From: Oscillospiraceae bacterium
GTDB taxonomy: Bacteria > Bacillota > Clostridia > Oscillospirales > Oscillospiraceae
Direction: 5' to 3'
DNA: 59,142 bases
NCBI GenBank assembly: GCA_017538965.1
Contig: JAFYHU010000061.1
Coordinates: 1 to 59,142 of the forward strand
Numbering within the stretch: position 1 is the stretch's first letter; each line of letters begins with the position of its first letter. Below are positions 1 to 59,142 of this stretch, in pieces. A model generated the notes under the pieces. The model did not search any database and was not told the DNA's origin. It worked only from the letters and a program-made list of their open reading frames with translations. The position numbers were made by a program, and so were the translations under genes.

Positions 1-4
1 CTCC

Positions 5-30
5 ACTCTCAACTCTCAACTCTCAACTCT
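5..30. repeat. Heptanucleotide tandem repeat (ACTCTCA, 3.7 copies)
   Basis: Three full copies of the 7-bp unit ACTCTCA and a partial fourth lie at the very start of the window. The stop codon of the minus-strand GGDEF gene (TGA, complement of 9-11) lies inside the repeat. The array may continue beyond the window edge. Confidence 0.85.
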
Positions 31-1667
31 GCGCCGCTGCGCGGCGCCCTGCTCCTGCCCCTGTGCTTGTTGGCGTACATGGCCTTGTCGGCGCGGCGGA
101 TGGTATCGATGACGGCGGGGTCGGTCTGCGGCTCGTAGTCGGCGATGCCCATCGCGACGTGGACCTGCTCCCAGACGTGCTCGGCCTTGGCGTTGATCGC
201 CTCCGCCTCCCGTTTGAACTGCTCGGCGAGCGCCTCCCGCGCGTCGTAGTCGCCGCCCTGCATGAGCACGGCGAACTCGTCCCCGCCGATGCGGAACACC
301 GGGCTGTGCTGCCACACGCGGCAGATCAGCCGGCACGCGGTCTTCAGGTACGTGTCGCCCTTGTCGTGGCCCCAGCGGTCGTTGATGAGCTTGAGGTTGT
401 CGCAGTCGAACACCGCCGCCGCGAACTCCGGCTTCTCCCCCTTGTCGATCTTCTGCTGCATCGCGTCCAGCGCCTTCGAGAAGGCCCCCTTGTTCTTGAC
501 CGACGTCAGCGCGTCCGTGTAGGCCTGCCTGCTCAGGTCGCTGATGTGCTCCCGCATGTGCGCGCCCATCCGCTGGAAGGTCTTCGTCAGGCGCCCGATC
601 TCGTCGTCCTTTTCGTACGTCAGCGCGAAGTCATAGTTCCCCGCGTCCGCCTGCTCCGCGGCCCTCGTGAGGTCCTCCAGCGGCTTCATGATGCGCTCCG
701 CACCGACCAGCACGACCGCGCTGCTCGCCAGCAGCACCAGCGCCGCCGCCGTCAGAATCTCCCGCACCAGCCTCTGCCAGTCGCCCTGCGTTTCCGACAC
801 CGGCACCGACACGTTCAGGCGCATCCCGTTCGACAGCGGCAGCCACGCCGCAATCCGCTCCTGCCCCTCGAAGTTGTACTGCAGGAAGGTCAGGTTGCTC
901 AGCGCCCCTTCGGGAAGCTTCGGCAGCTCCTCCTCGCTCAGCGACGCCACGTCGTAGCGCGGGTGGTAGAAGAGATTGCCCTCGTCGTCGTCCAGGAACG
1001 CGTAGCCGTTCTGGTACAGGCGTATGCTGTCCACCTGCTCCGCCATGTCGGAGTAGTCCAGCTCGATGCCCGCCACCCCGATGAAGTGCCCGCGCCAGTA
1101 GATCGGCACGTTGTACGACATCACGCGCACGTCCAGGTTGTCCGTGATGTACGGCGGCAGCCAGATCGCCTTCCCCTCGTGCTTCGGCACCGTGAACCAC
1201 ACCAGCCGCGACGTGTCCTGCGTGTCGTACAGCGTGATGTCCGTCGGCACGTGCTCGACGAAGCCCTCCCCGTCCATGTTCACGTACCAGAAGCCCTTCA
1301 CCGTGTCCGACGCCGCCGGGTCGATCCGGTAGTAGTACGTCAGCACCCCGTTGGTCTTGTTCGCCGTTTCGTCGAAGAACGCCGCGACCCGCTCGACATG
1401 CGCCGCGAACGCCTCGTCCTCCAGCGCGTCGATCCCGTCCAGGTCCCTCTCCGCGAAGTGCTCCACCTTCTCGACCGACTTCTGCACGCTGTTGAAGTAA
1501 TAGTCGAGGTTGCGCTCCCCGGTCTCGCACAGCAGGAGCAGCAGCTGGTTCGACTCCAGGCTCTCGCTCCGCCGGATGAAGTGTACGCTGACCGCCGTCA
1601 CGATCGCCACCGACATCGCAATGATGCAGATCGTGATCAATGTAATTTTCGTACGCAGGGAATGCAT
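9..1667 (-). CDS. Membrane-bound Cache/HAMP/GGDEF diguanylate cyclase
   Basis: Predicted to make cyclic di-GMP from two GTP in response to an extracytoplasmic ligand. Seen in order: an N-terminal membrane segment (about residues 7-28), a long extracellular Cache-like sensor region, a second membrane segment (about 305-325), a HAMP-like linker and a C-terminal GGDEF domain with intact GGDEF at residues 461-465. No RxxD inhibitory site is visible five residues ahead of GGDEF, so product inhibition may be absent. The ATG at 1667 has AAGGGG 8 nt upstream. A GTG at 1676 would overlap the upstream gene's stop by 4 nt and is a fair alternative. It directly follows the phosphodiesterase gene, so cyclase and phosphodiesterase appear to be co-transcribed. 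The C-terminal codons run into a 7-bp repeat. Base composition is visibly richer in G+C than most of the window. Confidence 0.9.
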   Translation of the reverse strand: MHSLRTKITLITICIIAMSVAIVTAVSVHFIRRSESLESNQLLLLLCETGERNLDYYFNSVQKSVEKVEHFAERDLDGIDALEDEAFAAHVERVAAFFDETANKTNGVLTYYYRIDPAASDTVKGFWYVNMDGEGFVEHVPTDITLYDTQDTSRLVWFTVPKHEGKAIWLPPYITDNLDVRVMSYNVPIYWRGHFIGVAGIELDYSDMAEQVDSIRLYQNGYAFLDDDEGNLFYHPRYDVASLSEEELPKLPEGALSNLTFLQYNFEGQERIAAWLPLSNGMRLNVSVPVSETQGDWQRLVREILTAAALVLLASSAVVLVGAERIMKPLEDLTRAAEQADAGNYDFALTYEKDDEIGRLTKTFQRMGAHMREHISDLSRQAYTDALTSVKNKGAFSKALDAMQQKIDKGEKPEFAAAVFDCDNLKLINDRWGHDKGDTYLKTACRLICRVWQHSPVFRIGGDEFAVLMQGGDYDAREALAEQFKREAEAINAKAEHVWEQVHVAMGIADYEPQTDPAVIDTIRRADKAMYANKHRGRSRAPRSGAELRVES

Positions 1668-1672
1668 TCCTC

Positions 1673-4612
1673 TCACCCCTTTCCCACTCCAAGCTTCGCA
1701 TCCTCCAGGATGCTCACTTCAAACTCCTCCGCATCCACCGGCCGCGAGAAGTAGTACCCCTGCACCACTGAGCAGCCCAGCCGCTTCAGCAGCCGCAGCT
1801 GCTCCTCTGTCTCGACGCCCTCGGCCACGACCGGAATCCTGAGGTTCTTCGCAATGTCGAGGATCAGGGCAACCAGCTGGATGTCCTTCTCGTTGTCCTG
1901 GATGTTCCGGATGAAGGCCCGGTCCATCTTCAGCACGTCGATCGGCATGGCGGAAAGCATGCTCAGCGAGGAATAGCCCGTGCCGAAATCGTCCATCTCC
2001 ACTTCGTAGCCCTTCCCTCTCAGCTTCTCCACCACCTGGATCACCTGCCCGGCGTTCTCCGTGTAGGCGGACTCGGTGACCTCCAGCTTCAGCGCGCCGC
2101 GCTCCAGACGGTTGTACGTCAGGATTCCGTCCAGCGTTTTTTCCAGCTCCGGATCGAACACATCCACCCGCGACAGATTCACCGAGATCGGTATCGTCAC
2201 CCCATACTTCTCCCGCCAGCGCACGATCTGCATGGCCGCTTTCTCCCACACGTACCGGTCCACCAGGCCGATCTGTCCGTTTCTCTCAAACAGCGGGATA
2301 AAGTCGTCCGGCGAGATCATCCCCAGCTCGGGGTGATTCCAGCGTACCAGTGCCTCCGCACTTACAAGCTTCGGCGGCTCGGACTGAATATCGTACTTGG
2401 GCTGATAGTAGACTTCGAACTCGTAGGATTCCAGTGCCCGGCGCAGATCGTTCAGCAGGCGCTGCTCGTAGACCTCCCGGTCGCGAACCGTCTCGTCGAA
2501 GACGATCAGGTGCTCCTTGAAGTTCCCGCGCGCCATGCTGCAGGCCGTGCGGGCCCGGTCGAACTGCATGACCGGTTCCGCCTTCTCCAGCCAGGGCATC
2601 ACGCCCATGCGCAGGCGGAGATTGGCATTCGGCGCCAGACGCTCCAGTTTTCCCTGAAGGCGGTCAAAGACGACGCCATAGTCCCGGATCTGCCGGCACC
2701 AAATGTCAAAGCGGTCCGCTCCGAAGCGCCCCGCGATGCCGCCGTTTTCGTTCGCAACGGCGAGAACCTCTTCCCCGAGTGCGCGCAGGACCTGATCGCC
2801 GAAGCTCCGTCCGTTGAGTGCGTTGACGGAATGAAACTGCTCGATGTTCATAACGATGGCGTCCATTGGGATGTCGGGGTGCTCGCGGGTAAAGCGGTCG
2901 GCATACTGGAAGAAATAATCGCGGTTATAAAGACCCGTCAGGCTGTCCTTTTCGGTTGCGGCGATCAGATTCCGGGCTCTCCGGACTGCCCGCATATTCT
3001 GGAACAGCAGGATCAGAATCACCAGCAGCACCAAACCGATCAGGACCATGACCGCAGCCAGATGGTCCTCCACAAAGTCGGAAACACTGAGTCTGGCATC
3101 TTCCGTGATGTAGTAAGAAAGCATGGCGTTGATCGTGGAGGCCGGAACCTGCCCGATGGTTTTTGCCAGAATGGAATACAGCAGGGTCTGCCCCTTGGCA
3201 ACCGCAAAACAGTAATCCATCCCGACCCCGGTGGACAGGGGAATCAGACGGTAACGGGCGCAGATTCTCGCGACATTGTTGTAGCGGTAGTTGCTGACCA
3301 GCACGCAGTCGGCCATCCCGTCCGAAACGGCTTTCAGGCAGTCTTCGGTGGTCGGATAGGTGATCTTTCGCCATTCGGGGAAGTGATCCACAAGAAAGGC
3401 TTCATAATTCGGATTGCCTTCGTTGACGGCAACGATCACGTGCTCCTTCTTGCCGAACAAGTTCTGGTCATCCTCCTTTACAATCGCGTATAGGTCCGCG
3501 CTTACCAGTGACGGCGTGATGTCCACGCCCATGGTTTCCCCTTCGTAGCTGCCGAGATTGACGGGGAAGATGCAGTCCACCTCACCGCGCTTCAGAGCGT
3601 CGAAAGCGGCGGAAGCCGTGGGGTAGGCTGTCGCCTCAAAGTCAAGATGCGCATTGGCAAAGCAGTCGGAAGCATGGTCCAGAAAATCCTTTACGGCACC
3701 GGTCAGTTCCCCGGTCGTCTCATCCGAGGCGCAGAAGGCCAGATAATTGTCCTGATAACCCACACGGATGGCACCGTGCTCCCCGATCCATTCGGTTTCC
3801 TCCGCTGTGAGAAAAGCATTGGCTCCGACCTGACGGATGTACTTTTCAAACAACTGCTGGTTATAGAAGCGGTTCTCGTCCTGAATCCGATTCATGGCTT
3901 TATTCAGATCCGCCAGCAAGTCCGGACGGCTTTTGCTGACAGCAAAATAAAAGTCGGAGGAGCCGACCTTGCTGACCGGGACGGCGACGCTGGGATCGAC
4001 AAAGGAGTCCACGGTGACATAGGCGTCCAGTTCGCCGGTCTCAAGCATATGCAGGGATTCATTCTCCGTGCAGGTTACTTCGATGATTTCGGTCTGAACG
4101 CCGGTTTTCTCGGCCCAGTCCCGATAGAAATCCGCCTGAATGCTGCTCTTGTTGACGCCGATCCGCTTTCCGTTCAGGGTGGAATAATCCGACGCCGAGA
4201 TCTCGCTGTTGCCGGGAGCGGTGAAAAGATAGTACTCCTCCGAACCCATGGCGAGATCGGGATAAAGCATATGCTCTTCCCGTTCGGGCGTGTAGGAGAC
4301 ATCACTCATCAGGTCAAGATCGCCGTTTTCCAGCATCTGAAGAAGAACAGACCAGCTCCCGCTGATATACTCGTATTTCCAGCCGGCATAGGAAGCAATC
4401 TTCTGCTGGTATTCATAAGCGTATCCGATCCGGCGCCCGGCCGAATCAATCGTGTTATAGGAGGAGTCGTACCAGCCGACGCGCACGATCTTTTCGGCTT
4501 CCTGTGCATGCGCGGGGATCGGCAGAATGAAAACAGCGGCCATGACAAGACACAGCAGACATGCCGCTGCACGTCGGTATGCCGCGGGGATGACTACGGT
4601 CGGTTTTTTCAT
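1673..4612 (-). CDS. Cyclic-di-GMP phosphodiesterase with two solute-binding-like sensors, degenerate GGDEF and EAL
   Basis: Predicted to degrade cyclic di-GMP under control of an extracytoplasmic small molecule. Seen: a signal peptide ending near AHAQ, two tandem SBP_bac_3-like modules (about residues 40-280 and 285-500), one strong membrane segment (about 517-538), a GGDEF domain whose signature is GADRF (631-635) and therefore probably not a cyclase, and an EAL domain with Glu at 753 and intact NLSR, VTES, DDFGTGYSS and AEGVET motifs, so likely active. The start at 4612 is chosen because a GGGAGG ribosome site precedes it and the signal peptide begins there; the frame stays open another 27 codons upstream. 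Its stop lies 5 nt before the ATG of the cyclase gene, implying translational coupling. Confidence 0.9.
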   Translation of the reverse strand: MKKPTVVIPAAYRRAAACLLCLVMAAVFILPIPAHAQEAEKIVRVGWYDSSYNTIDSAGRRIGYAYEYQQKIASYAGWKYEYISGSWSVLLQMLENGDLDLMSDVSYTPEREEHMLYPDLAMGSEEYYLFTAPGNSEISASDYSTLNGKRIGVNKSSIQADFYRDWAEKTGVQTEIIEVTCTENESLHMLETGELDAYVTVDSFVDPSVAVPVSKVGSSDFYFAVSKSRPDLLADLNKAMNRIQDENRFYNQQLFEKYIRQVGANAFLTAEETEWIGEHGAIRVGYQDNYLAFCASDETTGELTGAVKDFLDHASDCFANAHLDFEATAYPTASAAFDALKRGEVDCIFPVNLGSYEGETMGVDITPSLVSADLYAIVKEDDQNLFGKKEHVIVAVNEGNPNYEAFLVDHFPEWRKITYPTTEDCLKAVSDGMADCVLVSNYRYNNVARICARYRLIPLSTGVGMDYCFAVAKGQTLLYSILAKTIGQVPASTINAMLSYYITEDARLSVSDFVEDHLAAVMVLIGLVLLVILILLFQNMRAVRRARNLIAATEKDSLTGLYNRDYFFQYADRFTREHPDIPMDAIVMNIEQFHSVNALNGRSFGDQVLRALGEEVLAVANENGGIAGRFGADRFDIWCRQIRDYGVVFDRLQGKLERLAPNANLRLRMGVMPWLEKAEPVMQFDRARTACSMARGNFKEHLIVFDETVRDREVYEQRLLNDLRRALESYEFEVYYQPKYDIQSEPPKLVSAEALVRWNHPELGMISPDDFIPLFERNGQIGLVDRYVWEKAAMQIVRWREKYGVTIPISVNLSRVDVFDPELEKTLDGILTYNRLERGALKLEVTESAYTENAGQVIQVVEKLRGKGYEVEMDDFGTGYSSLSMLSAMPIDVLKMDRAFIRNIQDNEKDIQLVALILDIAKNLRIPVVAEGVETEEQLRLLKRLGCSVVQGYYFSRPVDAEEFEVSILEDAKLGVGKG

Positions 4613-4726
4613 CGGGAACCTCCCAGTCTGTACGAATAGAATCACGAAATGAGAATACTTAATAATAGCATATTTTCCGCCTGTTTTCCACATTTTTTTC
4701 CGGCCTGAAAGGAATTGCGCAAGGGA

Positions 4727-4755
4727 TTGTCAAAGCATCTCGAAGATGGTAAAAT
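4727..4755 (+). promoter_or_regulatory. Promoter for hinT-comEC
   Basis: TTGTCA (4727-4732), 17-bp spacer, TAAAAT (4750-4755). It sits about 57 bp before the hinT start, in the divergent gap with the phosphodiesterase gene. Confidence 0.75.
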
Positions 4756-4811
4756 AAACGGGCAACCGCATTGACACAAACATCCAAGAAAACAGAAAAG
4801 GAGTAACCCCC

Positions 4812-5153
4812 ATGGATAACTGTCTGTTCTGCAAGATCATCGCCGGGGAGATCCCCAGCACCAAGGTTTACGAGGACGAAAAAGTCTTTGCCTTCCGCGA
4901 CATCAACCCTCAGGCGCCGGTTCACATCCTGATTGTGCCGAAGAAGCATCTGGATTCGGCCAATGAAATCGGCGAAGACAACCTGGAGGATGTGGCAGCC
5001 TGCTTCGCGGCTGTCCCGAAGATTGCCGCCGCGGAGGGCCTGAGCGAAGGATACCGCGTCATCAACAACTGCGGCGCTGCCGCGGGTCAGACCGTCATGC
5101 ATCTGCACTTCCACCTGATCGGCGGAAAGGAACTGGGCGAAAAAATTGTCTGA
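4812..5153 (+). CDS. hinT: HIT family purine nucleoside phosphoramidase (HinT-like)
   Basis: Histidine-triad nucleotide hydrolase; HinT proteins cleave AMP-N bonds such as adenosine 5'-phosphoramidate. The 113-residue protein has the usual N-terminal CLFCKIIAGEIPS block with a CxxC pair, a central HILIVPKKH segment and the C-terminal triad H97-L-H99-F-H101 followed by LIGG; H99 is the expected nucleophile. Length and order match bacterial HinT. A clear promoter lies just upstream, and comEC follows 45 bp downstream on the same strand, so the two are probably one transcript. Confidence 0.95.
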   Translation: MDNCLFCKIIAGEIPSTKVYEDEKVFAFRDINPQAPVHILIVPKKHLDSANEIGEDNLEDVAACFAAVPKIAAAEGLSEGYRVINNCGAAAGQTVMHLHFHLIGGKELGEKIV

Positions 5154-5198
5154 TGCCGGAGCATCAGGCAGAGTCAAACCGATCATAAGGAGTGCAAC

Positions 5199-7469
5199 AT
5201 GCGGAAGCTGATGATCGGCGCGCTGTCGCTGTCGGCCGCGGTCTTCCTCTCCTATTATTGTCTTCCTGTGCACTGGATCCTGCCGGCCGCTGCTGTCTGC
5301 GGCATGGCGGGAATCCTGTGCTTTCTGCTGCAGAAAAAGAGCCGGGGAATGCAGCGGCTGTTTCTCTGCCTGCTCGGCGCCGCGGTGGGATTTGCCGTCT
5401 ATGCAGTTCATTGGGACAGGACGCTGCGCTATGCCGAACTGTGGGACGAAACCGAACAGAGCATGCAGGTACAGGTCGTGGAGACGCCGGTGCAGCTGGA
5501 CTATTCCACGCGCCTGCATGTACGGCGAACGGAAGCACCGAAGCTGGACCTGATGCTGTATGATTACCGGGAACAGACGCAGGATCTGATGCCGGGAAAC
5601 GTCCTTACGGTCAATGTAAAACTTCGCCGGGCAGATCTTCGTTACGGCGAGCGCAATGACAATTTGGTGTCCAAGGACATATACCTGACCGGTACTCTGA
5701 AAGAGGTCGCAGCCCGGCACGCCGACAGACACGGCATCCGCACCATGTCCGCTCTCGCCGCAAAGCGCGTTTCGGACTTCGCGGCAGGCTTCTTTTCGGA
5801 CGACATTTCTGTGTTCATGCGCGCGCTGATGCTGGGCGACAAGACGGATTTCTATAAGGACACCGCCCTTTATGCCCGGATGCAGGGCGCGGGCTTTATG
5901 CATATCGTGGCCGTTTCGGGCATGCATATTGCTTTTCTGGTCGGGATGATTCAACTGCTCTTCGGCGCTAGACCGGCATCTTCCGTGACCGGCATCCTTC
6001 TGGTCTGGTTCTTTGTCTTCATGACAGGGGCTTCGCCGTCGGCCGTCCGCGCCGGCATCATGCAGACGATTCTGCTGATGGCGCCGATCTTCCGCCGTGA
6101 GAACGACGGGCCCACCTCGCTGGCCGCGGCTTTGGCACTGATTCTGCTTTTCAACCCCTTCAGCTGCGCCAGCATCAGTCTGCAGCTTTCCTTTTCGGCC
6201 ATGGCCGGGATGGTGCTGCTGGCGGAACCGATGACCGAAACCATGATGCGGGCCTGTGGTGCAGGGGAGGAAAGCTTCCTGCGCGTGCCGCTCTCGGTGA
6301 TCGGCGCCTCTCTCGCGGTGCTGATCATGTCGGCGCCGTTCTCGGTGATCCATTTCGGAACGCTTGCCATTTTTTCGCCGCTTACCAATCTTCTGGGCCT
6401 CTGGGCGGTATCGCTCTGCTTCTGCGGCGGGTATCTGAGCTGCCTTGCGGGAGTGATATTCCTGCCGCTGGGAAGGCTGCTTGCGATTCCGACGGAACTG
6501 CTGGCCCGTTACCTGATTCTGCTGGCCGGTCTGATCTGCCGGATTCCGCATCATCTGATCCCCATGTTCCGAACGGAGATGAAAGCCTGGCTGCTGCTCT
6601 GCTATTTGCTTGGTTTTATTGCCTGGCGCAGCAAGGCGAACAGTCGTTTTCGGCTGCTGATGCCGGCTGTGCTCGGCGTTCTGACCCTGATTGCCGCCCT
6701 TTCCCTGTCCGCACGGCGCTACCGCAGCGCTGAGGCAGTTGTTGCCGCGCTGGATGTGGGACAGGGGGAGTGCGTCTGTGTGCTGTCGGGCGACAATACG
6801 CTGATGTTCGACTGCGGCGGCCTCAACACGCTGGAGAATGCCGGAGAAACGGCATGGGCCTGGCTGGAGAATGCAGGACGAAAGGATATCAGCGCCCTGA
6901 TCCTGTCGCATCTGCATGAGGACCATGTCAACGGGGTGACGATGCTTTTGGAGCTGATGCCGATCCGGACTATCATTCTCTCTCCGAATGCGGATGCCGA
7001 TGAAGAGCTGCTGCCGGAAATCCTCGAGGCGGCGAACAGACATGGTACTGAAATCATCGAGCTTACGGAGAACACCGACCGGACATACGGAGAGCTCCGC
7101 CTGCAGTTGATTGCCCCGCCGGACGAAGGAAGCGAGAACGAACGCTGCATCATCAGTCTGGTTTCCGTCGGAGAATATGACACGATTATAACCGGCGATT
7201 CTCCGCAGAAGGCCGAGCGCCGCCTGCTCGAAGAGCTGATTCTCCCGGATGCGGAGCTGCTGATCGTGGGGCATCACGGATCACGAAACGCATCTTCGCC
7301 GGAGTTCCTCTCAGCCCTCCGAGCGGAGGATGCCGTCATCAGCGTGGGAAAGAACAATTCCTTCGGCCATCCGACAAGAGAAGTCCTTGCCCGGCTGCAG
7401 TCATGCGGAATGGCAATTTACCGGACAGACATGAACGGTACCGTCGAGGTATGGGTCCAGGCAGGATAA
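5199..7469 (+). CDS. comEC: ComEC/Rec2 DNA-uptake channel
   Basis: Inner-membrane channel that passes single-stranded DNA into the cytoplasm during natural transformation. The 756-residue protein has N-terminal membrane segments and a soluble OB-like stretch, a polytopic competence domain (about residues 190-510, with a GxxxHIVAVSGMHIAF-type block), and a C-terminal metallo-beta-lactamase domain with SHLHEDHVNG and GHHGSRNASS metal motifs. AAGGAG lies 6 nt before the ATG. Full length for the family. No comEA or comEB is adjacent, so whether the cell is transformable cannot be judged here. Confidence 0.93.
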   Translation: MRKLMIGALSLSAAVFLSYYCLPVHWILPAAAVCGMAGILCFLLQKKSRGMQRLFLCLLGAAVGFAVYAVHWDRTLRYAELWDETEQSMQVQVVETPVQLDYSTRLHVRRTEAPKLDLMLYDYREQTQDLMPGNVLTVNVKLRRADLRYGERNDNLVSKDIYLTGTLKEVAARHADRHGIRTMSALAAKRVSDFAAGFFSDDISVFMRALMLGDKTDFYKDTALYARMQGAGFMHIVAVSGMHIAFLVGMIQLLFGARPASSVTGILLVWFFVFMTGASPSAVRAGIMQTILLMAPIFRRENDGPTSLAAALALILLFNPFSCASISLQLSFSAMAGMVLLAEPMTETMMRACGAGEESFLRVPLSVIGASLAVLIMSAPFSVIHFGTLAIFSPLTNLLGLWAVSLCFCGGYLSCLAGVIFLPLGRLLAIPTELLARYLILLAGLICRIPHHLIPMFRTEMKAWLLLCYLLGFIAWRSKANSRFRLLMPAVLGVLTLIAALSLSARRYRSAEAVVAALDVGQGECVCVLSGDNTLMFDCGGLNTLENAGETAWAWLENAGRKDISALILSHLHEDHVNGVTMLLELMPIRTIILSPNADADEELLPEILEAANRHGTEIIELTENTDRTYGELRLQLIAPPDEGSENERCIISLVSVGEYDTIITGDSPQKAERRLLEELILPDAELLIVGHHGSRNASSPEFLSALRAEDAVISVGKNNSFGHPTREVLARLQSCGMAIYRTDMNGTVEVWVQAG

Positions 7470-7471
7470 AA

Positions 7472-7505
7472 AACACCAGGAACGTGATTAACGATCCCTG
7501 GTGTT
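7472..7505 (-). terminator. Terminator between comEC and pfkA
   Basis: Perfect 9-bp stem AACACCAGG (7472-7480) / CCTGGTGTT (7497-7505) with a 16-nt loop. On the minus strand it is followed by a T-run, so it best serves pfkA; the plus-strand tail (ATTCTGTTG) is weaker but may still help comEC. Confidence 0.8.
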
Positions 7506-7533
7506 ATTCTGTTGTGATGAATGAAAGTACGCC

Positions 7534-8538
7534 TTATTGGGTGTTCTCCCGAAACTCCCGGATGCCGCCGATCTGCATCGTCTCCATGATGCGGTAACGA
7601 TCCATCTGCAGCTTCTTTGTGCGGGAGAGCGCTTCCTCAATGGGAATCTCCACGATTCCGCCTTCCTGGGTCGCGATAATGCTGTTTCCCCGGCCCTCGG
7701 CAAGCGCTTTCACGGCATAGTATCCCATACGCGTCGCGGTTTCCCGGTCTCTTCCCGTCGGCGACCCGCCGCGCTGAAGGTGTCCCAGAACGGTGACGCG
7801 CGGTTCGATCCCGATTGCCTCATGGATCATCTTTCCGAACTCGACCGCGCTGCCTGCACCCTCTGCCACGACAATCATGAAATGCGTGTTTCCCGCCAGA
7901 CGCGAATCCTGAATACGCTGAACGACATCTCGCTGAAAATCCGTCTCGTACTCGGGGACAAGCACGGCTGTGGCACCGACCGCGATCCCCACGTACAGGG
8001 CGAGAAAACCCGCGTTGCGGCCCATTACCTCGACAACGGAGCATCTCTCATGCGACTGCATGGTATCACGCAGCTTGTCGATGCACTCAATGGCGGTGTT
8101 GCAGGCAGAGTCAAAGCCGATTGTGTAATTGGTGCAGCCCACGTCATTATCAATCGTGGCGGGGATGCCGACAACCGGAATTCCGAGACGGGAAAGCTCC
8201 AGGGCGCCTCGGAATGTGCCGTCTCCGCCTATGGCTACGATGGCGTCAAGCCCCAGCATCTTACAGGTGGCGACTGCCTTTTTCCGTCCCTGTTCCGTCA
8301 GAAAATCGTCGCTGCGTGCCGTGTACAGGATCGTGCCGCCGCGGGACAGAATATGACCCACGCTGGTGCTGGAAAGCCGGATAAAGTCACTGTTGATCAA
8401 TCCCTGCCATCCTCTGCGGATTCCCACGCATTCGATGCCGCAGGAAATCGCAGTACGTACAACGGCGCGCACTGCAGCGTTCATTCCAGGCGCGTCACCG
8501 CCGCTGGTAAGCACGCCGATTCTTTTTACGTGATCCAC
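7534..8538 (-). CDS. pfkA: ATP-dependent 6-phosphofructokinase
   Basis: Phosphorylates fructose 6-phosphate to fructose 1,6-bisphosphate, the committed step of glycolysis. The N-terminal GVLTSGGDAPGMNAA loop, GGDGTFRGA and PATIDNDVGCTNYTIGF blocks are intact. Gly rather than Asp in GGDG and the absence of Lys in PATIDND point to ATP rather than pyrophosphate as donor. The GTG at 8538 is chosen as the start: AGGAGG lies 7 nt upstream and the protein then begins just before KRIGVLTSGG as in the family; the frame stays open 14 codons further to an ATG at 8580 with no such site. The 334-residue protein is slightly longer than the usual 320, the extra being at the C-terminus. It lies 89 bp downstream of the symporter gene and ends at a clear terminator. 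Confidence 0.95.
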   Translation of the reverse strand: MDHVKRIGVLTSGGDAPGMNAAVRAVVRTAISCGIECVGIRRGWQGLINSDFIRLSSTSVGHILSRGGTILYTARSDDFLTEQGRKKAVATCKMLGLDAIVAIGGDGTFRGALELSRLGIPVVGIPATIDNDVGCTNYTIGFDSACNTAIECIDKLRDTMQSHERCSVVEVMGRNAGFLALYVGIAVGATAVLVPEYETDFQRDVVQRIQDSRLAGNTHFMIVVAEGAGSAVEFGKMIHEAIGIEPRVTVLGHLQRGGSPTGRDRETATRMGYYAVKALAEGRGNSIIATQEGGIVEIPIEEALSRTKKLQMDRYRIMETMQIGGIREFRENTQ

Positions 8539-8627
8539 GTTGATGCCTCCTGTTACAAAAAAATTCTGATTCATATTCATAATCGGAGTATCTCACGGAA
8601 ACCATAGGGCTTCCGGAGAAAACAGCC

Positions 8628-10040
8628 TCAGTCTTGCCAGCAGTCGGTGCCCGTGATGCCGTTGTCCTTTGCTCGGTAAACAGGATCTTTTCCGGCTTTC
8701 CGCTGGGTTTCATAGTCCCTCAGCGCATCGATGGCGGGCTTGGCAAGAAGAATGATGACCGGCACGTTGATGATGACCATCAGAGCCTGAAGCAGATCGG
8801 CAGTATCCCAGGCAAGACCGGCGGAGATCACCGCGCCAAGGAAGACCAGCACGGTCGCGCACAGGCGGAATGCCGTCATGAAGGTGCTGCCGGGCTTTTT
8901 CTTCATGATGAAGCGCAGGCAGCCTTCTGTATAGTAGTAGTTTCCGAGCAGGGTGGTGAAGGCGAACAGGCTTACGGCCACGGCCAGAAAGACCGGACCG
9001 AAACCGCCGAGCGCCGATCGGACCGCAGCCTGCACATAGGCAGCGCCGGCGGCATCGGCAGAGGGCTCAATTCCCGAGAAGAGACACATAAAGGCTGTGG
9101 CGGAGCAGATGAGCAGAGTGTCGATAAACACCGAGAGCATCTGAACCAGCCCCTGCTTGGCAGGATGAATGACATCGGCGGCTGCTGCGGCGTTAGGCGC
9201 CGAGCCCATACCGGCTTCGTTGGAGTAAAGACCGCGCTTGATGCCCCACATGATGCATGAGCCCGTAAATCCGCCGAAGATCGCCTTGAAGTTGAAAGCG
9301 GAACCGAAGATCATCCCGAAAACACGCGGAAGCGCAGTGATGTGCGTAATGACGACGAAAAGAGAAACGAGGACATAGAGAATGCCCATGATGGGAACGA
9401 GAACCTCGGTGACTTTTGTCAGACGTCTGCCTCCGCCAAGTACGCAGATGCCGAACAGGACGGCCAGAACGGAGCCGATGACGAGAGGCGTTTTCTCGTT
9501 GTAGAATGCAAAACCGGAAAACGTATCCTGCGTGTTGAAGGCCGCGAGCATATTATACCCGACCGCGTAGGTCAGGATCAGAACGACGGAAAAGGCCACG
9601 CCCAGCCAGCGCTGGCCGAGAGCATCCTGCATGTAGTACGACGGGCCGCCGTAAAAACTGCCGTCGGTGTCTTTCTTTTTGTAAATCTGTGCGAGTGTGG
9701 ACTCGACGAAAGCGGATGCTCCACCGAGGATTGCCGTAACCCACATCCAGAAGATGGCGCCAGGACCGCCAAGGCAGAGCGCCGTGGAGACGCCCATAAT
9801 GTTGCCGGTACCGACGCGGGAAGCGGTGGAGACCATAAGCGCTCCGAAGGAAGAGGTTGACCCGAGATTGACAGGCCGTTCCTTTACGACGCGGATCGAT
9901 TCTCCGAAGAGTCGGAACTGAAGCAGGCCGGTACGGACGGTGAAATAGATCCCGGCAAGGATAAGCAGCAGCGGGACAATATACGGTTTGTAGAGGATGC
10001 CGCTGACGGCGTTGACAGCATTGTCGATGGCATTGATCAT
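8628..10040 (-). CDS. Sodium:alanine/glycine symporter, AGCS family
   Basis: Secondary transporter expected to take up alanine or glycine with sodium. The 470-residue protein has about ten or eleven hydrophobic segments, and the family-typical stretches TVRTGLLQFRLFGES, SRVGTGNIMGVSTAL, SFYGGPSYYMQDALG and SNEAGMGSAPNAAA are present. The ATG at 10040 follows CGGAGG. It has its own promoter and no glycine riboswitch in the 33-nt leader. pfkA lies downstream on the same strand. Substrate choice cannot be told from sequence alone. Confidence 0.92.
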   Translation of the reverse strand: MINAIDNAVNAVSGILYKPYIVPLLLILAGIYFTVRTGLLQFRLFGESIRVVKERPVNLGSTSSFGALMVSTASRVGTGNIMGVSTALCLGGPGAIFWMWVTAILGGASAFVESTLAQIYKKKDTDGSFYGGPSYYMQDALGQRWLGVAFSVVLILTYAVGYNMLAAFNTQDTFSGFAFYNEKTPLVIGSVLAVLFGICVLGGGRRLTKVTEVLVPIMGILYVLVSLFVVITHITALPRVFGMIFGSAFNFKAIFGGFTGSCIMWGIKRGLYSNEAGMGSAPNAAAAADVIHPAKQGLVQMLSVFIDTLLICSATAFMCLFSGIEPSADAAGAAYVQAAVRSALGGFGPVFLAVAVSLFAFTTLLGNYYYTEGCLRFIMKKKPGSTFMTAFRLCATVLVFLGAVISAGLAWDTADLLQALMVIINVPVIILLAKPAIDALRDYETQRKAGKDPVYRAKDNGITGTDCWQD

Positions 10041-10072
10041 GAAACAGGCCTCCGATCGAAAAGGATATCTGT

Positions 10073-10101
10073 ACTATACCCAATTCTGCCGCGAATCGCA
10101 A
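10073..10101 (-). promoter_or_regulatory. Promoter for the AGCS symporter
   Basis: On the minus strand: TTGCGA (complement of 10096-10101), 17-bp spacer, TATAGT (complement of 10073-10078), 33 bp before the ATG. Confidence 0.7.
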
Positions 10102-10119
10102 GCTTTTTTGCGCTCCGGC

Positions 10120-10148
10120 TGGAAAAAACGGCAGACTGATGCTATAAT
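10120..10148 (+). promoter_or_regulatory. Probable promoter for holA-rnmV
   Basis: A perfect TATAAT at 10143-10148. The -35 position 17 bp upstream reads TGGAAA, a poor match, so the element is called mainly on its -10 box. Confidence 0.5.
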
Positions 10149-10219
10149 GCCGATGGTATGAAAGAAAACTCCGGGAAAAACCGTGAAACGGCAGGCCGCA
10201 GAATGAGAGAGAGCCGGGC

Positions 10220-11251
10220 ATGAAAAAGAAAAAAAAGGATCCGACCCTGGATTACGGGGCAGAGATCAGAAAACTGAAGGAACAGGGACCCCGGCGGCTG
10301 TATCTGCTCTGGGGCGAAGAAGATTATCTGCGGGACGACTTTATGAAGACCCTGCGGAAAATCTGTGCGCCGGACGAAGGGGAGGATTTTCAGAGCCGCA
10401 TTTTCAAGGATGCCCAACCGGATCCGACGGAACTGCGCTTTGCCATCGATACTCTTCCGTTTTTCAGCGAGCGCAGCCTGATCGAAATCCGGGAGATGGA
10501 TTACATGAAACCCGGCGATCCCGACGCGCTGATGGAGGTTCTGCAAGACATCCCGGACTACTGCACGGTGGTATTTCTGCCGGAACAGGGCGAGGAGCCG
10601 AACGGGAAAAGCAAGATCGTCAAATACCTGCGCGATTACGGCACAGAGATCCGTTTTACCGTTCAGGATCAGAATATGCTGATCCGCTGGATTACAAGGC
10701 GTTTTGCCTATTACGGGAAAGGTCTTGAGATTGAAGCGGCGCAGCGTCTGATCTGGCTGAGCGGCGATCAGATGAAACGTTTGATTCCCGAGATTGAAAA
10801 AATTGCCGCTTACGCACAGGGAGAGAAGGTAACGGTTTCGGACGTCAATGCGGTGGCAAACCGGATTCCGGAGGCGGATATTTTTGAACTGACGGATGCG
10901 ATAGCCGATCGCCGCTTCAACACCGCGGCCGGCATTCTGGCGGACCTTCTCGAGCAGCGGGACAGCAGCGTGCCGGCGATCCTGTCCATGCTGTCCAATC
11001 AGTTCCGCCGCCTGTATCTGGCGGCGCAGATAAAGAGCGTTCCGGAACTGATGAATCTGTGCGGACTGAAATATGATTTCATGGCGAGGCGGCTCCTGCA
11101 GTCATCCAGAGGCTTCCGCCCGGAACAGCTGAAGAAGGCTGTGGAACTCTGTGCCCAGGCAGACTATCGGCTGAAATCCGAGGGAACGGATGAAAAACAG
11201 CTTCTGAAGGAGACACTGATGCGGATTGCGCTTGAGGTGTCCGATGGCTGA
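10220..11251 (+). CDS. holA: DNA polymerase III delta subunit
   Basis: Clamp-loader subunit that opens the beta sliding clamp. The 343-residue protein has the family's N-terminal YLLWGEEDYLRDDF block, the SLIEIREMDYMK clamp-contacting region, and C-terminal helices with LIPEIEKIAAYA and the SSVPAILSMLSNQFRRLYL stretch. It starts with a lysine run after a GAGAGAG ribosome site. Its 3' end overlaps the rnmV start by 8 nt, so the two are translationally coupled. Confidence 0.93.
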   Translation: MKKKKKDPTLDYGAEIRKLKEQGPRRLYLLWGEEDYLRDDFMKTLRKICAPDEGEDFQSRIFKDAQPDPTELRFAIDTLPFFSERSLIEIREMDYMKPGDPDALMEVLQDIPDYCTVVFLPEQGEEPNGKSKIVKYLRDYGTEIRFTVQDQNMLIRWITRRFAYYGKGLEIEAAQRLIWLSGDQMKRLIPEIEKIAAYAQGEKVTVSDVNAVANRIPEADIFELTDAIADRRFNTAAGILADLLEQRDSSVPAILSMLSNQFRRLYLAAQIKSVPELMNLCGLKYDFMARRLLQSSRGFRPEQLKKAVELCAQADYRLKSEGTDEKQLLKETLMRIALEVSDG

Positions 11252-11888
11252 AGAGAAGCTTCGAATCCGGGAAGTGATCGTTGTCGAGGGACGCTATGAC
11301 CGGAATACGCTGAGTCAGGTTGTGGATGCCCTGATCGTCGAAACCAAGGGCTTTTCGATTTTTCATGACAGAGAGAAACTGAGCATGCTGCGGATGCTGG
11401 CTGAAGAGAGAGGTCTGATCCTGCTGACGGATTCGGATTCGGCGGGTTTTGTAATCCGGAACCGATTGAAGAGCCTGATCCCACTGGAGAAGATCAAACA
11501 GGCATACGTGCCGGCTGTTCCGGGCAGGGAAAAACGAAAAGACAGGCCTTCAAAGGAAGGTCTGCTCGGTGTGGAGGGAATGCAGCCTGAAACGCTCATT
11601 CTTGCCCTGAAGACGGCGGGCGCGACCGAAGAGAACTCTGCCGACAGAGAAAGCATCACGGATGCAGATTTTTACCGGCTCGGTCTGAACGGAAAGCCGG
11701 GGTCCGCGGCGCTGCGTCGAAAACTGGCACAGGCGCTGAACCTGCCGCCGCTGATCAGCCGGAGCGACCTGCAGAAAGCAGCCGGATTTCTTCTCGGTCG
11801 GGGGGAACTGGAGCAGCTGGTTTCTCGGTTGACAACGGATGGAAACTGCGATACAATACCCCCGCATCAAATCCATACGCCCACGTAG
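11244..11888 (+). CDS. rnmV: Ribonuclease M5 (TOPRIM, 5S rRNA maturation)
   Basis: Toprim endonuclease that trims 5S rRNA precursors in Gram-positive bacteria. Seen: REVIVVEGRYDRNTL at the N-terminus (the Toprim Glu) and LTDSDSAGFVIRNRL (the Toprim DxD), then a DUF4093-like C-terminal region. The start at 11244 overlaps holA by 8 nt; the frame also runs 6 codons upstream but that would deepen the overlap. The last approximately 20 codons double as the promoter and first bases of tRNA-Arg, and the TAG stop (11886-11888) is supplied by tRNA bases 8-10, so the C-terminal tail is constrained by the RNA gene and probably not functional protein. Confidence 0.92.
   Translation: MAEEKLRIREVIVVEGRYDRNTLSQVVDALIVETKGFSIFHDREKLSMLRMLAEERGLILLTDSDSAGFVIRNRLKSLIPLEKIKQAYVPAVPGREKRKDRPSKEGLLGVEGMQPETLILALKTAGATEENSADRESITDADFYRLGLNGKPGSAALRRKLAQALNLPPLISRSDLQKAAGFLLGRGELEQLVSRLTTDGNCDTIPPHQIHTPT
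11829..11857 (+). promoter_or_regulatory. Promoter for tRNA-Arg inside rnmV
   Basis: TTGACA (11829-11834), exact 17-bp spacer, TACAAT (11852-11857), 22 bp before the mature tRNA 5' end and within the rnmV reading frame. Confidence 0.85.
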
Positions 11889-11955
11889 CTCAGCAGGATA
11901 GAGCATTCGCCTCCTAAGCGAAGGGTCGGAGGTTCGAATCCCCTCGTGGGTGCCA
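11879..11955 (+). tRNA. tRNA-Arg (anticodon CCT)
   Basis: Acceptor GCCCACG pairs with CGTGGGT (first pair G-U). The D-arm starts GCTC, the anticodon loop CTCCTAA gives CCT in a TTCGC/GCGAA stem, and the T-loop TTCGAAT precedes an encoded CCA. The T-stem carries one A-C mismatch. It reads AGG arginine codons. It is flanked by its own promoter and a GAAA-loop terminator. Confidence 0.93.
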
Positions 11956-11961
11956 GACAGG

Positions 11962-11985
11962 GAAGCCGGAAACGGCTTCTCTTTT
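11962..11985 (+). terminator. Terminator of tRNA-Arg
   Basis: 7-bp stem GAAGCCG / CGGCTTC closed by a GAAA tetraloop (11962-11979) and followed by TCTTTTG. Confidence 0.85.
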
Positions 11986-12019
11986 GTTATGCGTAAAGTC
12001 TGACTGCTCCATAAAAGCG

Positions 12020-12048
12020 TTGTATATTCCGATTTGCTGTGATACAAT
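12020..12048 (+). promoter_or_regulatory. Promoter for the PAS/EAL gene
   Basis: TTGTAT (12020-12025), 17-bp spacer, TACAAT (12043-12048), 53 bp before the start codon. Confidence 0.65.
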
Positions 12049-12101
12049 AATAAATTAAAGAAACATCCCTGGGATGAGACCGGCAGCGAAGGAGAATGGA
12101 A

Positions 12102-15080
12102 ATGAAGAAATATCAGTTTTCAGAGGAAGAGCGCATCTTTCTGGAATGTCTGCCGTCGCCGATTGCCGTCTATCAGTATGTCAACAGGCATGTTTTCGTG
12201 CTTGCGCTGTCTGACGGCTACCGCAAAATGTTCGGCTTTGAGGACAGGGCGGAAGCTTACCGCGTACTTGACCAGAATGTTTTCTATAATGTCCATCCCG
12301 ACGATGTCGCGAGAATGTCGGAGGCGGCCCGCCGCTTCATGACCAGTGACGCACCATACGAGGTTATCTTCCGGGCACGGAAACATCAGGAACAACAGGA
12401 TTATCGCATCGCCCACGGACGCGGTGAGCATGTTTATACCGAGACGGGCGTCCGTCTTGCGTATGTGTGGTTTACGGACGAGGGACTGTATACGGAGGAT
12501 CAGGACCCAAACACGCAGGAAGCGGCGCTGAATCAGGTGTTCAACCATGCGCTTCATGATGAGAGCATCCTGAAGGCAAGCTACTTTGACAATCTGACCG
12601 GGCTTCCCAATATGTCGCACTTTTTCAGCCTGGCGGAAGCGGGCGGAGCGGAGATGCGTAAACAGGGGAAGACGGGTGAGCTTTTGTACCTGGACCTCAA
12701 CGGAATGAAGTACTATAACGAAAAGTACGGATTTGAAGAAGGCGACAGGCTGCTGCAGGGACTGGCGAAGCTGCTGGCCCAGACGTTTGGGAATGAGAAC
12801 TGCTGCCGGATCGCGGGGGACCGCTTTGCCGCATACACGGAAAAAGACCGCCTGACAGAGAAGCTGGACAGCTTCTTCCGGGAGGCCGAAAAGGTGAACG
12901 GCGCCAATTCCCTGCCGGTCAGGGTCGGCATCTATACAGCCGGTGTCGAGGATGTTCCCCTGGGTTCCGCTTACGACAGAGCCAAGATGGCCTGTGACGC
13001 CATTCCGAAATCCGATGTTTCCAGCTGCCTGTTTTACAGCGAAGAGATGAGCCGCGAGGCGAAGCGGCAGCAGTATGTCCTCTCTCACATCGACAGGGCG
13101 ATTGAAGAGAAATGGATCAAGGTCTATTATCAGCCGATCATGCGGGCGGTCGATATCAAAATCTGCGACGAGGAGGCTCTGGCCAGATGGATTGATCCGG
13201 AGGAAGGCTTCCTGTCTCCGGCGGATTTTATTCCGACACTGGAGGATGCCAGGCTGATTTATAAGCTGGATCTGTATGTGCTGGATCAGGTGCTGGAGAG
13301 AATGAAGCGGCAGGCTGCTGTCGGACTGCCGGTTGTACCGCATTCGATCAATCTGTCAAGATCCGACTTTGACACCTGTGATATTGTGGAGGAAATCCGC
13401 AGAAGGGTGGACGATTCCGGTTTCAGCCGGGATATGATCAGCATCGAGATCACCGAAAGCATCATCGGTAGCGATTTTGATTTTATGAAAGCGCAGGTGG
13501 ACCGATTCCGGGACCTGGGCTTCCCCGTGTGGATGGACGATTTCGGCAGCGGCTACTCTTCCCTGGATGTCCTTCAAAGCATTCAGTTTGATCTGATCAA
13601 GTTTGACATGAGCTTCATGCGGAAGCTGGACGAGGGCAACAGCGGCAAGATCATCCTGACAGAACTGATGAAAATGGCGACCTCGCTGGGCGTGGATACG
13701 GTGTGCGAAGGCGTCGAGACGGAAAGCCAGGTGCGCTTTCTGCAGGATATCGGTTGTTCCAAACTGCAGGGCTACTTCTTCCGGCAGCCGGCTCCCTTTG
13801 AGAGAATTCTGGAAATCGCAGCGGAAGGATTGCGGTTCGGGTATGAAAACCCGGAAGAAACCGCTTACTTTGAGACGATCGGACGCGTCAACCTCTACGA
13901 CCTGGACAGCATTACCGGCGTGGATGAGAGTGCCCTCCGGAACACCTTCGATATGCTGCCGATGGGTATTCTGGAAATCAGAGGCAGTCACGCAAAATAT
14001 GTGCGCAGCAACCCGGCGTACCGGGAGTTTGCAAGGCACTTTTTCGGGTTTGACGTGACGAACGACACAATAGACTTTGACGATCCCCAGGTTAAACAGG
14101 GGACGCCTCTGTTCCTGAAGACAATCAGGCAGTGCTGCGAAAGCGGGAACCGCACCTTTTTTGATGAGACGATGCCCGACGGTACGGTTGTGCATCAGTT
14201 TATCAGACGGATCGGAGTCAATCCCGTCACAGGAGACACCGCCGCGGCCATTGCCGTGCTCTCCATCCATACGCCGGACGAAGGCGCGACTTATGCCGAT
14301 ATCGCGAGGGCACTGGCTGCCGACTATTACAACATTTATGTCGTCGATCTTGATACCGACCGGTTTATCGAATACAGCGCCGCATCCGACAGAGAAGAGA
14401 TGGCGGTCGAGCGCCGCGGTGAAGATTTCTTCGGCGAGGTGCGCCGCGCTTCGAAGGTCCGAATCTATGCGGAAGACAGAGAGCCCTTCCTGAGTAGCTT
14501 TACAAAGGAAAAGATCGTCGAGACGCTTGATGCGCAGGGCGTCTATACGACCACCTACCGGCTGATCGATACGGGCACGCCGATGTATGCCAGTCTGAAG
14601 CTCATACGCATGAAGCCGCACAGAAACCGCATCATCATGGGCGTCAGCATCATCGAGTCGCAGATCCGGCAGAAAGAGGAGGAGGAAAGAGAGCACCAGC
14701 GTCGGATTGTTTTCGGCCGGATTGCAGCGCTGGCAGGAAAGAGCTATGCCCTGTATACGGTTGATCCCGAGACAGGCCTGTATTCCGAATACAATGTGAC
14801 CTCGGGCTACGGAGACCTGGGCTTTGACAAAAAGGGCGAAGACTTCTTCACCAAGGGCAGGAGCGACGGCGAGCAGATGGTCTATCCGGAAGACCTTCCG
14901 TATTTTCTGGAGCATTTTACCAAAGAGGAAATCCTGCGGGATATCCGGGAAAAGGGGATGTACCAGCTCCGCTACAGACTCATGATCAACGGAGAACCCC
15001 GGTACATTGTTGTGAAAGCGGCGATGGTGGAGGAAAGCGACGGCGAAAAACTGACGGTCGGTGTCAATGTAGAAGAATAA
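12102..15080 (+). CDS. PAS / degenerate GGDEF / EAL phosphodiesterase with C-terminal sensor repeats
   Basis: Predicted cytoplasmic cyclic-di-GMP phosphodiesterase; no signal peptide or membrane segment is visible. Order: N-terminal PAS-like domain (about residues 5-125), a GGDEF domain with AGDRF (238-242) in place of GGDEF and so unlikely to be a cyclase, an EAL domain with E358-A-L, NLSRSDF, EITES and D479-D480-FGSGYSS intact and so likely active, then a further PAS-like segment and two similar approximately 110-residue repeats, each with an EY...GEDFF block and a FTKEKI/FTKEEI block. The second ATG (12102) is preferred over 12096 because GAAGGAG is only 1-2 nt from the first. It is transcribed alone from its own promoter. 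Confidence 0.9.
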   Translation: MKKYQFSEEERIFLECLPSPIAVYQYVNRHVFVLALSDGYRKMFGFEDRAEAYRVLDQNVFYNVHPDDVARMSEAARRFMTSDAPYEVIFRARKHQEQQDYRIAHGRGEHVYTETGVRLAYVWFTDEGLYTEDQDPNTQEAALNQVFNHALHDESILKASYFDNLTGLPNMSHFFSLAEAGGAEMRKQGKTGELLYLDLNGMKYYNEKYGFEEGDRLLQGLAKLLAQTFGNENCCRIAGDRFAAYTEKDRLTEKLDSFFREAEKVNGANSLPVRVGIYTAGVEDVPLGSAYDRAKMACDAIPKSDVSSCLFYSEEMSREAKRQQYVLSHIDRAIEEKWIKVYYQPIMRAVDIKICDEEALARWIDPEEGFLSPADFIPTLEDARLIYKLDLYVLDQVLERMKRQAAVGLPVVPHSINLSRSDFDTCDIVEEIRRRVDDSGFSRDMISIEITESIIGSDFDFMKAQVDRFRDLGFPVWMDDFGSGYSSLDVLQSIQFDLIKFDMSFMRKLDEGNSGKIILTELMKMATSLGVDTVCEGVETESQVRFLQDIGCSKLQGYFFRQPAPFERILEIAAEGLRFGYENPEETAYFETIGRVNLYDLDSITGVDESALRNTFDMLPMGILEIRGSHAKYVRSNPAYREFARHFFGFDVTNDTIDFDDPQVKQGTPLFLKTIRQCCESGNRTFFDETMPDGTVVHQFIRRIGVNPVTGDTAAAIAVLSIHTPDEGATYADIARALAADYYNIYVVDLDTDRFIEYSAASDREEMAVERRGEDFFGEVRRASKVRIYAEDREPFLSSFTKEKIVETLDAQGVYTTTYRLIDTGTPMYASLKLIRMKPHRNRIIMGVSIIESQIRQKEEEEREHQRRIVFGRIAALAGKSYALYTVDPETGLYSEYNVTSGYGDLGFDKKGEDFFTKGRSDGEQMVYPEDLPYFLEHFTKEEILRDIREKGMYQLRYRLMINGEPRYIVVKAAMVEESDGEKLTVGVNVEE

Positions 15081-15117
15081 AAGCAGGAACAGTTTTCGGT
15101 TTTTCTTCATTTTCTGC

Positions 15118-15146
15118 TTGACCGCGGCGAGCGGCAGCGTTATACT
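15118..15146 (+). promoter_or_regulatory. Promoter for the APC permease
   Basis: TTGACC (15118-15123), 17-bp spacer, TATACT (15141-15146), 54 bp before the GTG start. Confidence 0.75.
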
Positions 15147-15200
15147 CTTACGGCCTGCTGAGGCAGGAAAACAAGAAAAGAGAGGAATCAAGAAAAAATC

Positions 15201-16622
15201 GTGGAAAACAAACTGGAAAAGAGATACGGCCTCTTTACCGCCATCTGCATGGTTGTCGGCATCGTGATCGGTTCCGGCGTCTTCTTCAAGGCGCAGACCG
15301 TTCTTCAGAAGACCGAAGGAAACATGCCTCTCGGCATCATCGCCTGGGCTCTCGGCGGCTTTATCATGATCGCCTGCATTCTCGCCTTTGCGTCGATGGC
15401 GCAGAAGTATGAGAAGGTGAACGGCGTTGTCGACTATGCCGAGGCCACCGTCGGCCCTCGCTACGGGTACTACCTCGGATGGTTCATGAGCATCATCTAC
15501 TATCCGACGCTGACCGTCATTCTCGCATGGCTCTCTGCCCGCTATACCCTGGTGTTCATCACCTCATGCTGGCCGAACTTTCCCCTGGTGATCCCCGCCG
15601 CCCAGGGCGGTTGCATCATCGGACCGGAATGCATGGTGCTGATGATGGTGTTTCTCGTCTGCGCCTATGTCGTGAACGCCCTGTCTCCGAAGCTGGCAGG
15701 CCTGGTTCAGACTTCTACCACCGTCATCAAGCTGATCCCGCTCGGCCTGATGGCCGTGGTCGGCATTATTGTCGGTCTGGTCGGTCCCAACCACATGCTG
15801 GTCAGCAACTTTGCCACTGCCTCCGGGAACGTCGGCAGCAGCTCAACACCCCTGCTTGCCTCGGTCTGCGCCACCTCGTTTGCCTATGAGGGCTGGGTCA
15901 TCGCGACCTCCATCAATGCCGAACTCAAGGATGCGAAGCGGAATCTGCCGAAGGCGCTGATCATCGGTGGCCTGATCGTTATCATCACCTATATCAGCTA
16001 CTATATCGGCGTGGCCGGCGGAGCCTCGGTCGAGGTTCTGATGGCGGACGGCGCAACACAGGCCTTCGTCAACATCTTCGGCGGCCTGCTCGGCAACATC
16101 CTCAACCTCTTTATCGCCATCTCCTGCGTCGGCACCATGAACGGCCTGATGCTCGGATGCTGCCGCGGCGTCTATTCGCTGGCTGCCCGCGGGGACGGCC
16201 CCAATCCGGAACTCTTCGGCTCGGTTGACAAAAAGTCCAACATGCCCTCGAACTCCGCCATCATGGGCCTGCTGCTCTGTGCCTTCTGGGGAGCCTATTT
16301 CATCTTCGCCAGCGTTCTTGAGGTCTGGGGCGGCGTGAAGGTCTTCTCGGGCACAGCCTTTGAGAGCGTGCCCTTCAGCTTTGACGCGTCCGAACTGCCG
16401 ATCATCTCCCTCTATGCCATGTACATCCCCATGTTTATCAACTGGATGCGCAAGGCGACGGATGAGACGCCCGTGAGACGCTATGTCTTCCCGGCGCTTG
16501 CGATCCTCGGTTCGCTGTTTATGGTCTATGCCTGCCTGGTCGGCCATAAGATGGAGAACTTCTGGTATCTGATCGTCTTCGCCGTAATCATGTTCCTGGG
16601 CGGTCTGGCGAACAGAAAATAA
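15201..16622 (+). CDS. APC family amino acid permease
   Basis: Polytopic amino acid transporter or exchanger of the APC superfamily, closest in style to serine/threonine exchanger-like permeases. The first membrane helix carries the family's GIVIGSGVFFKA substrate-backbone loop; about 12 hydrophobic segments follow, including SFAYEGWVIATSINAELKDAKRNLPKA, the conserved helix 6 region. The start is GTG at 15201; the purine-rich GAGAGG lies about 15 nt upstream, farther than usual, so the exact start is less sure. It is monocistronic, between its own promoter and a shared terminator. Substrate is not predictable from the sequence alone. Confidence 0.9.
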   Translation: MENKLEKRYGLFTAICMVVGIVIGSGVFFKAQTVLQKTEGNMPLGIIAWALGGFIMIACILAFASMAQKYEKVNGVVDYAEATVGPRYGYYLGWFMSIIYYPTLTVILAWLSARYTLVFITSCWPNFPLVIPAAQGGCIIGPECMVLMMVFLVCAYVVNALSPKLAGLVQTSTTVIKLIPLGLMAVVGIIVGLVGPNHMLVSNFATASGNVGSSSTPLLASVCATSFAYEGWVIATSINAELKDAKRNLPKALIIGGLIVIITYISYYIGVAGGASVEVLMADGATQAFVNIFGGLLGNILNLFIAISCVGTMNGLMLGCCRGVYSLAARGDGPNPELFGSVDKKSNMPSNSAIMGLLLCAFWGAYFIFASVLEVWGGVKVFSGTAFESVPFSFDASELPIISLYAMYIPMFINWMRKATDETPVRRYVFPALAILGSLFMVYACLVGHKMENFWYLIVFAVIMFLGGLANRK

Positions 16623-16654
16623 AACGGCAGAGTTCAAAAGCAATCGAAAAAAAG

Positions 16655-16690
16655 AGCTGCAGCAATTCGTTTTGCTGCAGCTTTTGTTGT
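16655..16690. terminator. Bidirectional terminator, APC permease / exonuclease
   Basis: 11-bp stem AGCTGCAGCAA (16655-16665) / TTGCTGCAGCT (16672-16682) with a 6-nt loop. A T-rich tail follows on plus and a run of A precedes it, so it works for both converging genes. Confidence 0.88.
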
Positions 16691-17677
16691 TCAGGCGGGG
16701 CGGTTTTTCCGAGGCATACGGCCGCGGCCGCGGCGTCTGGCCTGGCTGAGCTTTGCCCGGTAAAAGCCCTGCATTTCCTCGTCGGCCTCATAGATGAGCC
16801 GGCCCGCGGTCCACAGTTCGTCGTCGGGATCTTTCTTCAGACGGATTCTGGCAAGGAAACTGCCGTGCTCGCCGCATTCAAACAGATTCATGTACCTTCC
16901 GTCGCTCTGGCTGATCCAGCGGCTGCCCTCACAGCCGTTTCCGCAGATCGGGCAGGTCAGAGCATGCTGTTTGGCATCGGCAAAGGCATCGGCCTTGGTT
17001 TCAAAGCTGTTGGGGCTGCTGTCACGCAGGAGAGCGTCCTGCATGACCGCGGCATCCTGTGCAGGCTTGTAGTTCGGCATCCGGCGCGAGAGAATCTCGT
17101 TCGCCTCGGGATAGAGGCGAAGCCCCTCTTCCATGTCCAGATGCGTGGTAACCAGCGCGGTGTTGTAGGCGTCGCCGAGCGCATCGTGGGCGATGCGCGT
17201 CTGCTCAATTTCGAAATGCTCCATCGCGGAGGCGAGGGATTTCTGGTTTTTGTCTCCGCCGGTCTGCAGATTATAGATCATCTGAAGGTTGACCCAGCCG
17301 GCAATCCAATCCCAGTCAAGATCGTGAATAATGATGTTCTGCTCAAAGATTCCCTGATCATCCCAGCCCCATGTGAGGAAGGTCACATCGTCGCCGCACC
17401 AGTCGCGAAGATTCTGCATGGCTTCCGGAAAAGAAAGACCGTGCGAAAGACGGTCCTTGTCGAACCCGGTGATCTTCTTCACTTTATAATGCATCCGTCG
17501 GAAATAGACAGGGCGGACATCCGCTGTAAACTCATCCCCGATGGAGAGGTCCGGATTGAGCTTCACGGCGCCGATTTCGATAATCTCGCCGCGCAGATGA
17601 ATCGGAAGATAGTTAAACACTTCGGATTTGGAACTCATGGCCTGGTTCCATTCCAAATCCAGAACGACAAGGTTCAT
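16691..17677 (-). CDS. DEDD-type 3'-5' exonuclease with C-terminal zinc-ribbon-like tail
   Basis: RNase H-fold 3'-5' exonuclease of the ERI1/KapD type; the substrate could be RNA or DNA. Seen: VLDLEWNQ (D and E of motif I), WGWDDQG (motif II Asp), and HDALGDAYNT (motif III His and Asp). After residue about 230 comes a separate tail with CPICGNGC and a later FECGEHG, resembling a zinc ribbon, and then a basic RRRGRGRMPRK end. The ATG at 17677 is chosen because AAGGAG sits 8 nt upstream and MNLVVLDLEW is the family start; the frame extends 20 codons upstream without support. It has its own extended -10 promoter. Confidence 0.85.
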   Translation of the reverse strand: MNLVVLDLEWNQAMSSKSEVFNYLPIHLRGEIIEIGAVKLNPDLSIGDEFTADVRPVYFRRMHYKVKKITGFDKDRLSHGLSFPEAMQNLRDWCGDDVTFLTWGWDDQGIFEQNIIIHDLDWDWIAGWVNLQMIYNLQTGGDKNQKSLASAMEHFEIEQTRIAHDALGDAYNTALVTTHLDMEEGLRLYPEANEILSRRMPNYKPAQDAAVMQDALLRDSSPNSFETKADAFADAKQHALTCPICGNGCEGSRWISQSDGRYMNLFECGEHGSFLARIRLKKDPDDELWTAGRLIYEADEEMQGFYRAKLSQARRRGRGRMPRKNRPA

Positions 17678-17708
17678 AAAAGAACTCCTTTTGGAAAAAT
17701 GCGGAGAC

Positions 17709-17717
17709 AGTATACCA
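17709..17717 (-). promoter_or_regulatory. Extended -10 promoter for the exonuclease
   Basis: On the minus strand TGG-TATACT (complement of 17709-17717), about 32 bp before the ATG. The -35 is weak (GTGCAA). Confidence 0.5.
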
Positions 17718-17767
17718 CACGGCGCCGGTGATTGCACGTGTTATTTTTGGAAAAGAGAAAAAAGCAC

Positions 17768-17859
17768 TCTCTGCCGTTTCCGGCAGAGAAATCATTGCAG
17801 ATTCTCCCTGCCGAAGGCAGAGAGAAATAGAAGAACCCTCTGCCGTCTCCGGCAGAGGG
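17768..17859 (-). repeat. Three related hairpins after gdhA, the last acting as terminator
   Basis: Three inverted repeats share a CTCTGCCG/CGGCAGAG core: 17768-17789 (9-bp stem), about 17804-17825 (interrupted stem around CTGCC/GGCAG) and 17836-17859 (10-bp stem). Read from gdhA (minus strand), the hairpin at 17768-17789 is followed by CTTTTTT, giving a good terminator. The copies look like duplications of one element. Confidence 0.8.
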
Positions 17860-17884
17860 CTGGGGGGTTAAGGAGCGAAAAGCA

Positions 17885-19288
<1,404 letters not shown>

Positions 19289-19295
19289 TTATTCA

Positions 19296-19323
19296 AGTAT
19301 ACCATATTTCACATAAACGTCAA
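19296..19323 (-). promoter_or_regulatory. Promoter for gdhA
   Basis: Minus strand: TTGACG (complement of 19318-19323), 16-bp spacer, TATACT (complement of 19296-19301), 61 bp before the start codon. Confidence 0.8.
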
Positions 19324-19368
19324 GGGAAAATGTACTGTCATTCATGAGAATTACTAATGACACAATGC

Positions 19369-19407
19369 AAAAACGGCAGTCTGCCCGATGGGCCGGGCAG
19401 ACTGCCG
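19369..19407 (-). terminator. Terminator of glyS-nadE
   Basis: 14-bp perfect stem CGGCAGTCTGCCCG (19374-19387) / CGGGCAGACTGCCG (19394-19407), 6-nt loop, followed on the minus strand by TTTTT. Confidence 0.92.
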
Positions 19408-19415
19408 CAGACAGG

Positions 19416-21308
19416 TTATTTCAGAAGCGATTCCAGATCCTGCAGGAACAGGGCGTTCTCCGCATCCGAAGGAATAAGGAAGCCGTCGCGCGGTGAGACC
19501 GAAAAGGCCTCTACGGCGGGGCCGTCCATCAGACAGCTCCGTTTGAACTGCTGGCTGAAAAGACGGCGGCAGTAGCTGGTCAGCCAGCGCAGAAGCTCTT
19601 CGTCGCTGAACTGGCCGGCATAGGCGATCTTCGCCAGGCGCAGGGTCTTGGACGGCGTAAAGCCGCAGATCAGCATCTTGTGCGTGAAGAAATCCTGCAG
19701 ACTGTAGGAACCGACCGCCTCCTCGCTCTTCTGCTCGATCTGATCGTCGCGGATAGGCAGAAGCTCGGGCGTCACGGGGCAGTCAAGTACGTCGTACAGA
19801 GCGGCCTTCAGAACAGGGTCCTCGGCGGTATCGGCAAGATAGCGAACGTTTGCGCGGACCTGGGTCTTGGTCAGCCCGATGTTGACGTCGTACATGCTGG
19901 TGTGATCGCCGTTGTAGGTGCACCAGCCGTCGATGAATTCGCTGAGATCTTCCGTGCCGACATCCAGACCGTTGGTTTTGTTCGAAATATCCATCAGAAT
20001 CTGGGTGCGCTCCCGGGCCTGGGCGTTTTCATATGCGACGGAGTAATCGTCGTGTGCATGACCGATGTCGTCAAAGTGCTGCAGCACGGCTTTGCTGATG
20101 TCGATGACGCGTACCTCGGCACCCAGCTGCTCTGCCACGACGACGGCATTGTTTTTGGTGCGCGAAGATGTTCCGAAGCAAGGCATCGTACACGCGATGA
20201 CATTCTGAGAGGGGAGACCCATTCTCTTCACGGCCATTGCGCTGACCAGAACCGCCAGCGTCGAATCAACGCCGCCGGAAATGCCGACGACGCAGTGATC
20301 CAGTCCAGCATAGTTCATGCGCTTGACAAGACCCGATACCTGCATCTCCAGCATGCGCCAGCAGTACGCCGGAAGCTCTTCCGGATTCTCGGGCAGATGC
20401 GGATGCATCCGATATTTGCGGGTTAGGATGGTTTCCGTCAGTTCCCCGCCCCATGAGAGGCGCAGATAATCGGATTCGGCATCGAAGCAGGCGGCGGCGC
20501 GGCGAAGCGTCATCAGATGCTCAACGTCGAACTCCGTAACGGCAAAGGTGCTTTCCTGCTCGCAGCTGAAGAGAATGCTACCGTTTTCCGCGGCCAGACA
20601 GAGCCCGGACCAGGCGCGGTCGGTTGTGCTCTCTCCCTTGCCCGGCGCAGCCAGCAGCAGCGCACTGCGAAACTGGCGGGATTCGTAACGGGCGTTGAGT
20701 TCGGCTTCCTCGCGGGAAGAAACGGTCTCGGGAAAAGCGGCCATCTGCGCGATGACGGTGGCGCCGGCTTCCGCATGACGGGCGGCCGGGGAAGTGAAGC
20801 GGTCCAGATCGGCACCCACCTCGACGGCAACGCGCAGATCGGCAAGGGCCTCATGCTCGAACAGAATGCTGTCGGAGAGCGGAACCATGCCGTACCCGGG
20901 TACCGTAACTTCATAGCAGCTGCCGGGTTCCGGGAGATCAAAATGCGCATCCGCAGGTTCTTCCGCCGGAATGAGCGCCAGAATCTCGCCATCATAAATC
21001 GCGGCAGCCGTATTAAAAACCTTGGCGCCGTGCGCAAAGGGTAGCCCGACAAAGATCAGCATGTCGAGACCTTTCGTTTCCGGCAGCAGCTTCAGCAGCG
21101 CGTTCCGCGCGCCGTCCAGCAGCACGCGATGTGAGAAGAGATCGCGGCAGCTGCAGCCGGTGAGGGTCAGAGCGGGGAAGACCAGCAGCCGCACATCCTG
21201 CGCAGCCGCCTCGCGGATACAGTCGGCGACCCTTTCGGCGTTATACTCCGCATCCGCCACCCGGATGACCGGGGAAGCGGCGGCGGCTTTTACAAATCCG
21301 TTTTTCAT
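19416..21308 (-). CDS. nadE: NAD+ synthetase, two-domain form with degenerate glutaminase domain
   Basis: Final step of NAD synthesis: amidates nicotinic acid adenine dinucleotide. The C-terminal synthetase domain is intact, with the pyrophosphatase loop SGGVDST starting at residue 344. The N-terminal nitrilase-like domain, which in this family frees ammonia from glutamine using a Glu-Lys-Cys triad, lines up well but has lost all three: VFPAL has Ala46 where Glu is expected, LIPAEE has Ala115 in place of Lys, and VEVGADL has Gly165 in place of Cys. The protein is otherwise full length (630 aa) and uninterrupted, so it probably works with free ammonia. It lies 14 bp downstream of glyS in one operon; GGAGAG precedes the ATG. 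Confidence 0.94.
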   Translation of the reverse strand: MKNGFVKAAAASPVIRVADAEYNAERVADCIREAAAQDVRLLVFPALTLTGCSCRDLFSHRVLLDGARNALLKLLPETKGLDMLIFVGLPFAHGAKVFNTAAAIYDGEILALIPAEEPADAHFDLPEPGSCYEVTVPGYGMVPLSDSILFEHEALADLRVAVEVGADLDRFTSPAARHAEAGATVIAQMAAFPETVSSREEAELNARYESRQFRSALLLAAPGKGESTTDRAWSGLCLAAENGSILFSCEQESTFAVTEFDVEHLMTLRRAAACFDAESDYLRLSWGGELTETILTRKYRMHPHLPENPEELPAYCWRMLEMQVSGLVKRMNYAGLDHCVVGISGGVDSTLAVLVSAMAVKRMGLPSQNVIACTMPCFGTSSRTKNNAVVVAEQLGAEVRVIDISKAVLQHFDDIGHAHDDYSVAYENAQARERTQILMDISNKTNGLDVGTEDLSEFIDGWCTYNGDHTSMYDVNIGLTKTQVRANVRYLADTAEDPVLKAALYDVLDCPVTPELLPIRDDQIEQKSEEAVGSYSLQDFFTHKMLICGFTPSKTLRLAKIAYAGQFSDEELLRWLTSYCRRLFSQQFKRSCLMDGPAVEAFSVSPRDGFLIPSDAENALFLQDLESLLK

Positions 21309-21322
21309 CGGTGCTCTCCGCG

Positions 21323-22759
21323 TCAGAGTTTCACGCGGGAAGCAATGTAATCCCGTACTTCGCTGATCGGGATGCGCACCTGCTGCATGCTGTCGCGCTC
21401 ACGCACGGTGACGCAGTTGTCGGCTTCGTCCGTTTCCGTTCCGACGGTGTTGAAGTCAAAGGTGATGCAGAAGGGCGTGCCGATCTCGTCTTCGCGGCGG
21501 TAGCGCTTGCCGATGGAGCCGGTTTCATCATAATCGCACATGAATTCCTTCGAAAGCTGACGGTACAGATCCATGGCGGGACCGGTCAAAATCTCTTTCT
21601 TGGACAGAGGCAGAATGGCGCACTTGAACGGAGCCAGGGCCGGATGGAGACGGAGAACCGTCCGGACATCGTCGTTGCCCTTCTTGTCCTGACCGACGAC
21701 TTCTTCGTCATAGGCATCGCAGAGGACGGAGAGAACGGTACGCTCGACGCCGAGGGAAGGCTCGATGACGAAAGGAATGTAGTGCTCGTTCTTCTCCTGA
21801 TCGTAATAGGTCAGATCCTGACCGGAGGCCTCCTGGTGGCGCGTCAGGTCATAGTTGGTGCGGTCGGCGACGCCCCAGAGCTCGCCCCACCCGAAGGGGA
21901 AGAGGAACTCAAAGTCGGTCGTGGCCTTCGAATAGAAGGAAAGCTCGGCCTTGTCATGATCGCGCAGCCGCAGATTCTCTTCCTTCAGCCCGATCGTCAG
22001 CAGGAATTCCCGGCAGAAGGAACGCCAGTAATCAAACCACTCGAGGTCCGTGTCCGGCTCGCAGAAGAACTCAAGTTCCATCTGCTCGAATTCACGCACA
22101 CGGAAGATGAAGTTGCCGGGGGTGATTTCGTTGCGGAAGCTTTTGCCGATCTGCGCGATGCCGAAGGGCAGCTTGCGGCGGGTCGTGCGCTGAACATTGA
22201 CAAAGTTGGTAAAGATGCCCTGGGCGGTTTCGGGACGGAGATACACGGTGTTCTTCGCGTCCTCCGTCACGCCCTGGAAGGTCTTGAACATCAGGTTGAA
22301 CTGACGGATATCGGTAAAGTTGTGCTTGCCGCAGCTGGGGCAGGGGATGTTGTGCTCCTCGACGAAGTCTTTCATCTCGGCCTGCGAATAGGCGTCGATC
22401 GGTTTGGACAGTTCGAAGCCCGTCTCCTTGCACCAGTCTTCAATGACCTTGTCGGCGCGGAAACGCTCATGGCATTCGCGGCAGTCCATCAGCGGATCCG
22501 AGAACCCGCCCAGGTGACCGGATGCAACCCAGGTCTGGGGATTCATCAGAATGGCGGCATCCAGACCGACGTTGTACGGATTTTCCTGGACAAACTTCTG
22601 CCACCAGGCGCGCTTGACGTTGTTTTTCAGCTCGACACCGAGGGGGCCGTAGTCCCAGGTGTTGGCGAGGCCGCCGTAGATTTCGCTGCCCGCGAAAATA
22701 AAACCGCGGTTTTTGCACAGGGCGACAATTTTGTCCATGGTTTTTTCAGAATTCTTCAT
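21323..22759 (-). CDS. glyS: Glycyl-tRNA synthetase, dimeric (eukaryote/archaea-like) type
   Basis: Charges tRNA-Gly; class II synthetase. The 478-residue single chain shows the N-terminal [23 protein letters not shown] block, a zinc-binding-like CxxC pair (CPSC) in the insertion, motif 2 with [20 protein letters not shown], and the C-terminal anticodon-binding domain with [12 protein letters not shown]. Start at 22759 (GAGAGG upstream); a second Met seven codons in is possible. First gene of a two-gene operon with nadE. No T-box leader is visible in the short upstream region. Confidence 0.95.
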
Positions 22760-22811
22760 GATTTTCCTCTCCCGCGGCTGGCTGCCGCGTTAAAATAAAG
22801 TAAGCCCGAAT

Positions 22812-22840
22812 ACTATAGCATACTTGAGCGTTTCCTGCAA
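22812..22840 (-). promoter_or_regulatory. Promoter for glyS-nadE
   Basis: Minus strand: TTGCAG (complement of 22835-22840), 17-bp spacer, TATAGT (complement of 22812-22817). Its -35 abuts that of the divergent deacetylase promoter. Confidence 0.75.
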
Positions 22841-22843
22841 CGG

Positions 22844-22873
22844 TTGACAGAAACTTGACGCACAGCGTATAAT
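22844..22873 (+). promoter_or_regulatory. Promoter for the polysaccharide deacetylase
   Basis: TTGACA (22844-22849), 18-bp spacer, TATAAT (22868-22873), both perfect hexamers, ending 22 bp before the ATG, which leaves a very short leader. Confidence 0.85.
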
Positions 22874-22895
22874 ACCCGCCGAAGGAGACCGGCAT

Positions 22896-24338
22896 ATGGT
22901 GCGACAATTCGGAAAACAGAATACCCTGATCAGTCTGATCTGCGGCCTGATTCTGGTGCTTGCGCTGCTGGTGGCGATTGACGCCCGGCATCCGCACTTC
23001 TACATGAACGGCGAACAGACGCTGCAGGCCGAACAGGGACAGCCTTTTGAAGATCCGGGTGTGTATGCGGTTCTCTCGGGGCGGATTTTCGGCGACTCTG
23101 ACCGCAGACTGCCTGTCGAGACTTCCGGAACCGTCGACACTTCCATAGCGGGCGATTATGTGCTGAGCTACCGTACGCACTTCTTCTTTCGCGACTATGT
23201 CTGCCGTCGGACCGTGGAGGTCCGCGACCGGACCGCGCCCGTCATTGTTCTCTTTCAGCGGGAGAATTATCAGGTAAACTGGCTGGACGGTTATGACGAA
23301 GAGGGATATCGCGCGGAGGACAACATCGACGGCGACCTGACGGCACAGGTGCGCAGCGAAGAGACCGCAGACGGAATCGTCTATACCGTCTCGGACCGCG
23401 CAGGAAATTCGACAGCGGTTCTGCGCCGGCCGAACTACACGGTCGCCCGGCCCGAAATCTATCTGACCGGAGGCAGCGAACTCTATGTCAAAGCCGACTT
23501 CAACTTCGGCGATCCGGGCTATCTCGCCGTTGACCGGCTCGGCAACGACATGACCGCTTATGTTCTGTGCGACGGCAAGGTCATCCCGTACCGTACCGGC
23601 ACTTACGAACTGGGCTACAGCATCACCAACGCCGTGGGACAGACAGTCCGCGCCGTCCGCACGGTGACCGTTGAGCCGCAGCAGATCCCGGGGACCATCG
23701 AGCCGGAAGAGAAGACGATTTACCTGACCTTTGACGACGGGCCCGGACCCGACACCGAGCGTCTGCTCGATGTTCTGGACAAGTATGATGTCAAGGCGAC
23801 CTTTTTCGTTACGGCATCTCAGCCCCGATACTTTCCGATGATTGCCAGAGCTTTTGAGGCGGGGCACAAGATCGGCGTTCATACTTACAGTCACGATTAT
23901 AACAGGATATATGAGAGTGAAGAGGCCTTCTTTGAAGATTTCCTCCGGATGCAGGATGTTATCCTCCGGCAGACGGGTTCGTACACCGATATTCTCCGCT
24001 TCCCCGGCGGCAGCTCAAACACGGTCAGCAGCTTTTCACCGGGTATCATGACCCGACTGACCGACGAGGTTCGCAGCCTGGGCTATCAGTACTTTGACTG
24101 GAATGTCCTGTCCGGCGATGCCGGCGAGACGACCCATACCAGCGAGGTTGTCCAAAATGTCATAGAGGGCATTGAAGGCCTTCCGGAAGGGAAAGCGGCG
24201 GTGGTCCTGCAGCATGACAGCAAGCGTTTCAGCATTGACGCAGTGGAGAAGATTATCCAGTGGGGCCTTGAGAACGGCTATACCTTCCGCAGTCTGGACC
24301 GCACGAGCCCGCCTGCACACCTTGCGGTTGTGAATTGA
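22896..24338 (+). CDS. Membrane-anchored polysaccharide deacetylase with Ig-like repeats
   Basis: Predicted cell-surface N-deacetylase acting on peptidoglycan or another amino-sugar polymer. Seen: one N-terminal membrane anchor (about residues 12-29) with no cleavage site, two or three Ig-like/DUF5011-type modules (about 35-260, with the recurring FxDPG and GDYVLSYR patterns), then a NodB domain (about 265-465). NodB motifs: TFDDGP with D280-D281, H329-TYS-H333, RFPGGS, DWNVLSGD and LQHD; the last is usually LMHD. The catalytic set is complete. AAGGAG precedes the ATG. Monocistronic behind a strong promoter. Confidence 0.92.
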   Translation: MVRQFGKQNTLISLICGLILVLALLVAIDARHPHFYMNGEQTLQAEQGQPFEDPGVYAVLSGRIFGDSDRRLPVETSGTVDTSIAGDYVLSYRTHFFFRDYVCRRTVEVRDRTAPVIVLFQRENYQVNWLDGYDEEGYRAEDNIDGDLTAQVRSEETADGIVYTVSDRAGNSTAVLRRPNYTVARPEIYLTGGSELYVKADFNFGDPGYLAVDRLGNDMTAYVLCDGKVIPYRTGTYELGYSITNAVGQTVRAVRTVTVEPQQIPGTIEPEEKTIYLTFDDGPGPDTERLLDVLDKYDVKATFFVTASQPRYFPMIARAFEAGHKIGVHTYSHDYNRIYESEEAFFEDFLRMQDVILRQTGSYTDILRFPGGSSNTVSSFSPGIMTRLTDEVRSLGYQYFDWNVLSGDAGETTHTSEVVQNVIEGIEGLPEGKAAVVLQHDSKRFSIDAVEKIIQWGLENGYTFRSLDRTSPPAHLAVVN

Positions 24339-24387
24339 AGAAGCGATCGTCCGGCACACTTTATGGCCGTATATTCATAAAAACTTC

Positions 24388-24428
24388 AGGATTTCCCTGT
24401 TGACAGAACGGGGAAATCCTTATAGAAT
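24388..24428 (+). promoter_or_regulatory. Promoter with surrounding 10-bp palindrome, upstream of ECF S component-coaX
   Basis: TTGACA (24400-24405), 17-bp spacer, TAGAAT (24423-24428). A perfect inverted repeat, AGGATTTCCC (24388-24397) / GGGAAATCCT (24411-24420), encloses the -35 box in its 13-nt centre. No T-run follows, so a repressor operator is likelier than a terminator. Confidence 0.75.
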
Positions 24429-24480
24429 AAAGTTGCGCCGCACCTGGCATGACCGGGGCGACAGCAGGAGGAAACTGAAT

Positions 24481-25086
24481 ATGAATGATTCTCATATCAA
24501 GACGAAGACCCTGACCGGAGTGGCCCTGTTTACGGCCATCGTAGTTGTGCTGCAGCTTCTCGGAAGCTTCATCCGGTTTGGGCCGTTTTCTATTTCTCTG
24601 GTCTTGATCCCGATTGTGGTCGGGGCGGCCATGTACGGAGCGACTGCCGGGGCATGGCTGGGCTTTGTATTCGGCGTTGCCGTGCTGCTTTCGGGAGACG
24701 CTGCGGTTTTCATGCCGATCAATCCGATCGGGACGGTTGTGACGGTCCTGGCCAAGGGCACGCTTGCCGGCTTCTGCGCGGGACTCGTGTATCGTGCCCT
24801 GGAAAAAAAGAGCCGGTATGTTGCCGTTGTTGCTGCGGCGATTGTCTGTCCGGTGGTGAACACCGGCGCTTTCCTGCTCGGCTGCCTGTTCTTCTTTCTG
24901 GAGACCGTTTCCGGCTGGGGCCGGTCCATGGGTTTTGAAAACGTCGGCACCTATATGATCGTCGGCTTGGTCGGGCTCAACTTCCTGGTAGAGATGACAA
25001 TCAACATCATTCTGAGCCCGGTGGTTCTCCGCCTTATTCGCATCGGGAAACACGAATCCGCAGAAACCGAAGCGGATGCCGTCTGA
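24481..25086 (+). CDS. ECF transporter S component, possibly for pantothenate
   Basis: Substrate-capture subunit of an energy-coupling factor vitamin transporter. The 201-residue protein is almost wholly hydrophobic, with five or six membrane helices, and has the typical start TKTLTGVALFTAIVVVLQLLG and a VVGAAMYGATAGAWLGFVFG loop. The ATG at 24481 follows AGGAGG; an upstream in-frame ATG at 24400 lies in the promoter and is rejected. coaX, pantothenate kinase, follows 38 bp later, so pantothenate is the best guess (PanT-like); riboflavin or another vitamin is not excluded. The EcfA and EcfT parts are not in this window. Confidence 0.8.
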   Translation: MNDSHIKTKTLTGVALFTAIVVVLQLLGSFIRFGPFSISLVLIPIVVGAAMYGATAGAWLGFVFGVAVLLSGDAAVFMPINPIGTVVTVLAKGTLAGFCAGLVYRALEKKSRYVAVVAAAIVCPVVNTGAFLLGCLFFFLETVSGWGRSMGFENVGTYMIVGLVGLNFLVEMTINIILSPVVLRLIRIGKHESAETEADAV

Positions 25087-25124
25087 GTGAAGGACGGAGA
25101 GCAAAGGACCGGGAGGACCGCGTT

Positions 25125-25892
25125 ATGATTCTTGCTATTGACGTCGGGAACAGCAATATTGTTCTCGGGACCATCGACAACGGAGAGATCGGCACCATCG
25201 TGCGCATGCACACCGAACTGAACGAAACGGCGGCGGAATACGGCATTAAGATCCGACAGCTGCTGGATTACTACGGGATTGATGTCAGAGCGTTCGACGG
25301 CGCCATCATTTCGTCTGTCGTGCCGCCGGTTACGGATGCGATCCGGACTGCCGTCGGACATCTGACGGGCCTGGACTGCATGGTCGTCGGCCCCGGTATG
25401 AAGACCGGAATGAATGTGCGGATTGATGATCCGGGGACGCTGGCCGGAGATCTGGTTGTCGGCAGTGTTGCGGCGATTGCCTGTTACGGCTGCCCGGCCA
25501 TCATCCTTGATCTTGGCACGGCAACCACCATTGTCGTGGTGGATGAAAACGCCTGTTATCGCGGCGGCGCCATCATCCCCGGCGTCAAGCTCGGCCTGCA
25601 GGCGCTGTCCTCGGGCACCAGCCTGCTGCCCGACATCTCGGTGGCCAAACCCAGGAAAGTAATCGCAACCAACACCGTTGATGCCATGCGTTCAGGGGCC
25701 GTCCATGCAACGGCCGCCATGATCGACGGAATGGTCGACCGCATGGAAGAGGAACTGGGCAGCAGCTGCAGGATCATTGCGACGGGAGGTCTTGCGCATA
25801 TCATTACGCCTTACTGTAAAAAAGAGATCATCTGCGACGATGATCTCCTGATGAAAGGCCTCTGGGTTCTGTACGAAAAAAACATCAAGTAA
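25125..25892 (+). CDS. coaX: Type III pantothenate kinase
   Basis: First step of coenzyme A synthesis: phosphorylates pantothenate. The 255-residue ASKHA-fold protein has the N-terminal IDVGNSN phosphate loop, a VRIDDPGTLAGDL block, ILDLGTATTIVVVDE, and GGAIIPGVKLGLQAL as in CoaX. Full length. Second gene of a probable operon with the ECF S component. It ends directly in a strong terminator hairpin whose stem begins in its stop codon. Confidence 0.95.
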   Translation: MILAIDVGNSNIVLGTIDNGEIGTIVRMHTELNETAAEYGIKIRQLLDYYGIDVRAFDGAIISSVVPPVTDAIRTAVGHLTGLDCMVVGPGMKTGMNVRIDDPGTLAGDLVVGSVAAIACYGCPAIILDLGTATTIVVVDENACYRGGAIIPGVKLGLQALSSGTSLLPDISVAKPRKVIATNTVDAMRSGAVHATAAMIDGMVDRMEEELGSSCRIIATGGLAHIITPYCKKEIICDDDLLMKGLWVLYEKNIK

Positions 25893-25921
25893 AGAAACAG
25901 CCTCACAGAGGCTGTTTCTTT
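25891..25921. terminator. Bidirectional terminator, coaX / rsmG
   Basis: 14-bp perfect stem AAAGAAACAGCCTC (25891-25904) / GAGGCTGTTTCTTT (25908-25921) with a 3-nt ACA loop. It contains the coaX stop at one side and the rsmG stop (25903-25905) on the other strand. A-rich and T-rich flanks suit both directions. Confidence 0.9.
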
Positions 25922-26658
25922 ATCTGTGAAAATCTTCGCGGATATTTCGGCGGGGTCGGGGCAGCTTTTTCCACGCGGACAACCAGACGTCCGGCATCCA
26001 GCCCCGGGACGGGACGGGACAGGAGCGAAGCATTCCCGCCGCCGAGAAGGCGAAAGGCCCTGTGGCACTCCTTGAGTTCTTCCGCCGCGGCGGGACCTTT
26101 CATCGACAGAAACAGACCGCCCGGTCTGACGAAAGGAAGACAGAGCTCGGAAAGGATATTCAGCCGAGCTACTGCACGGGAAACAACAACATCAAAGCTC
26201 TCCCGCATGACGGCAGGGGCTTCTTCCGCGCGCAGGGCCAGACAGCTGACGTCCTGCAGACCGAGAGCGTCACAGACGTCCTCCTGAAAGAGCACGCGCT
26301 TTTTCTGGCTGTCCAGCAGGGTGAGCGAGAGATCGGGGCGGAGCAGCTTCAGGACAAGCCCGGGGAAACCGGCACCGCTCCCCACGTCCAGCACGGACAA
26401 GTCTCCGGAAGGAAGAAGGGAAAGAATGGCCGCGCAGTCCAGAAAATGAAGCCGTGCGGTTTCCTCTTCACCGTTGATGGCGGTGAGGTTCATCTGCCGG
26501 TTCTTTTCTTCGAGAAGCGTATAGTACTGCCGAAAAGCCTGCAGGGTTTTGTCGGTAAAGGGGATCGAAAGGGCCGTCAGGCCCGAAGAGAGAATCTCTT
26601 CCAGCCGGGCACCGCCGCTGCTGCCGTCTATGAGGTTTTCCTTCTCGTTCTGATTCAT
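25903..26658 (-). CDS. rsmG: 16S rRNA (guanine-N7) methyltransferase RsmG
   Basis: SAM-dependent methyltransferase that modifies G527 of 16S rRNA. The 251-residue protein shows MNLTAINGEEE, the SAM loop VLDVGSGAGFPGLVLK, LLDSQKKRVLFQ and VVSRAVARLNIL, all family marks. The ATG at 26658 follows GGGAG. The stop lies inside the terminator stem shared with coaX. The N-terminus is about 15 residues longer than many RsmG proteins. Confidence 0.95.
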   Translation of the reverse strand: MNQNEKENLIDGSSGGARLEEILSSGLTALSIPFTDKTLQAFRQYYTLLEEKNRQMNLTAINGEEETARLHFLDCAAILSLLPSGDLSVLDVGSGAGFPGLVLKLLRPDLSLTLLDSQKKRVLFQEDVCDALGLQDVSCLALRAEEAPAVMRESFDVVVSRAVARLNILSELCLPFVRPGGLFLSMKGPAAAEELKECHRAFRLLGGGNASLLSRPVPGLDAGRLVVRVEKAAPTPPKYPRRFSQIKKQPL

Positions 26659-26681
26659 ACGCTGCTCCCGCTTTTTTCTTT

Positions 26682-26710
26682 ATCATACCACGCGCCGGGA
26701 GCTTTGTGAA
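26682..26710 (-). promoter_or_regulatory. Promoter for rsmG
   Basis: Minus strand: TTCACA (complement of 26705-26710), 17-bp spacer, TATGAT (complement of 26682-26687) with a TGG extended -10. Confidence 0.65.
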
Positions 26711-26717
26711 GAGACGC

Positions 26718-26746
26718 TTGATGTTTTTCGAGGCCTGTGGTATGCT
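26718..26746 (+). promoter_or_regulatory. Promoter for trmB-xth-dusB
   Basis: TTGATG (26718-26723), 17-bp spacer, TATGCT (26741-26746) with a TGG extended -10; divergent from the rsmG promoter. Confidence 0.65.
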
Positions 26747-26769
26747 TCGCGGGAAGGATGTGATCAGCA

Positions 26770-27498
26770 TTGAGAATGCGCAAACGACATAATCTTCTGC
26801 CGAGGATGGAGCGCTGCCGGGAGTACCTGGAGGAAGAACCGGCTTCCAGACGCGGCGTATGGCGGGAGAAAGGCACAAAGCTGCTGCTGGAAATCGGCTG
26901 CGGGAAAGGAAGCTTTACCTGCGCGCTTTCGGAACAGGAAGCCGATGCGGAGATCCTTGCCATTGAAAAGGTTCCCGATGCGATGATCCTTGCCATGGAG
27001 AAAGCAGAAGCGCTGAAACGGAAGAATGTCCGTTTTCTGGACTTTGACGCGGCCGGCCTGCGGGAAATATTCGCACCCGGTGAGGTGGATCGGATTTATA
27101 TCAATTTCTGTGATCCCTGGCCAAAGAGCAGGGATGCCAAGTTTCGTCTGACGGCGCCCGCTTTTTTGCGGATTTATGCCGATATCCTGCCTGTCGGCGG
27201 GGAAGTCCGTTTCAAAACGGACAACATGCCTCTCTTTCTCTGGTCACAGGAACAATTCCGGGAAGAGGGCTGGGAACTGAAAGAAGTCTGTACGGATCTG
27301 CACGCCGAAGGCGTAAGCGGTATTCTCACGGATTACGAAAGACGCTTCCTGGAGCAGGGAGTTCCGATCAAGAGCCTGACGGCAGTCAAGCGGGATACGA
27401 CGCTGGACGGCAGCGCCGGCGAGCCGCCCCGGCTTCGGAACGCGGCGCTCTCGGACGCGAGGGCAAACGGGAAGAACAGAGAGGAGAAAACAGAATGA
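26770..27498 (+). CDS. trmB: tRNA (guanine-N7-)-methyltransferase
   Basis: Methylates G46 in the variable loop of tRNAs using SAM. Seen: N-terminal MRMRKRHN, SAM loop [35 protein letters not shown] (the family signature) and VRFKTDN. TTG at 26770 is taken as the start because AAGGA lies about 10 nt upstream and family members begin MRxRK; an ATG two codons later is the alternative. The C-terminal approximately 35 residues after LTAVKRD are low-complexity and family-atypical. It overlaps xth by 4 nt (ATGA). Confidence 0.93.
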
Positions 27499-28253
27499 CG
27501 AGATATATATCCTGGAATGTCAACGGCCTGAGAGCCGCCGAAAAGAAGGGCTTTTCCGACAGTATGCTGCAGCTGAATGCCGACTGCATCTGCATACAGG
27601 AGACCAAACTACAGGAAGGACAGATCGATCTGCTGCTTCCCGGCTATGAAAGCTACTGGAGCTATGCGGAGAAAAAAGGCTATTCAGGCACGGCGGTATT
27701 TACGCGCCGCGAACCGATCTCCGTGCGCTGCAGTCTCGGCATCCCCGAGCATGATACCGAGGGCCGCGTCGTTACGCTGGAATTCGAAGATCACTATCTT
27801 GTCTGTGTCTATACCCCCAACGCGCAGGACGGCCTGCGCCGCCTGGATTACCGCATGGCCTGGGAGGACGCCTTCCGCGGCTATCTGTGTGAACTGGATG
27901 CAAAAAAACCGGTCATCGCCTGCGGCGACATGAACGTAGCCCATGAGGAGATCGACCTGAAGAATCCCAAGACGAACATCGGCAATGCCGGCTTCTCGTA
28001 CGAAGAGAGAGGAAAGTTTACCGAACTGCTGAATGCCGGATTTACGGACAGTTTTCGCTGGCTGTATCCCGACCGGGAGAATGCCTATTCGTGGTGGAGC
28101 TACCGCGCTGCTGCCCGCGAACGCAACGTCGGCTGGCGCATTGACTATTTTGTTGTCTCCGACCGCCTGCGCAGCAGAATCAAGGATGCCTACATTCTCC
28201 CTGAGATCATGGGCTCGGATCATTGCCCGGTCGGCCTGGATCTGACGGAATGA
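27495..28253 (+). CDS. xth: Exodeoxyribonuclease III / AP endonuclease
   Basis: Base-excision repair enzyme of the ExoIII/ExoA type, cutting at abasic sites. The 252-residue protein has [17 protein letters not shown] (metal Glu), [15 protein letters not shown], and the C-terminal [10 protein letters not shown] and [11 protein letters not shown]. It is placed between two tRNA-modification genes with 4-nt overlaps on both sides, so the three are strictly co-translated. Confidence 0.96.
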
Positions 28254-29218
28254 AGATCGGGACAGTTGAAGTCTCCGGTTCCGTTGTCCTTGCGCCGATG
28301 GCCGGCGTGACGGACTTTGCGTTCCGGCGCCTGTGCCGTTCCTGCGGTGCCGTGCTGACAACGACAGAAATGGTCAGTGCACGCGCTCTCGTGTACAACG
28401 ACAGCCGGAGCCGCGTCCTTCTCTATATGCCCCTCGATGAGACGCCCGCAGCCGTCCAGATTTTCGGACACGAGCCCGAGATTATGGCCGAGGCGGCTCA
28501 GATTGCGCTTGAAGTGTCTCACGCGGCAATCCTGGATATCAACATGGGCTGCCCGGTGGGCAAAATCGTTAAGAGCGGCGACGGCTGTGCCCTGATGAAA
28601 ACGCCGGAGCTTGCCGGAAAGATCATCGAAGCGGTATGCAGAAGCGTATCGGTTCCGGTCACGGTCAAGTTCCGAAAGGGATGGGACAACGGCTCGGTGA
28701 ATGCGGTGGAGTTTGGCCGAATCTGCGAGCAGGCCGGGGCGGCTGCCCTGACGGTCCACGGAAGAACACGGGCGCAGCTGTACACCGGCCGCGCAGATCG
28801 GGAAATCATCCGGGAGGTAAAGAGGGCTGTATCCATCCCGGTTACGGCAAACGGCGATGTTTTCAGCGGAGAAGATGCCGCAAAACTGCTGCAGAATACG
28901 GGCTGCGACATGGTGATGATCGGAAGAGGCTCCTTCGGGGATCCCTGGCTGTTTGCGAGGGCCAATGCGGCGATCGCGGGAGAAGAAGAACCTGCGCTTC
29001 CTCCGCTGAGCGAACGTATGGACGCGGCTGTCCGACAGATCGAAGACCTGGCCGACCAGCGCGGCGAGCATGCCGCCTGCCTGGAGGCCCGGCATCAGCT
29101 TCCCTGGTATCTGCACGGCGTCCCGTATTCCGGCATCTACCGGCAGCAGCTGGTCCGTGTCGAGACGCTGGATGAAATCCGCGCGATCGCCTCGCAGGTC
29201 AAAAGAGACCTCAGATAA
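28250..29218 (+). CDS. dusB: tRNA-dihydrouridine synthase
   Basis: FMN enzyme that reduces specific uridines of tRNA. The 322-residue TIM-barrel protein shows [14 protein letters not shown], the catalytic-Cys block [41 protein letters not shown] and [10 protein letters not shown]. The ATG at 28250 overlaps the xth stop by 4 nt; nine upstream in-frame codons lie inside xth and are rejected. The C-terminus matches the DusB rather than DusA pattern. Last gene of the trmB-xth-dusB operon. Confidence 0.94.
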
Positions 29219-29227
29219 CAGACGCTG

Positions 29228-29280
29228 ATGTCGAAGTTCCTATGAATAACAACAGAGAGAATGTCAAAGTTCCTATGAAT
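29228..29280. repeat. Two 20-bp direct repeats in front of ligA
   Basis: ATGTCRAAGTTCCTATGAAT occurs at 29228-29247 and 29261-29280 with one mismatch (G/A), 33 bp apart. The second copy is followed by TATGACATT, so AATGTCA/TGACATT also forms an inverted repeat. The stretch is AT-rich compared with its surroundings. It may be a remnant of a mobile-element end or a regulator-binding array. Confidence 0.8.
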
Positions 29281-29325
29281 TATGACATTGGTATATGAAT
29301 GTTCAAAGGCAGGGACAGGCAATAG

Positions 29326-31383
<2,058 letters not shown>

Positions 31384-31430
31384 TCAGCAGGCTGCGGCCC
31401 TGAATGCTTCGGACAGAGGAGTATGGAAAA

Positions 31431-32093
31431 GTGAAACGGATAAAAGTTTCAAATAATGTCATTCGGCGGCTGCCGAGATATCTGAGAAAACTGGATGAAC
31501 TGCAGGAGAGCGGCATCAACCGGGTATCTTCTTTTGAACTCGGACAGCAGCTTGGCCTGACGCCGTCGCAGATCCGGCAGGATTTCAGCTGCTTTGGGGA
31601 ATTCGGCCAGCAGGGATACGGCTATAATGTTGCTGCGCTTCGGGAACAGATCTCCGTGATTCTCGGCATGGACCGCGGCTATCGGGCCATCCTGATCGGT
31701 GCAGGCAATATCGGCCATGCGCTGATGGACAACTTCAGTTTTCAGCAGTGCGGGGTAGAGCTTGCTGCGGCCTTTGATGTCAAGGAAAGCCTGATCGGCA
31801 CCTTGTTTCACGGCGTTCCGATCCTGTCGATGGACAGCCTGGAGGACTACCTGAAGAAAAACCCGGTTGCCATTGCCGTCTTGGCCGTACCGAAAGAAGC
31901 CGCGCTGAACGTGACGAAGACGCTGATCGAAAACGGGATTGAAGCAATCTGGAACTTTACCAATATGGAGCTGACGGAGCCGAACAGCCCGATTCTGGTT
32001 GAAAATGTCCATTTCTCGGACAGTCTTCTCTCGCTGAGTTATTTTGTTTCCGAGAGAATGGATGAGAATGCGGCGCGGTCCGCACAGGAATAA
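31431..32093 (+). CDS. rex: Redox-sensing transcriptional repressor Rex
   Basis: Represses fermentation and respiration genes and releases DNA when NADH rises. The 220-residue protein has an N-terminal winged helix (RLPRYLRKLDELQ, LGLTPSQIRQDFSCFGEFGQQGYGY) and a Rossmann domain with GAGNIG starting at residue 90, then a C-terminal domain-swapped helix. GTG at 31431 is taken as start: AGAGGAG lies 9 nt upstream and the protein then opens MKRIKVSNN as in the family; an upstream ATG at 31404 lacks a site. A Rex-like operator over its own promoter suggests autoregulation. Confidence 0.95.
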   Translation: MKRIKVSNNVIRRLPRYLRKLDELQESGINRVSSFELGQQLGLTPSQIRQDFSCFGEFGQQGYGYNVAALREQISVILGMDRGYRAILIGAGNIGHALMDNFSFQQCGVELAAAFDVKESLIGTLFHGVPILSMDSLEDYLKKNPVAIAVLAVPKEAALNVTKTLIENGIEAIWNFTNMELTEPNSPILVENVHFSDSLLSLSYFVSERMDENAARSAQE

Positions 32094-32111
32094 ACAGAAA
32101 TCAATGCCAAA

Positions 32112-32136
32112 CCCCCGCCGGAGGCGGGGGCATTTT
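32112..32136 (+). terminator. Terminator of rex
   Basis: 8-bp GC stem CCCCCGCC (32112-32119) / GGCGGGGG (32123-32130), 3-nt loop, then CATTTTT. mnmE starts only 15 bp later, so mnmE needs readthrough or a promoter not recognised here. Confidence 0.88.
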
Positions 32137-32150
32137 TAAAGAGGTGCAGT

Positions 32151-33509
32151 ATGGGAGATACCATTGCGGCCATTGCCAGCGGCCATCAGGTAGCAGCCAT
32201 CGGAATCGTAAGAATGTCCGGTGAGCAGAGCATTGTTTATGCACAACGCCTTTTTACTCCGTCTTTCGGAGGAACTCTGAGCGAACAGAAGGACAGAAAG
32301 CTGGTTTTCGGGGAACTCAGAGATGTGAAGGGACAGCTTCTGGATCTCTGCCTCTGCACGATCAGCAGGGCGCCCGGAAGCTATACGGGGGAGAACACGG
32401 TGGAATTCCAGTGCCACGGGTCTCCCATGCTTCTCCGGACCCTGCTGGACAACCTGTTCAGGCTGGGGGCGAGACAGGCCGGACCTGGTGAGTTCACCAA
32501 GCGGGCCTTCCTGAACGGAAGAATGGACCTCAGCTCTGCCGAGGCGGTGATCGACCTGATCGATGCCGAAACGGAAGAAGCGGTCCGGAATGCGGCCGGT
32601 CAGCTGTCCGGCGCAATCCACCGGAAAGCGGAGAGCGTCTATTCGATGCTGGCGGATGTCAGCGCGCATTTTCACGCGGTCCTGGATTACCCGGATGAGG
32701 ACATCGAGGAATTCCGGCTTCGCGATTACTGCGAGAAACTGAGAAACGGCCGGAACACACTGAAAACCCTGCTGAACAGCTTCGACCATGGCCAGATCAT
32801 GAACAGCGGCATTCCGACCGCGATCATCGGCCTTCCGAACGCAGGGAAAAGCTCCCTGCTGAACGCCCTGCTCGGCTATGAACGGGCCATTGTCACCGAA
32901 GTCCCCGGGACAACGCGGGATACCGTGGAAGAGCGTGTGAGGCTGGGCGGCGTGACCCTTCGTCTGATTGACACCGCCGGTATCCGCGAGACCGAAGACC
33001 GGGTGGAGAAACTCGGCGTGGAAAGAAGCCTGTCGGCCGCGGAAAGCGCGGCGCTGGTTCTCGCCGTGATAGACGGGAGCCGGGAAGAAGAAGCAGGCAC
33101 GGCGATGATTCTGGAAACAGCGGAACGTGCCGATCACGCGATTGCCGTGATTTCGAAATCCGATCTTCCCCGACGTCTGGGAACCCTGAACACAAGTCTT
33201 CCTCAGCTTCATCTGAGCAGTCTGAACGGAGAGGGACTGAAGCAGCTTGAGGAGTTGATCGCGGCGATGTTCCCGGCCCCGTCGGTCCCGGCAGGGGAAA
33301 TCCTGACCAATGCCCGTCAGGCCGACGCGGTCAAAAGAGCCTGCGAGAGCATGGAGGCAGCCCTTCTTGCCATGGAAGAGGGGAACACGCCGGACATTGT
33401 CCTGACGGAAACCGAAACGGCCATGCAGGCGCTCGGAGAACTGACCGGCGCCAGCATCCGGGAGGACATCACAGACCGAATCTTTTCCCGCTTTTGCGTC
33501 GGAAAATAA
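32151..33509 (+). CDS. mnmE: tRNA modification GTPase MnmE
   Basis: With MnmG it builds the 5-carboxymethylaminomethyl group on wobble uridines. The 452-residue protein has the N-terminal folate-binding domain (MGDTIAAIAS...GIVRMSG; FQCHGSP; GPGEFTKRAFLNGRMDLS), a central G domain with GLPNAGKSSLL at residue 227, DTAGIRET, and the C-terminal FCVGK that ends MnmE proteins. The G4 motif reads SKSD (S335) where NKxD is normal, a mild change. AGAGG lies about 6 nt before the ATG, just after the rex terminator. Confidence 0.95.
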   Translation: MGDTIAAIASGHQVAAIGIVRMSGEQSIVYAQRLFTPSFGGTLSEQKDRKLVFGELRDVKGQLLDLCLCTISRAPGSYTGENTVEFQCHGSPMLLRTLLDNLFRLGARQAGPGEFTKRAFLNGRMDLSSAEAVIDLIDAETEEAVRNAAGQLSGAIHRKAESVYSMLADVSAHFHAVLDYPDEDIEEFRLRDYCEKLRNGRNTLKTLLNSFDHGQIMNSGIPTAIIGLPNAGKSSLLNALLGYERAIVTEVPGTTRDTVEERVRLGGVTLRLIDTAGIRETEDRVEKLGVERSLSAAESAALVLAVIDGSREEEAGTAMILETAERADHAIAVISKSDLPRRLGTLNTSLPQLHLSSLNGEGLKQLEELIAAMFPAPSVPAGEILTNARQADAVKRACESMEAALLAMEEGNTPDIVLTETETAMQALGELTGASIREDITDRIFSRFCVGK

Positions 33510-33564
33510 GAAAAAAGACAGTCGCCTCCGTCAGCGGAGCTCGGGAAAGCGGAGAGAATGAAAG

Positions 33565-36201
33565 ATGGAACAGAGAAGGAAAAGCAATATCATCACGGCT
33601 GCCCTTCTGGGCGGGATTGTTGTCGCCTTCATCCTGATCGTGGGAACCGTCTGGATGGGGCAGAGCGCGAAACGGGATACGGAAGCCGCCGTGCACTCTG
33701 TCAGCCTGCTCTACCTTGACGAACTTGCCGGAAGACGGGAGCAGGTTGTGGCAGCCAATCTGCAGAACAAGATTGTCGACATGCAGACGGCGATTGACCT
33801 GATGACGGAGGAAGATCTCAGCGACCTTGAACATCTGCAGGCCTATCAGTCGAGGATGAAGAAACTGTATACCCTCGAGAAATTTGCCTTTGTCGATACG
33901 GAAGGACGTATCTATACCTCCCTTGGCATGCAGGACAACATCGACGAGTACGCGATCAACTACCGGGATATTTCCGAGCCGGAGATCTCGATCTTCAATC
34001 TGTCAAGCCCGGATAAAAAGGTGATCATTGCCATCCCGGTGAACGGAATTCCCTTTAACGGCGAAACCCTGACCGTCTGCTTCATGGAGATCGACATGGA
34101 CGAGATGCTGCAGGGCGTTTCCATGCAGTCCGGCAGCGAGGACGCCACCTTCTGCAACATCTATACGGCCGACGGCGTCGCGCTGACGAACGCGGTTCTC
34201 GGCGGTCTTGCCGAAGAGAACAATCTGCTCAAGGCCATGGAACTGGCCGAGTATGAAAAGGGATACAGCTATGAAAAACTGACGCAGGAATTCCGGGACG
34301 GCGTCCGGGGCGAGGTGTCTTTCAGCTATGACGGGGTTCAGGAGACGCTTAGCTATGTTCCGGTAAAAGGAACCGACTGGCGTCTCACCTATCTGATCCG
34401 GGAGAGCGTGATCGCGGAAAAAATCAATGAGATTTCAGAAGGCATTGTCAGACGAAGCCTGATTCAGTCGATCCTGACGGCTGCCGTGCTTGCCGGGGTG
34501 TTCCTGGTGATCTTCTCCCAGCAGAGAAAGAACGAAAGACTTGTCATTGAAAAGGAAACGGCGGAGGCAGAAAACCGGGTCAAGCAGCAGGAACTGGAAC
34601 AGCGTCTGGCCCTGCAGGAAAACCTGAAAGAGGCTTTGGAGGCTGCAGAACAGGCAAACAAGGCAAAGACGGTGTTTCTGTCCAACATGAGCCATGAAAT
34701 CCGCACGCCGATGAACGCCATCATCGGTCTGGATACGATCGCGCTGAACGATCCGGATATCTCGCAGAAGACGAGAGAGTATCTCACGGGGATCGGCGAC
34801 TCGGCGGAGCATCTGCTGAACCTGATCAACGACATTCTGGACATGTCCCGCATTGAGTCGGGACGTATGATCCTGAAAAACGAAGAGTTCTCCTTCTCCA
34901 GACTGCTGGAGTATGTCAACACCATGATCAGCGGGCAGTGTTCGGAGAAAGGCCTCGATTACCGCTGCTATATCAACGGGCAGGTTGACGACTATTATAT
35001 CGGCGACAGCATGAAGCTCCGGCAGGTGCTGATCAACATCCTCGGAAATGCCGTCAAGTTCACGCCGACCGGCGGGAAAATCGGCATGACGGTGGAGCGT
35101 ACGGCGCAGTACGGAGGAAAGTCAACCCTGAAGTTCGTCATTTCGGACACCGGCATCGGCATGAGCCGGAACTATCTGCCGCATCTTTTCGACGCCTTCA
35201 CCCAGGAAGAGGAATCGGGGTCGAGCCAGTACGGCAGTTCGGGTCTCGGCATGGCGATTACGAAGAACATTGTCGAGATGATGAACGGCAGCATCGAGGT
35301 CGAAAGCGAGAAGGGCGCAGGGTCGACCTTTACGGTCGTTCTCACCCTGATGGATTCCGACAAGCACAGGGAAGATGAGGAACACTTTGAGATTCAGCCG
35401 TCAGAGATGACGGTTCTGATCGTTGACGACGATCCGGTCGCCTGCGAACATGCCAGACTGGTGCTTGAAAAAGCCGGCATCGCTTCAGAAATTGCCATGT
35501 CGGGGGCGGAGGCCGTCAAAATGGTGGAACTTCGCCACGCGAGGCGCGAGCCCTACAACCTCATCCTCATTGACTGGAAGATGCCGGAGATGGACGGAGT
35601 GGAGACGGCGCGCCGGATTCGCGGGATTGTCGACAACGCATCCGCGATCATTATCCTGACCGCCTACAAGTGGGACGATGTGCTGGACGAGGCAATTCGG
35701 GCCGGGGTTGACAGCTTCATCGCCAAACCGCTTTTTGCGGCCAACCTTCTGGAAGAATACAAAGAGGCTGTCCGGCGGAAGAGCGCGGCAGGCAGAACGG
35801 ACAAAGAGAAAACCGACCTGGCCGGCCGGCGGATTCTCCTTGCGGAAGACGTCGAGATCAACGCGGAAATCATGAAAATGGTTCTCCAGATGCGGGAAAT
35901 CGAAACCGAAACGGCCGAAAACGGCAGAATTGCCGTTGACATGTTTGCCTCCCGTCCCGAAGGCTATTATTCCGCCGTCCTGATGGATATGCGGATGCCG
36001 GAGATGGACGGCCTGGAGGCAACGAGAACCATCCGTGCCATGAACAGGGCGGACGCCAGGACCATTCCGATCATCGCCATGACGGCCAATGCCTTCGACG
36101 AGGATGTCCAGCGCAGCCTGCAGGCGGGTCTGAACGCGCATCTCAGCAAGCCGGTCAAACCGGATGCCCTGTTTGAGACGCTGGAGAGTCTCATCAGATA
36201 A
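33565..36201 (+). CDS. Membrane hybrid sensor histidine kinase with two receiver domains
   Basis: Sensor kinase of unknown stimulus. Order: membrane segment (about residues 13-32), extracellular Cache-like domain (about 35-290), second membrane segment (about 297-316), a coiled-coil stretch rich in Glu/Lys/Ala (about 320-370), HisKA with the phosphorylated His at 377 (SNMSHEIRTPMN), HATPase with DTGIGMS and GSSGLGMAI loops, then receiver 1 (acidic pocket 621-623, phospho-acceptor D670, IDWKMPEMDG) and receiver 2 (AED, phospho-acceptor D808, MDMRMPEMDG). No HPt domain or output domain is fused, and no partner regulator is adjacent, so the phosphorelay must use a distant protein. GGAGAG lies 8 nt before the ATG. 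Confidence 0.93.
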   Translation: MEQRRKSNIITAALLGGIVVAFILIVGTVWMGQSAKRDTEAAVHSVSLLYLDELAGRREQVVAANLQNKIVDMQTAIDLMTEEDLSDLEHLQAYQSRMKKLYTLEKFAFVDTEGRIYTSLGMQDNIDEYAINYRDISEPEISIFNLSSPDKKVIIAIPVNGIPFNGETLTVCFMEIDMDEMLQGVSMQSGSEDATFCNIYTADGVALTNAVLGGLAEENNLLKAMELAEYEKGYSYEKLTQEFRDGVRGEVSFSYDGVQETLSYVPVKGTDWRLTYLIRESVIAEKINEISEGIVRRSLIQSILTAAVLAGVFLVIFSQQRKNERLVIEKETAEAENRVKQQELEQRLALQENLKEALEAAEQANKAKTVFLSNMSHEIRTPMNAIIGLDTIALNDPDISQKTREYLTGIGDSAEHLLNLINDILDMSRIESGRMILKNEEFSFSRLLEYVNTMISGQCSEKGLDYRCYINGQVDDYYIGDSMKLRQVLINILGNAVKFTPTGGKIGMTVERTAQYGGKSTLKFVISDTGIGMSRNYLPHLFDAFTQEEESGSSQYGSSGLGMAITKNIVEMMNGSIEVESEKGAGSTFTVVLTLMDSDKHREDEEHFEIQPSEMTVLIVDDDPVACEHARLVLEKAGIASEIAMSGAEAVKMVELRHARREPYNLILIDWKMPEMDGVETARRIRGIVDNASAIIILTAYKWDDVLDEAIRAGVDSFIAKPLFAANLLEEYKEAVRRKSAAGRTDKEKTDLAGRRILLAEDVEINAEIMKMVLQMREIETETAENGRIAVDMFASRPEGYYSAVLMDMRMPEMDGLEATRTIRAMNRADARTIPIIAMTANAFDEDVQRSLQAGLNAHLSKPVKPDALFETLESLIR

Positions 36202-36205
36202 CAAA

Positions 36206-36237
36206 AGACCGCAGCGGCTGAGAAGCCTGCGCGGTCT
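36206..36237 (+). other. Hairpin between the kinase and the DUF5662 gene
   Basis: AGACCGC (36206-36212) / GCGGTCT (36231-36237) with an inner GGCT-GAGA-AGCC stem. No T-run follows, so it may be an RNA-stabilising or Rho-type element rather than an intrinsic terminator. Confidence 0.55.
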
Positions 36238-36261
36238 CCTGAGAAAGGGGGAGTGACAGTC

Positions 36262-36801
36262 GTGCATCCCGTCGCGCATTTCCGAACGATTACCGAACAC
36301 CGGCATCTGGTCTGCCGGTACTGCCTGCGGCTTGGCCTGGTGTGGCAGGGCCTGACGCACGATTTGAGCAAGTATTTCCCCGAGGAGTTCTGGCGTGGCG
36401 CGAAGTACTACCAGGGGTTTCGCAGTCCGAACGACGCGGAACGGATGGAGACCGGAGTTTCCCGGGCATGGCTGCACCATAAGGGGCGCAACAAGCATCA
36501 CTTTGAATACTGGGTTGACTATATCCTGACGCCGGATCATTCGGTCTGCTATGCGGGGAACAAAATGCCGATGCGTTATGTCGCCGAGATGTTCTGCGAT
36601 CGGCTGGCAGCCTGCAGAATCTACCTGAAGGACAGATATACCGATGCGGCGGCCTATGAGTATTTCATGCGTTCGCGGGACAGAATCCCCATTCATCCCG
36701 AGACCGGCGCGGAGCTCGAAAAAATGCTCGAGGTTCTGAAAGACGAAGGGGAAGACGCTGCCTTCCGCTATGTACGCAAACGCCTGAAGGAAAGCCGTTG
36801 A
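36262..36801 (+). CDS. DUF5662 family protein (HD-like)
   Basis: Conserved protein of unknown function found in many Clostridia. The 179-residue sequence shows the family pattern: MHPVAHFRTITEHRHLV start, GLTHDLSKY, FWRGAKYYQGFRSPN, AWLHHKGRNKHHFEYW and MPMRYVAEMFCDR. The clustered His/Asp pairs (HDLSK, HHKGRNKHH) suggest a metal-binding, HD-domain-like fold, which is inference. GTG at 36262 is preferred because GGGGGAG lies 9 nt upstream and family members start MHP; GTG at 36253 is inside that site. It lies 60 bp after the kinase, so it is possibly co-transcribed. Confidence 0.8.
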   Translation: MHPVAHFRTITEHRHLVCRYCLRLGLVWQGLTHDLSKYFPEEFWRGAKYYQGFRSPNDAERMETGVSRAWLHHKGRNKHHFEYWVDYILTPDHSVCYAGNKMPMRYVAEMFCDRLAACRIYLKDRYTDAAAYEYFMRSRDRIPIHPETGAELEKMLEVLKDEGEDAAFRYVRKRLKESR

Positions 36802-36850
36802 CGGAGAAAAAGAAAAACCGCCTGACGGCGGAAGAAAACCGAATCTGCAT
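36802..36850. other. Gap downstream of the DUF5662 gene
   Basis: The 536-bp gap 36802-37337 contains no credible protein gene. Its first part holds only a short CCGCC/GGCGG inverted repeat near 36827-36836; the remainder carries the minus-strand RNA candidate, two promoters and two hairpins listed separately. Confidence 0.6.
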
Positions 36851-37137
36851 AAAAAAAGAAGTAAGCCCTGACTGCAGCATAAAACGCTCAACACAATCAG
36901 GGCTTACTTCTCTGAATTTTTCGTATCTAACATCCTGAGACCTCTCTTTCATTCAGATTCAAGTGCTGCGCTGAATCTCTCCGGACTGCCTCACGGACAG
37001 CAACATCATTTCTGCGGCTCGCGCATATCCCGTAAGAGGGACAAACTTGTGTGTGTCGGAGCTTCCGAACAAAGATTTCAGCGTTTCATCCGACCTGCTT
37101 TGCCGGATGAACGGAAGTTATGACTTCCTCGTTTCTT
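36851..37137 (-). ncRNA. Candidate structured non-coding RNA
   Basis: A minus-strand transcript is predicted from about 37137 to the T-run after the terminator stem at 36857. It has a consensus promoter just upstream and contains several short perfect hairpins: GGAAGT/ACTTCC with a 4-nt loop (37113-37128), TTCATCCG/CGGATGAA (37085-37111), TCGGA/TCCGA (37056-37068) and AGATTCA/TGAATCT (36955-36978). No reading frame in it has a ribosome site and protein-like content. It does not show the 5'-3' closing stem of 6S RNA, the SRP loop, or RNase P/tmRNA landmarks. Family unknown to me; a described class such as the raiA motif cannot be excluded. Confidence 0.6.
36857..36911 (-). terminator. Terminator of the minus-strand RNA
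   Basis: 15-bp perfect stem AGAAGTAAGCCCTGA (36857-36871) / TCAGGGCTTACTTCT (36897-36911) with a 25-nt loop. On the minus strand the stem runs straight into a T-run (complement of the A-run 36851-36857). The plus-strand tail is weaker. Confidence 0.85.
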
Positions 37138-37143
37138 GTGGTT

Positions 37144-37172
37144 ATCATACACGAAAAACAGGGGACTTGCAA
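37144..37172 (-). promoter_or_regulatory. Promoter of the minus-strand RNA
   Basis: Minus strand: TTGCAA (37167-37172), exact 17-bp spacer, TATGAT (complement of 37144-37149). No protein start lies within reach downstream. Confidence 0.7.
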
Positions 37173-37245
37173 GAGCAAGAATATACAAAAATACCAACTT
37201 GAAATTGTGGAGAATAGCAAAATTTGTGTAATTTGCAAAAAACAC

Positions 37246-37274
37246 TTGACGATTATCGGGGTCCATAGTATGAT
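37246..37274 (+). promoter_or_regulatory. Promoter for the LUD gene
   Basis: TTGACG (37246-37251), exact 17-bp spacer, TATGAT (37269-37274); predicted transcript start near 37281. Confidence 0.78.
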
Positions 37275-37284
37275 CAATAATCGG

Positions 37285-37308
37285 CGGGCGCGGCGGCGCC
37301 CGTTTTTT
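37285..37308 (+). terminator. Terminator-like hairpin at the 5' end of the LUD transcript
   Basis: 7-bp GC stem CGGGCGC (37285-37291) / GCGCCCG (37296-37302) with a GGCG loop, then six T (37303-37308). It begins only a few bases after the predicted transcription start and ends 29 bp before the LUD ATG. Confidence 0.75.
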
Positions 37309-37337
37309 GCAAAATACGGAAGGAGCCGTGAAACAAA

Positions 37338-37967
37338 ATGAACGAAAACGTGGTAAAACGGAATGATCTGCTGGCACAGAAAGTAATCAAAGGCCTGCAG
37401 TCCAGAAATATGAGCGGCTATTATGCTCATGACCGGCAGGAGGCGCTGAAGCTGGCGCTGAGCCTGATTCCGGAAGGAAGCAGCGTGACGATGGGCGGCG
37501 GCGTCAGCGTGGCGGAGATCGGGCTGAAGGATGCCGTGAAAAGCGGGAATTATCGTTTCATCGACCGCGATGAGATGGAGGACAAGCGTGCGGCCATGCT
37601 GATGGCCTATGACGCGGATGTCTTCCTTGCCGGCTGCAATGCGATGACCGAAGACGGAATTCTTATAAATATCGACGGCAATGCCAATCGGGTTTCAGCC
37701 ATCGCACAGGGACCGAAGAAGGTGGTTTTCATCGTCGGCATGAACAAGGTGTGCAGCGATGTCGACGCTGCCATGAAGCGCGCGAGAAACGTTGCGGCAC
37801 CCATCAATGCGCAGCGCTTCGGGCTTTCCACGCCCTGCGCGAAGACCGGCTCCTGCATGGACTGCAAGTCTCCGGACACCATCTGCTGCCAGTTTCTGAT
37901 CACGCGTTTCTCGCGTCATCCGGAAAGAATCCACGTAATTCTCGTCAACGACAATCTCGGCTTCTGA
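37338..37967 (+). CDS. LUD domain protein (lactate utilisation family, DUF162)
   Basis: Stand-alone member of the LutB/LutC (LUD) family; role unknown, possibly electron transfer or lactate-linked. The 209-residue protein shows MGGGVSVAEIGL, FIDRDEMEDKRAAM, VFLAGCNAMTEDGILINIDGNANR (the nucleotide- or anion-binding-like core) and a C-terminal cysteine cluster CAKTGSCMDCKSP..CC that could hold a metal or iron-sulfur centre. No lutA or lutB neighbour is present, so it is not a lut operon. AAGGAG lies 14 nt before the ATG, rather far. A promoter and terminator-like hairpin precede it. Confidence 0.87.
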   Translation: MNENVVKRNDLLAQKVIKGLQSRNMSGYYAHDRQEALKLALSLIPEGSSVTMGGGVSVAEIGLKDAVKSGNYRFIDRDEMEDKRAAMLMAYDADVFLAGCNAMTEDGILINIDGNANRVSAIAQGPKKVVFIVGMNKVCSDVDAAMKRARNVAAPINAQRFGLSTPCAKTGSCMDCKSPDTICCQFLITRFSRHPERIHVILVNDNLGF

Positions 37968-37977
37968 GACTTATAAC

Positions 37978-38009
37978 CGGAAACCGCCCCTCAGGGGCGG
38001 TTTCCGTTT
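37978..38009 (+). terminator. Terminator of the LUD gene
   Basis: 13-bp perfect stem CGGAAACCGCCCC (37978-37990) / GGGGCGGTTTCCG (37994-38006), 3-nt loop, TTT tail. Confidence 0.88.
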
Positions 38010-38106
38010 GGTGCCGGTGGTGGGACTCGACCTTCGCTGCGGCGAAGGCCGCCTCGGGTTGCAAGGTGCCCCCGGCACCTTGCCAAGAGCCCTCGGGTTC
38101 GAGTCC
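38007..38106 (-). pseudogene. tRNA-Leu 3'-end fragment plus hairpin element
   Basis: The 24 bases 38007-38030 duplicate 38149-38172, the 3' part (T-arm to CCA) of the intact tRNA-Leu. Between the copies is a folded insert: an outer GGACTCGA (38023-38030) / TCGAGTCC (38099-38106) stem enclosing CCTTCGC/GCGAAGG (38031-38048) and GCAAGGTGCC/GGCACCTTGC (38061-38083). CTCGGGTT also occurs twice. It resembles an attachment-site duplication left by an integrated element, or a small tRNA-derived repeat. Confidence 0.7.
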
Positions 38107-38113
38107 TGTCTTC

Positions 38114-38151
38114 AAAAGAGAGCTGCCCCGCTTCGGGGACAGCTCTCTTTT
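38114..38151 (-). terminator. Terminator of tRNA-Leu
   Basis: Long stem AAAAGAGAGCTG-CCCCG (38114-38130) / CGGGG-A-CAGCTCTCTTTT (38134-38151), 17 pairs with one bulge and a 3-nt loop. It starts right at the tRNA CCA on the minus strand. Confidence 0.88.
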
Positions 38152-38237
38152 GGTGCCGGTGGTGGGACTCGAACCCACACGGGGGATTAGCCCAACGGAT
38201 TTTGAGTCCGTCACGTCTACCATTCCATCACACCGGC
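38151..38237 (-). tRNA. tRNA-Leu (anticodon CAA)
   Basis: 87 nt with encoded CCA. Acceptor GCCGGTG / CACCGGC, long variable arm as in class II tRNAs, anticodon loop CTCAAAA giving CAA, T-loop TTCGAGT. Reads UUG. Its 3' end is duplicated about 140 bp away. Confidence 0.95.
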
Positions 38238-38247
38238 GTGTGAAGAC

Positions 38248-38276
38248 AGTATAGACGATGTCCTCAGAAAAAGCAA
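38248..38276 (-). promoter_or_regulatory. Promoter for tRNA-Leu
   Basis: Minus strand: TTGCTT (complement of 38271-38276), 17-bp spacer, TATACT (complement of 38248-38253). Confidence 0.7.
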
Positions 38277-38320
38277 GAAAGAATTCTCTCAGAAGCGATA
38301 TGAAAACAGAAAAAATGTGG

Positions 38321-38349
38321 TTGACAAACCGCGGCTTTTTTGCTAATAT
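38321..38349 (+). promoter_or_regulatory. Promoter for tRNA-Thr and tRNA-Tyr
   Basis: TTGACA (38321-38326), 17-bp spacer, TAATAT (38344-38349), 39 bp before tRNA-Thr. Confidence 0.8.
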
Positions 38350-38387
38350 AACCGGGCGGCTGGATGGTGGCTGCTGTCCCGGAGTAT

Positions 38388-38463
38388 GCTGGTATAGCTC
38401 AGTCGGTAGAGCAGCTGATTTGTAATCAGCAGGTCGGGGGTTCGAGTCCGTCTACCAGCTCCA
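38388..38463 (+). tRNA. tRNA-Thr (anticodon TGT)
   Basis: 76 nt with encoded CCA. Acceptor GCTGGTA / TACCAGC, D-arm GCTCAGTCGGTAGAGC, anticodon stem GCTGA/TCAGC with loop TTTGTAA giving TGT, T-loop TTCGAGT. Confidence 0.96.
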
Positions 38464-38480
38464 TAAATCCATAACAATTT

Positions 38481-38565
38481 GGGGGAATTCCCGAGTGGCC
38501 AAAGGGGACAGACTGTAAATCTGCTGGCGATGCCTTCGGTGGTTCGAATCCACCTTCCCCCACCA
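38481..38565 (+). tRNA. tRNA-Tyr (anticodon GTA)
   Basis: 85 nt with encoded CCA. Acceptor GGGGGAA / TTCCCCC, long variable arm, anticodon GTA in AGACTGTAAATCT, T-loop TTCGAAT. It follows tRNA-Thr by 17 bp, so both come from one transcript. Confidence 0.96.
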
Positions 38566-38566
38566 A

Positions 38567-38599
38567 CATAAACACCGCTTCGGCGGTGTTTATGCTTTA
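38567..38599 (+). terminator. Terminator of the tRNA-Thr/Tyr transcript
   Basis: 12-bp perfect stem CATAAACACCGC (38567-38578) / GCGGTGTTTATG (38583-38594) closed by a TTCG tetraloop, then CTTTA. Confidence 0.85.
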
Positions 38600-38646
38600 T
38601 CTGCGCCCGGTATAGAAGAGATGCGGAGCAGGGGGAGGTGAGGCGC

Positions 38647-39666
38647 TTGACAATCGAAGGGGGATATCGGAAATACAGCGAGATATCCTTTCTGCGCGGA
38701 TTTGCGATTACGACCGTGATTTTCATGCATCTCTTTCAGATGTTTGTCAAATGGGGAGATATTCCCCAGTGGCTGAGTTATGCCTCATCTCTCGGCGGAA
38801 CGGGAGGACATGTGTTCGTTTTCTGTTCGGGATTCGGTCTTTATCTCAGTTATCTGCACCGTCCGGTTCGGGTTGGTGAATTTCTGAAAAACCGGTTCCT
38901 GAAAATCTACATACCTTATATTATAGTGGTATTGATTGTCTATCTGCTGACGCGCTACGGCGACAAGGGCGAACTGTTTAGAAGGATGCTCAGTCATATC
39001 TTCCTGTATAAAATGTTTTTCGAGCGATATGTGATCTCTTTTGGCATGCAGTTCTGGTTCATCTCGACAATTATACAGCTTTATCTGCTCTTTCCGCTGC
39101 TCTGTCGCCTCCGGGACAGAACTTCTCTGCGCACCCTGGTTGCGACCGGCCTGCTGATCAGCATGGCCTGGTGGATCCTTATGGAAGCTACCGGCCTCGG
39201 GGAATACCGGATCTGGGGGAGCTTCTGCTTCCAGTATCTCTGGGAGTTTACCCTCGGCATGGCTGCAGCAGAATACCTGATGAACAGGGAGAGCATCCGA
39301 ATTCCGATCTGGCTTCTTCTGACCGCAGCGGCTGTGGGACTCGGCCTTCAGGCGATCATGGCGATGCAGGGAGGATGGGCGGCGGCGTTCAACGACATTC
39401 CGAGCCTGATCGGCTACGGATCTGCTGCCCTTCTGCTCTATACCTTCGGCAAACGGATTATACGGCCGCTGTTTCTGAAGATCGACACGATCTCCTATGA
39501 ATGGTTTCTGGTTCACACGATCGTGATTGCGCGCTTCTACCGATACTTTGGAAGCCAAATTCAGAGCGAAGCGCTGAAAGCCGCCCTTGCGACAGCCTGC
39601 AGTCTGGTCGTGGCGTGGATTTACGCAAAGCTGATCCGGCGCCTGATGAAGCTTCTGAAGGTCTGA
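38647..39666 (+). CDS. Acyltransferase 3 family membrane protein
   Basis: Polytopic integral-membrane O-acyltransferase of the OafA/YrhL kind, likely acetylating a surface sugar or cell-wall polymer. The 339-residue protein has about ten hydrophobic helices, the opening EISFLRGFAITTVIFMHLFQ with a catalytic-type Arg...His pair, FVFCSGFGLYLSY, and FGMQFWFISTIIQLYLLFPLL. TTG at 38647 is chosen because GGGGGAGG ends 8 nt upstream; GTG at 38638 lies within that site. No SGNH esterase domain is fused. It stands alone between tRNA genes and the ribosomal cluster, and no clear promoter was found. Confidence 0.85.
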   Translation: MTIEGGYRKYSEISFLRGFAITTVIFMHLFQMFVKWGDIPQWLSYASSLGGTGGHVFVFCSGFGLYLSYLHRPVRVGEFLKNRFLKIYIPYIIVVLIVYLLTRYGDKGELFRRMLSHIFLYKMFFERYVISFGMQFWFISTIIQLYLLFPLLCRLRDRTSLRTLVATGLLISMAWWILMEATGLGEYRIWGSFCFQYLWEFTLGMAAAEYLMNRESIRIPIWLLLTAAAVGLGLQAIMAMQGGWAAAFNDIPSLIGYGSAALLLYTFGKRIIRPLFLKIDTISYEWFLVHTIVIARFYRYFGSQIQSEALKAALATACSLVVAWIYAKLIRRLMKLLKV

Positions 39667-39743
39667 CCGGGACGACAAACAAACTCTATACAACTTGCAC
39701 AAAAAGTCAAGGAAAATTTCTACGTTTTGCACGAAAATTTTTC

Positions 39744-39772
39744 TTGACTTTTGCATTCCCCGCTGGTATATT
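39744..39772 (+). promoter_or_regulatory. Promoter of the S10-spc-alpha cluster
   Basis: TTGACT (39744-39749), 17-bp spacer, TATATT (39767-39772), about 305 bp before the rpsJ start. No other convincing promoter was seen down to rplQ. Confidence 0.8.
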
Positions 39773-39778
39773 AATTGA

Positions 39779-40077
39779 GCGTGTGTGCGCAGGCGCATAC
39801 GCATGCGTTGAAGCGGGAGATTGCTCGCAGGGCGAGGTAACTTCCGTGGAGTATGTCCGGTACCGGTCGATCCGGTACGCAATCGGGCGGCTGAAGCCTT
39901 TCATTCCACGCGTATATCGCGCGGACAGGTGGCAGACCGGCTGGAATGCCGGTTTGTTTTTCGGACGCGGTCTGATACGCACGGCTGTGTGTATGAAATC
40001 GGCTTCATCCGTACGCATCCTTTAATAAGGCGGTGCCCAATGCCGCCGAAAAGAACGTACGAAAAGGAGTAAACCAA
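39779..40077 (+). promoter_or_regulatory. Structured leader of the S10 operon with attenuator-like hairpin
   Basis: An approximately 300-nt untranslated leader. It contains GTACCGG/CCGGTAC (39860-39878) and, at 39933-39956, a 9-bp stem around ACCGGC/GCCGGT followed by five T, which looks like an intrinsic terminator ahead of rpsJ. S10 operons of gamma-proteobacteria are regulated at such a leader by L4; for this organism that is inference. Confidence 0.65.
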
Positions 40078-40395
40078 ATGGCAAACACCAGCAAAAACAT
40101 GATCCGCATCCGTCTCAAGGCCTATGATCACCAGCTGATCGACAAGGCCGCCGAAACCATCGTCGAGGCTGCCAAGCGCACCGACGCGAAAGTTTCGGGC
40201 CCCATCCCTCTGCCCACCAAGACCGAGATCGTCACGATTCTCCGTGCCGTTCATAAGTATAAGGACAGTCGCGAACAGTTTGAGCGCCGCACCCACAAGC
40301 GGCTGATCGACATCATGAGCCCCACCCAGAAGACAGTGGAAGCTCTGATGAGTGTGGAAGTCCCCGCCGGCGTCGAGATCGAGATCAAGCTCTGA
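40078..40395 (+). CDS. rpsJ: 30S ribosomal protein S10
   Basis: Small-subunit head protein; as NusE it also takes part in antitermination with NusB. The 105-residue sequence has [30 protein letters not shown] and [12 protein letters not shown], all typical. AAGGAG lies 9 nt before the ATG; a further 15 upstream in-frame codons lack support. First gene of the ribosomal cluster, behind a long structured leader. Confidence 0.97.
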
Positions 40396-40459
40396 TCCGT
40401 CCGCCAGACCCCCGCAAAGCAAGACCCACTGCCTGCAGCAGAGCCTGCGGGCGGGTTAA

Positions 40460-40504
40460 GTTGCCAGCCTCCGGATGGGCAAAGCCCAGACCATGCGAGG
40501 CAAC
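40460..40504 (+). promoter_or_regulatory. Hairpin in the rpsJ-rplC spacer
   Basis: GTTGCC (40460-40465) / GGCAAC (40499-40504) encloses TGGGC-AAA-GCCCA (40476-40488) in the 133-bp gap before rplC. No T-run; possibly a protein-binding or processing element. Confidence 0.5.
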
Positions 40505-40528
40505 CAATAACCGATAGGAGGAAAAACC

Positions 40529-41257
40529 ATGAAGAAAGCCATTATTGGCAAGAAGGTCGGCATGACGCAGATCTTCGACGAGATGGGGAAGGTCATCCCC
40601 GTCACCGTCATCGAGGCGGGCCCCTGTGTGGTCGTCCAGAAGATGACAGAAGAAAAGGAAGGCTACAAGGCCGTCCAGCTCGGCTTCGAAGAAGTCGGCG
40701 ACAAGAAGCTTTCCAAGCCGGAGCAGGGCCACCTGAAAAAGGCCGGCGTCGGCATGATGAAGCACCTGAAGGAATTCCGTCTGGAAGATGACAGCAATCT
40801 GGAAGTCGGCGACGTGATCAAGGCTGATTTCTTCGCCGAAGGCGAAAAGGTCGATGTCACCGGCACCAGCAAGGGCAAAGGCTACGCCGGCGTTGTCAAG
40901 CGCTACGGCCAGGGCCGCACCCCGACCAGCCACGGCGGCGGCCCGGTTCACCGGCATGCCGGTTCCATGGGCTCGAGCACCGATCCTTCCCGCATTTTCC
41001 CGGGAAAGAAGCAGGCCGGCCACATGGGCGTGGAGCAGGTCACCGTCCAGAATCTGGACATCGTCAAGGTAGACGCTGAGCTGAACCTCATTGCGATCCG
41101 CGGTGCCGTTCCCGGCCCGAAAGGAAGCATTGTGTATCTGAAGAATACGGTCAAGGCCCAGCCCGTCAAGAAGGGCGAAGGCGCCGCCGTCAGCGTCAAC
41201 CCGCAGAAGGCTTCCGCACGTGTCAACCCGCAGAAGGCTTCCGCACGTACCAAGTAA
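40529..41257 (+). CDS. rplC: 50S ribosomal protein L3
   Basis: Early assembly protein near the peptidyl-transferase centre. [36 protein letters not shown], and [12 protein letters not shown] are family marks. The 242-residue chain is longer than usual (about 210) because of a C-terminal tail that includes a direct repeat VNPQKASAR x2, coded by a 27-bp tandem duplication (41195-41221 and 41222-41248). AGGAGG precedes the ATG. Confidence 0.96.
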
Positions 41258-41276
41258 GGAAAGGAGAGCAGCATAA

Positions 41277-41900
41277 ATGCCTAAAGCAAATGTTTTCAAC
41301 ATGGCAGGCGAGAAGATCGGCGAGATCGAGCTCTCCGAAGCCATCTTCGGCATTCAGCCGAATGAGAGTGTGCTGCATGATTCCGTGAAGAATCACCTGG
41401 CCAACTGCCGTCAGGGCACACAGAGCACGCTGACCAAGGGCGAGGTTTCCTACACCACCAAGAAGCCCTGGCGTCAGAAGGGCACCGGACGCGCCCGCGC
41501 CGGTTATGCCGGATCCCCCGTGTGGTATCACGGCGGTGTCGCGTTTGCTCCGAAGCCGCGCGACTACGGCTACTCCCTCAACAAGAAGGTCAGACGCCTT
41601 GCCATCAAGAGCGCTCTGAGCGCCAAGGCGGCGGAGAATGAGATCGTCGTCATTGACGGGCTTCAGGTTGAAGAGATCAAGACCAAGGCCTTCAAGAGCT
41701 TTCTGGAGAAGGTCGGCGTGACCGGCAAGGCGCTGGTCGTGACCGAGAACGTCGATGAGAAGGTTGTCAAGTCCGCGCGGAACCTGCCCGGTGTGACCAC
41801 CACCACCGCAACGATTATCAGCCCCTACATGATTCTCACGAGCGGCAGAATGGTTCTCGACAAGGCCGCCCTCGCCAAGATTGAGGAGGTGTTCGCCTGA
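41277..41900 (+). CDS. rplD: 50S ribosomal protein L4
   Basis: Lines the exit tunnel; in E. coli it also represses its own operon. The 207-residue protein has [28 protein letters not shown], the extended tunnel loop, and a C-terminal ARNLPGV region. Its stop overlaps the rplW start by one base (TGATG), giving coupled translation. Confidence 0.97.
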
Positions 41901-42196
41901 TGAAATCCGCATACGATGTGATCATCCGCCCGCTCATTACCGAACAGTCGATGGAAGACCTCGACATCAAGAAGTACGCCTTTGAAGTGGCAAAGGATGC
42001 CAACAAGATCGAGATCAAGAACGCCATCGAAGAGATCTTCGACGTAACGGTGATCAAAGTGACCACCGAGAACGTTTCGGGCAAGAAGAAACGCAACGGC
42101 GCCTACCCCATGGGGCGCTCCGCTTCCTGGAAGAAAGCCGTTGTGAAACTCAGCGCAGATTCGAAGAACATCGAGATCTTCGAAGGCATGGCTTAA
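41900..42196 (+). CDS. rplW: 50S ribosomal protein L23
   Basis: Sits at the tunnel exit and docks trigger factor and SRP. The 98-residue protein shows [34 protein letters not shown] and [22 protein letters not shown]. The start overlaps the rplD stop by one base. Confidence 0.97.
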
Positions 42197-42211
42197 GGGA
42201 GGGGCAAAAGA

Positions 42212-43048
42212 ATGTCTATTAAAGTCTATAAACCGACCACCCCGGCCAGAAGACAGATGACCGTTTCCGGTTTTGACGGTGTTGACAAGCACGCCAAACC
42301 CGAGAAATCCCTGCTTGAGGTTCTGAAGAAGAACTCCGGCCGCAACAGCTACGGCCGCATCACCGTCCGCCATCAGGGCGGCGGCAACCGCCAGAAGTAC
42401 CGCGTGATCGACTTCAAGCGCAGCAAGATCGATGTTTCTGCCAAGGTGATTCGCCTCGAGTACGATCCGAACCGCAGCGCCTTCATCGCTCTGTGCGAAT
42501 ATGAAGACGGCGAGCGCCGCTACATCCTCGCTCCGGTCGGCCTGAGCGTCGGCGACACGATTCTCTCGTCCGCCGCGGCCGACATCAAGCCGGGCAATGC
42601 GCTTCCGCTGGCCAACATCCCCGTCGGTACCGTCATCCACAACATCGAGCTCTATCCGGGCAAGGGTGCTCAGCTCGTCCGCAGCGCCGGTGTTTCGGCG
42701 CAGCTGATGGCGAAGGAAGGCGGCATGGCCCAGATCCGTCTCCCATCCGGCGAGTACCGCAAGGTCCGCCTCGAGTGCATGGCGACGATCGGCCAGGTCG
42801 GCAATATCGACCACGCCAACATCCACATCGGCAAGGCCGGACGCAAACGCCACATGGGCATCCGCCCGACCGTCCGCGGTTCTGTCATGAACCCGGTTGA
42901 CCACCCGCACGGCGGCGGCGAAGGCAAGTCCCCGGTCGGCCGTCCCGGCCCTGTGACCCCGTGGGGCAAGCCCGCCCTGGGTTACAAGACCCGCAAGACG
43001 AAGAACCGCACCGATAAGTTCATCGTCAAGCGCCGCAACGCGAAGTAA
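42212..43048 (+). CDS. rplB: 50S ribosomal protein L2
   Basis: Core protein required for peptidyl transfer and subunit joining. The 278-residue sequence has [34 protein letters not shown]-like block, and the highly conserved C-terminal [16 protein letters not shown] with the functional His. Standard length; GGAGG site upstream. Confidence 0.98.
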
Positions 43049-43062
43049 GGAGGGAAAACGAA

Positions 43063-43335
43063 ATGAGCAGAAGTGTTAAGAAAGGCCCCTTCGCCGCTCC
43101 CGAGCTGCTGAAGAAGGTCGACAAGATGAACCAGAGCGGCAACAAGCAGGTCATCAAGACCTGGTCCCGCGCCTCTACCATTTTCCCGTCCTTTGTCGGA
43201 CATACGATCGCCGTCCATGACGGGCGCCGTCATGTTCCCGTGTACATCACCGAGGACATGGTCGGACACAAGCTCGGGGAGTTTGCCCCGACCCGTACCT
43301 TCCGCGGCCACGCCGGAAGCAAGACCGGCAAGTAA
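43063..43335 (+). CDS. rpsS: 30S ribosomal protein S19
   Basis: Head protein that binds 16S rRNA with S13. The 90-residue chain begins SRSVKKGPF and has [24 protein letters not shown] and [14 protein letters not shown], as expected. Spaced 14 bp after rplB with AAGGAGG. Confidence 0.98.
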
Positions 43336-43347
43336 GGAGGAAAAGCA

Positions 43348-43695
43348 ATGGATGAGAAAAAGATTGCCCGTGCGGAGCACAAGTACGCACGGATTTCTCC
43401 CCGCAAGGTCGAGATTATCTGCAACATGATCCGCGGCAAGGACGCAAAAGTTGCCATGGCCATGATGCAGAACACGCCGAAAGCCGGCTGCGAGCTGATG
43501 ATCAAGGTTCTCAAGAGTGCGATGGCCAATGCCGAGAACAATTTTGAGATGGATCCCGAAAAGCTCTATGTTGCCGAGACTTATGTCGGCGCCGGCCCGA
43601 TTCTGAAGCGCGGCATGCCGCGCGCCCAGGGCCGTATGTACCGCATCAACAAGCGCACCAGCCACATTATGATCGCCGTGGCTGAGAGAGACTGA
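43348..43695 (+). CDS. rplV: 50S ribosomal protein L22
   Basis: Tunnel-wall protein whose loop is a site of macrolide-resistance changes. The 115-residue sequence has [33 protein letters not shown], and the loop [16 protein letters not shown].. before the final strand. AGGAGG site; 12 bp after rpsS. Confidence 0.97.
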
Positions 43696-43712
43696 GGGAA
43701 GGAGGCAGAATT

Positions 43713-44570
43713 ATGGGACAGAAAGTTAATCCGCACGGCCTGCGCGTCGGTGTTATTAAAGACTGGGATTCCAGATGGTATGCCAGAGAAGACAAGGTCG
43801 GCGATCTGATTGTTGAGGATTACAAAATCCGCGAGTATCTGAAGAAGACCCTTTATTCCGCCGGTGTTCCCACCATTGAGATCGAGCGCGACTCTTCCAA
43901 GGTCCGCATCTATATCCACTGCGCCAGACCCGGCGTCGTAATCGGCAAGGGCGGCCAGGAGATCGAGCGTCTCCGCCAGGAAGTGGAAAAGCTGATCGGA
44001 AAGCCCGTTGCTCTCTCGATCGTCGAGATTCGCACCCCCGATACCAATGCTCAGCTGGTTGCCGAGAACATCGCGCAGCAGCTTGAGAAGCGCATCGGCT
44101 TCCGCCGTGCGATGAAGAACGCCATGGGCCGCGCCATGAGAATGGGCGCCCGCGGCATCAAGGTCAAGTGCGGCGGCCGTCTCGGCGGTGCCGAAATTGC
44201 CAGAAGCGAGACCTACCACGAGGGCACCATCCCCCTGCAGACCATCCGCGCCGACATCGAATACGGCTTTGCCGAGGCCAACACGACCTACGGCCGCATC
44301 GGTGTCAAGGTCTGGATCTACAAAGGCGAAGTCCTTTCCCAGACCCTGCGTACCACCCCGCGCACGATGGATCTTTCCAAACCGGCAGGCGAGCGCCGCC
44401 GCAGAGACGACCGCCGTCAGGGTGATCGCCGTCAGGGCGGTTTCAACCGCGACAATCGCGGCCAGGGCGGTGAGCGCCGTCAGGGCTACGGCAGCAGACC
44501 TGCAGGCCAGGGCGGCTACAGCCGCGGTCCGCGCCCGGCTGCTCCCGCGAAGGAAGGAGGCAACAACTGA
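43713..44570 (+). CDS. rpsC: 30S ribosomal protein S3 with RG-rich tail
   Basis: Part of the mRNA-entry helicase. N-terminal [14 protein letters not shown] domain with [15 protein letters not shown], and C-terminal [23 protein letters not shown] are normal. After about residue 220 the protein continues for about 65 residues of Arg/Gly/Gln-rich low complexity (repeated RRQG and GQGG), making 285 aa against the usual 210-230. The coding stretch repeats CGCCGTCAGGG at least three times. The stop overlaps the rplP ATG by one base. Confidence 0.96.
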
Positions 44571-45010
44571 TGTTAATGCCCAAGAGAGTCAAGTACCGCA
44601 GAGTCCAGCGCGGCCGCATGAAGGGCAAAGCCACCCGCGGCAATTCTGTGACCTACGGTGAATTCGGCCTCGCGGCTCAGGAGCCCGGCTGGATTACTTC
44701 CAACCAGATTGAGGCAGCCCGTATCGCCATGACACGCTACACCAAGCGCGGGGGCCAGGTCTGGATCAAGATTTTCCCGGATAAGCCGGTTACCGCAAAG
44801 CCGGCCGAGACCCGTATGGGTTCCGGTAAAGGCGCTCCCGAGTACTGGGTTGCCGTTGTCAAGCCCGGCAGAGTGATGTTTGAGATCGCCGGCGTCTCGG
44901 AAGACGTCGCCCGCGAAGCGCTCCGTCTGGCCAGCCACAAGCTGCCGATCAAGACCAAGATCGTCGCGAAGGCAGAGACTGAGAATGGTGGTGAAGATGA
45001 TGAAGGTTAA
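44570..45010 (+). CDS. rplP: 50S ribosomal protein L16
   Basis: Helps place A-site t[39 protein letters not shown] and [17 protein letters not shown] are family marks. The ATG at 44570 has GGAGG 9 nt upstream; the usual family start (MPKR) is two codons later but would be 15 nt from the site. The C-terminal end overlaps rpmC by 11 nt. Confidence 0.96.
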
Positions 45011-45188
45011 TGAAATCCGTTCCAAGTCCGTCGAAGAGCTCGAAAAAGCGCTCGCCGATCTGAAGAAGGACCTTTTCATGCTCCGTATGCAGCATGCCAC
45101 CAATCATCTTGACAATCCCACACGGATCTCCGCGACCCGCCGTGATATTGCTCGCGTGAAGACCGTGCTGCGCGAGAAGCAGAACTGA
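45000..45188 (+). CDS. rpmC: 50S ribosomal protein L29
   Basis: Small protein by the tunnel exit. The 62-residue sequence [18 protein letters not shown]...[34 protein letters not shown] is typical. The start lies 11 nt inside rplP; an adjacent ATG at 44997 is equally possible. The upstream site is a weak GGTGG-type sequence, so translation may depend on coupling with rplP. Confidence 0.95.
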
Positions 45189-45202
45189 GGAGGTAAGCAG
45201 GA

Positions 45203-45466
45203 ATGAATACAGAAAGAACTACTTCCCGTAAGGTCCGCGTAGGCAAGGTTGTCTCTGACAAGATGGACAAGACGGTTGTTGTGATCGTGGAAGACCGCGT
45301 TGCTCACAAGACCTATAAGAAGATTATCGGCCGGACCTATCGCCTGAAGGCGCATGACGAGAACAACGAATGCGGCGTCGGCGACATCGTCCGCGTCATG
45401 GAGACCCGCCCCCTGTCCAAAGACAAGAGATGGCGCGTGGTCGAGATTGTTGAAAAGGCCAAGTAA
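45203..45466 (+). CDS. rpsQ: 30S ribosomal protein S17
   Basis: Primary 16S rRNA-binding protein. The 87-residue OB-fold sequence has [35 protein letters not shown] and [33 protein letters not shown]-type site; 14 bp after rpmC. Confidence 0.98.
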
Positions 45467-45478
45467 GGAGGCAACAGA

Positions 45479-45850
45479 ATGATTCAGCAGGAAACATATC
45501 TGAAGGTTGCCGACAATACCGGCGCCAAAGAACTGAAATGCATCCGCGTTCTGGGCGGCTCCCGGCGCAAATATGCGAGCATCGGCGATGTCATCGTCTG
45601 CTCGGTGCGCAAGGCAGCTCCCGGCGGCTCTGTAAAGAAGGGCGACGTCGTGAAAGCGGTTGTTGTCCGCACCGTCAAGCCGGTCCGCCGCGCTGACGGC
45701 ACCTATGTCCGTTTTGATGAGAACGCTGCGGTTCTGATCAATACCGGCGACAAGAACCCCCGCGGGACCCGCATTTTCGGGCCCGTGGCCCGTGAGCTCC
45801 GTGACAAGGAATACATGAAGATCCTGTCCCTGGCTCCCGAAGTGATCTGA
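45479..45850 (+). CDS. rplN: 50S ribosomal protein L14
   Basis: Subunit-interface protein, target of silencing factor RsfS. The 123-residue chain has [41 protein letters not shown], and [18 protein letters not shown] at the end. Normal length. Confidence 0.98.
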
Positions 45851-45865
45851 TGGAGGAAATGGACA

Positions 45866-46171
45866 ATGAAGATTAAAAAAGACGATAAGGTCGTTGTTCT
45901 CTCCGGTAAGGACAAGGGAAAGCAGGGGAAGGTACTGATTGCTGATCCCAAGGGCGCCAAGGTTGTCGTGGAAGGCGTCAACGTTGCCACCAAGCATCAG
46001 AAGCCCCGCAAGCAGGGCGAAGAAGGCGGCATCATCAAGGTCGAAACCCCGATCTATGTGTCCAAGGTTCAGCTGGTCTGCCCGAAGTGCGGCAAGGCCA
46101 CCCGTGTCGGCTTCAAGGTCGAGAACGGAAAGAAGACCCGCATCTGCAAGAAGTGCGGCGCAGAAGTCTGA
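45866..46171 (+). CDS. rplX: 50S ribosomal protein L24
   Basis: Assembly initiator protein. The KOW motif ([18 protein letters not shown]) and [22 protein letters not shown] are present, and the C-terminal part carries two CxxC pairs ([12 protein letters not shown]...CKKCG) that form a zinc ribbon. 101 residues. Confidence 0.97.
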
Positions 46172-46191
46172 GAGAAAGGAGAACTGAAATC

Positions 46192-46731
46192 ATGACCAGA
46201 ATGAAAGAAAAGTATGTGAAGGAAGTTGCTCCCGCTCTCATGGAGAAGTTCCAGTACAAGTCGGTCATGCAGATTCCGAAGATTGACAAGATCGTCGTCT
46301 CGGTCGGCTGCGGCGACTGCAAGGACAATGCCAAGGCTCTGGATGCCGTCATCAAGGACATCTCGGCCATCACCGGTCAGCATGCGGTTGCAACGACGGC
46401 GAGAAAGTCGGTTGCCAACTTCAAGCTGCGTGAAGGCATGAAGGTCGGCGTGAAGGTTACTCTCCGCCAGGACCGCATGTGGGAGTTCCTGGACAGGCTT
46501 CTGAACGTGGCTCTGCCCCGTGTGCGTGACTTCCGCGGCATCTCGGCCGATGCATTCGACGGACGCGGCAACTACAGCCTCGGCCTGAAAGAGCAGATCA
46601 TCTTCCCGGAGATCGAGTATGACAAGATCGAGAAGCTGCGCGGCATGAACATTGCCATCACCACGACCGCAAAGACCGATGAAGAGGCACGCGAGCTTCT
46701 GCGTCTCATGGGCGCTCCGTTTGTAGGCTAA
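46192..46731 (+). CDS. rplE: 50S ribosomal protein L5
   Basis: Binds 5S rRNA in the central protuberance. The 179-residue protein has [52 protein letters not shown], and [28 protein letters not shown]. Start at 46192 (AAAGGAG upstream); the longer open frame upstream is part of rplX in another phase. Confidence 0.97.
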
Positions 46732-46744
46732 GGAGGAAGAAAAC

Positions 46745-46930
46745 ATGGCTAAGAAATCGATGATTCTCAAGCAGCAGAGAGAGGCAAAGTTCTCTACCCG
46801 CAAGTACAACCGCTGCAAGATCTGCGGCCGTCCTCACGCCTATCTGCGCAACTACGGCATCTGCCGTATCTGCTTCCGCGAGCTGGCCTACAAGGGCCAG
46901 ATCCCTGGCGTCAGAAAAGCCAGCTTCTGA
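46745..46930 (+). CDS. rpsZ: 30S ribosomal protein S14, zinc type
   Basis: 61-residue short S14 with two CxxC pairs ([20 protein letters not shown]) that bind zinc; the type usual in Bacillota. Ends [10 protein letters not shown]. It is followed by an unusually long 213-bp spacer before rpsH. Confidence 0.97.
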
Positions 46931-47143
46931 AATTATGTACTTTACCGGATCGAAACCCGGGAAAGGATTTCGATCCGGAAAGAAACTGCAGCGGAGGGCC
47001 TGAGCTTTCCTCATGCCTGAGGGAAGCAAAGGATACGAAGCTTGCAGTGACGACACTGAAAGGCCATCTCGAATCACGTATTCGTCTGGAACCTCAGTGA
47101 TCACACCGGATTCCCCGGTAACTCTGAACAAGGAGGATAAATC
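46931..47143 (+). other. Structured 213-bp spacer between rpsZ and rpsH
   Basis: The longest gap inside the spc part of the cluster. It holds an 11-bp perfect stem CCGGATCGAAA (46945-46955) / TTTCGATCCGG (46968-46978) with a 12-nt loop and a CCTCA/TGAGG hairpin near 47008-47021. No T-run and no promoter are evident. It may be an S8-type feedback site, an RNA-processing site or a relic. Confidence 0.6.
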
Positions 47144-47542
47144 ATGCAAATCACCGATCCCATTGCTGACATGCTGACCCGTATCCGCAACGCCGGAACC
47201 GCAAAGCATGAAACCGTTGACGTCCCCGCCTCCAAGATGAAGAAGTCCATTGCGGAAATTCTTCTCAACGAAGGCTATATCAAGGGCTATCAGGTTCTTG
47301 ACGACGGCACCCAGGGCGTCATCCGCATTACCCTGAAGTATCTCCCCGGCAAGGAAAAGGCCATCCAGGGTCTCCGCCGCGTCTCCAAGCCCGGTCTGCG
47401 TGTGTATGCCGGCGCCGATGAGCTGCCCAGAGTCCTGAAAGGTCTCGGTATTGCCATCATCTCGACCTCCAAGGGCGTCATGACCGACAAACAGGCCCGC
47501 AAAGAGCATGTCGGCGGCGAAGTCCTTGCGTTTGTATGGTAA
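47144..47542 (+). CDS. rpsH: 30S ribosomal protein S8
   Basis: Platform protein and, in E. coli, repressor of the spc operon. The 132-residue sequence has [31 protein letters not shown], and the C-terminal [38 protein letters not shown] lies upstream, after the long spacer. Confidence 0.98.
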
Positions 47543-47555
47543 GGAGGGCGGCAAA

Positions 47556-48098
47556 ATGTCTCGAATCGGAAGAGCTCCCATTACCATCCCCGCAGGGGTC
47601 GAAGTCAAAATCGACGAGCACAACCACATCACCGTCAAGGGACCGAAAGGCACGCTGGAGCGCGACCTGGTTCCGCAGATGAAGGTTGAACTCGACGCAG
47701 GCGTCCTCCACGTTGTCCGTCCGGACGACACGAAGGAAAACCGTTCCCTTCACGGCCTGACCAGAACCCTGGTCGACAACATGGTCGTCGGTGTGACCAG
47801 CGGCTTCGAGAAGAAGCTCGAGATCAGCGGCGTCGGCTACCGTGCGGCAAAGGAAGGCAAGAATCTGGTCATGAACCTCGGCTACTCGCATCAGATCATT
47901 GTGCCCGAGACCGAAGACATCCAGATCGATGTTCCCGATGCCAACCACATTGTGATCAAGGGAATCGACAAGCAGAAAGTCGGCCAGTTTGCAGCAGAAG
48001 TTCGTGGCAAGAGACCTCCCGAACCCTACAAGGGCAAGGGCATCAAGTATGACTACGAAGTTGTCCGCCGCAAAGAAGGCAAGACCGGTGCCAAGTAA
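47556..48098 (+). CDS. rplF: 50S ribosomal protein L6
   Basis: Near the factor-binding site. The 180-residue protein has SRIGRAPITIPAGVEV, VKGPKGTLERDL, and the C-terminal RGKRPPEPYKGKGIKYDYEVVRRKEGK. Start at 47556 (AAGGAGG site); 16 in-frame upstream codons lie within rpsH. Confidence 0.98.
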   Translation: MSRIGRAPITIPAGVEVKIDEHNHITVKGPKGTLERDLVPQMKVELDAGVLHVVRPDDTKENRSLHGLTRTLVDNMVVGVTSGFEKKLEISGVGYRAAKEGKNLVMNLGYSHQIIVPETEDIQIDVPDANHIVIKGIDKQKVGQFAAEVRGKRPPEPYKGKGIKYDYEVVRRKEGKTGAK

Positions 48099-48114
48099 AC
48101 GGAGGTGTGCCTGA

Positions 48115-48474
48115 ATGATTAAAAGACCCGATACGCGCGCACAGCGCATGAAGCGTCACAGCAGAGTACGCAGCAAGATCTCCGGTACGCCCGAGCGTCC
48201 CCGTCTGAGCGTGTTCCGCAGTGAAAACAACATTTACGCGCAGATCATTGACGATGTCGCGGGCAACACCCTTGTCTCCGCCTCTACGGTGGAAAAGGGC
48301 TTCGAAGGCAGCGGCGGCAATATCGAGGCTGCGAAGAAGATCGGTGCTCTGGTTGCAGAGCGCGCCCTCAAGAAGGGCATTGAAGAGGTCGTTTTCGACC
48401 GCGGCGGCTACATCTATCACGGCCGCGTCCAGGCTTTGGCCGACGGCGCCCGTGAAGGCGGTCTGAAGTTCTGA
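48115..48474 (+). CDS. rplR: 50S ribosomal protein L18
   Basis: 5S rRNA-binding protein. The 119-residue chain has [35 protein letters not shown] and [26 protein letters not shown]. Normal length; GGAGGTG site. Confidence 0.98.
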
Positions 48475-48491
48475 GGAAGGGGGAAAATGTA

Positions 48492-49016
48492 ATGGCTTAT
48501 AACAATGACAGAAGAGAGCGCCGCAGCAGAGACGAGGCTCCCTCCGAATTTATTGAAAAGGTTGTTTCCCTCAACCGTGTCAGCAAGACCGTCAAGGGCG
48601 GCCGTGTGGCAAAGTTCTCGGCGCTCTGTGTTGTCGGCGACGGCAAGGGCCGCGTCGGTTACGGCATGGGCAAGGCGAGTGAAGTTTCCGAGGCCATCCG
48701 CAAGGGTCTTGAGGATGCCAAGAAGAACATCACGAACATCACCCTGAGCGGAACGACGATTCCCCACGAGGTCATCGGCACCTTCGGTGCCGGCCGTGTC
48801 CTGCTCAAGCCCGCACCGGAAGGCACCGGCGTCATCGCCGGCGGCGCTGTCCGTGCAGTGGTCGAAGCTGCCGGAATCAAGAACATCCGTACCAAGTGCC
48901 TGCGCACCAACAACCCTGCGAACGTTGTTGCCGCCACGATGGAAGGACTGAAGTCCCTGCGTGATGCAGCTCAGGTTGCAGCCGTCAGAGGCAAAAGCCC
49001 CGAAGAAATCGGTTAA
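48492..49016 (+). CDS. rpsE: 30S ribosomal protein S5
   Basis: Shapes the mRNA entry tunnel and decoding fidelity. The 174-residue protein has [55 protein letters not shown] and [16 protein letters not shown]. Confidence 0.98.
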
Positions 49017-49031
49017 GGGAGGGCATGCACC

Positions 49032-49211
49032 ATGGCTAATCTCAGAATCAAGCTGGTCAAGAGCCTGAACGGCAGACTTGACAGCCATATTGCGACGGCT
49101 CAGTCTCTCGGTCTGTACAAGATCGGCAATGAGACCGTACAGCCCGACAATCCCCAGACCCGCGGCAAGATTGCCAAGATCGGCTATCTGCTCCAGGTCA
49201 CCGAAGAATAA
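49032..49211 (+). CDS. rpmD: 50S ribosomal protein L30
   Basis: Small L30 of 59 residues: MANLRIKLVKSLNGRLDSHIATAQSLGL..GNETVQPDNPQTRGKIAKIGYLLQV. Identified by content and position between rpsE and rplO. GGGAGG lies upstream and AAGGAGG for rplO follows its stop. Confidence 0.96.
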   Translation: MANLRIKLVKSLNGRLDSHIATAQSLGLYKIGNETVQPDNPQTRGKIAKIGYLLQVTEE

Positions 49212-49224
49212 GGAGGGCGAGTAG

Positions 49225-49665
49225 ATGCAGATTCACGAATTATCTCCCATGCCCGGCTCCACGCATGTCGACAAGCGCAAGGGCAGAGGACACGGAACCG
49301 GCAACGGCAAGACGGCCGGCCGCGGCCACAAGGGTCAGAAGGCCCGCAGCGGCGGCGGTGTCCGCATCGGATTTGAAGGCGGCCAGATGCCTCTGGCGCG
49401 CCGCATCCCGAAGCGCGGATTCAACAACATCTTTGCAAAGCCTCTGGAATCGGTCAACGTTTCCGTGCTTGACAGATTTGAAGACGGTGAAGTTGTCGAT
49501 GCCGCAGCGCTGCTGACGAAGGGTATCCTTTCCAAGTGCACCTACGGCGTGAAGTTCCTCGGTGAAGGCGAAGTCACCAGGAAACTGACTGTAAAGGCTG
49601 CTGCTTTCTCCGCAACCGCGAAAGAGAAAATCGAAGCGGCCGGCGGAAAGGCAGAGGTGGTCTAA
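49225..49665 (+). CDS. rplO: 50S ribosomal protein L15
   Basis: Late assembly protein. The 146-residue chain has [43 protein letters not shown]-type N-terminus (Gly/Arg/Lys rich) and [19 protein letters not shown]. Its stop is followed at once by the secY GTG. Confidence 0.97.
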
Positions 49666-50955
49666 GTGCTTCAGACACTGCGCAACGCCTGGAAAATCGA
49701 AGAGCTCCGCAAAAAGATTCTCTTTACGCTGCTGATCGTCCTGCTGTACCGTCTCGGCAATGCCGTGCCGGTGCCGTATGTCAACACCACAGCACTGCAG
49801 TATTATTTTACGCAGCTCCAGAATACGGTTCTGGGCCTCTATAACGTGATGTCGGGCGGCGCTTTCTCAACGGCGACCATCTTCGCCCTGAGCATCCAGC
49901 CCTACATCAACGCCAGCATCATTATCCAGCTCCTTACCATTGCCATTCCCGCTCTGGAACGGATGGCTAAGGAGGAGGGAGAAGAAGGACGCAAGAAAAT
50001 TGCCTCCATTACCCGCTACGCCACCGTCGGCATCGGCCTTCTGATGGGCTTTGCCTACTACATGCTGATGAAGAACAACGGTCTTCTCGCTGAGGAAGCA
50101 AAGGACAGCGTCTGGGCGGCAGTCGTCATCATCCTCACTTTTACCTCCGGCTCGGCCCTCATCATGTGGCTCGGCGAGCAGATCACGGAATTCGGTGTCG
50201 GCAACGGCATCTCGATCATTCTGTTTTCGAGCATCGTATCCCGCCTGCCGCGCAGCATTGTCACCTCCATCTCGAACGTGATCAACGGTTCGCTGAAATG
50301 GTGGGCGGCGGTGCTGGTCTTCCTCGGCGCGCTGCTGCTGATCATCCTGATCGTGTTTGTCAACGATGCCGAGCGCCGTCTTCCCGTCCAGTACGCCAAG
50401 CGTGTCGTCGGCCGGAAGATGTACGGCGGCCAGAGCACGTATCTGCCGATGAAGGTGAATATGTCCGGCGTTATGCCGATCATCTTTGCCCAGTCCATTG
50501 CGATGCTCCCCGCTACCATTGCCGCCATGGCCGGCAGCAAGAGCGACGGCTGGTTTATGAAGCTGTTTGACTCTACGTCCATCACCTATGCCATGATCTA
50601 TTTCCTGCTGATCATCTTTTTTGCCTACTTCTATTCAACGATTCAGTTCAACCCGATTGAAGTGGCGAACAACCTGAAGAAGAACGGCGGATACATTCCG
50701 GGCTTCCGCCCCGGCAAGCCCACCAGCGAGTTTATTCAGAAGGTTCTGAACAAGATCACGCTGTTCGGTGCAATCTACCTGGGCATCGTTGCCTGCGTTC
50801 CGATCCTGGTCTCTCATTTCTCGAATGCAGAATCCTTGACCGGACTGAGCCTTGGCGGAACTTCGATCATCATCGCCGTCGGTGTCGCGCTGGAGACGGT
50901 GCGTGCTCTCGAGGCGCAGATGATGATGCGCAACTACAAGGGCTTCCTGTCCTGA
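49666..50955 (+). CDS. secY: Protein translocase channel SecY
   Basis: Membrane pore for Sec export. The 429-residue protein has ten predicted membrane helices, ALSIQPYINASIIIQLL (helix 2), GEQITEFGVGNGISIILF, YGGQSTYLPMKVNMSGVMPIIFA and RPGKPTSEFI. The start is GTG directly after the rplO TAA, with AGAGGTGG just upstream, implying coupled translation. Confidence 0.98.
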   Translation: MLQTLRNAWKIEELRKKILFTLLIVLLYRLGNAVPVPYVNTTALQYYFTQLQNTVLGLYNVMSGGAFSTATIFALSIQPYINASIIIQLLTIAIPALERMAKEEGEEGRKKIASITRYATVGIGLLMGFAYYMLMKNNGLLAEEAKDSVWAAVVIILTFTSGSALIMWLGEQITEFGVGNGISIILFSSIVSRLPRSIVTSISNVINGSLKWWAAVLVFLGALLLIILIVFVNDAERRLPVQYAKRVVGRKMYGGQSTYLPMKVNMSGVMPIIFAQSIAMLPATIAAMAGSKSDGWFMKLFDSTSITYAMIYFLLIIFFAYFYSTIQFNPIEVANNLKKNGGYIPGFRPGKPTSEFIQKVLNKITLFGAIYLGIVACVPILVSHFSNAESLTGLSLGGTSIIIAVGVALETVRALEAQMMMRNYKGFLS

Positions 50956-50968
50956 GGAGGAGATAAAT

Positions 50969-51601
50969 ATGAAACTGATTCTTCTCGGTGCGCCGGGTGC
51001 CGGCAAAGGTACGCAGGCAGAAATCCTCAGCAATCTTCTGGAAATCCCGACCATCTCGACCGGCAACATTCTGCGTGCTGCCATGAAGAACGGCACGCCG
51101 GTGGGGCTGCAGGCAAAGGCCTATGTCGAATCCGGCAAACTGGTTCCGGATGATGTCATTATCGGCATCGTACAGGAGCGTCTTGCGGAGCCCGACTGCG
51201 CAAACGGCTATATCCTGGACGGCGTCCCCCGGACGATTCCCCAGGCAGAAGCCATGGAAAAGCTCGGCATCAGCGTTGATGTTGCGCTTTCCATCGAAGT
51301 AGAGGACGAGGTTATCGTCAAGCGCATGTCCGGCCGCAGAACCTGCAAAAACTGCAGCAACACCTTCCACGTGGTCAACAATCCTCCGAAGGTGGAGGGC
51401 ATCTGCGACCGCTGCGGCGGCGAGCTGACCATCCGCAAGGATGACGCACCTGAAACCGTGCGAGCCCGTCTGGAAACCTATCACAAAGAGACCGAGCCCC
51501 TGAAGGCCTTCTATCAGGCCCGCGGGAAGCTGGTCACCGTAGACAATCGCCCGACGATCGAAGATACGACGGCTGCCATTCGCGCGGCTCTGAAGATCTG
51601 A
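50969..51601 (+). CDS. adk: Adenylate kinase
   Basis: Interconverts ATP + AMP and 2 ADP. The 210-residue protein has the P-loop GAPGAGKGTQAE, IPTISTGNILRAA, GYILDGVPRTIPQA, and a zinc-binding LID with CKNC and CDRC pairs typical of Gram-positive enzymes. One base separates it from map. Confidence 0.98.
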   Translation: MKLILLGAPGAGKGTQAEILSNLLEIPTISTGNILRAAMKNGTPVGLQAKAYVESGKLVPDDVIIGIVQERLAEPDCANGYILDGVPRTIPQAEAMEKLGISVDVALSIEVEDEVIVKRMSGRRTCKNCSNTFHVVNNPPKVEGICDRCGGELTIRKDDAPETVRARLETYHKETEPLKAFYQARGKLVTVDNRPTIEDTTAAIRAALKI

Positions 51602-51602
51602 G

Positions 51603-52379
51603 ATGTCAGAGACCATCTACATCAAGTCTGACGCGGAAATCGAAGCAATGCGCGTGGCCGGCCGCATCACTGCCGGCGCGCGCAGCATCGCGCGCCAGGC
51701 AGTCCGGGATGGCGTTACGACGAAGGAAATCGACCGCGAGGTGCGGGCCTTTATCCTGAAAAGCGGGGCGAAGCCGACGTTTTATAAATACGGCGGCTTT
51801 CCCGGAAACCTCTGTATTTCCGTCAACGAGGAAGTGATTCACGGGATACCGGGGGCGCGCAGGATACACACGGGCGACATCGTTTCGGTGGATGTCGGAG
51901 CGTTCTGTGGCGGCTTCACCGGCGACTGTGCGGGAACCTATCCTGTCGGCGAAGTGTCGGACGAGGCAAAACGCCTGATGGAAGTGACCCGACAGAGCTT
52001 CTTTGAAGCCCTGAAGGTGGTAAGAGAAGGCAACCGCATCTCGGATATCGGCGCTGCCGTGCAGGAATACTGCGAAAGCCGGGGTTTCGGCGTGGTACGG
52101 GATTACGTCGGCCACGGCGTCGGCCGGCACCTGCATGAAGCGCCGGAAATCCCGAACTACGTTCCCGAGCGTCGGGAGCGGCGTCCGAATCCCCGCCTGG
52201 TAAAAGGCATGTGCCTTGCCATTGAGCCGATGATCACGGCCGGTGACTGGCACATACGGGTCCTGGATAACGATTGGACGGTGGTCACCGTCGACGGCTC
52301 TCTTGCAGCGCATTACGAAAACACGGTCTGTGTGACGGACGGCGAGCCGGAGATCCTGACAATGGCGGATGACATCTGA
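51603..52379 (+). CDS. map: Methionine aminopeptidase, type I
   Basis: Removes N-terminal Met from new proteins; two-metal enzyme. Seen: NEEVIHGIPG, VSVDVGAFCGGFTGDCAGT (two metal Asp), VGHGVGRHLHEAPEIPNY (metal His), IEPMI (Glu) and ENTVCVT (Glu). 258 residues, normal. The start lies one base after the adk stop. Confidence 0.97.
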   Translation: MSETIYIKSDAEIEAMRVAGRITAGARSIARQAVRDGVTTKEIDREVRAFILKSGAKPTFYKYGGFPGNLCISVNEEVIHGIPGARRIHTGDIVSVDVGAFCGGFTGDCAGTYPVGEVSDEAKRLMEVTRQSFFEALKVVREGNRISDIGAAVQEYCESRGFGVVRDYVGHGVGRHLHEAPEIPNYVPERRERRPNPRLVKGMCLAIEPMITAGDWHIRVLDNDWTVVTVDGSLAAHYENTVCVTDGEPEILTMADDI

Positions 52380-52403
52380 GAGCGAACATTGGAGGTTTCT
52401 GCT

Positions 52404-52622
52404 TTGGCTAAAGACGATGTAATTGAACTCGAAGGCACAGTTGTCGAATCCCTGCCCAACACCATGTTCCAGGTGGATATCGGAAACGGGCATATTATTC
52501 TTGCGCACATCTCCGGAAAACTCCGGATGAACTTTATCCGCATTCTCCCCGGCGACAAGGTAACGGTTCAGATGTCTCCCTATGACCTGACCCGCGGCCG
52601 CATCACCTGGAGAAGCAAGTAA
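52404..52622 (+). CDS. infA: Translation initiation factor IF-1
   Basis: OB-fold factor that blocks the A site during initiation. The 72-residue sequence has [50 protein letters not shown] and [16 protein letters not shown] at 52404 is the start: GGAGG ends 8 nt upstream and the family begins MAKxD; the frame continues 5 codons further. Confidence 0.97.
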
Positions 52623-52653
52623 AGGCTGCAGTTATCAGTTTGGAGGTATATCA

Positions 52654-52767
52654 ATGAAAGTCAGACCTTCTGTCAAACCCATGTGCGAGAAGTGCAAGAT
52701 CATCAAGCGCAAGGGCAAAGTCATGGTCATCTGCGAGAATCCCAAGCATAAGCAGAGACAGGGCTAA
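52654..52767 (+). CDS. rpmJ: 50S ribosomal protein L36, zinc type
   Basis: 37-residue L36 with [37 protein letters not shown]-type sequence; three Cys and one His bind zinc. GGAGG lies upstream. Found by content between infA and rpsM. Confidence 0.97.
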
Positions 52768-52867
52768 AACCATTTTATCCGCTTCCGCGGCTCCCTTCCG
52801 GCAGGAATAAGCCGCCGAAGTGAAATCCCAACGGAAGAAAAATCCAAAACGAAAGGAACAAAGTACT

Positions 52868-53236
52868 ATGGCACGTATAGCCGGCGTTGACCTGCCGAAA
52901 GACAAGAGAATCGAAATCGGTCTCACTTATGTCTACGGGATCGGCAGAACCAGCGCAAAGAAAATCCTGGAGAAAACCGGCATCAATCCTGATACCCGCG
53001 TAAAAGACCTGACGGACGAAGAGGAGTCCAAGCTGCGTGAGTGCATCGACCACGGTTATATCGTGGAAGGCGATCTGCGCCGTCAGACTGCTCTCGATGT
53101 CAAGCGCCTCACCGAGATCGGCTGCTATCGCGGCCTTCGTCACCGCAGGGGTCTTCCCGTCCGCGGTCAGAGGAGCAAGACCAACGCCCGTACCCGCAAG
53201 GGACCGAAACGCACGATTGCGAATAAGAAGAAGTAA
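52868..53236 (+). CDS. rpsM: 30S ribosomal protein S13
   Basis: Head protein contacting the P-site tRNA and L5. The 122-residue chain has [47 protein letters not shown]-like block and a basic tail [26 protein letters not shown]-type site upstream; preceded by a 100-bp gap with no gene. Confidence 0.97.
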
Positions 53237-53252
53237 AGGAGGGATATGACAC

Positions 53253-53654
53253 ATGGCTGCTAACACCAACAAGAAAAAAGTCCGCACACGCCGCAGAGAG
53301 CGCAAGAACATTGAAAAGGGCCAGGTTCATATCAGCTCTTCTTTCAATAACACCATGGTCACGGTGACCGATACGGCCGGCAACGCCATTTCCTGGGCTT
53401 CCGCCGGCGGCCTCGGTTTCCGCGGCAGCAAGAAATCCACCCCCTTCGCCGCCCAGACTGCGGCTGAAACCGCAGCACGCGCTGCGATGGAGCATGGCCT
53501 GAAGACCGTCGAGGTCTTTGTCAAGGGCCCCGGCTCCGGTCGTGAAGCCGCTATCCGCGCTCTGCAGACGGCGGGACTTGAAGTGACGATGATCAAGGAC
53601 GTTACGCCCATCCCCCACAACGGATGCCGTCCTCCGAAACGTCGCCGTGTCTGA
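53253..53654 (+). CDS. rpsK: 30S ribosomal protein S11
   Basis: Platform protein near the Shine-Dalgarno helix. The 133-residue sequence has [50 protein letters not shown] and the end [18 protein letters not shown]. Confidence 0.98.
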
Positions 53655-53672
53655 TTGAAGGAGGGAATACGA

Positions 53673-54272
53673 ATGGCTAAGAATACGCAGCCGATCGCCA
53701 AGCGCTGCAAGGCCCTCGGTATCAGCCCCGCAGTAATGGGCTATAATAAGAAGGAAACCACCCGCAACAGCAATACGCAGCAGAGACGGAAAAAGTCCGA
53801 GTACGCCACCCAGCTTCAGGAGAAGCAGAAGGTGAAGTTCATCTACGGCGTTCTGGAGAAACAGTTCCTCGGTTACTACGAGAAGGCCGTCCGCATGCCC
53901 GGCAAAGCCGGCGACAACCTGCTGATTCAGCTTGAGAGCCGTCTGGACAATGTGGTTTTCCGCCTTGGGTTTGCGACGACCCGTCGTGAAGCCCGTCAGC
54001 TTGTCAACCACGGTCACTTTACCGTGAACGGCAAAAAGGTCAATATCCCCAGCTATCAGGTCAAGCCCGGCATGGTTATTGAGCTGAAGGAATCCAGCCG
54101 CAAGATCGAGCGCTTCAAGGAGAACATCGAAGCCAACTCGACCGTCGTGGTTCCGAAATGGCTTTCCTTTGACGCAGCGAACATGATCGGCAAGGTCGTC
54201 GCTGCCCCGACGAGAGAGGACATTGAATTCCCGGTCGAAGAGCATCTCATCATCGAGCTGTACTCCAAGTAA
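53673..54272 (+). CDS. rpsD: 30S ribosomal protein S4
   Basis: Assembly initiator and, in many bacteria, feedback regulator. The 199-residue protein has KQKVKFIYGVLEKQF, ESRLDNVVFRLGFATTRREARQLVNHGHFTVNG (S4 RNA-binding domain) and a C-terminal REDIEFPVEEHLIIELYS. The N-terminal region lacks the CxxC zinc pair. Start at 53673 (GGAGG site). Confidence 0.96.
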   Translation: MAKNTQPIAKRCKALGISPAVMGYNKKETTRNSNTQQRRKKSEYATQLQEKQKVKFIYGVLEKQFLGYYEKAVRMPGKAGDNLLIQLESRLDNVVFRLGFATTRREARQLVNHGHFTVNGKKVNIPSYQVKPGMVIELKESSRKIERFKENIEANSTVVVPKWLSFDAANMIGKVVAAPTREDIEFPVEEHLIIELYSK

Positions 54273-54353
54273 TTCATAAACCCTCATCCGAAGCAACAAT
54301 CACCGCGATGCCCGCAGAGGGCAACAGAATAATAAGGAGGGTCAACTAAACAT

Positions 54354-55304
54354 ATGATTGAAATAAAGAAGCCGCGTATTGAATGCATCGAGACCCCCGC
54401 TGATCCCGCATACGGCAAGTATGTGGTAGAACCGCTGGAGCGCGGCTATGGTACAACGCTCGGAAACTCTCTCCGCAGAGTTCTGCTTTCTTCTCTTCCC
54501 GGCACGGCGTTCACCAGCGTGAAGATCGCCGGTGTTCAGCATGAGTTTTCCACGATTCCCGGTGTGGTGGAAGATGTGACGGAGATCGTCCTGAATGTCA
54601 AAGGGATCCTCGCCAGGCTCCATTCCAATGGACCCAAGACCGTCTATCTCGAAGCTTCGGGAGAAGGCACGGTGACGGCCGGCGACATCAAGGCCGATGC
54701 CGAAGTGGAAATTCTCAATCCGGATCACGTGATCGCCCATCTCGGACCGGACGGTGCGCTGAGCATGGAACTGGTTCTGGATCATGGCCGCGGCTATGTC
54801 TCGGCGGACCGGAACAAGAACCCTGCGATGCCCATCGGCACGATCCCGGTTGACTCGATCTACACCCCGGTGCTGAAAGTCAACTACAGCGTCGAGAACA
54901 CCCGTGTCGGCAATCAGACCGACTTTGACAAACTGACAATCGAGGTCTGGACCGACAACACCATGTCCTCGCGCGATGCCGTTTCGCTGGGAGCAAAAAT
55001 CCTCGTCGACCACTTCACTCTCTTCACGGATCTCTCTGAGAATCTGACCGAGAGCAGCGTCGTTGTGGAAAAAGAGGAACAGCAGACCAACGACCTGATG
55101 TCCATTACCATCGAGGAACTGGATCTTTCCGTGCGCAGCTTCAATTGCCTGAAACGCGCAAACATCAACACCGTTGAGGATCTTGTCAGCAAGACCCAGG
55201 AGGAAATGATCAAGGTTCGTAACCTCGGCCGCAAGTCCCTGGAAGAGGTTGAGCACAAGCTCAATCAGATGGGTCTGCACCTGGCCGATGACAGCGACAA
55301 CTGA
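54354..55304 (+). CDS. rpoA: RNA polymerase alpha subunit
   Basis: Assembly platform of RNA polymerase and contact for activators and UP elements. The 316-residue protein has an N-terminal domain with [25 protein letters not shown] and [12 protein letters not shown], a linker near 225-240, and a C-terminal domain with [26 protein letters not shown] and [18 protein letters not shown] upstream. Confidence 0.98.
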
Positions 55305-55322
55305 TACAGGAGGAAATAGACT

Positions 55323-55664
55323 ATGCCCGGAACAAGAAAACTCGGACGGCCGACCGACCAGCGCATGGCGATGCTCCGTCAGCAGGTGACCGATCTGCTC
55401 GACACCGGCAGGATGGAGACCACCGTTACCCGCGCCAAGGAGATCGCACCCATGGCCGAGAAAATGATTACCCTTGGCAAGGCGAAGGATCTCGCTTCCT
55501 ATCGCCAGGCTCTCTCGTTCATCACAAGGGAGAACGTTGCCAAGAAGGTCTTTGACGAGATAGCTCCGAAGTATGCCGACCGCAACGGCGGCTACACCCG
55601 CATCACCCGCACCGGCTTCCGCCGCGGTGATGCTGCCGAGCTGGCAGTGATCGAACTCGTCTGA
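55323..55664 (+). CDS. rplQ: 50S ribosomal protein L17
   Basis: Last gene of the cluster; sits by the tunnel exit. The 113-residue protein has [43 protein letters not shown], and [27 protein letters not shown]. Confidence 0.98.
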
Positions 55665-55669
55665 AACCG

Positions 55670-55699
55670 AAAAAACCCCGGCCGTTTGGCCGGGGTTTT
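55670..55699 (+). terminator. Terminator of the ribosomal cluster
   Basis: 13-bp stem AAAAACCCCGGCC (55670-55682) / GGCCGGGGTTTTT (55687-55699) with a GTTT loop; the T-run forms the end of the stem. Confidence 0.93.
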
Positions 55700-55721
55700 T
55701 CAAATCGAAGGGGGAAACAGC

Positions 55722-56198
55722 ATGGCTGAACAGAAAACAAACGTGATGCGTACGCTGGAGCAGAAGAAGATCGCCTATACTGCGCACTCTTATCCCCACG
55801 GGGATGAGGCGGTGGACGGCGTGACCGCAGCAGCGCTCATCGGCAAGAACCCGGAAGAAGTCTATAAGACGCTGGTCGCCAAAGGCGCGGGCGGAGGCGT
55901 TTATGTTTTTGTAATCCCCGCGGCGAAGGAGCTGGACCTGAAGAAGGCGGCGAAGGCCGTGCGCGAGAAATCGGTCGCGATGATTCCCGTGCGGGATATC
56001 ACCGCGCTTACCGGCTATGTGCGCGGAGGCTGCTCGCCCGTCGGGATGAAAAAGCTCTATCCGACCGTGTTTGATGCCGCCGTCCTCAGTCTGGACACGG
56101 TGACGGTCAGCGCCGGCAAAATCGGCAGTCAGGTGGAAGTAAAGCCGGAACAGCTGATCACTCTCACGCGGGCATCCACGGCCGATCTGACGGTCTGA
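55722..56198 (+). CDS. ybaK: Cys-tRNA(Pro)/tRNA-editing deacylase, YbaK family
   Basis: Trans-editing factor that hydrolyses mischarged Cys-tRNA(Pro). The 158-residue protein has NVMRTLEQKKIAYTAHSY, NPEEVYKTLVAKG, VIPAAKELDLKKAAKA with the catalytic Lys region, and GGCSPVGMKKLYP. Start at 55722 (GGGGGA site); an upstream ATG at 55686 lies in the terminator stem. Eight bases separate it from the HAD gene. Confidence 0.93.
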   Translation: MAEQKTNVMRTLEQKKIAYTAHSYPHGDEAVDGVTAAALIGKNPEEVYKTLVAKGAGGGVYVFVIPAAKELDLKKAAKAVREKSVAMIPVRDITALTGYVRGGCSPVGMKKLYPTVFDAAVLSLDTVTVSAGKIGSQVEVKPEQLITLTRASTADLTV

Positions 56199-56206
56199 GG
56201 AAAAAC

Positions 56207-56845
56207 ATGTTTCAGACCATCCTGTTTGATTTTGACGGCACCGTTTTCGATACCGTGGAAGGCATTACGAAAAGCATCCGCTATGCCCTGCAGAAACACG
56301 GCACAGATGCCGAACTTTCAGAGCTGAGATGCTTTGCCGGTCCGCCGCTGATCGACAAATTTGTCGAGGTATACGGCGTGACGCAGAAGGAGGCGGAGCA
56401 GCTGGTTGTGGATTTCCGGGAGCGCTATAGCCCCGTCGGCGTCTATGAAAGCGCGCCGTTTCCGGGAATCCGGGAGCTGACCGAAAAACTGCACGCCGCC
56501 GGAAAGAAGGTCGGCATCGCGACATCAAAACCGCAGAGCATGGCGGAACTGCTTCTCGAGCGGGACGGACTGCGCGGATGCTTTGATGCGGTCGCCGGCA
56601 GCGACCCGGGGCTGAACAACAACGCCAAATGGGAAGTGGTCTTCCGGGCCATGCAGGCCTGCTCGGCCGCGCCCGAAACGACGGTGCTGGTCGGCGATAC
56701 CAAATACGACGCTGCCGGTGCCCGGCAGGCAGGCATCCCCTGCATCGGCGTTCGCTGGGGCTACGCTGCCGAAGGCGAGCTGGAAGCAGCCGGCATCCCC
56801 ATCGCCGAAACCATGGACGAGCTATATCAAATGCTCACAGAATAA
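56207..56845 (+). CDS. HAD superfamily phosphatase, phosphoglycolate phosphatase-like
   Basis: Predicted small-molecule phosphatase. Motif I FDFDGTVFDT (nucleophile Asp), a helical cap (about residues 15-90), motif II ATSKPQ, motif III Lys in NNAKWEVV, and motif IV VGDTKYDAAGARQAG are all present. The cap sequence (LRCFAGPPLIDKF) resembles the Gph/PgmB-like group of Clostridia. Substrate not assignable. Co-transcribed with ybaK; followed by a strong hairpin. Confidence 0.88.
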   Translation: MFQTILFDFDGTVFDTVEGITKSIRYALQKHGTDAELSELRCFAGPPLIDKFVEVYGVTQKEAEQLVVDFRERYSPVGVYESAPFPGIRELTEKLHAAGKKVGIATSKPQSMAELLLERDGLRGCFDAVAGSDPGLNNNAKWEVVFRAMQACSAAPETTVLVGDTKYDAAGARQAGIPCIGVRWGYAAEGELEAAGIPIAETMDELYQMLTE

Positions 56846-56848
56846 CAA

Positions 56849-56884
56849 TCAGGCCTCGAACCGCATCTGCGGTCCGAGGCCTGA
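56849..56884. terminator. Hairpin between the HAD gene and the cysteine desulfidase gene
   Basis: TCAGGCCTCG (56849-56858) / CGAGGCCTGA (56875-56884) with an inner CCGC-ATCT-GCGG stem. No long T-run on plus; ATTGTTATT follows on minus. Probably ends both converging transcripts. Confidence 0.7.
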
Positions 56885-56899
56885 CGGCATATCAACAGC

Positions 56900-58174
56900 T
56901 CAGGTTGTTGACATCATCAGCCGGATGACTTCCTTGTCCGTGCCGCGCATGCCGTCGCGGGCGATGCTGCTGACGGCCTTGATGGTGTTTTCCACGCCGG
57001 TGACCACGATTCCGTCTCCGCCGAAGAACTGGCTGTCATGCATGTACATGCGCATCCCGAGCAGCCCGGCCTCCACCGCCGACGCGATCTTGGCTGCACA
57101 GCTGGCCTTGGCACCGTCGCAGATCATACCGGAATTAATGGCCAGTGCGTTGACAACGGTATGGGCGATCTGCTCATACTTGCCTCCGTACAGATAACAG
57201 ATGCCGGCTCCTGCCCCGGCCCCGGCCGAGGTGGCGCCGCAGTAGGCGGAGAGGCTGCCGATACCTGTCTTCAGATGGATGGTTACCAGGTTGGAAATGA
57301 CCAGCGCGCGGAACAGCAGATCCTCGGAAACCGCACATTCCTTCGCGTAGACAATGACCGGGATTGAAGTGGTGATTCCCTGGTTGCCGCTGCCCGAGTT
57401 GATGACGACCGGCAGCTCGCAGCCGTCCATGCGGGCGTCCGAACCGGCGGCCGCCCAAGCCTTTGCCCGGTTATGAACGCTGTTGCCGTAGCTCATGAGA
57501 AGAATTCTGCCGATCTGGGCGCCGTATTCGCCTTTCAGACCCTCCTGTGCGATGGCGAGGTTATAATCGATCTGGCGCTGCAGAATGGGCCGGACATCTT
57601 CGATGTCGACCGTGTCGGCAAACTCGACAATGCGCTCGACCGTCAGCAGGCTGCGGTTTTCGGGAGCCTGAATCGTATCGTTGGTGAATGGCTTCTCGAG
57701 AATGACCGTGTCATTCTTCCTGATGCATACTACATTGGTATGATGGCTAACGATGTGCACATAGGCGCTGTCATCTCCGGCGCGGAGCAGAACGGCGAGA
57801 TCAAACGGCTGGTCGGAGTCCGCCTCCTTCATCGTGATATCCGCCGTCTGAAGATAAGCGTCGAGATCGTTGAGATCCTGCTCGGTGGCATCAGCGATGA
57901 CCTCGAGTTCCTTCTCCGCCTTGCCGAAGCAGAGCCCGGCCGCGACCGCCGTACGAAGGCCTTTTCGGCCGCCCGTGTTGGGCACCACGACGCTCTTGAC
58001 GTTCTTGATGATGTTGCCGCTGACGATCAGCTCGGTCGATTCCGGCATCCGCCCCAGCGTGTCGCGCGCGAGAGCGGCCGCGTAGGCAACCGCGATCGGC
58101 TCGGTACAGCCCATGGCAGGGACAAGCTCTTCTCGAAGAATGTCGAGAAAACTGTCATAAAGAAAACGGTCCAA
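56900..58174 (-). CDS. cyuA: L-cysteine desulfidase-like / UPF0597 family (CyuA-like)
   Basis: Family members (E. coli YhaM/CyuA, archaeal L-cysteine desulfidase) use a [4Fe-4S] cluster to split L-cysteine to pyruvate, sulfide and ammonia; related serine dehydratases share the fold. The 424-residue protein has PAMGCTEPIAVAYA, VPNTGGRKGLRTA, INSGSGNQGITTSIPV, SAYCGATSAGAGAGAG and SGMICDGAKASCAAK; the Cys residues in these blocks are the likely cluster ligands. The start is TTG at 58174 with AGGTG 5 nt upstream. Monocistronic with its own promoter. Symbol by family only; activity is inferred. Confidence 0.82.
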   Translation of the reverse strand: MDRFLYDSFLDILREELVPAMGCTEPIAVAYAAALARDTLGRMPESTELIVSGNIIKNVKSVVVPNTGGRKGLRTAVAAGLCFGKAEKELEVIADATEQDLNDLDAYLQTADITMKEADSDQPFDLAVLLRAGDDSAYVHIVSHHTNVVCIRKNDTVILEKPFTNDTIQAPENRSLLTVERIVEFADTVDIEDVRPILQRQIDYNLAIAQEGLKGEYGAQIGRILLMSYGNSVHNRAKAWAAAGSDARMDGCELPVVINSGSGNQGITTSIPVIVYAKECAVSEDLLFRALVISNLVTIHLKTGIGSLSAYCGATSAGAGAGAGICYLYGGKYEQIAHTVVNALAINSGMICDGAKASCAAKIASAVEAGLLGMRMYMHDSQFFGGDGIVVTGVENTIKAVSSIARDGMRGTDKEVIRLMMSTT

Positions 58175-58227
58175 AAGAACACCTCATTTCTGATAGATTG
58201 ACGGACGGGACAAAACCCTCTTATGTT

Positions 58228-58256
58228 ATGTTACTCTTTTTCCCCCAAAACGTCAA
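58228..58256 (-). promoter_or_regulatory. Promoter for the cysteine desulfidase gene
   Basis: Minus strand: TTGACG (complement of 58251-58256), 17-bp spacer, TAACAT (complement of 58228-58233), 54 bp before the TTG start. Confidence 0.65.
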
Positions 58257-58379
58257 TCACGAATTCGCTCAAACAGGAGAAAAAGCTCATCAAAATTGAG
58301 CAGAATCACCAAAAAACGAACTTCTGTTTTATGAATCCTGCCGGAACTTCCAAAAAATTCTCTCGAGAGGCGTTTCCGG

Positions 58380-58408
58380 TTGACAGTAACGAAAAGGAAT
58401 GATAGGAT
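58380..58408 (+). promoter_or_regulatory. Promoter of the lysine-riboswitch transcript
   Basis: TTGACA (58380-58385), 17-bp spacer, TAGGAT (58403-58408), about 20 bp before the aptamer. The 120 bp between this and the divergent promoter hold only a short GCTCA/TGAGC repeat. Confidence 0.8.
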
Positions 58409-58428
58409 GTCCACAAATTGAATCGCTT

Positions 58429-58592
58429 GAGATAGAGGTGCGGTGTTCATCAGTAGCGTTCGGTAAAGCCAGGCAGCTGCCGGACGGGAAAGGGACCGCC
58501 GCCGAAGAATCGGACGGGTGCCTGCCCGTAAGTTTCTGGACTGTATGAAAACATCATACAGGCTGTCACAAAACTTTGTGGAGCGCTATCGA
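58429..58592 (+). promoter_or_regulatory. Lysine riboswitch (L box)
   Basis: Aptamer that binds L-lysine and turns off downstream expression. Conserved landmarks are in order: GATAGAGGTGCG (58431), GGGAAAGGGACCGCCGCCGAAG (about 58477-58498), GGGTGCCTGCCCG, TTCTGGACTGT with a GAAAAC loop (about 58530-58555), GGCTGTCA, and GGAGCGCTATC closing P1 (GATAG 58431-58435 / CTATC 58586-58590). A terminator lies downstream, as in transcriptional L boxes. Confidence 0.92.
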
Positions 58593-58633
58593 TGTTTACC
58601 GGACCGGCATCAGCCGAAACCGAGTTTCCATGG

Positions 58634-58658
58634 ACCGCTTGCAAAGCGGTTCATTTTT
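58634..58658 (+). terminator. Riboswitch expression-platform terminator
   Basis: 7-9-bp stem ACCGCTT (58634-58640) / AAGCGGT (58644-58650) with a GCA loop, then TCATTTTT. It lies between the aptamer and the binding-protein start. Confidence 0.85.
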
Positions 58659-58718
58659 AATTACCCCGGCCGGCCGGGAAAAAATGCCGGAGCGTGAAAA
58701 CGCGGAAAGGAAGACAAA

Positions 58719-59142
58719 ATGAGAAGAGCACTTGCAATCACCCTGGCCATGCTGATGATCCTGGCCCTTGCCGCCTGCGGAGAGAGTGCCGCACCGGCTG
58801 CGGCACCTGCTGCAGAAACCCCCGCAGCAACCGCACCGGCTGCAGAAGCCCCCGCCGCGGAAGAAGCCGCTGTGCCGAGCGGTGTGGAAGACGGCGTTCT
58901 TACCATCGCGATGGAATGTGCCTATGCCCCGTACAACTGGACTCAGGGCGACGATTCGAACGGCGCCGTTCCCATCAAGGATTCCAACGGCGAGTATGCC
59001 AACGGCTATGACGTCATGATGGCCAAGGCCATCTGTGAGGCCAACGGATGGGAACTGGAAATTGTTCAGTCGGAATGGGAAGGCCTGATCCCCGCGGTGC
59101 AGGGTAATCTCGTGGACGCGGTGATCGCCGGGCAGAGCATGA
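58719..59142 (+). CDS. Amino acid ABC transporter substrate-binding lipoprotein (3' truncated by window)
   Basis: Extracellular binding protein of an ABC importer, probably for lysine because of the riboswitch in front. 141 residues are visible: lipoprotein signal peptide with lipobox LAAC (C20), an Ala/Pro/Glu-rich linker (21-52), then the SBP_bac_3 start VLTIAMECAYAPYNW, NGYDVMMAKAI and EWEGLIPAVQGNLVDAVIAG, typical of polar amino-acid binders. AAAGGAAG lies before the ATG. The permease and ATPase genes would be expected past the window end. Confidence 0.92.
   Translation, partial: MRRALAITLAMLMILALAACGESAAPAAAPAAETPAATAPAAEAPAAEEAAVPSGVEDGVLTIAMECAYAPYNWTQGDDSNGAVPIKDSNGEYANGYDVMMAKAICEANGWELEIVQSEWEGLIPAVQGNLVDAVIAGQSM

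Follow-up and report, generated by a model that had tools for sequence, protein, structure and literature searches.

A candidate RNA gene with conserved micro-ORFs and a covarying 5′ domain from Clostridia

Leader-peptide attenuators such as the cmlA and ermC leaders place a very short ORF next to a terminator hairpin, and the cmlA leader peptide is MSTSKNADK. The small proteins of dual-function sRNAs include SR1P, of about 39 aa, and SgrT, of about 43 aa. The dual-function sRNAs SR1/SR1P of Bacillus subtilis, SgrS/SgrT and VcdRP each join a regulatory RNA to a short ORF, and VcdP of VcdRP has 29 aa. The raiA motif (ModT), OLE and ROOL are structured Bacillota RNAs of unsettled function. The sORF and uORF categories of PMC6429828 and PMC11109978 have a conserved start and stop and often a terminator, and in PMC6429828 they are motifs without structure beyond the terminator.

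We analyzed a 59,142-nt contig of an Oscillospiraceae bacterium (JAFYHU010000061.1, hereafter the window), where a reading of the minus strand at 36851-37172 finds a promoter, hairpins and a terminator. The nearest known kind appears to be the dual-function sRNA, with base pairing being a putative feature here. As in such sRNAs, the element appears to form an independent transcription unit, judged from sequence alone by its own promoter and terminator and the lack of a conserved downstream neighbor. However, the ORFs of dual-function sRNAs are longer, whereas the present one, of 8-9 codons, runs into the terminator stem, and in many members a tiny ORF is found at the other end. Compared with the raiA motif (ModT), OLE and ROOL, the RNA is ~300 nt long, contains conserved micro-ORFs and has no Rfam match. 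The very short ORF beside a terminator hairpin recalls the cmlA and ermC leaders, and its product, MLDTKNSEK, is a little like MSTSKNADK, although a nine-residue likeness proves nothing; unlike attenuator leaders, the RNA has no conserved downstream gene. It shares the conserved start and stop of the sORF and uORF categories and, unlike those of PMC6429828, it includes, in the window subclade, a domain of several covarying stems.

The explanation we favor, to which we give an even chance, is a stand-alone gene for a ~300-nt RNA that acts in trans as a ribosome-engaged, dual-function regulator. Comparison among relatives supports the predicted promoter, the fold within the subclade, the reading frame and the overlap of stop codon and terminator, and we infer a function as a ribosome-engaged regulatory RNA.

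The locus, its transcription signals and known RNA families

The RNA sits in a 536-bp gap, as the initial annotation had stated, between the end of a DUF5662 ORF at 36801 and the start of a LUD ORF at 37338. The promoter described there is likewise present on the minus strand (37144-37172), with a -35 element TTGCAA (37172-37167), a 17-nt spacer and a -10 element TATGAT (37149-37144). Alignment of promoter regions from relatives gives a TGnTATATTATAG-like -10 element. Promoter-like sites are only mildly enriched in positions 36000-38000 (4, against a shuffle mean of 1.4). Between promoter and T-run we predict a transcript of ~290 nt with a putative start site (36851-37139, minus strand). The proposed hairpin-rich character held up: several hairpins were found, and the 290-nt transcript folds to -105.9 kcal/mol versus -79.8 (sd 5.2) for shuffles (z -5.1), with 0 of 200 shuffles folding as well.

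An intrinsic terminator is predicted at 36851-36913 (minus strand) from the fold and from covariance model R1, described below. A stem followed by a T-run had been correctly noticed, whereas the length of 15 bp given for the stem was too short: the hairpin has 26 predicted pairs, its 5′ arm starts at 36913, and the T-run spans 36857-36851. In the window copy and in model R1, the 5′ arm takes in the stop codon (36906-36904) of the 3′ micro-ORF (ORF2), together with its last codons. In one copy from a Candidatus Scatomorpha MAG (L060), with ORF2 near 4683 on the minus strand and the peptide MLDIKNHGI, a clear terminator is absent, and this copy may be decaying or altered.

Promoter alignments read by eye contain two further upstream boxes on the minus strand. 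Box A (CACAATTT, 37202-37209) is CACAAnTT-like in many relatives. Box B (TTTTTGTATA, 37182-37191), a candidate regulator site, is TTTTGTACA-like in many relatives and palindromic, TTTTGTACAAAA, in a few. Both boxes, the -35 and the -10 can be aligned across many copies, and a pattern of box B, TTG and TATAnTATA occurs in 52 of 99 copies, compared with a mean of 0.7 and a maximum of 3 in mononucleotide shuffles. A search of the own genome for a box B regulon returned 16 matches versus 26 in a reversed control; it says little because the pattern used a gap of 9 nt and both own copies have 8. A promoter-like TTGACG-N17-TATGAT (37246-37274, plus strand; 10/12) precedes the LUD gene and is divergent to the promoter of the RNA.

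The Rfam scan proposed in the initial annotation was run with Rfam 15 on the whole window and on 36600-37400 at E<=10, and gave only scores far below threshold over the RNA. The annotation had seen no hallmarks of 6S, SRP, RNase P or tmRNA; consistent with this, covariance models for 6S RNA, SRP RNA and RNase P RNA gave no match at E<=10 on 36600-37400, and no tmRNA family appeared in the scans of the window and of 36600-37400. Across 20 loci, made up of that of the window and 19 more, no family exceeded its gathering score over the RNA; the RNA region of L113 matched EGFOA-assoc-1 at 20.6 bits, where 224.5 are needed. The above-threshold matches in those loci (tRNA, T-box, Gut-1) fall outside the RNA. 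The Gut-1 RNA, above its gathering score, lies at 2144-2217 (plus strand) of L124; this locus belongs to a different family of the order, and its ORF2 block is ~550 bases away. An open-literature search that included passages of PMC8040213, PMC6429828 and PMC11109978 returned no recognizable account of the RNA, and three ORF2 peptide strings were absent from the open full texts searched. An earlier listing among the 3161 supplementary candidates of PMC8040213 is possible. The view of the locus as an unrecognized RNA gene thus stands as regards structure and the lack of an Rfam family; the presence of ORF2 overturns its non-coding part.

The micro-ORF at the 3′ end and its distribution

The initial annotation found no plausible coding frame and so missed ORF2 (36904-36933, minus strand), a micro-ORF of 9 codons and a stop encoding MLDTKNSEK, which is predicted from alignments and from frame and substitution tests. 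Upstream of it is a Shine-Dalgarno-like GAAAGAGAGG (36941-36950, minus strand) that is nearly invariant in aligned copies. The window copy (36950-36904) reads GAAAGAGAGG, 7 bases, then ATG TTA GAT ACG AAA AAT TCA GAG AAG TAA; aligned relatives have GAAAGAGAGG, 7-11 bases, ATG, 7-8 more codons and a stop. A second copy, at a different location in the own genome, is 94% identical over the 3′ block.

The length of ORF2 is tightly kept, with a stop after 8 or 9 codons in all 56 of 56 distinct copies. Among 100 copies retained only if the ORF had 7-16 codons, a filter that biases length counts, 93 have 9 codons, 5 have 8, one has 11 and one has 15; their stop codons are TAA (56), TGA (30) and TAG (14). 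A count with no length filter finds the frame kept in 75 of 77 same-strand R1 matches (72 loci), from 80 matches with 3 on the reverse strand omitted and with near-duplicates and R1 training members included. The exceptions are one L116 copy, which is frameshifted, and L134, which has no stop. In five of the 75 frame-keepers the ATG is missing from its usual place, and an in-frame ATG stands one codon further upstream in each. L112 has an intact ORF2, with its first ATG located upstream of it. Parts of codons 1-4 were prescribed by the pattern with which the first copies were chosen; the model matches in the genus, order and class were not chosen in this way.

In 100 unique 9-codon blocks, Leu2, Asp3 and Lys5 are invariant (100/100) and the last residue is Lys in 87. 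Leu2 is encoded by all six codons, Lys5 by AAG (83) or AAA (17), and Asp3 by GAT only. Single-base changes counted on a minimum spanning tree over codons 2-5 are 41 synonymous to 20 non-synonymous, versus 4:52 and 34:53 in the other frames. Over codons 2-9 the counts are 72:64, versus 14:119 and 47:130, and this lower ratio indicates that the later residues of ORF2 are looser. Comparison of these sequences thus places the ORF2 reading frame under selection, and its translation is predicted. Folding predictions are less uniform: the predicted openness of the Shine-Dalgarno-like sequence exceeds that of the 5′ domain in 41 of 46 copies, though not in that of the window (0.31 versus 0.37), and the start codon is predicted to be no more open on average (mean 0.40 versus 0.43 for the 5′ domain).

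This pattern of substitution bears on a classical dual-function sRNA, which would base-pair with mRNAs in trans and separately produce a bioactive 9-residue micropeptide, the fold serving mainly as a scaffold. Residues 2, 3 and 5 being kept while their codons vary (GAT excepted) is what such a peptide would predict, and the stand-alone gene without conserved neighbors also agrees with it. However, 55 distinct peptides occur among 100 copies, the sequence varying beyond Met-Leu-Asp-x-Lys and the usual last Lys, and the constant GAT, never GAC, hints at a constraint on the RNA as well. We regard this explanation as possible and rather doubtful.

To map the wider family we built R1 from the 3′ block of 52 of 56 copies (L002, L028, L060 and L074 were left out). 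One search for copies gave 38 loci, of which 9 were long ORFs, considered chance matches, and were discarded; among the remaining 29, 4 repeated loci already in the set. By DNA search, the last ~110 bases are conserved in 29 of 60 genomes (29/37 of the own genus, 0/23 of others). R1 reached further, with E-values that are rough for R1 and for the second model, R2, owing to short calibration: 93 of 102 genomes of the own genus matched, as did 47 of 295 in the order at E<=0.01 (44 at E<=0.001, in 11 families). In the class, 20 of 391 genomes matched at E<=0.001, namely the own genome, 17 strong and 2 weak, the strong matches falling in seven families outside the order. A draw of 398 genomes from the phylum, which also held relatives without the RNA, gave the own genome only (0/397 others). 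Most of the order and class genomes drawn have no R1 match, and these absences are soft because genome completeness varies. The retained relatives with names are MAGs titled mostly Oscillospiraceae, Ruminococcaceae, Lachnospiraceae or Clostridia. By comparison, the RNA family is spread over many families of one class, Clostridia by MAG titles, and the ORF2 block is its most widely conserved part. Positive genomes have 1-6 R1 matches, some in tandem; at L080, L081, L082, L115 and L116 tandem RNA copies are 460-900 bases apart.

The 5′ domain and its tiny ORFs

Upstream of ORF2, the window copy is predicted to fold into a domain of several stems, all on the minus strand. The fold and the window-subclade alignments give a 6-bp hairpin, P1 (37113-37128), at the 5′ end. 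P2 (37085-37111), a 10-bp stem-loop, covaries in the window subclade, where 8 of 9 pairs changed on both sides. The rest of the domain (36969-37083) is closed by a long-range stem, P3, in which 37083-37077 pair with 36975-36969, as supported by the fold, by covariation (two-sided changes in 5 of 7 pairs in the window subclade) and by model R2. Within the P3 domain, covariation alignments give a hairpin with CUUA in its loop, P5 (37028-37041), and covariation also gives a short hairpin, P6 (37014-37024), with weaker support: 3 of 3 pairs are two-sided by RNAalifold, versus 0 of 3 in the slightly different register of the drawn structure.

The conservation of hairpins in relatives, on which the initial annotation had made its reading depend, is borne out by compensatory changes in the window subclade: RNAalifold on 16 sequences predicts 18 pairs, 15 of them changed on both sides. 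An earlier, loose alignment of 18 sequences, 16 of which were then retained, had given almost nothing. We also drew a 36-pair structure from a single member, L057, a choice that favors it over slid versions; 82.8% of its cells are paired, compared with 37-41% when slid. Eighteen of its pairs have two-sided changes, its covariation score was matched by 0 of 500 shuffles, and of its inner helices, numbers 3 to 6 and 8 are weak. By these alignments, relatives in the window subclade keep stems of the 5′ domain through compensatory change. A coding gene with homologs on this strand had been expected to count against an RNA gene; such a gene is half of what we find, as by comparison the element is coding and structured at once.

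Model R2 covers the 5′ domain and does not overlap R1. It gave 47 matches in 37 of the 102 genus genomes (training members included), 45 of which sit 5-21 nt upstream of a same-strand R1 match; of the other two, one lies at the end of a contig and the second is weak and unlinked. Its reach is short (at E<=1, a search of 88 further loci gave 25 matches), so a common fold is supported within the window subclade and not for distant members. A layout does seem to recur at class level in 11 sequences read by eye, one of them incomplete: an ORF at the 5′ end, hairpins, a closing stem immediately before the Shine-Dalgarno-like sequence, and a P5-like hairpin, UUCUC-nnUA-GAGAA.

Outside the window subclade, the RNA often opens with AGAAAGGGUGAUACC or AGAAAGAGAGGUACAGUCC, followed by AUG, usually two codons and a stop. 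This ORF1, usually of three codons, was read by eye or by regular expression in 15 of 15 class-level members (L135-L148 and L176; L177 and L178 were left out). A stricter pattern finds it in 43 of 100 copies, and it is present in 22 of 52 promoter-anchored copies versus 4.4 in shuffles (maximum 9). Its residues differ between members (MRK, MEE, MY, MRN, MKI, MAN, MKS, MRI, MYR, MYK, MFR, MKK). ORF1 is doubled in L123, and L147 has three tandem MFR ORFs, each with its own Shine-Dalgarno-like sequence and with stops TAA, TAA and TAG, 45-46 bases apart. This triplet, ~150 bases upstream of ORF2 (minus strand), runs straight to ORF2 and the large 5′ domain is absent; two other genomes of the family of L147 have the RNA, and the one member read is the long form. 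A frame that is kept while residues vary and the unit is repeated points to translation itself rather than the peptide. No ORF1 was seen in the window copy, where hairpin P1 occupies that place, and the window subclade is without it. Since the window subclade has no ORF1 and L147 no large domain, the ORF2 block alone is common to all.

That the ORF2 block is the sole common part, retained by L147 without the large domain, could mean that only the micropeptide matters and that the RNA is simply a small mRNA whose 5′ untranslated region is structured. We consider this improbable, as the 5′ domain covaries and is linked to the ORF2 block in the genus, and the ORF1 frame is kept while its residues vary.

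Genomic context and possible function

The stop codon lies within the terminator stem, as one would expect if the hairpin were kept from forming by a ribosome that terminates there. This is the arrangement of a leader-peptide attenuator, where translation of the micro-ORF would block the terminator and let polymerase read into a downstream gene. The genes downstream argue against this. With ORFs called by length only, the nearest downstream ORF in 94 copies shares the strand of the RNA in 51 cases and lies opposite to it in 43, and the largest shared downstream family comprises 2 of 94; the gene that follows the window copy is convergent to it. We therefore rejected the attenuator, which is very unlikely in the absence of a conserved same-direction gene. 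Upstream, the largest neighbor family comprises 4 of 89 copies (ORFs again by length only). Without a conserved downstream neighbor, the RNA appears to be an independent gene and not a leader.

The 1-6 matches per positive genome, the tandem copies and neighbors that differ between species might suggest a small mobile or repeat element and not a gene, a reading made most improbable by the conserved promoter, frame and fold, by neighbors common to some close species, and by the lack of any match of the window copy to phage and plasmid records. Two viral-contig matches to one pattern were dismissed as chance, both being long ORFs.

Under the explanation we favor, a stand-alone regulator engaged by ribosomes, the role in trans is suggested by the absence of conserved neighbors. 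Ribosomes on ORF1 and ORF2 would cover the two ends of the RNA, and translation of these micro-ORFs may set its folding, lifetime or release. With a ribosome terminating at ORF2, the 5′ arm of the terminator stem would be covered, as would the 5′ end with a ribosome on ORF1, so that translation could protect or remodel the RNA. As for the ORF2 peptide, it may be either a by-product or a second product. A more specific and speculative version, which we hold only tentatively, is a new kind of ribosome-gated RNA: the tiny, mostly three-codon ORFs at the 5′ end, in one, two or three copies and with peptides that hardly matter, and the nine-codon ORF that overlaps the terminator would bring ribosomes to both ends of an RNA acting in trans, whose structure or lifetime would be set directly by the supply of initiating ribosomes, making it a translation-capacity sensor of Clostridia.

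To our knowledge, the small-RNA biology of gut and rumen Clostridia has been little charted. If our reading is right, it would give many of these bacteria a further RNA family. The family combines a covarying structure with ORFs that are among the shortest conserved ones, and coding and non-coding scans could each discard it. If translation gates the RNA, it would offer a compact and testable means for an RNA to read ribosome supply.

Other features surround the locus in the window. A hybrid histidine kinase with receiver domains (33565-36201, plus strand) is encoded upstream of the DUF5662 gene. Three tRNA genes (38154-38562; two on the plus strand, one on the minus) lie between the LUD gene and an acyltransferase gene. 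An S10-Clostridia ribosomal protein leader (39800-39870, plus strand) precedes the ORF at 40033-40395, which presumably encodes a protein resembling ribosomal protein S10, and a lysine riboswitch (58425-58596, plus strand; 93.4 bits) is located close to the window end.
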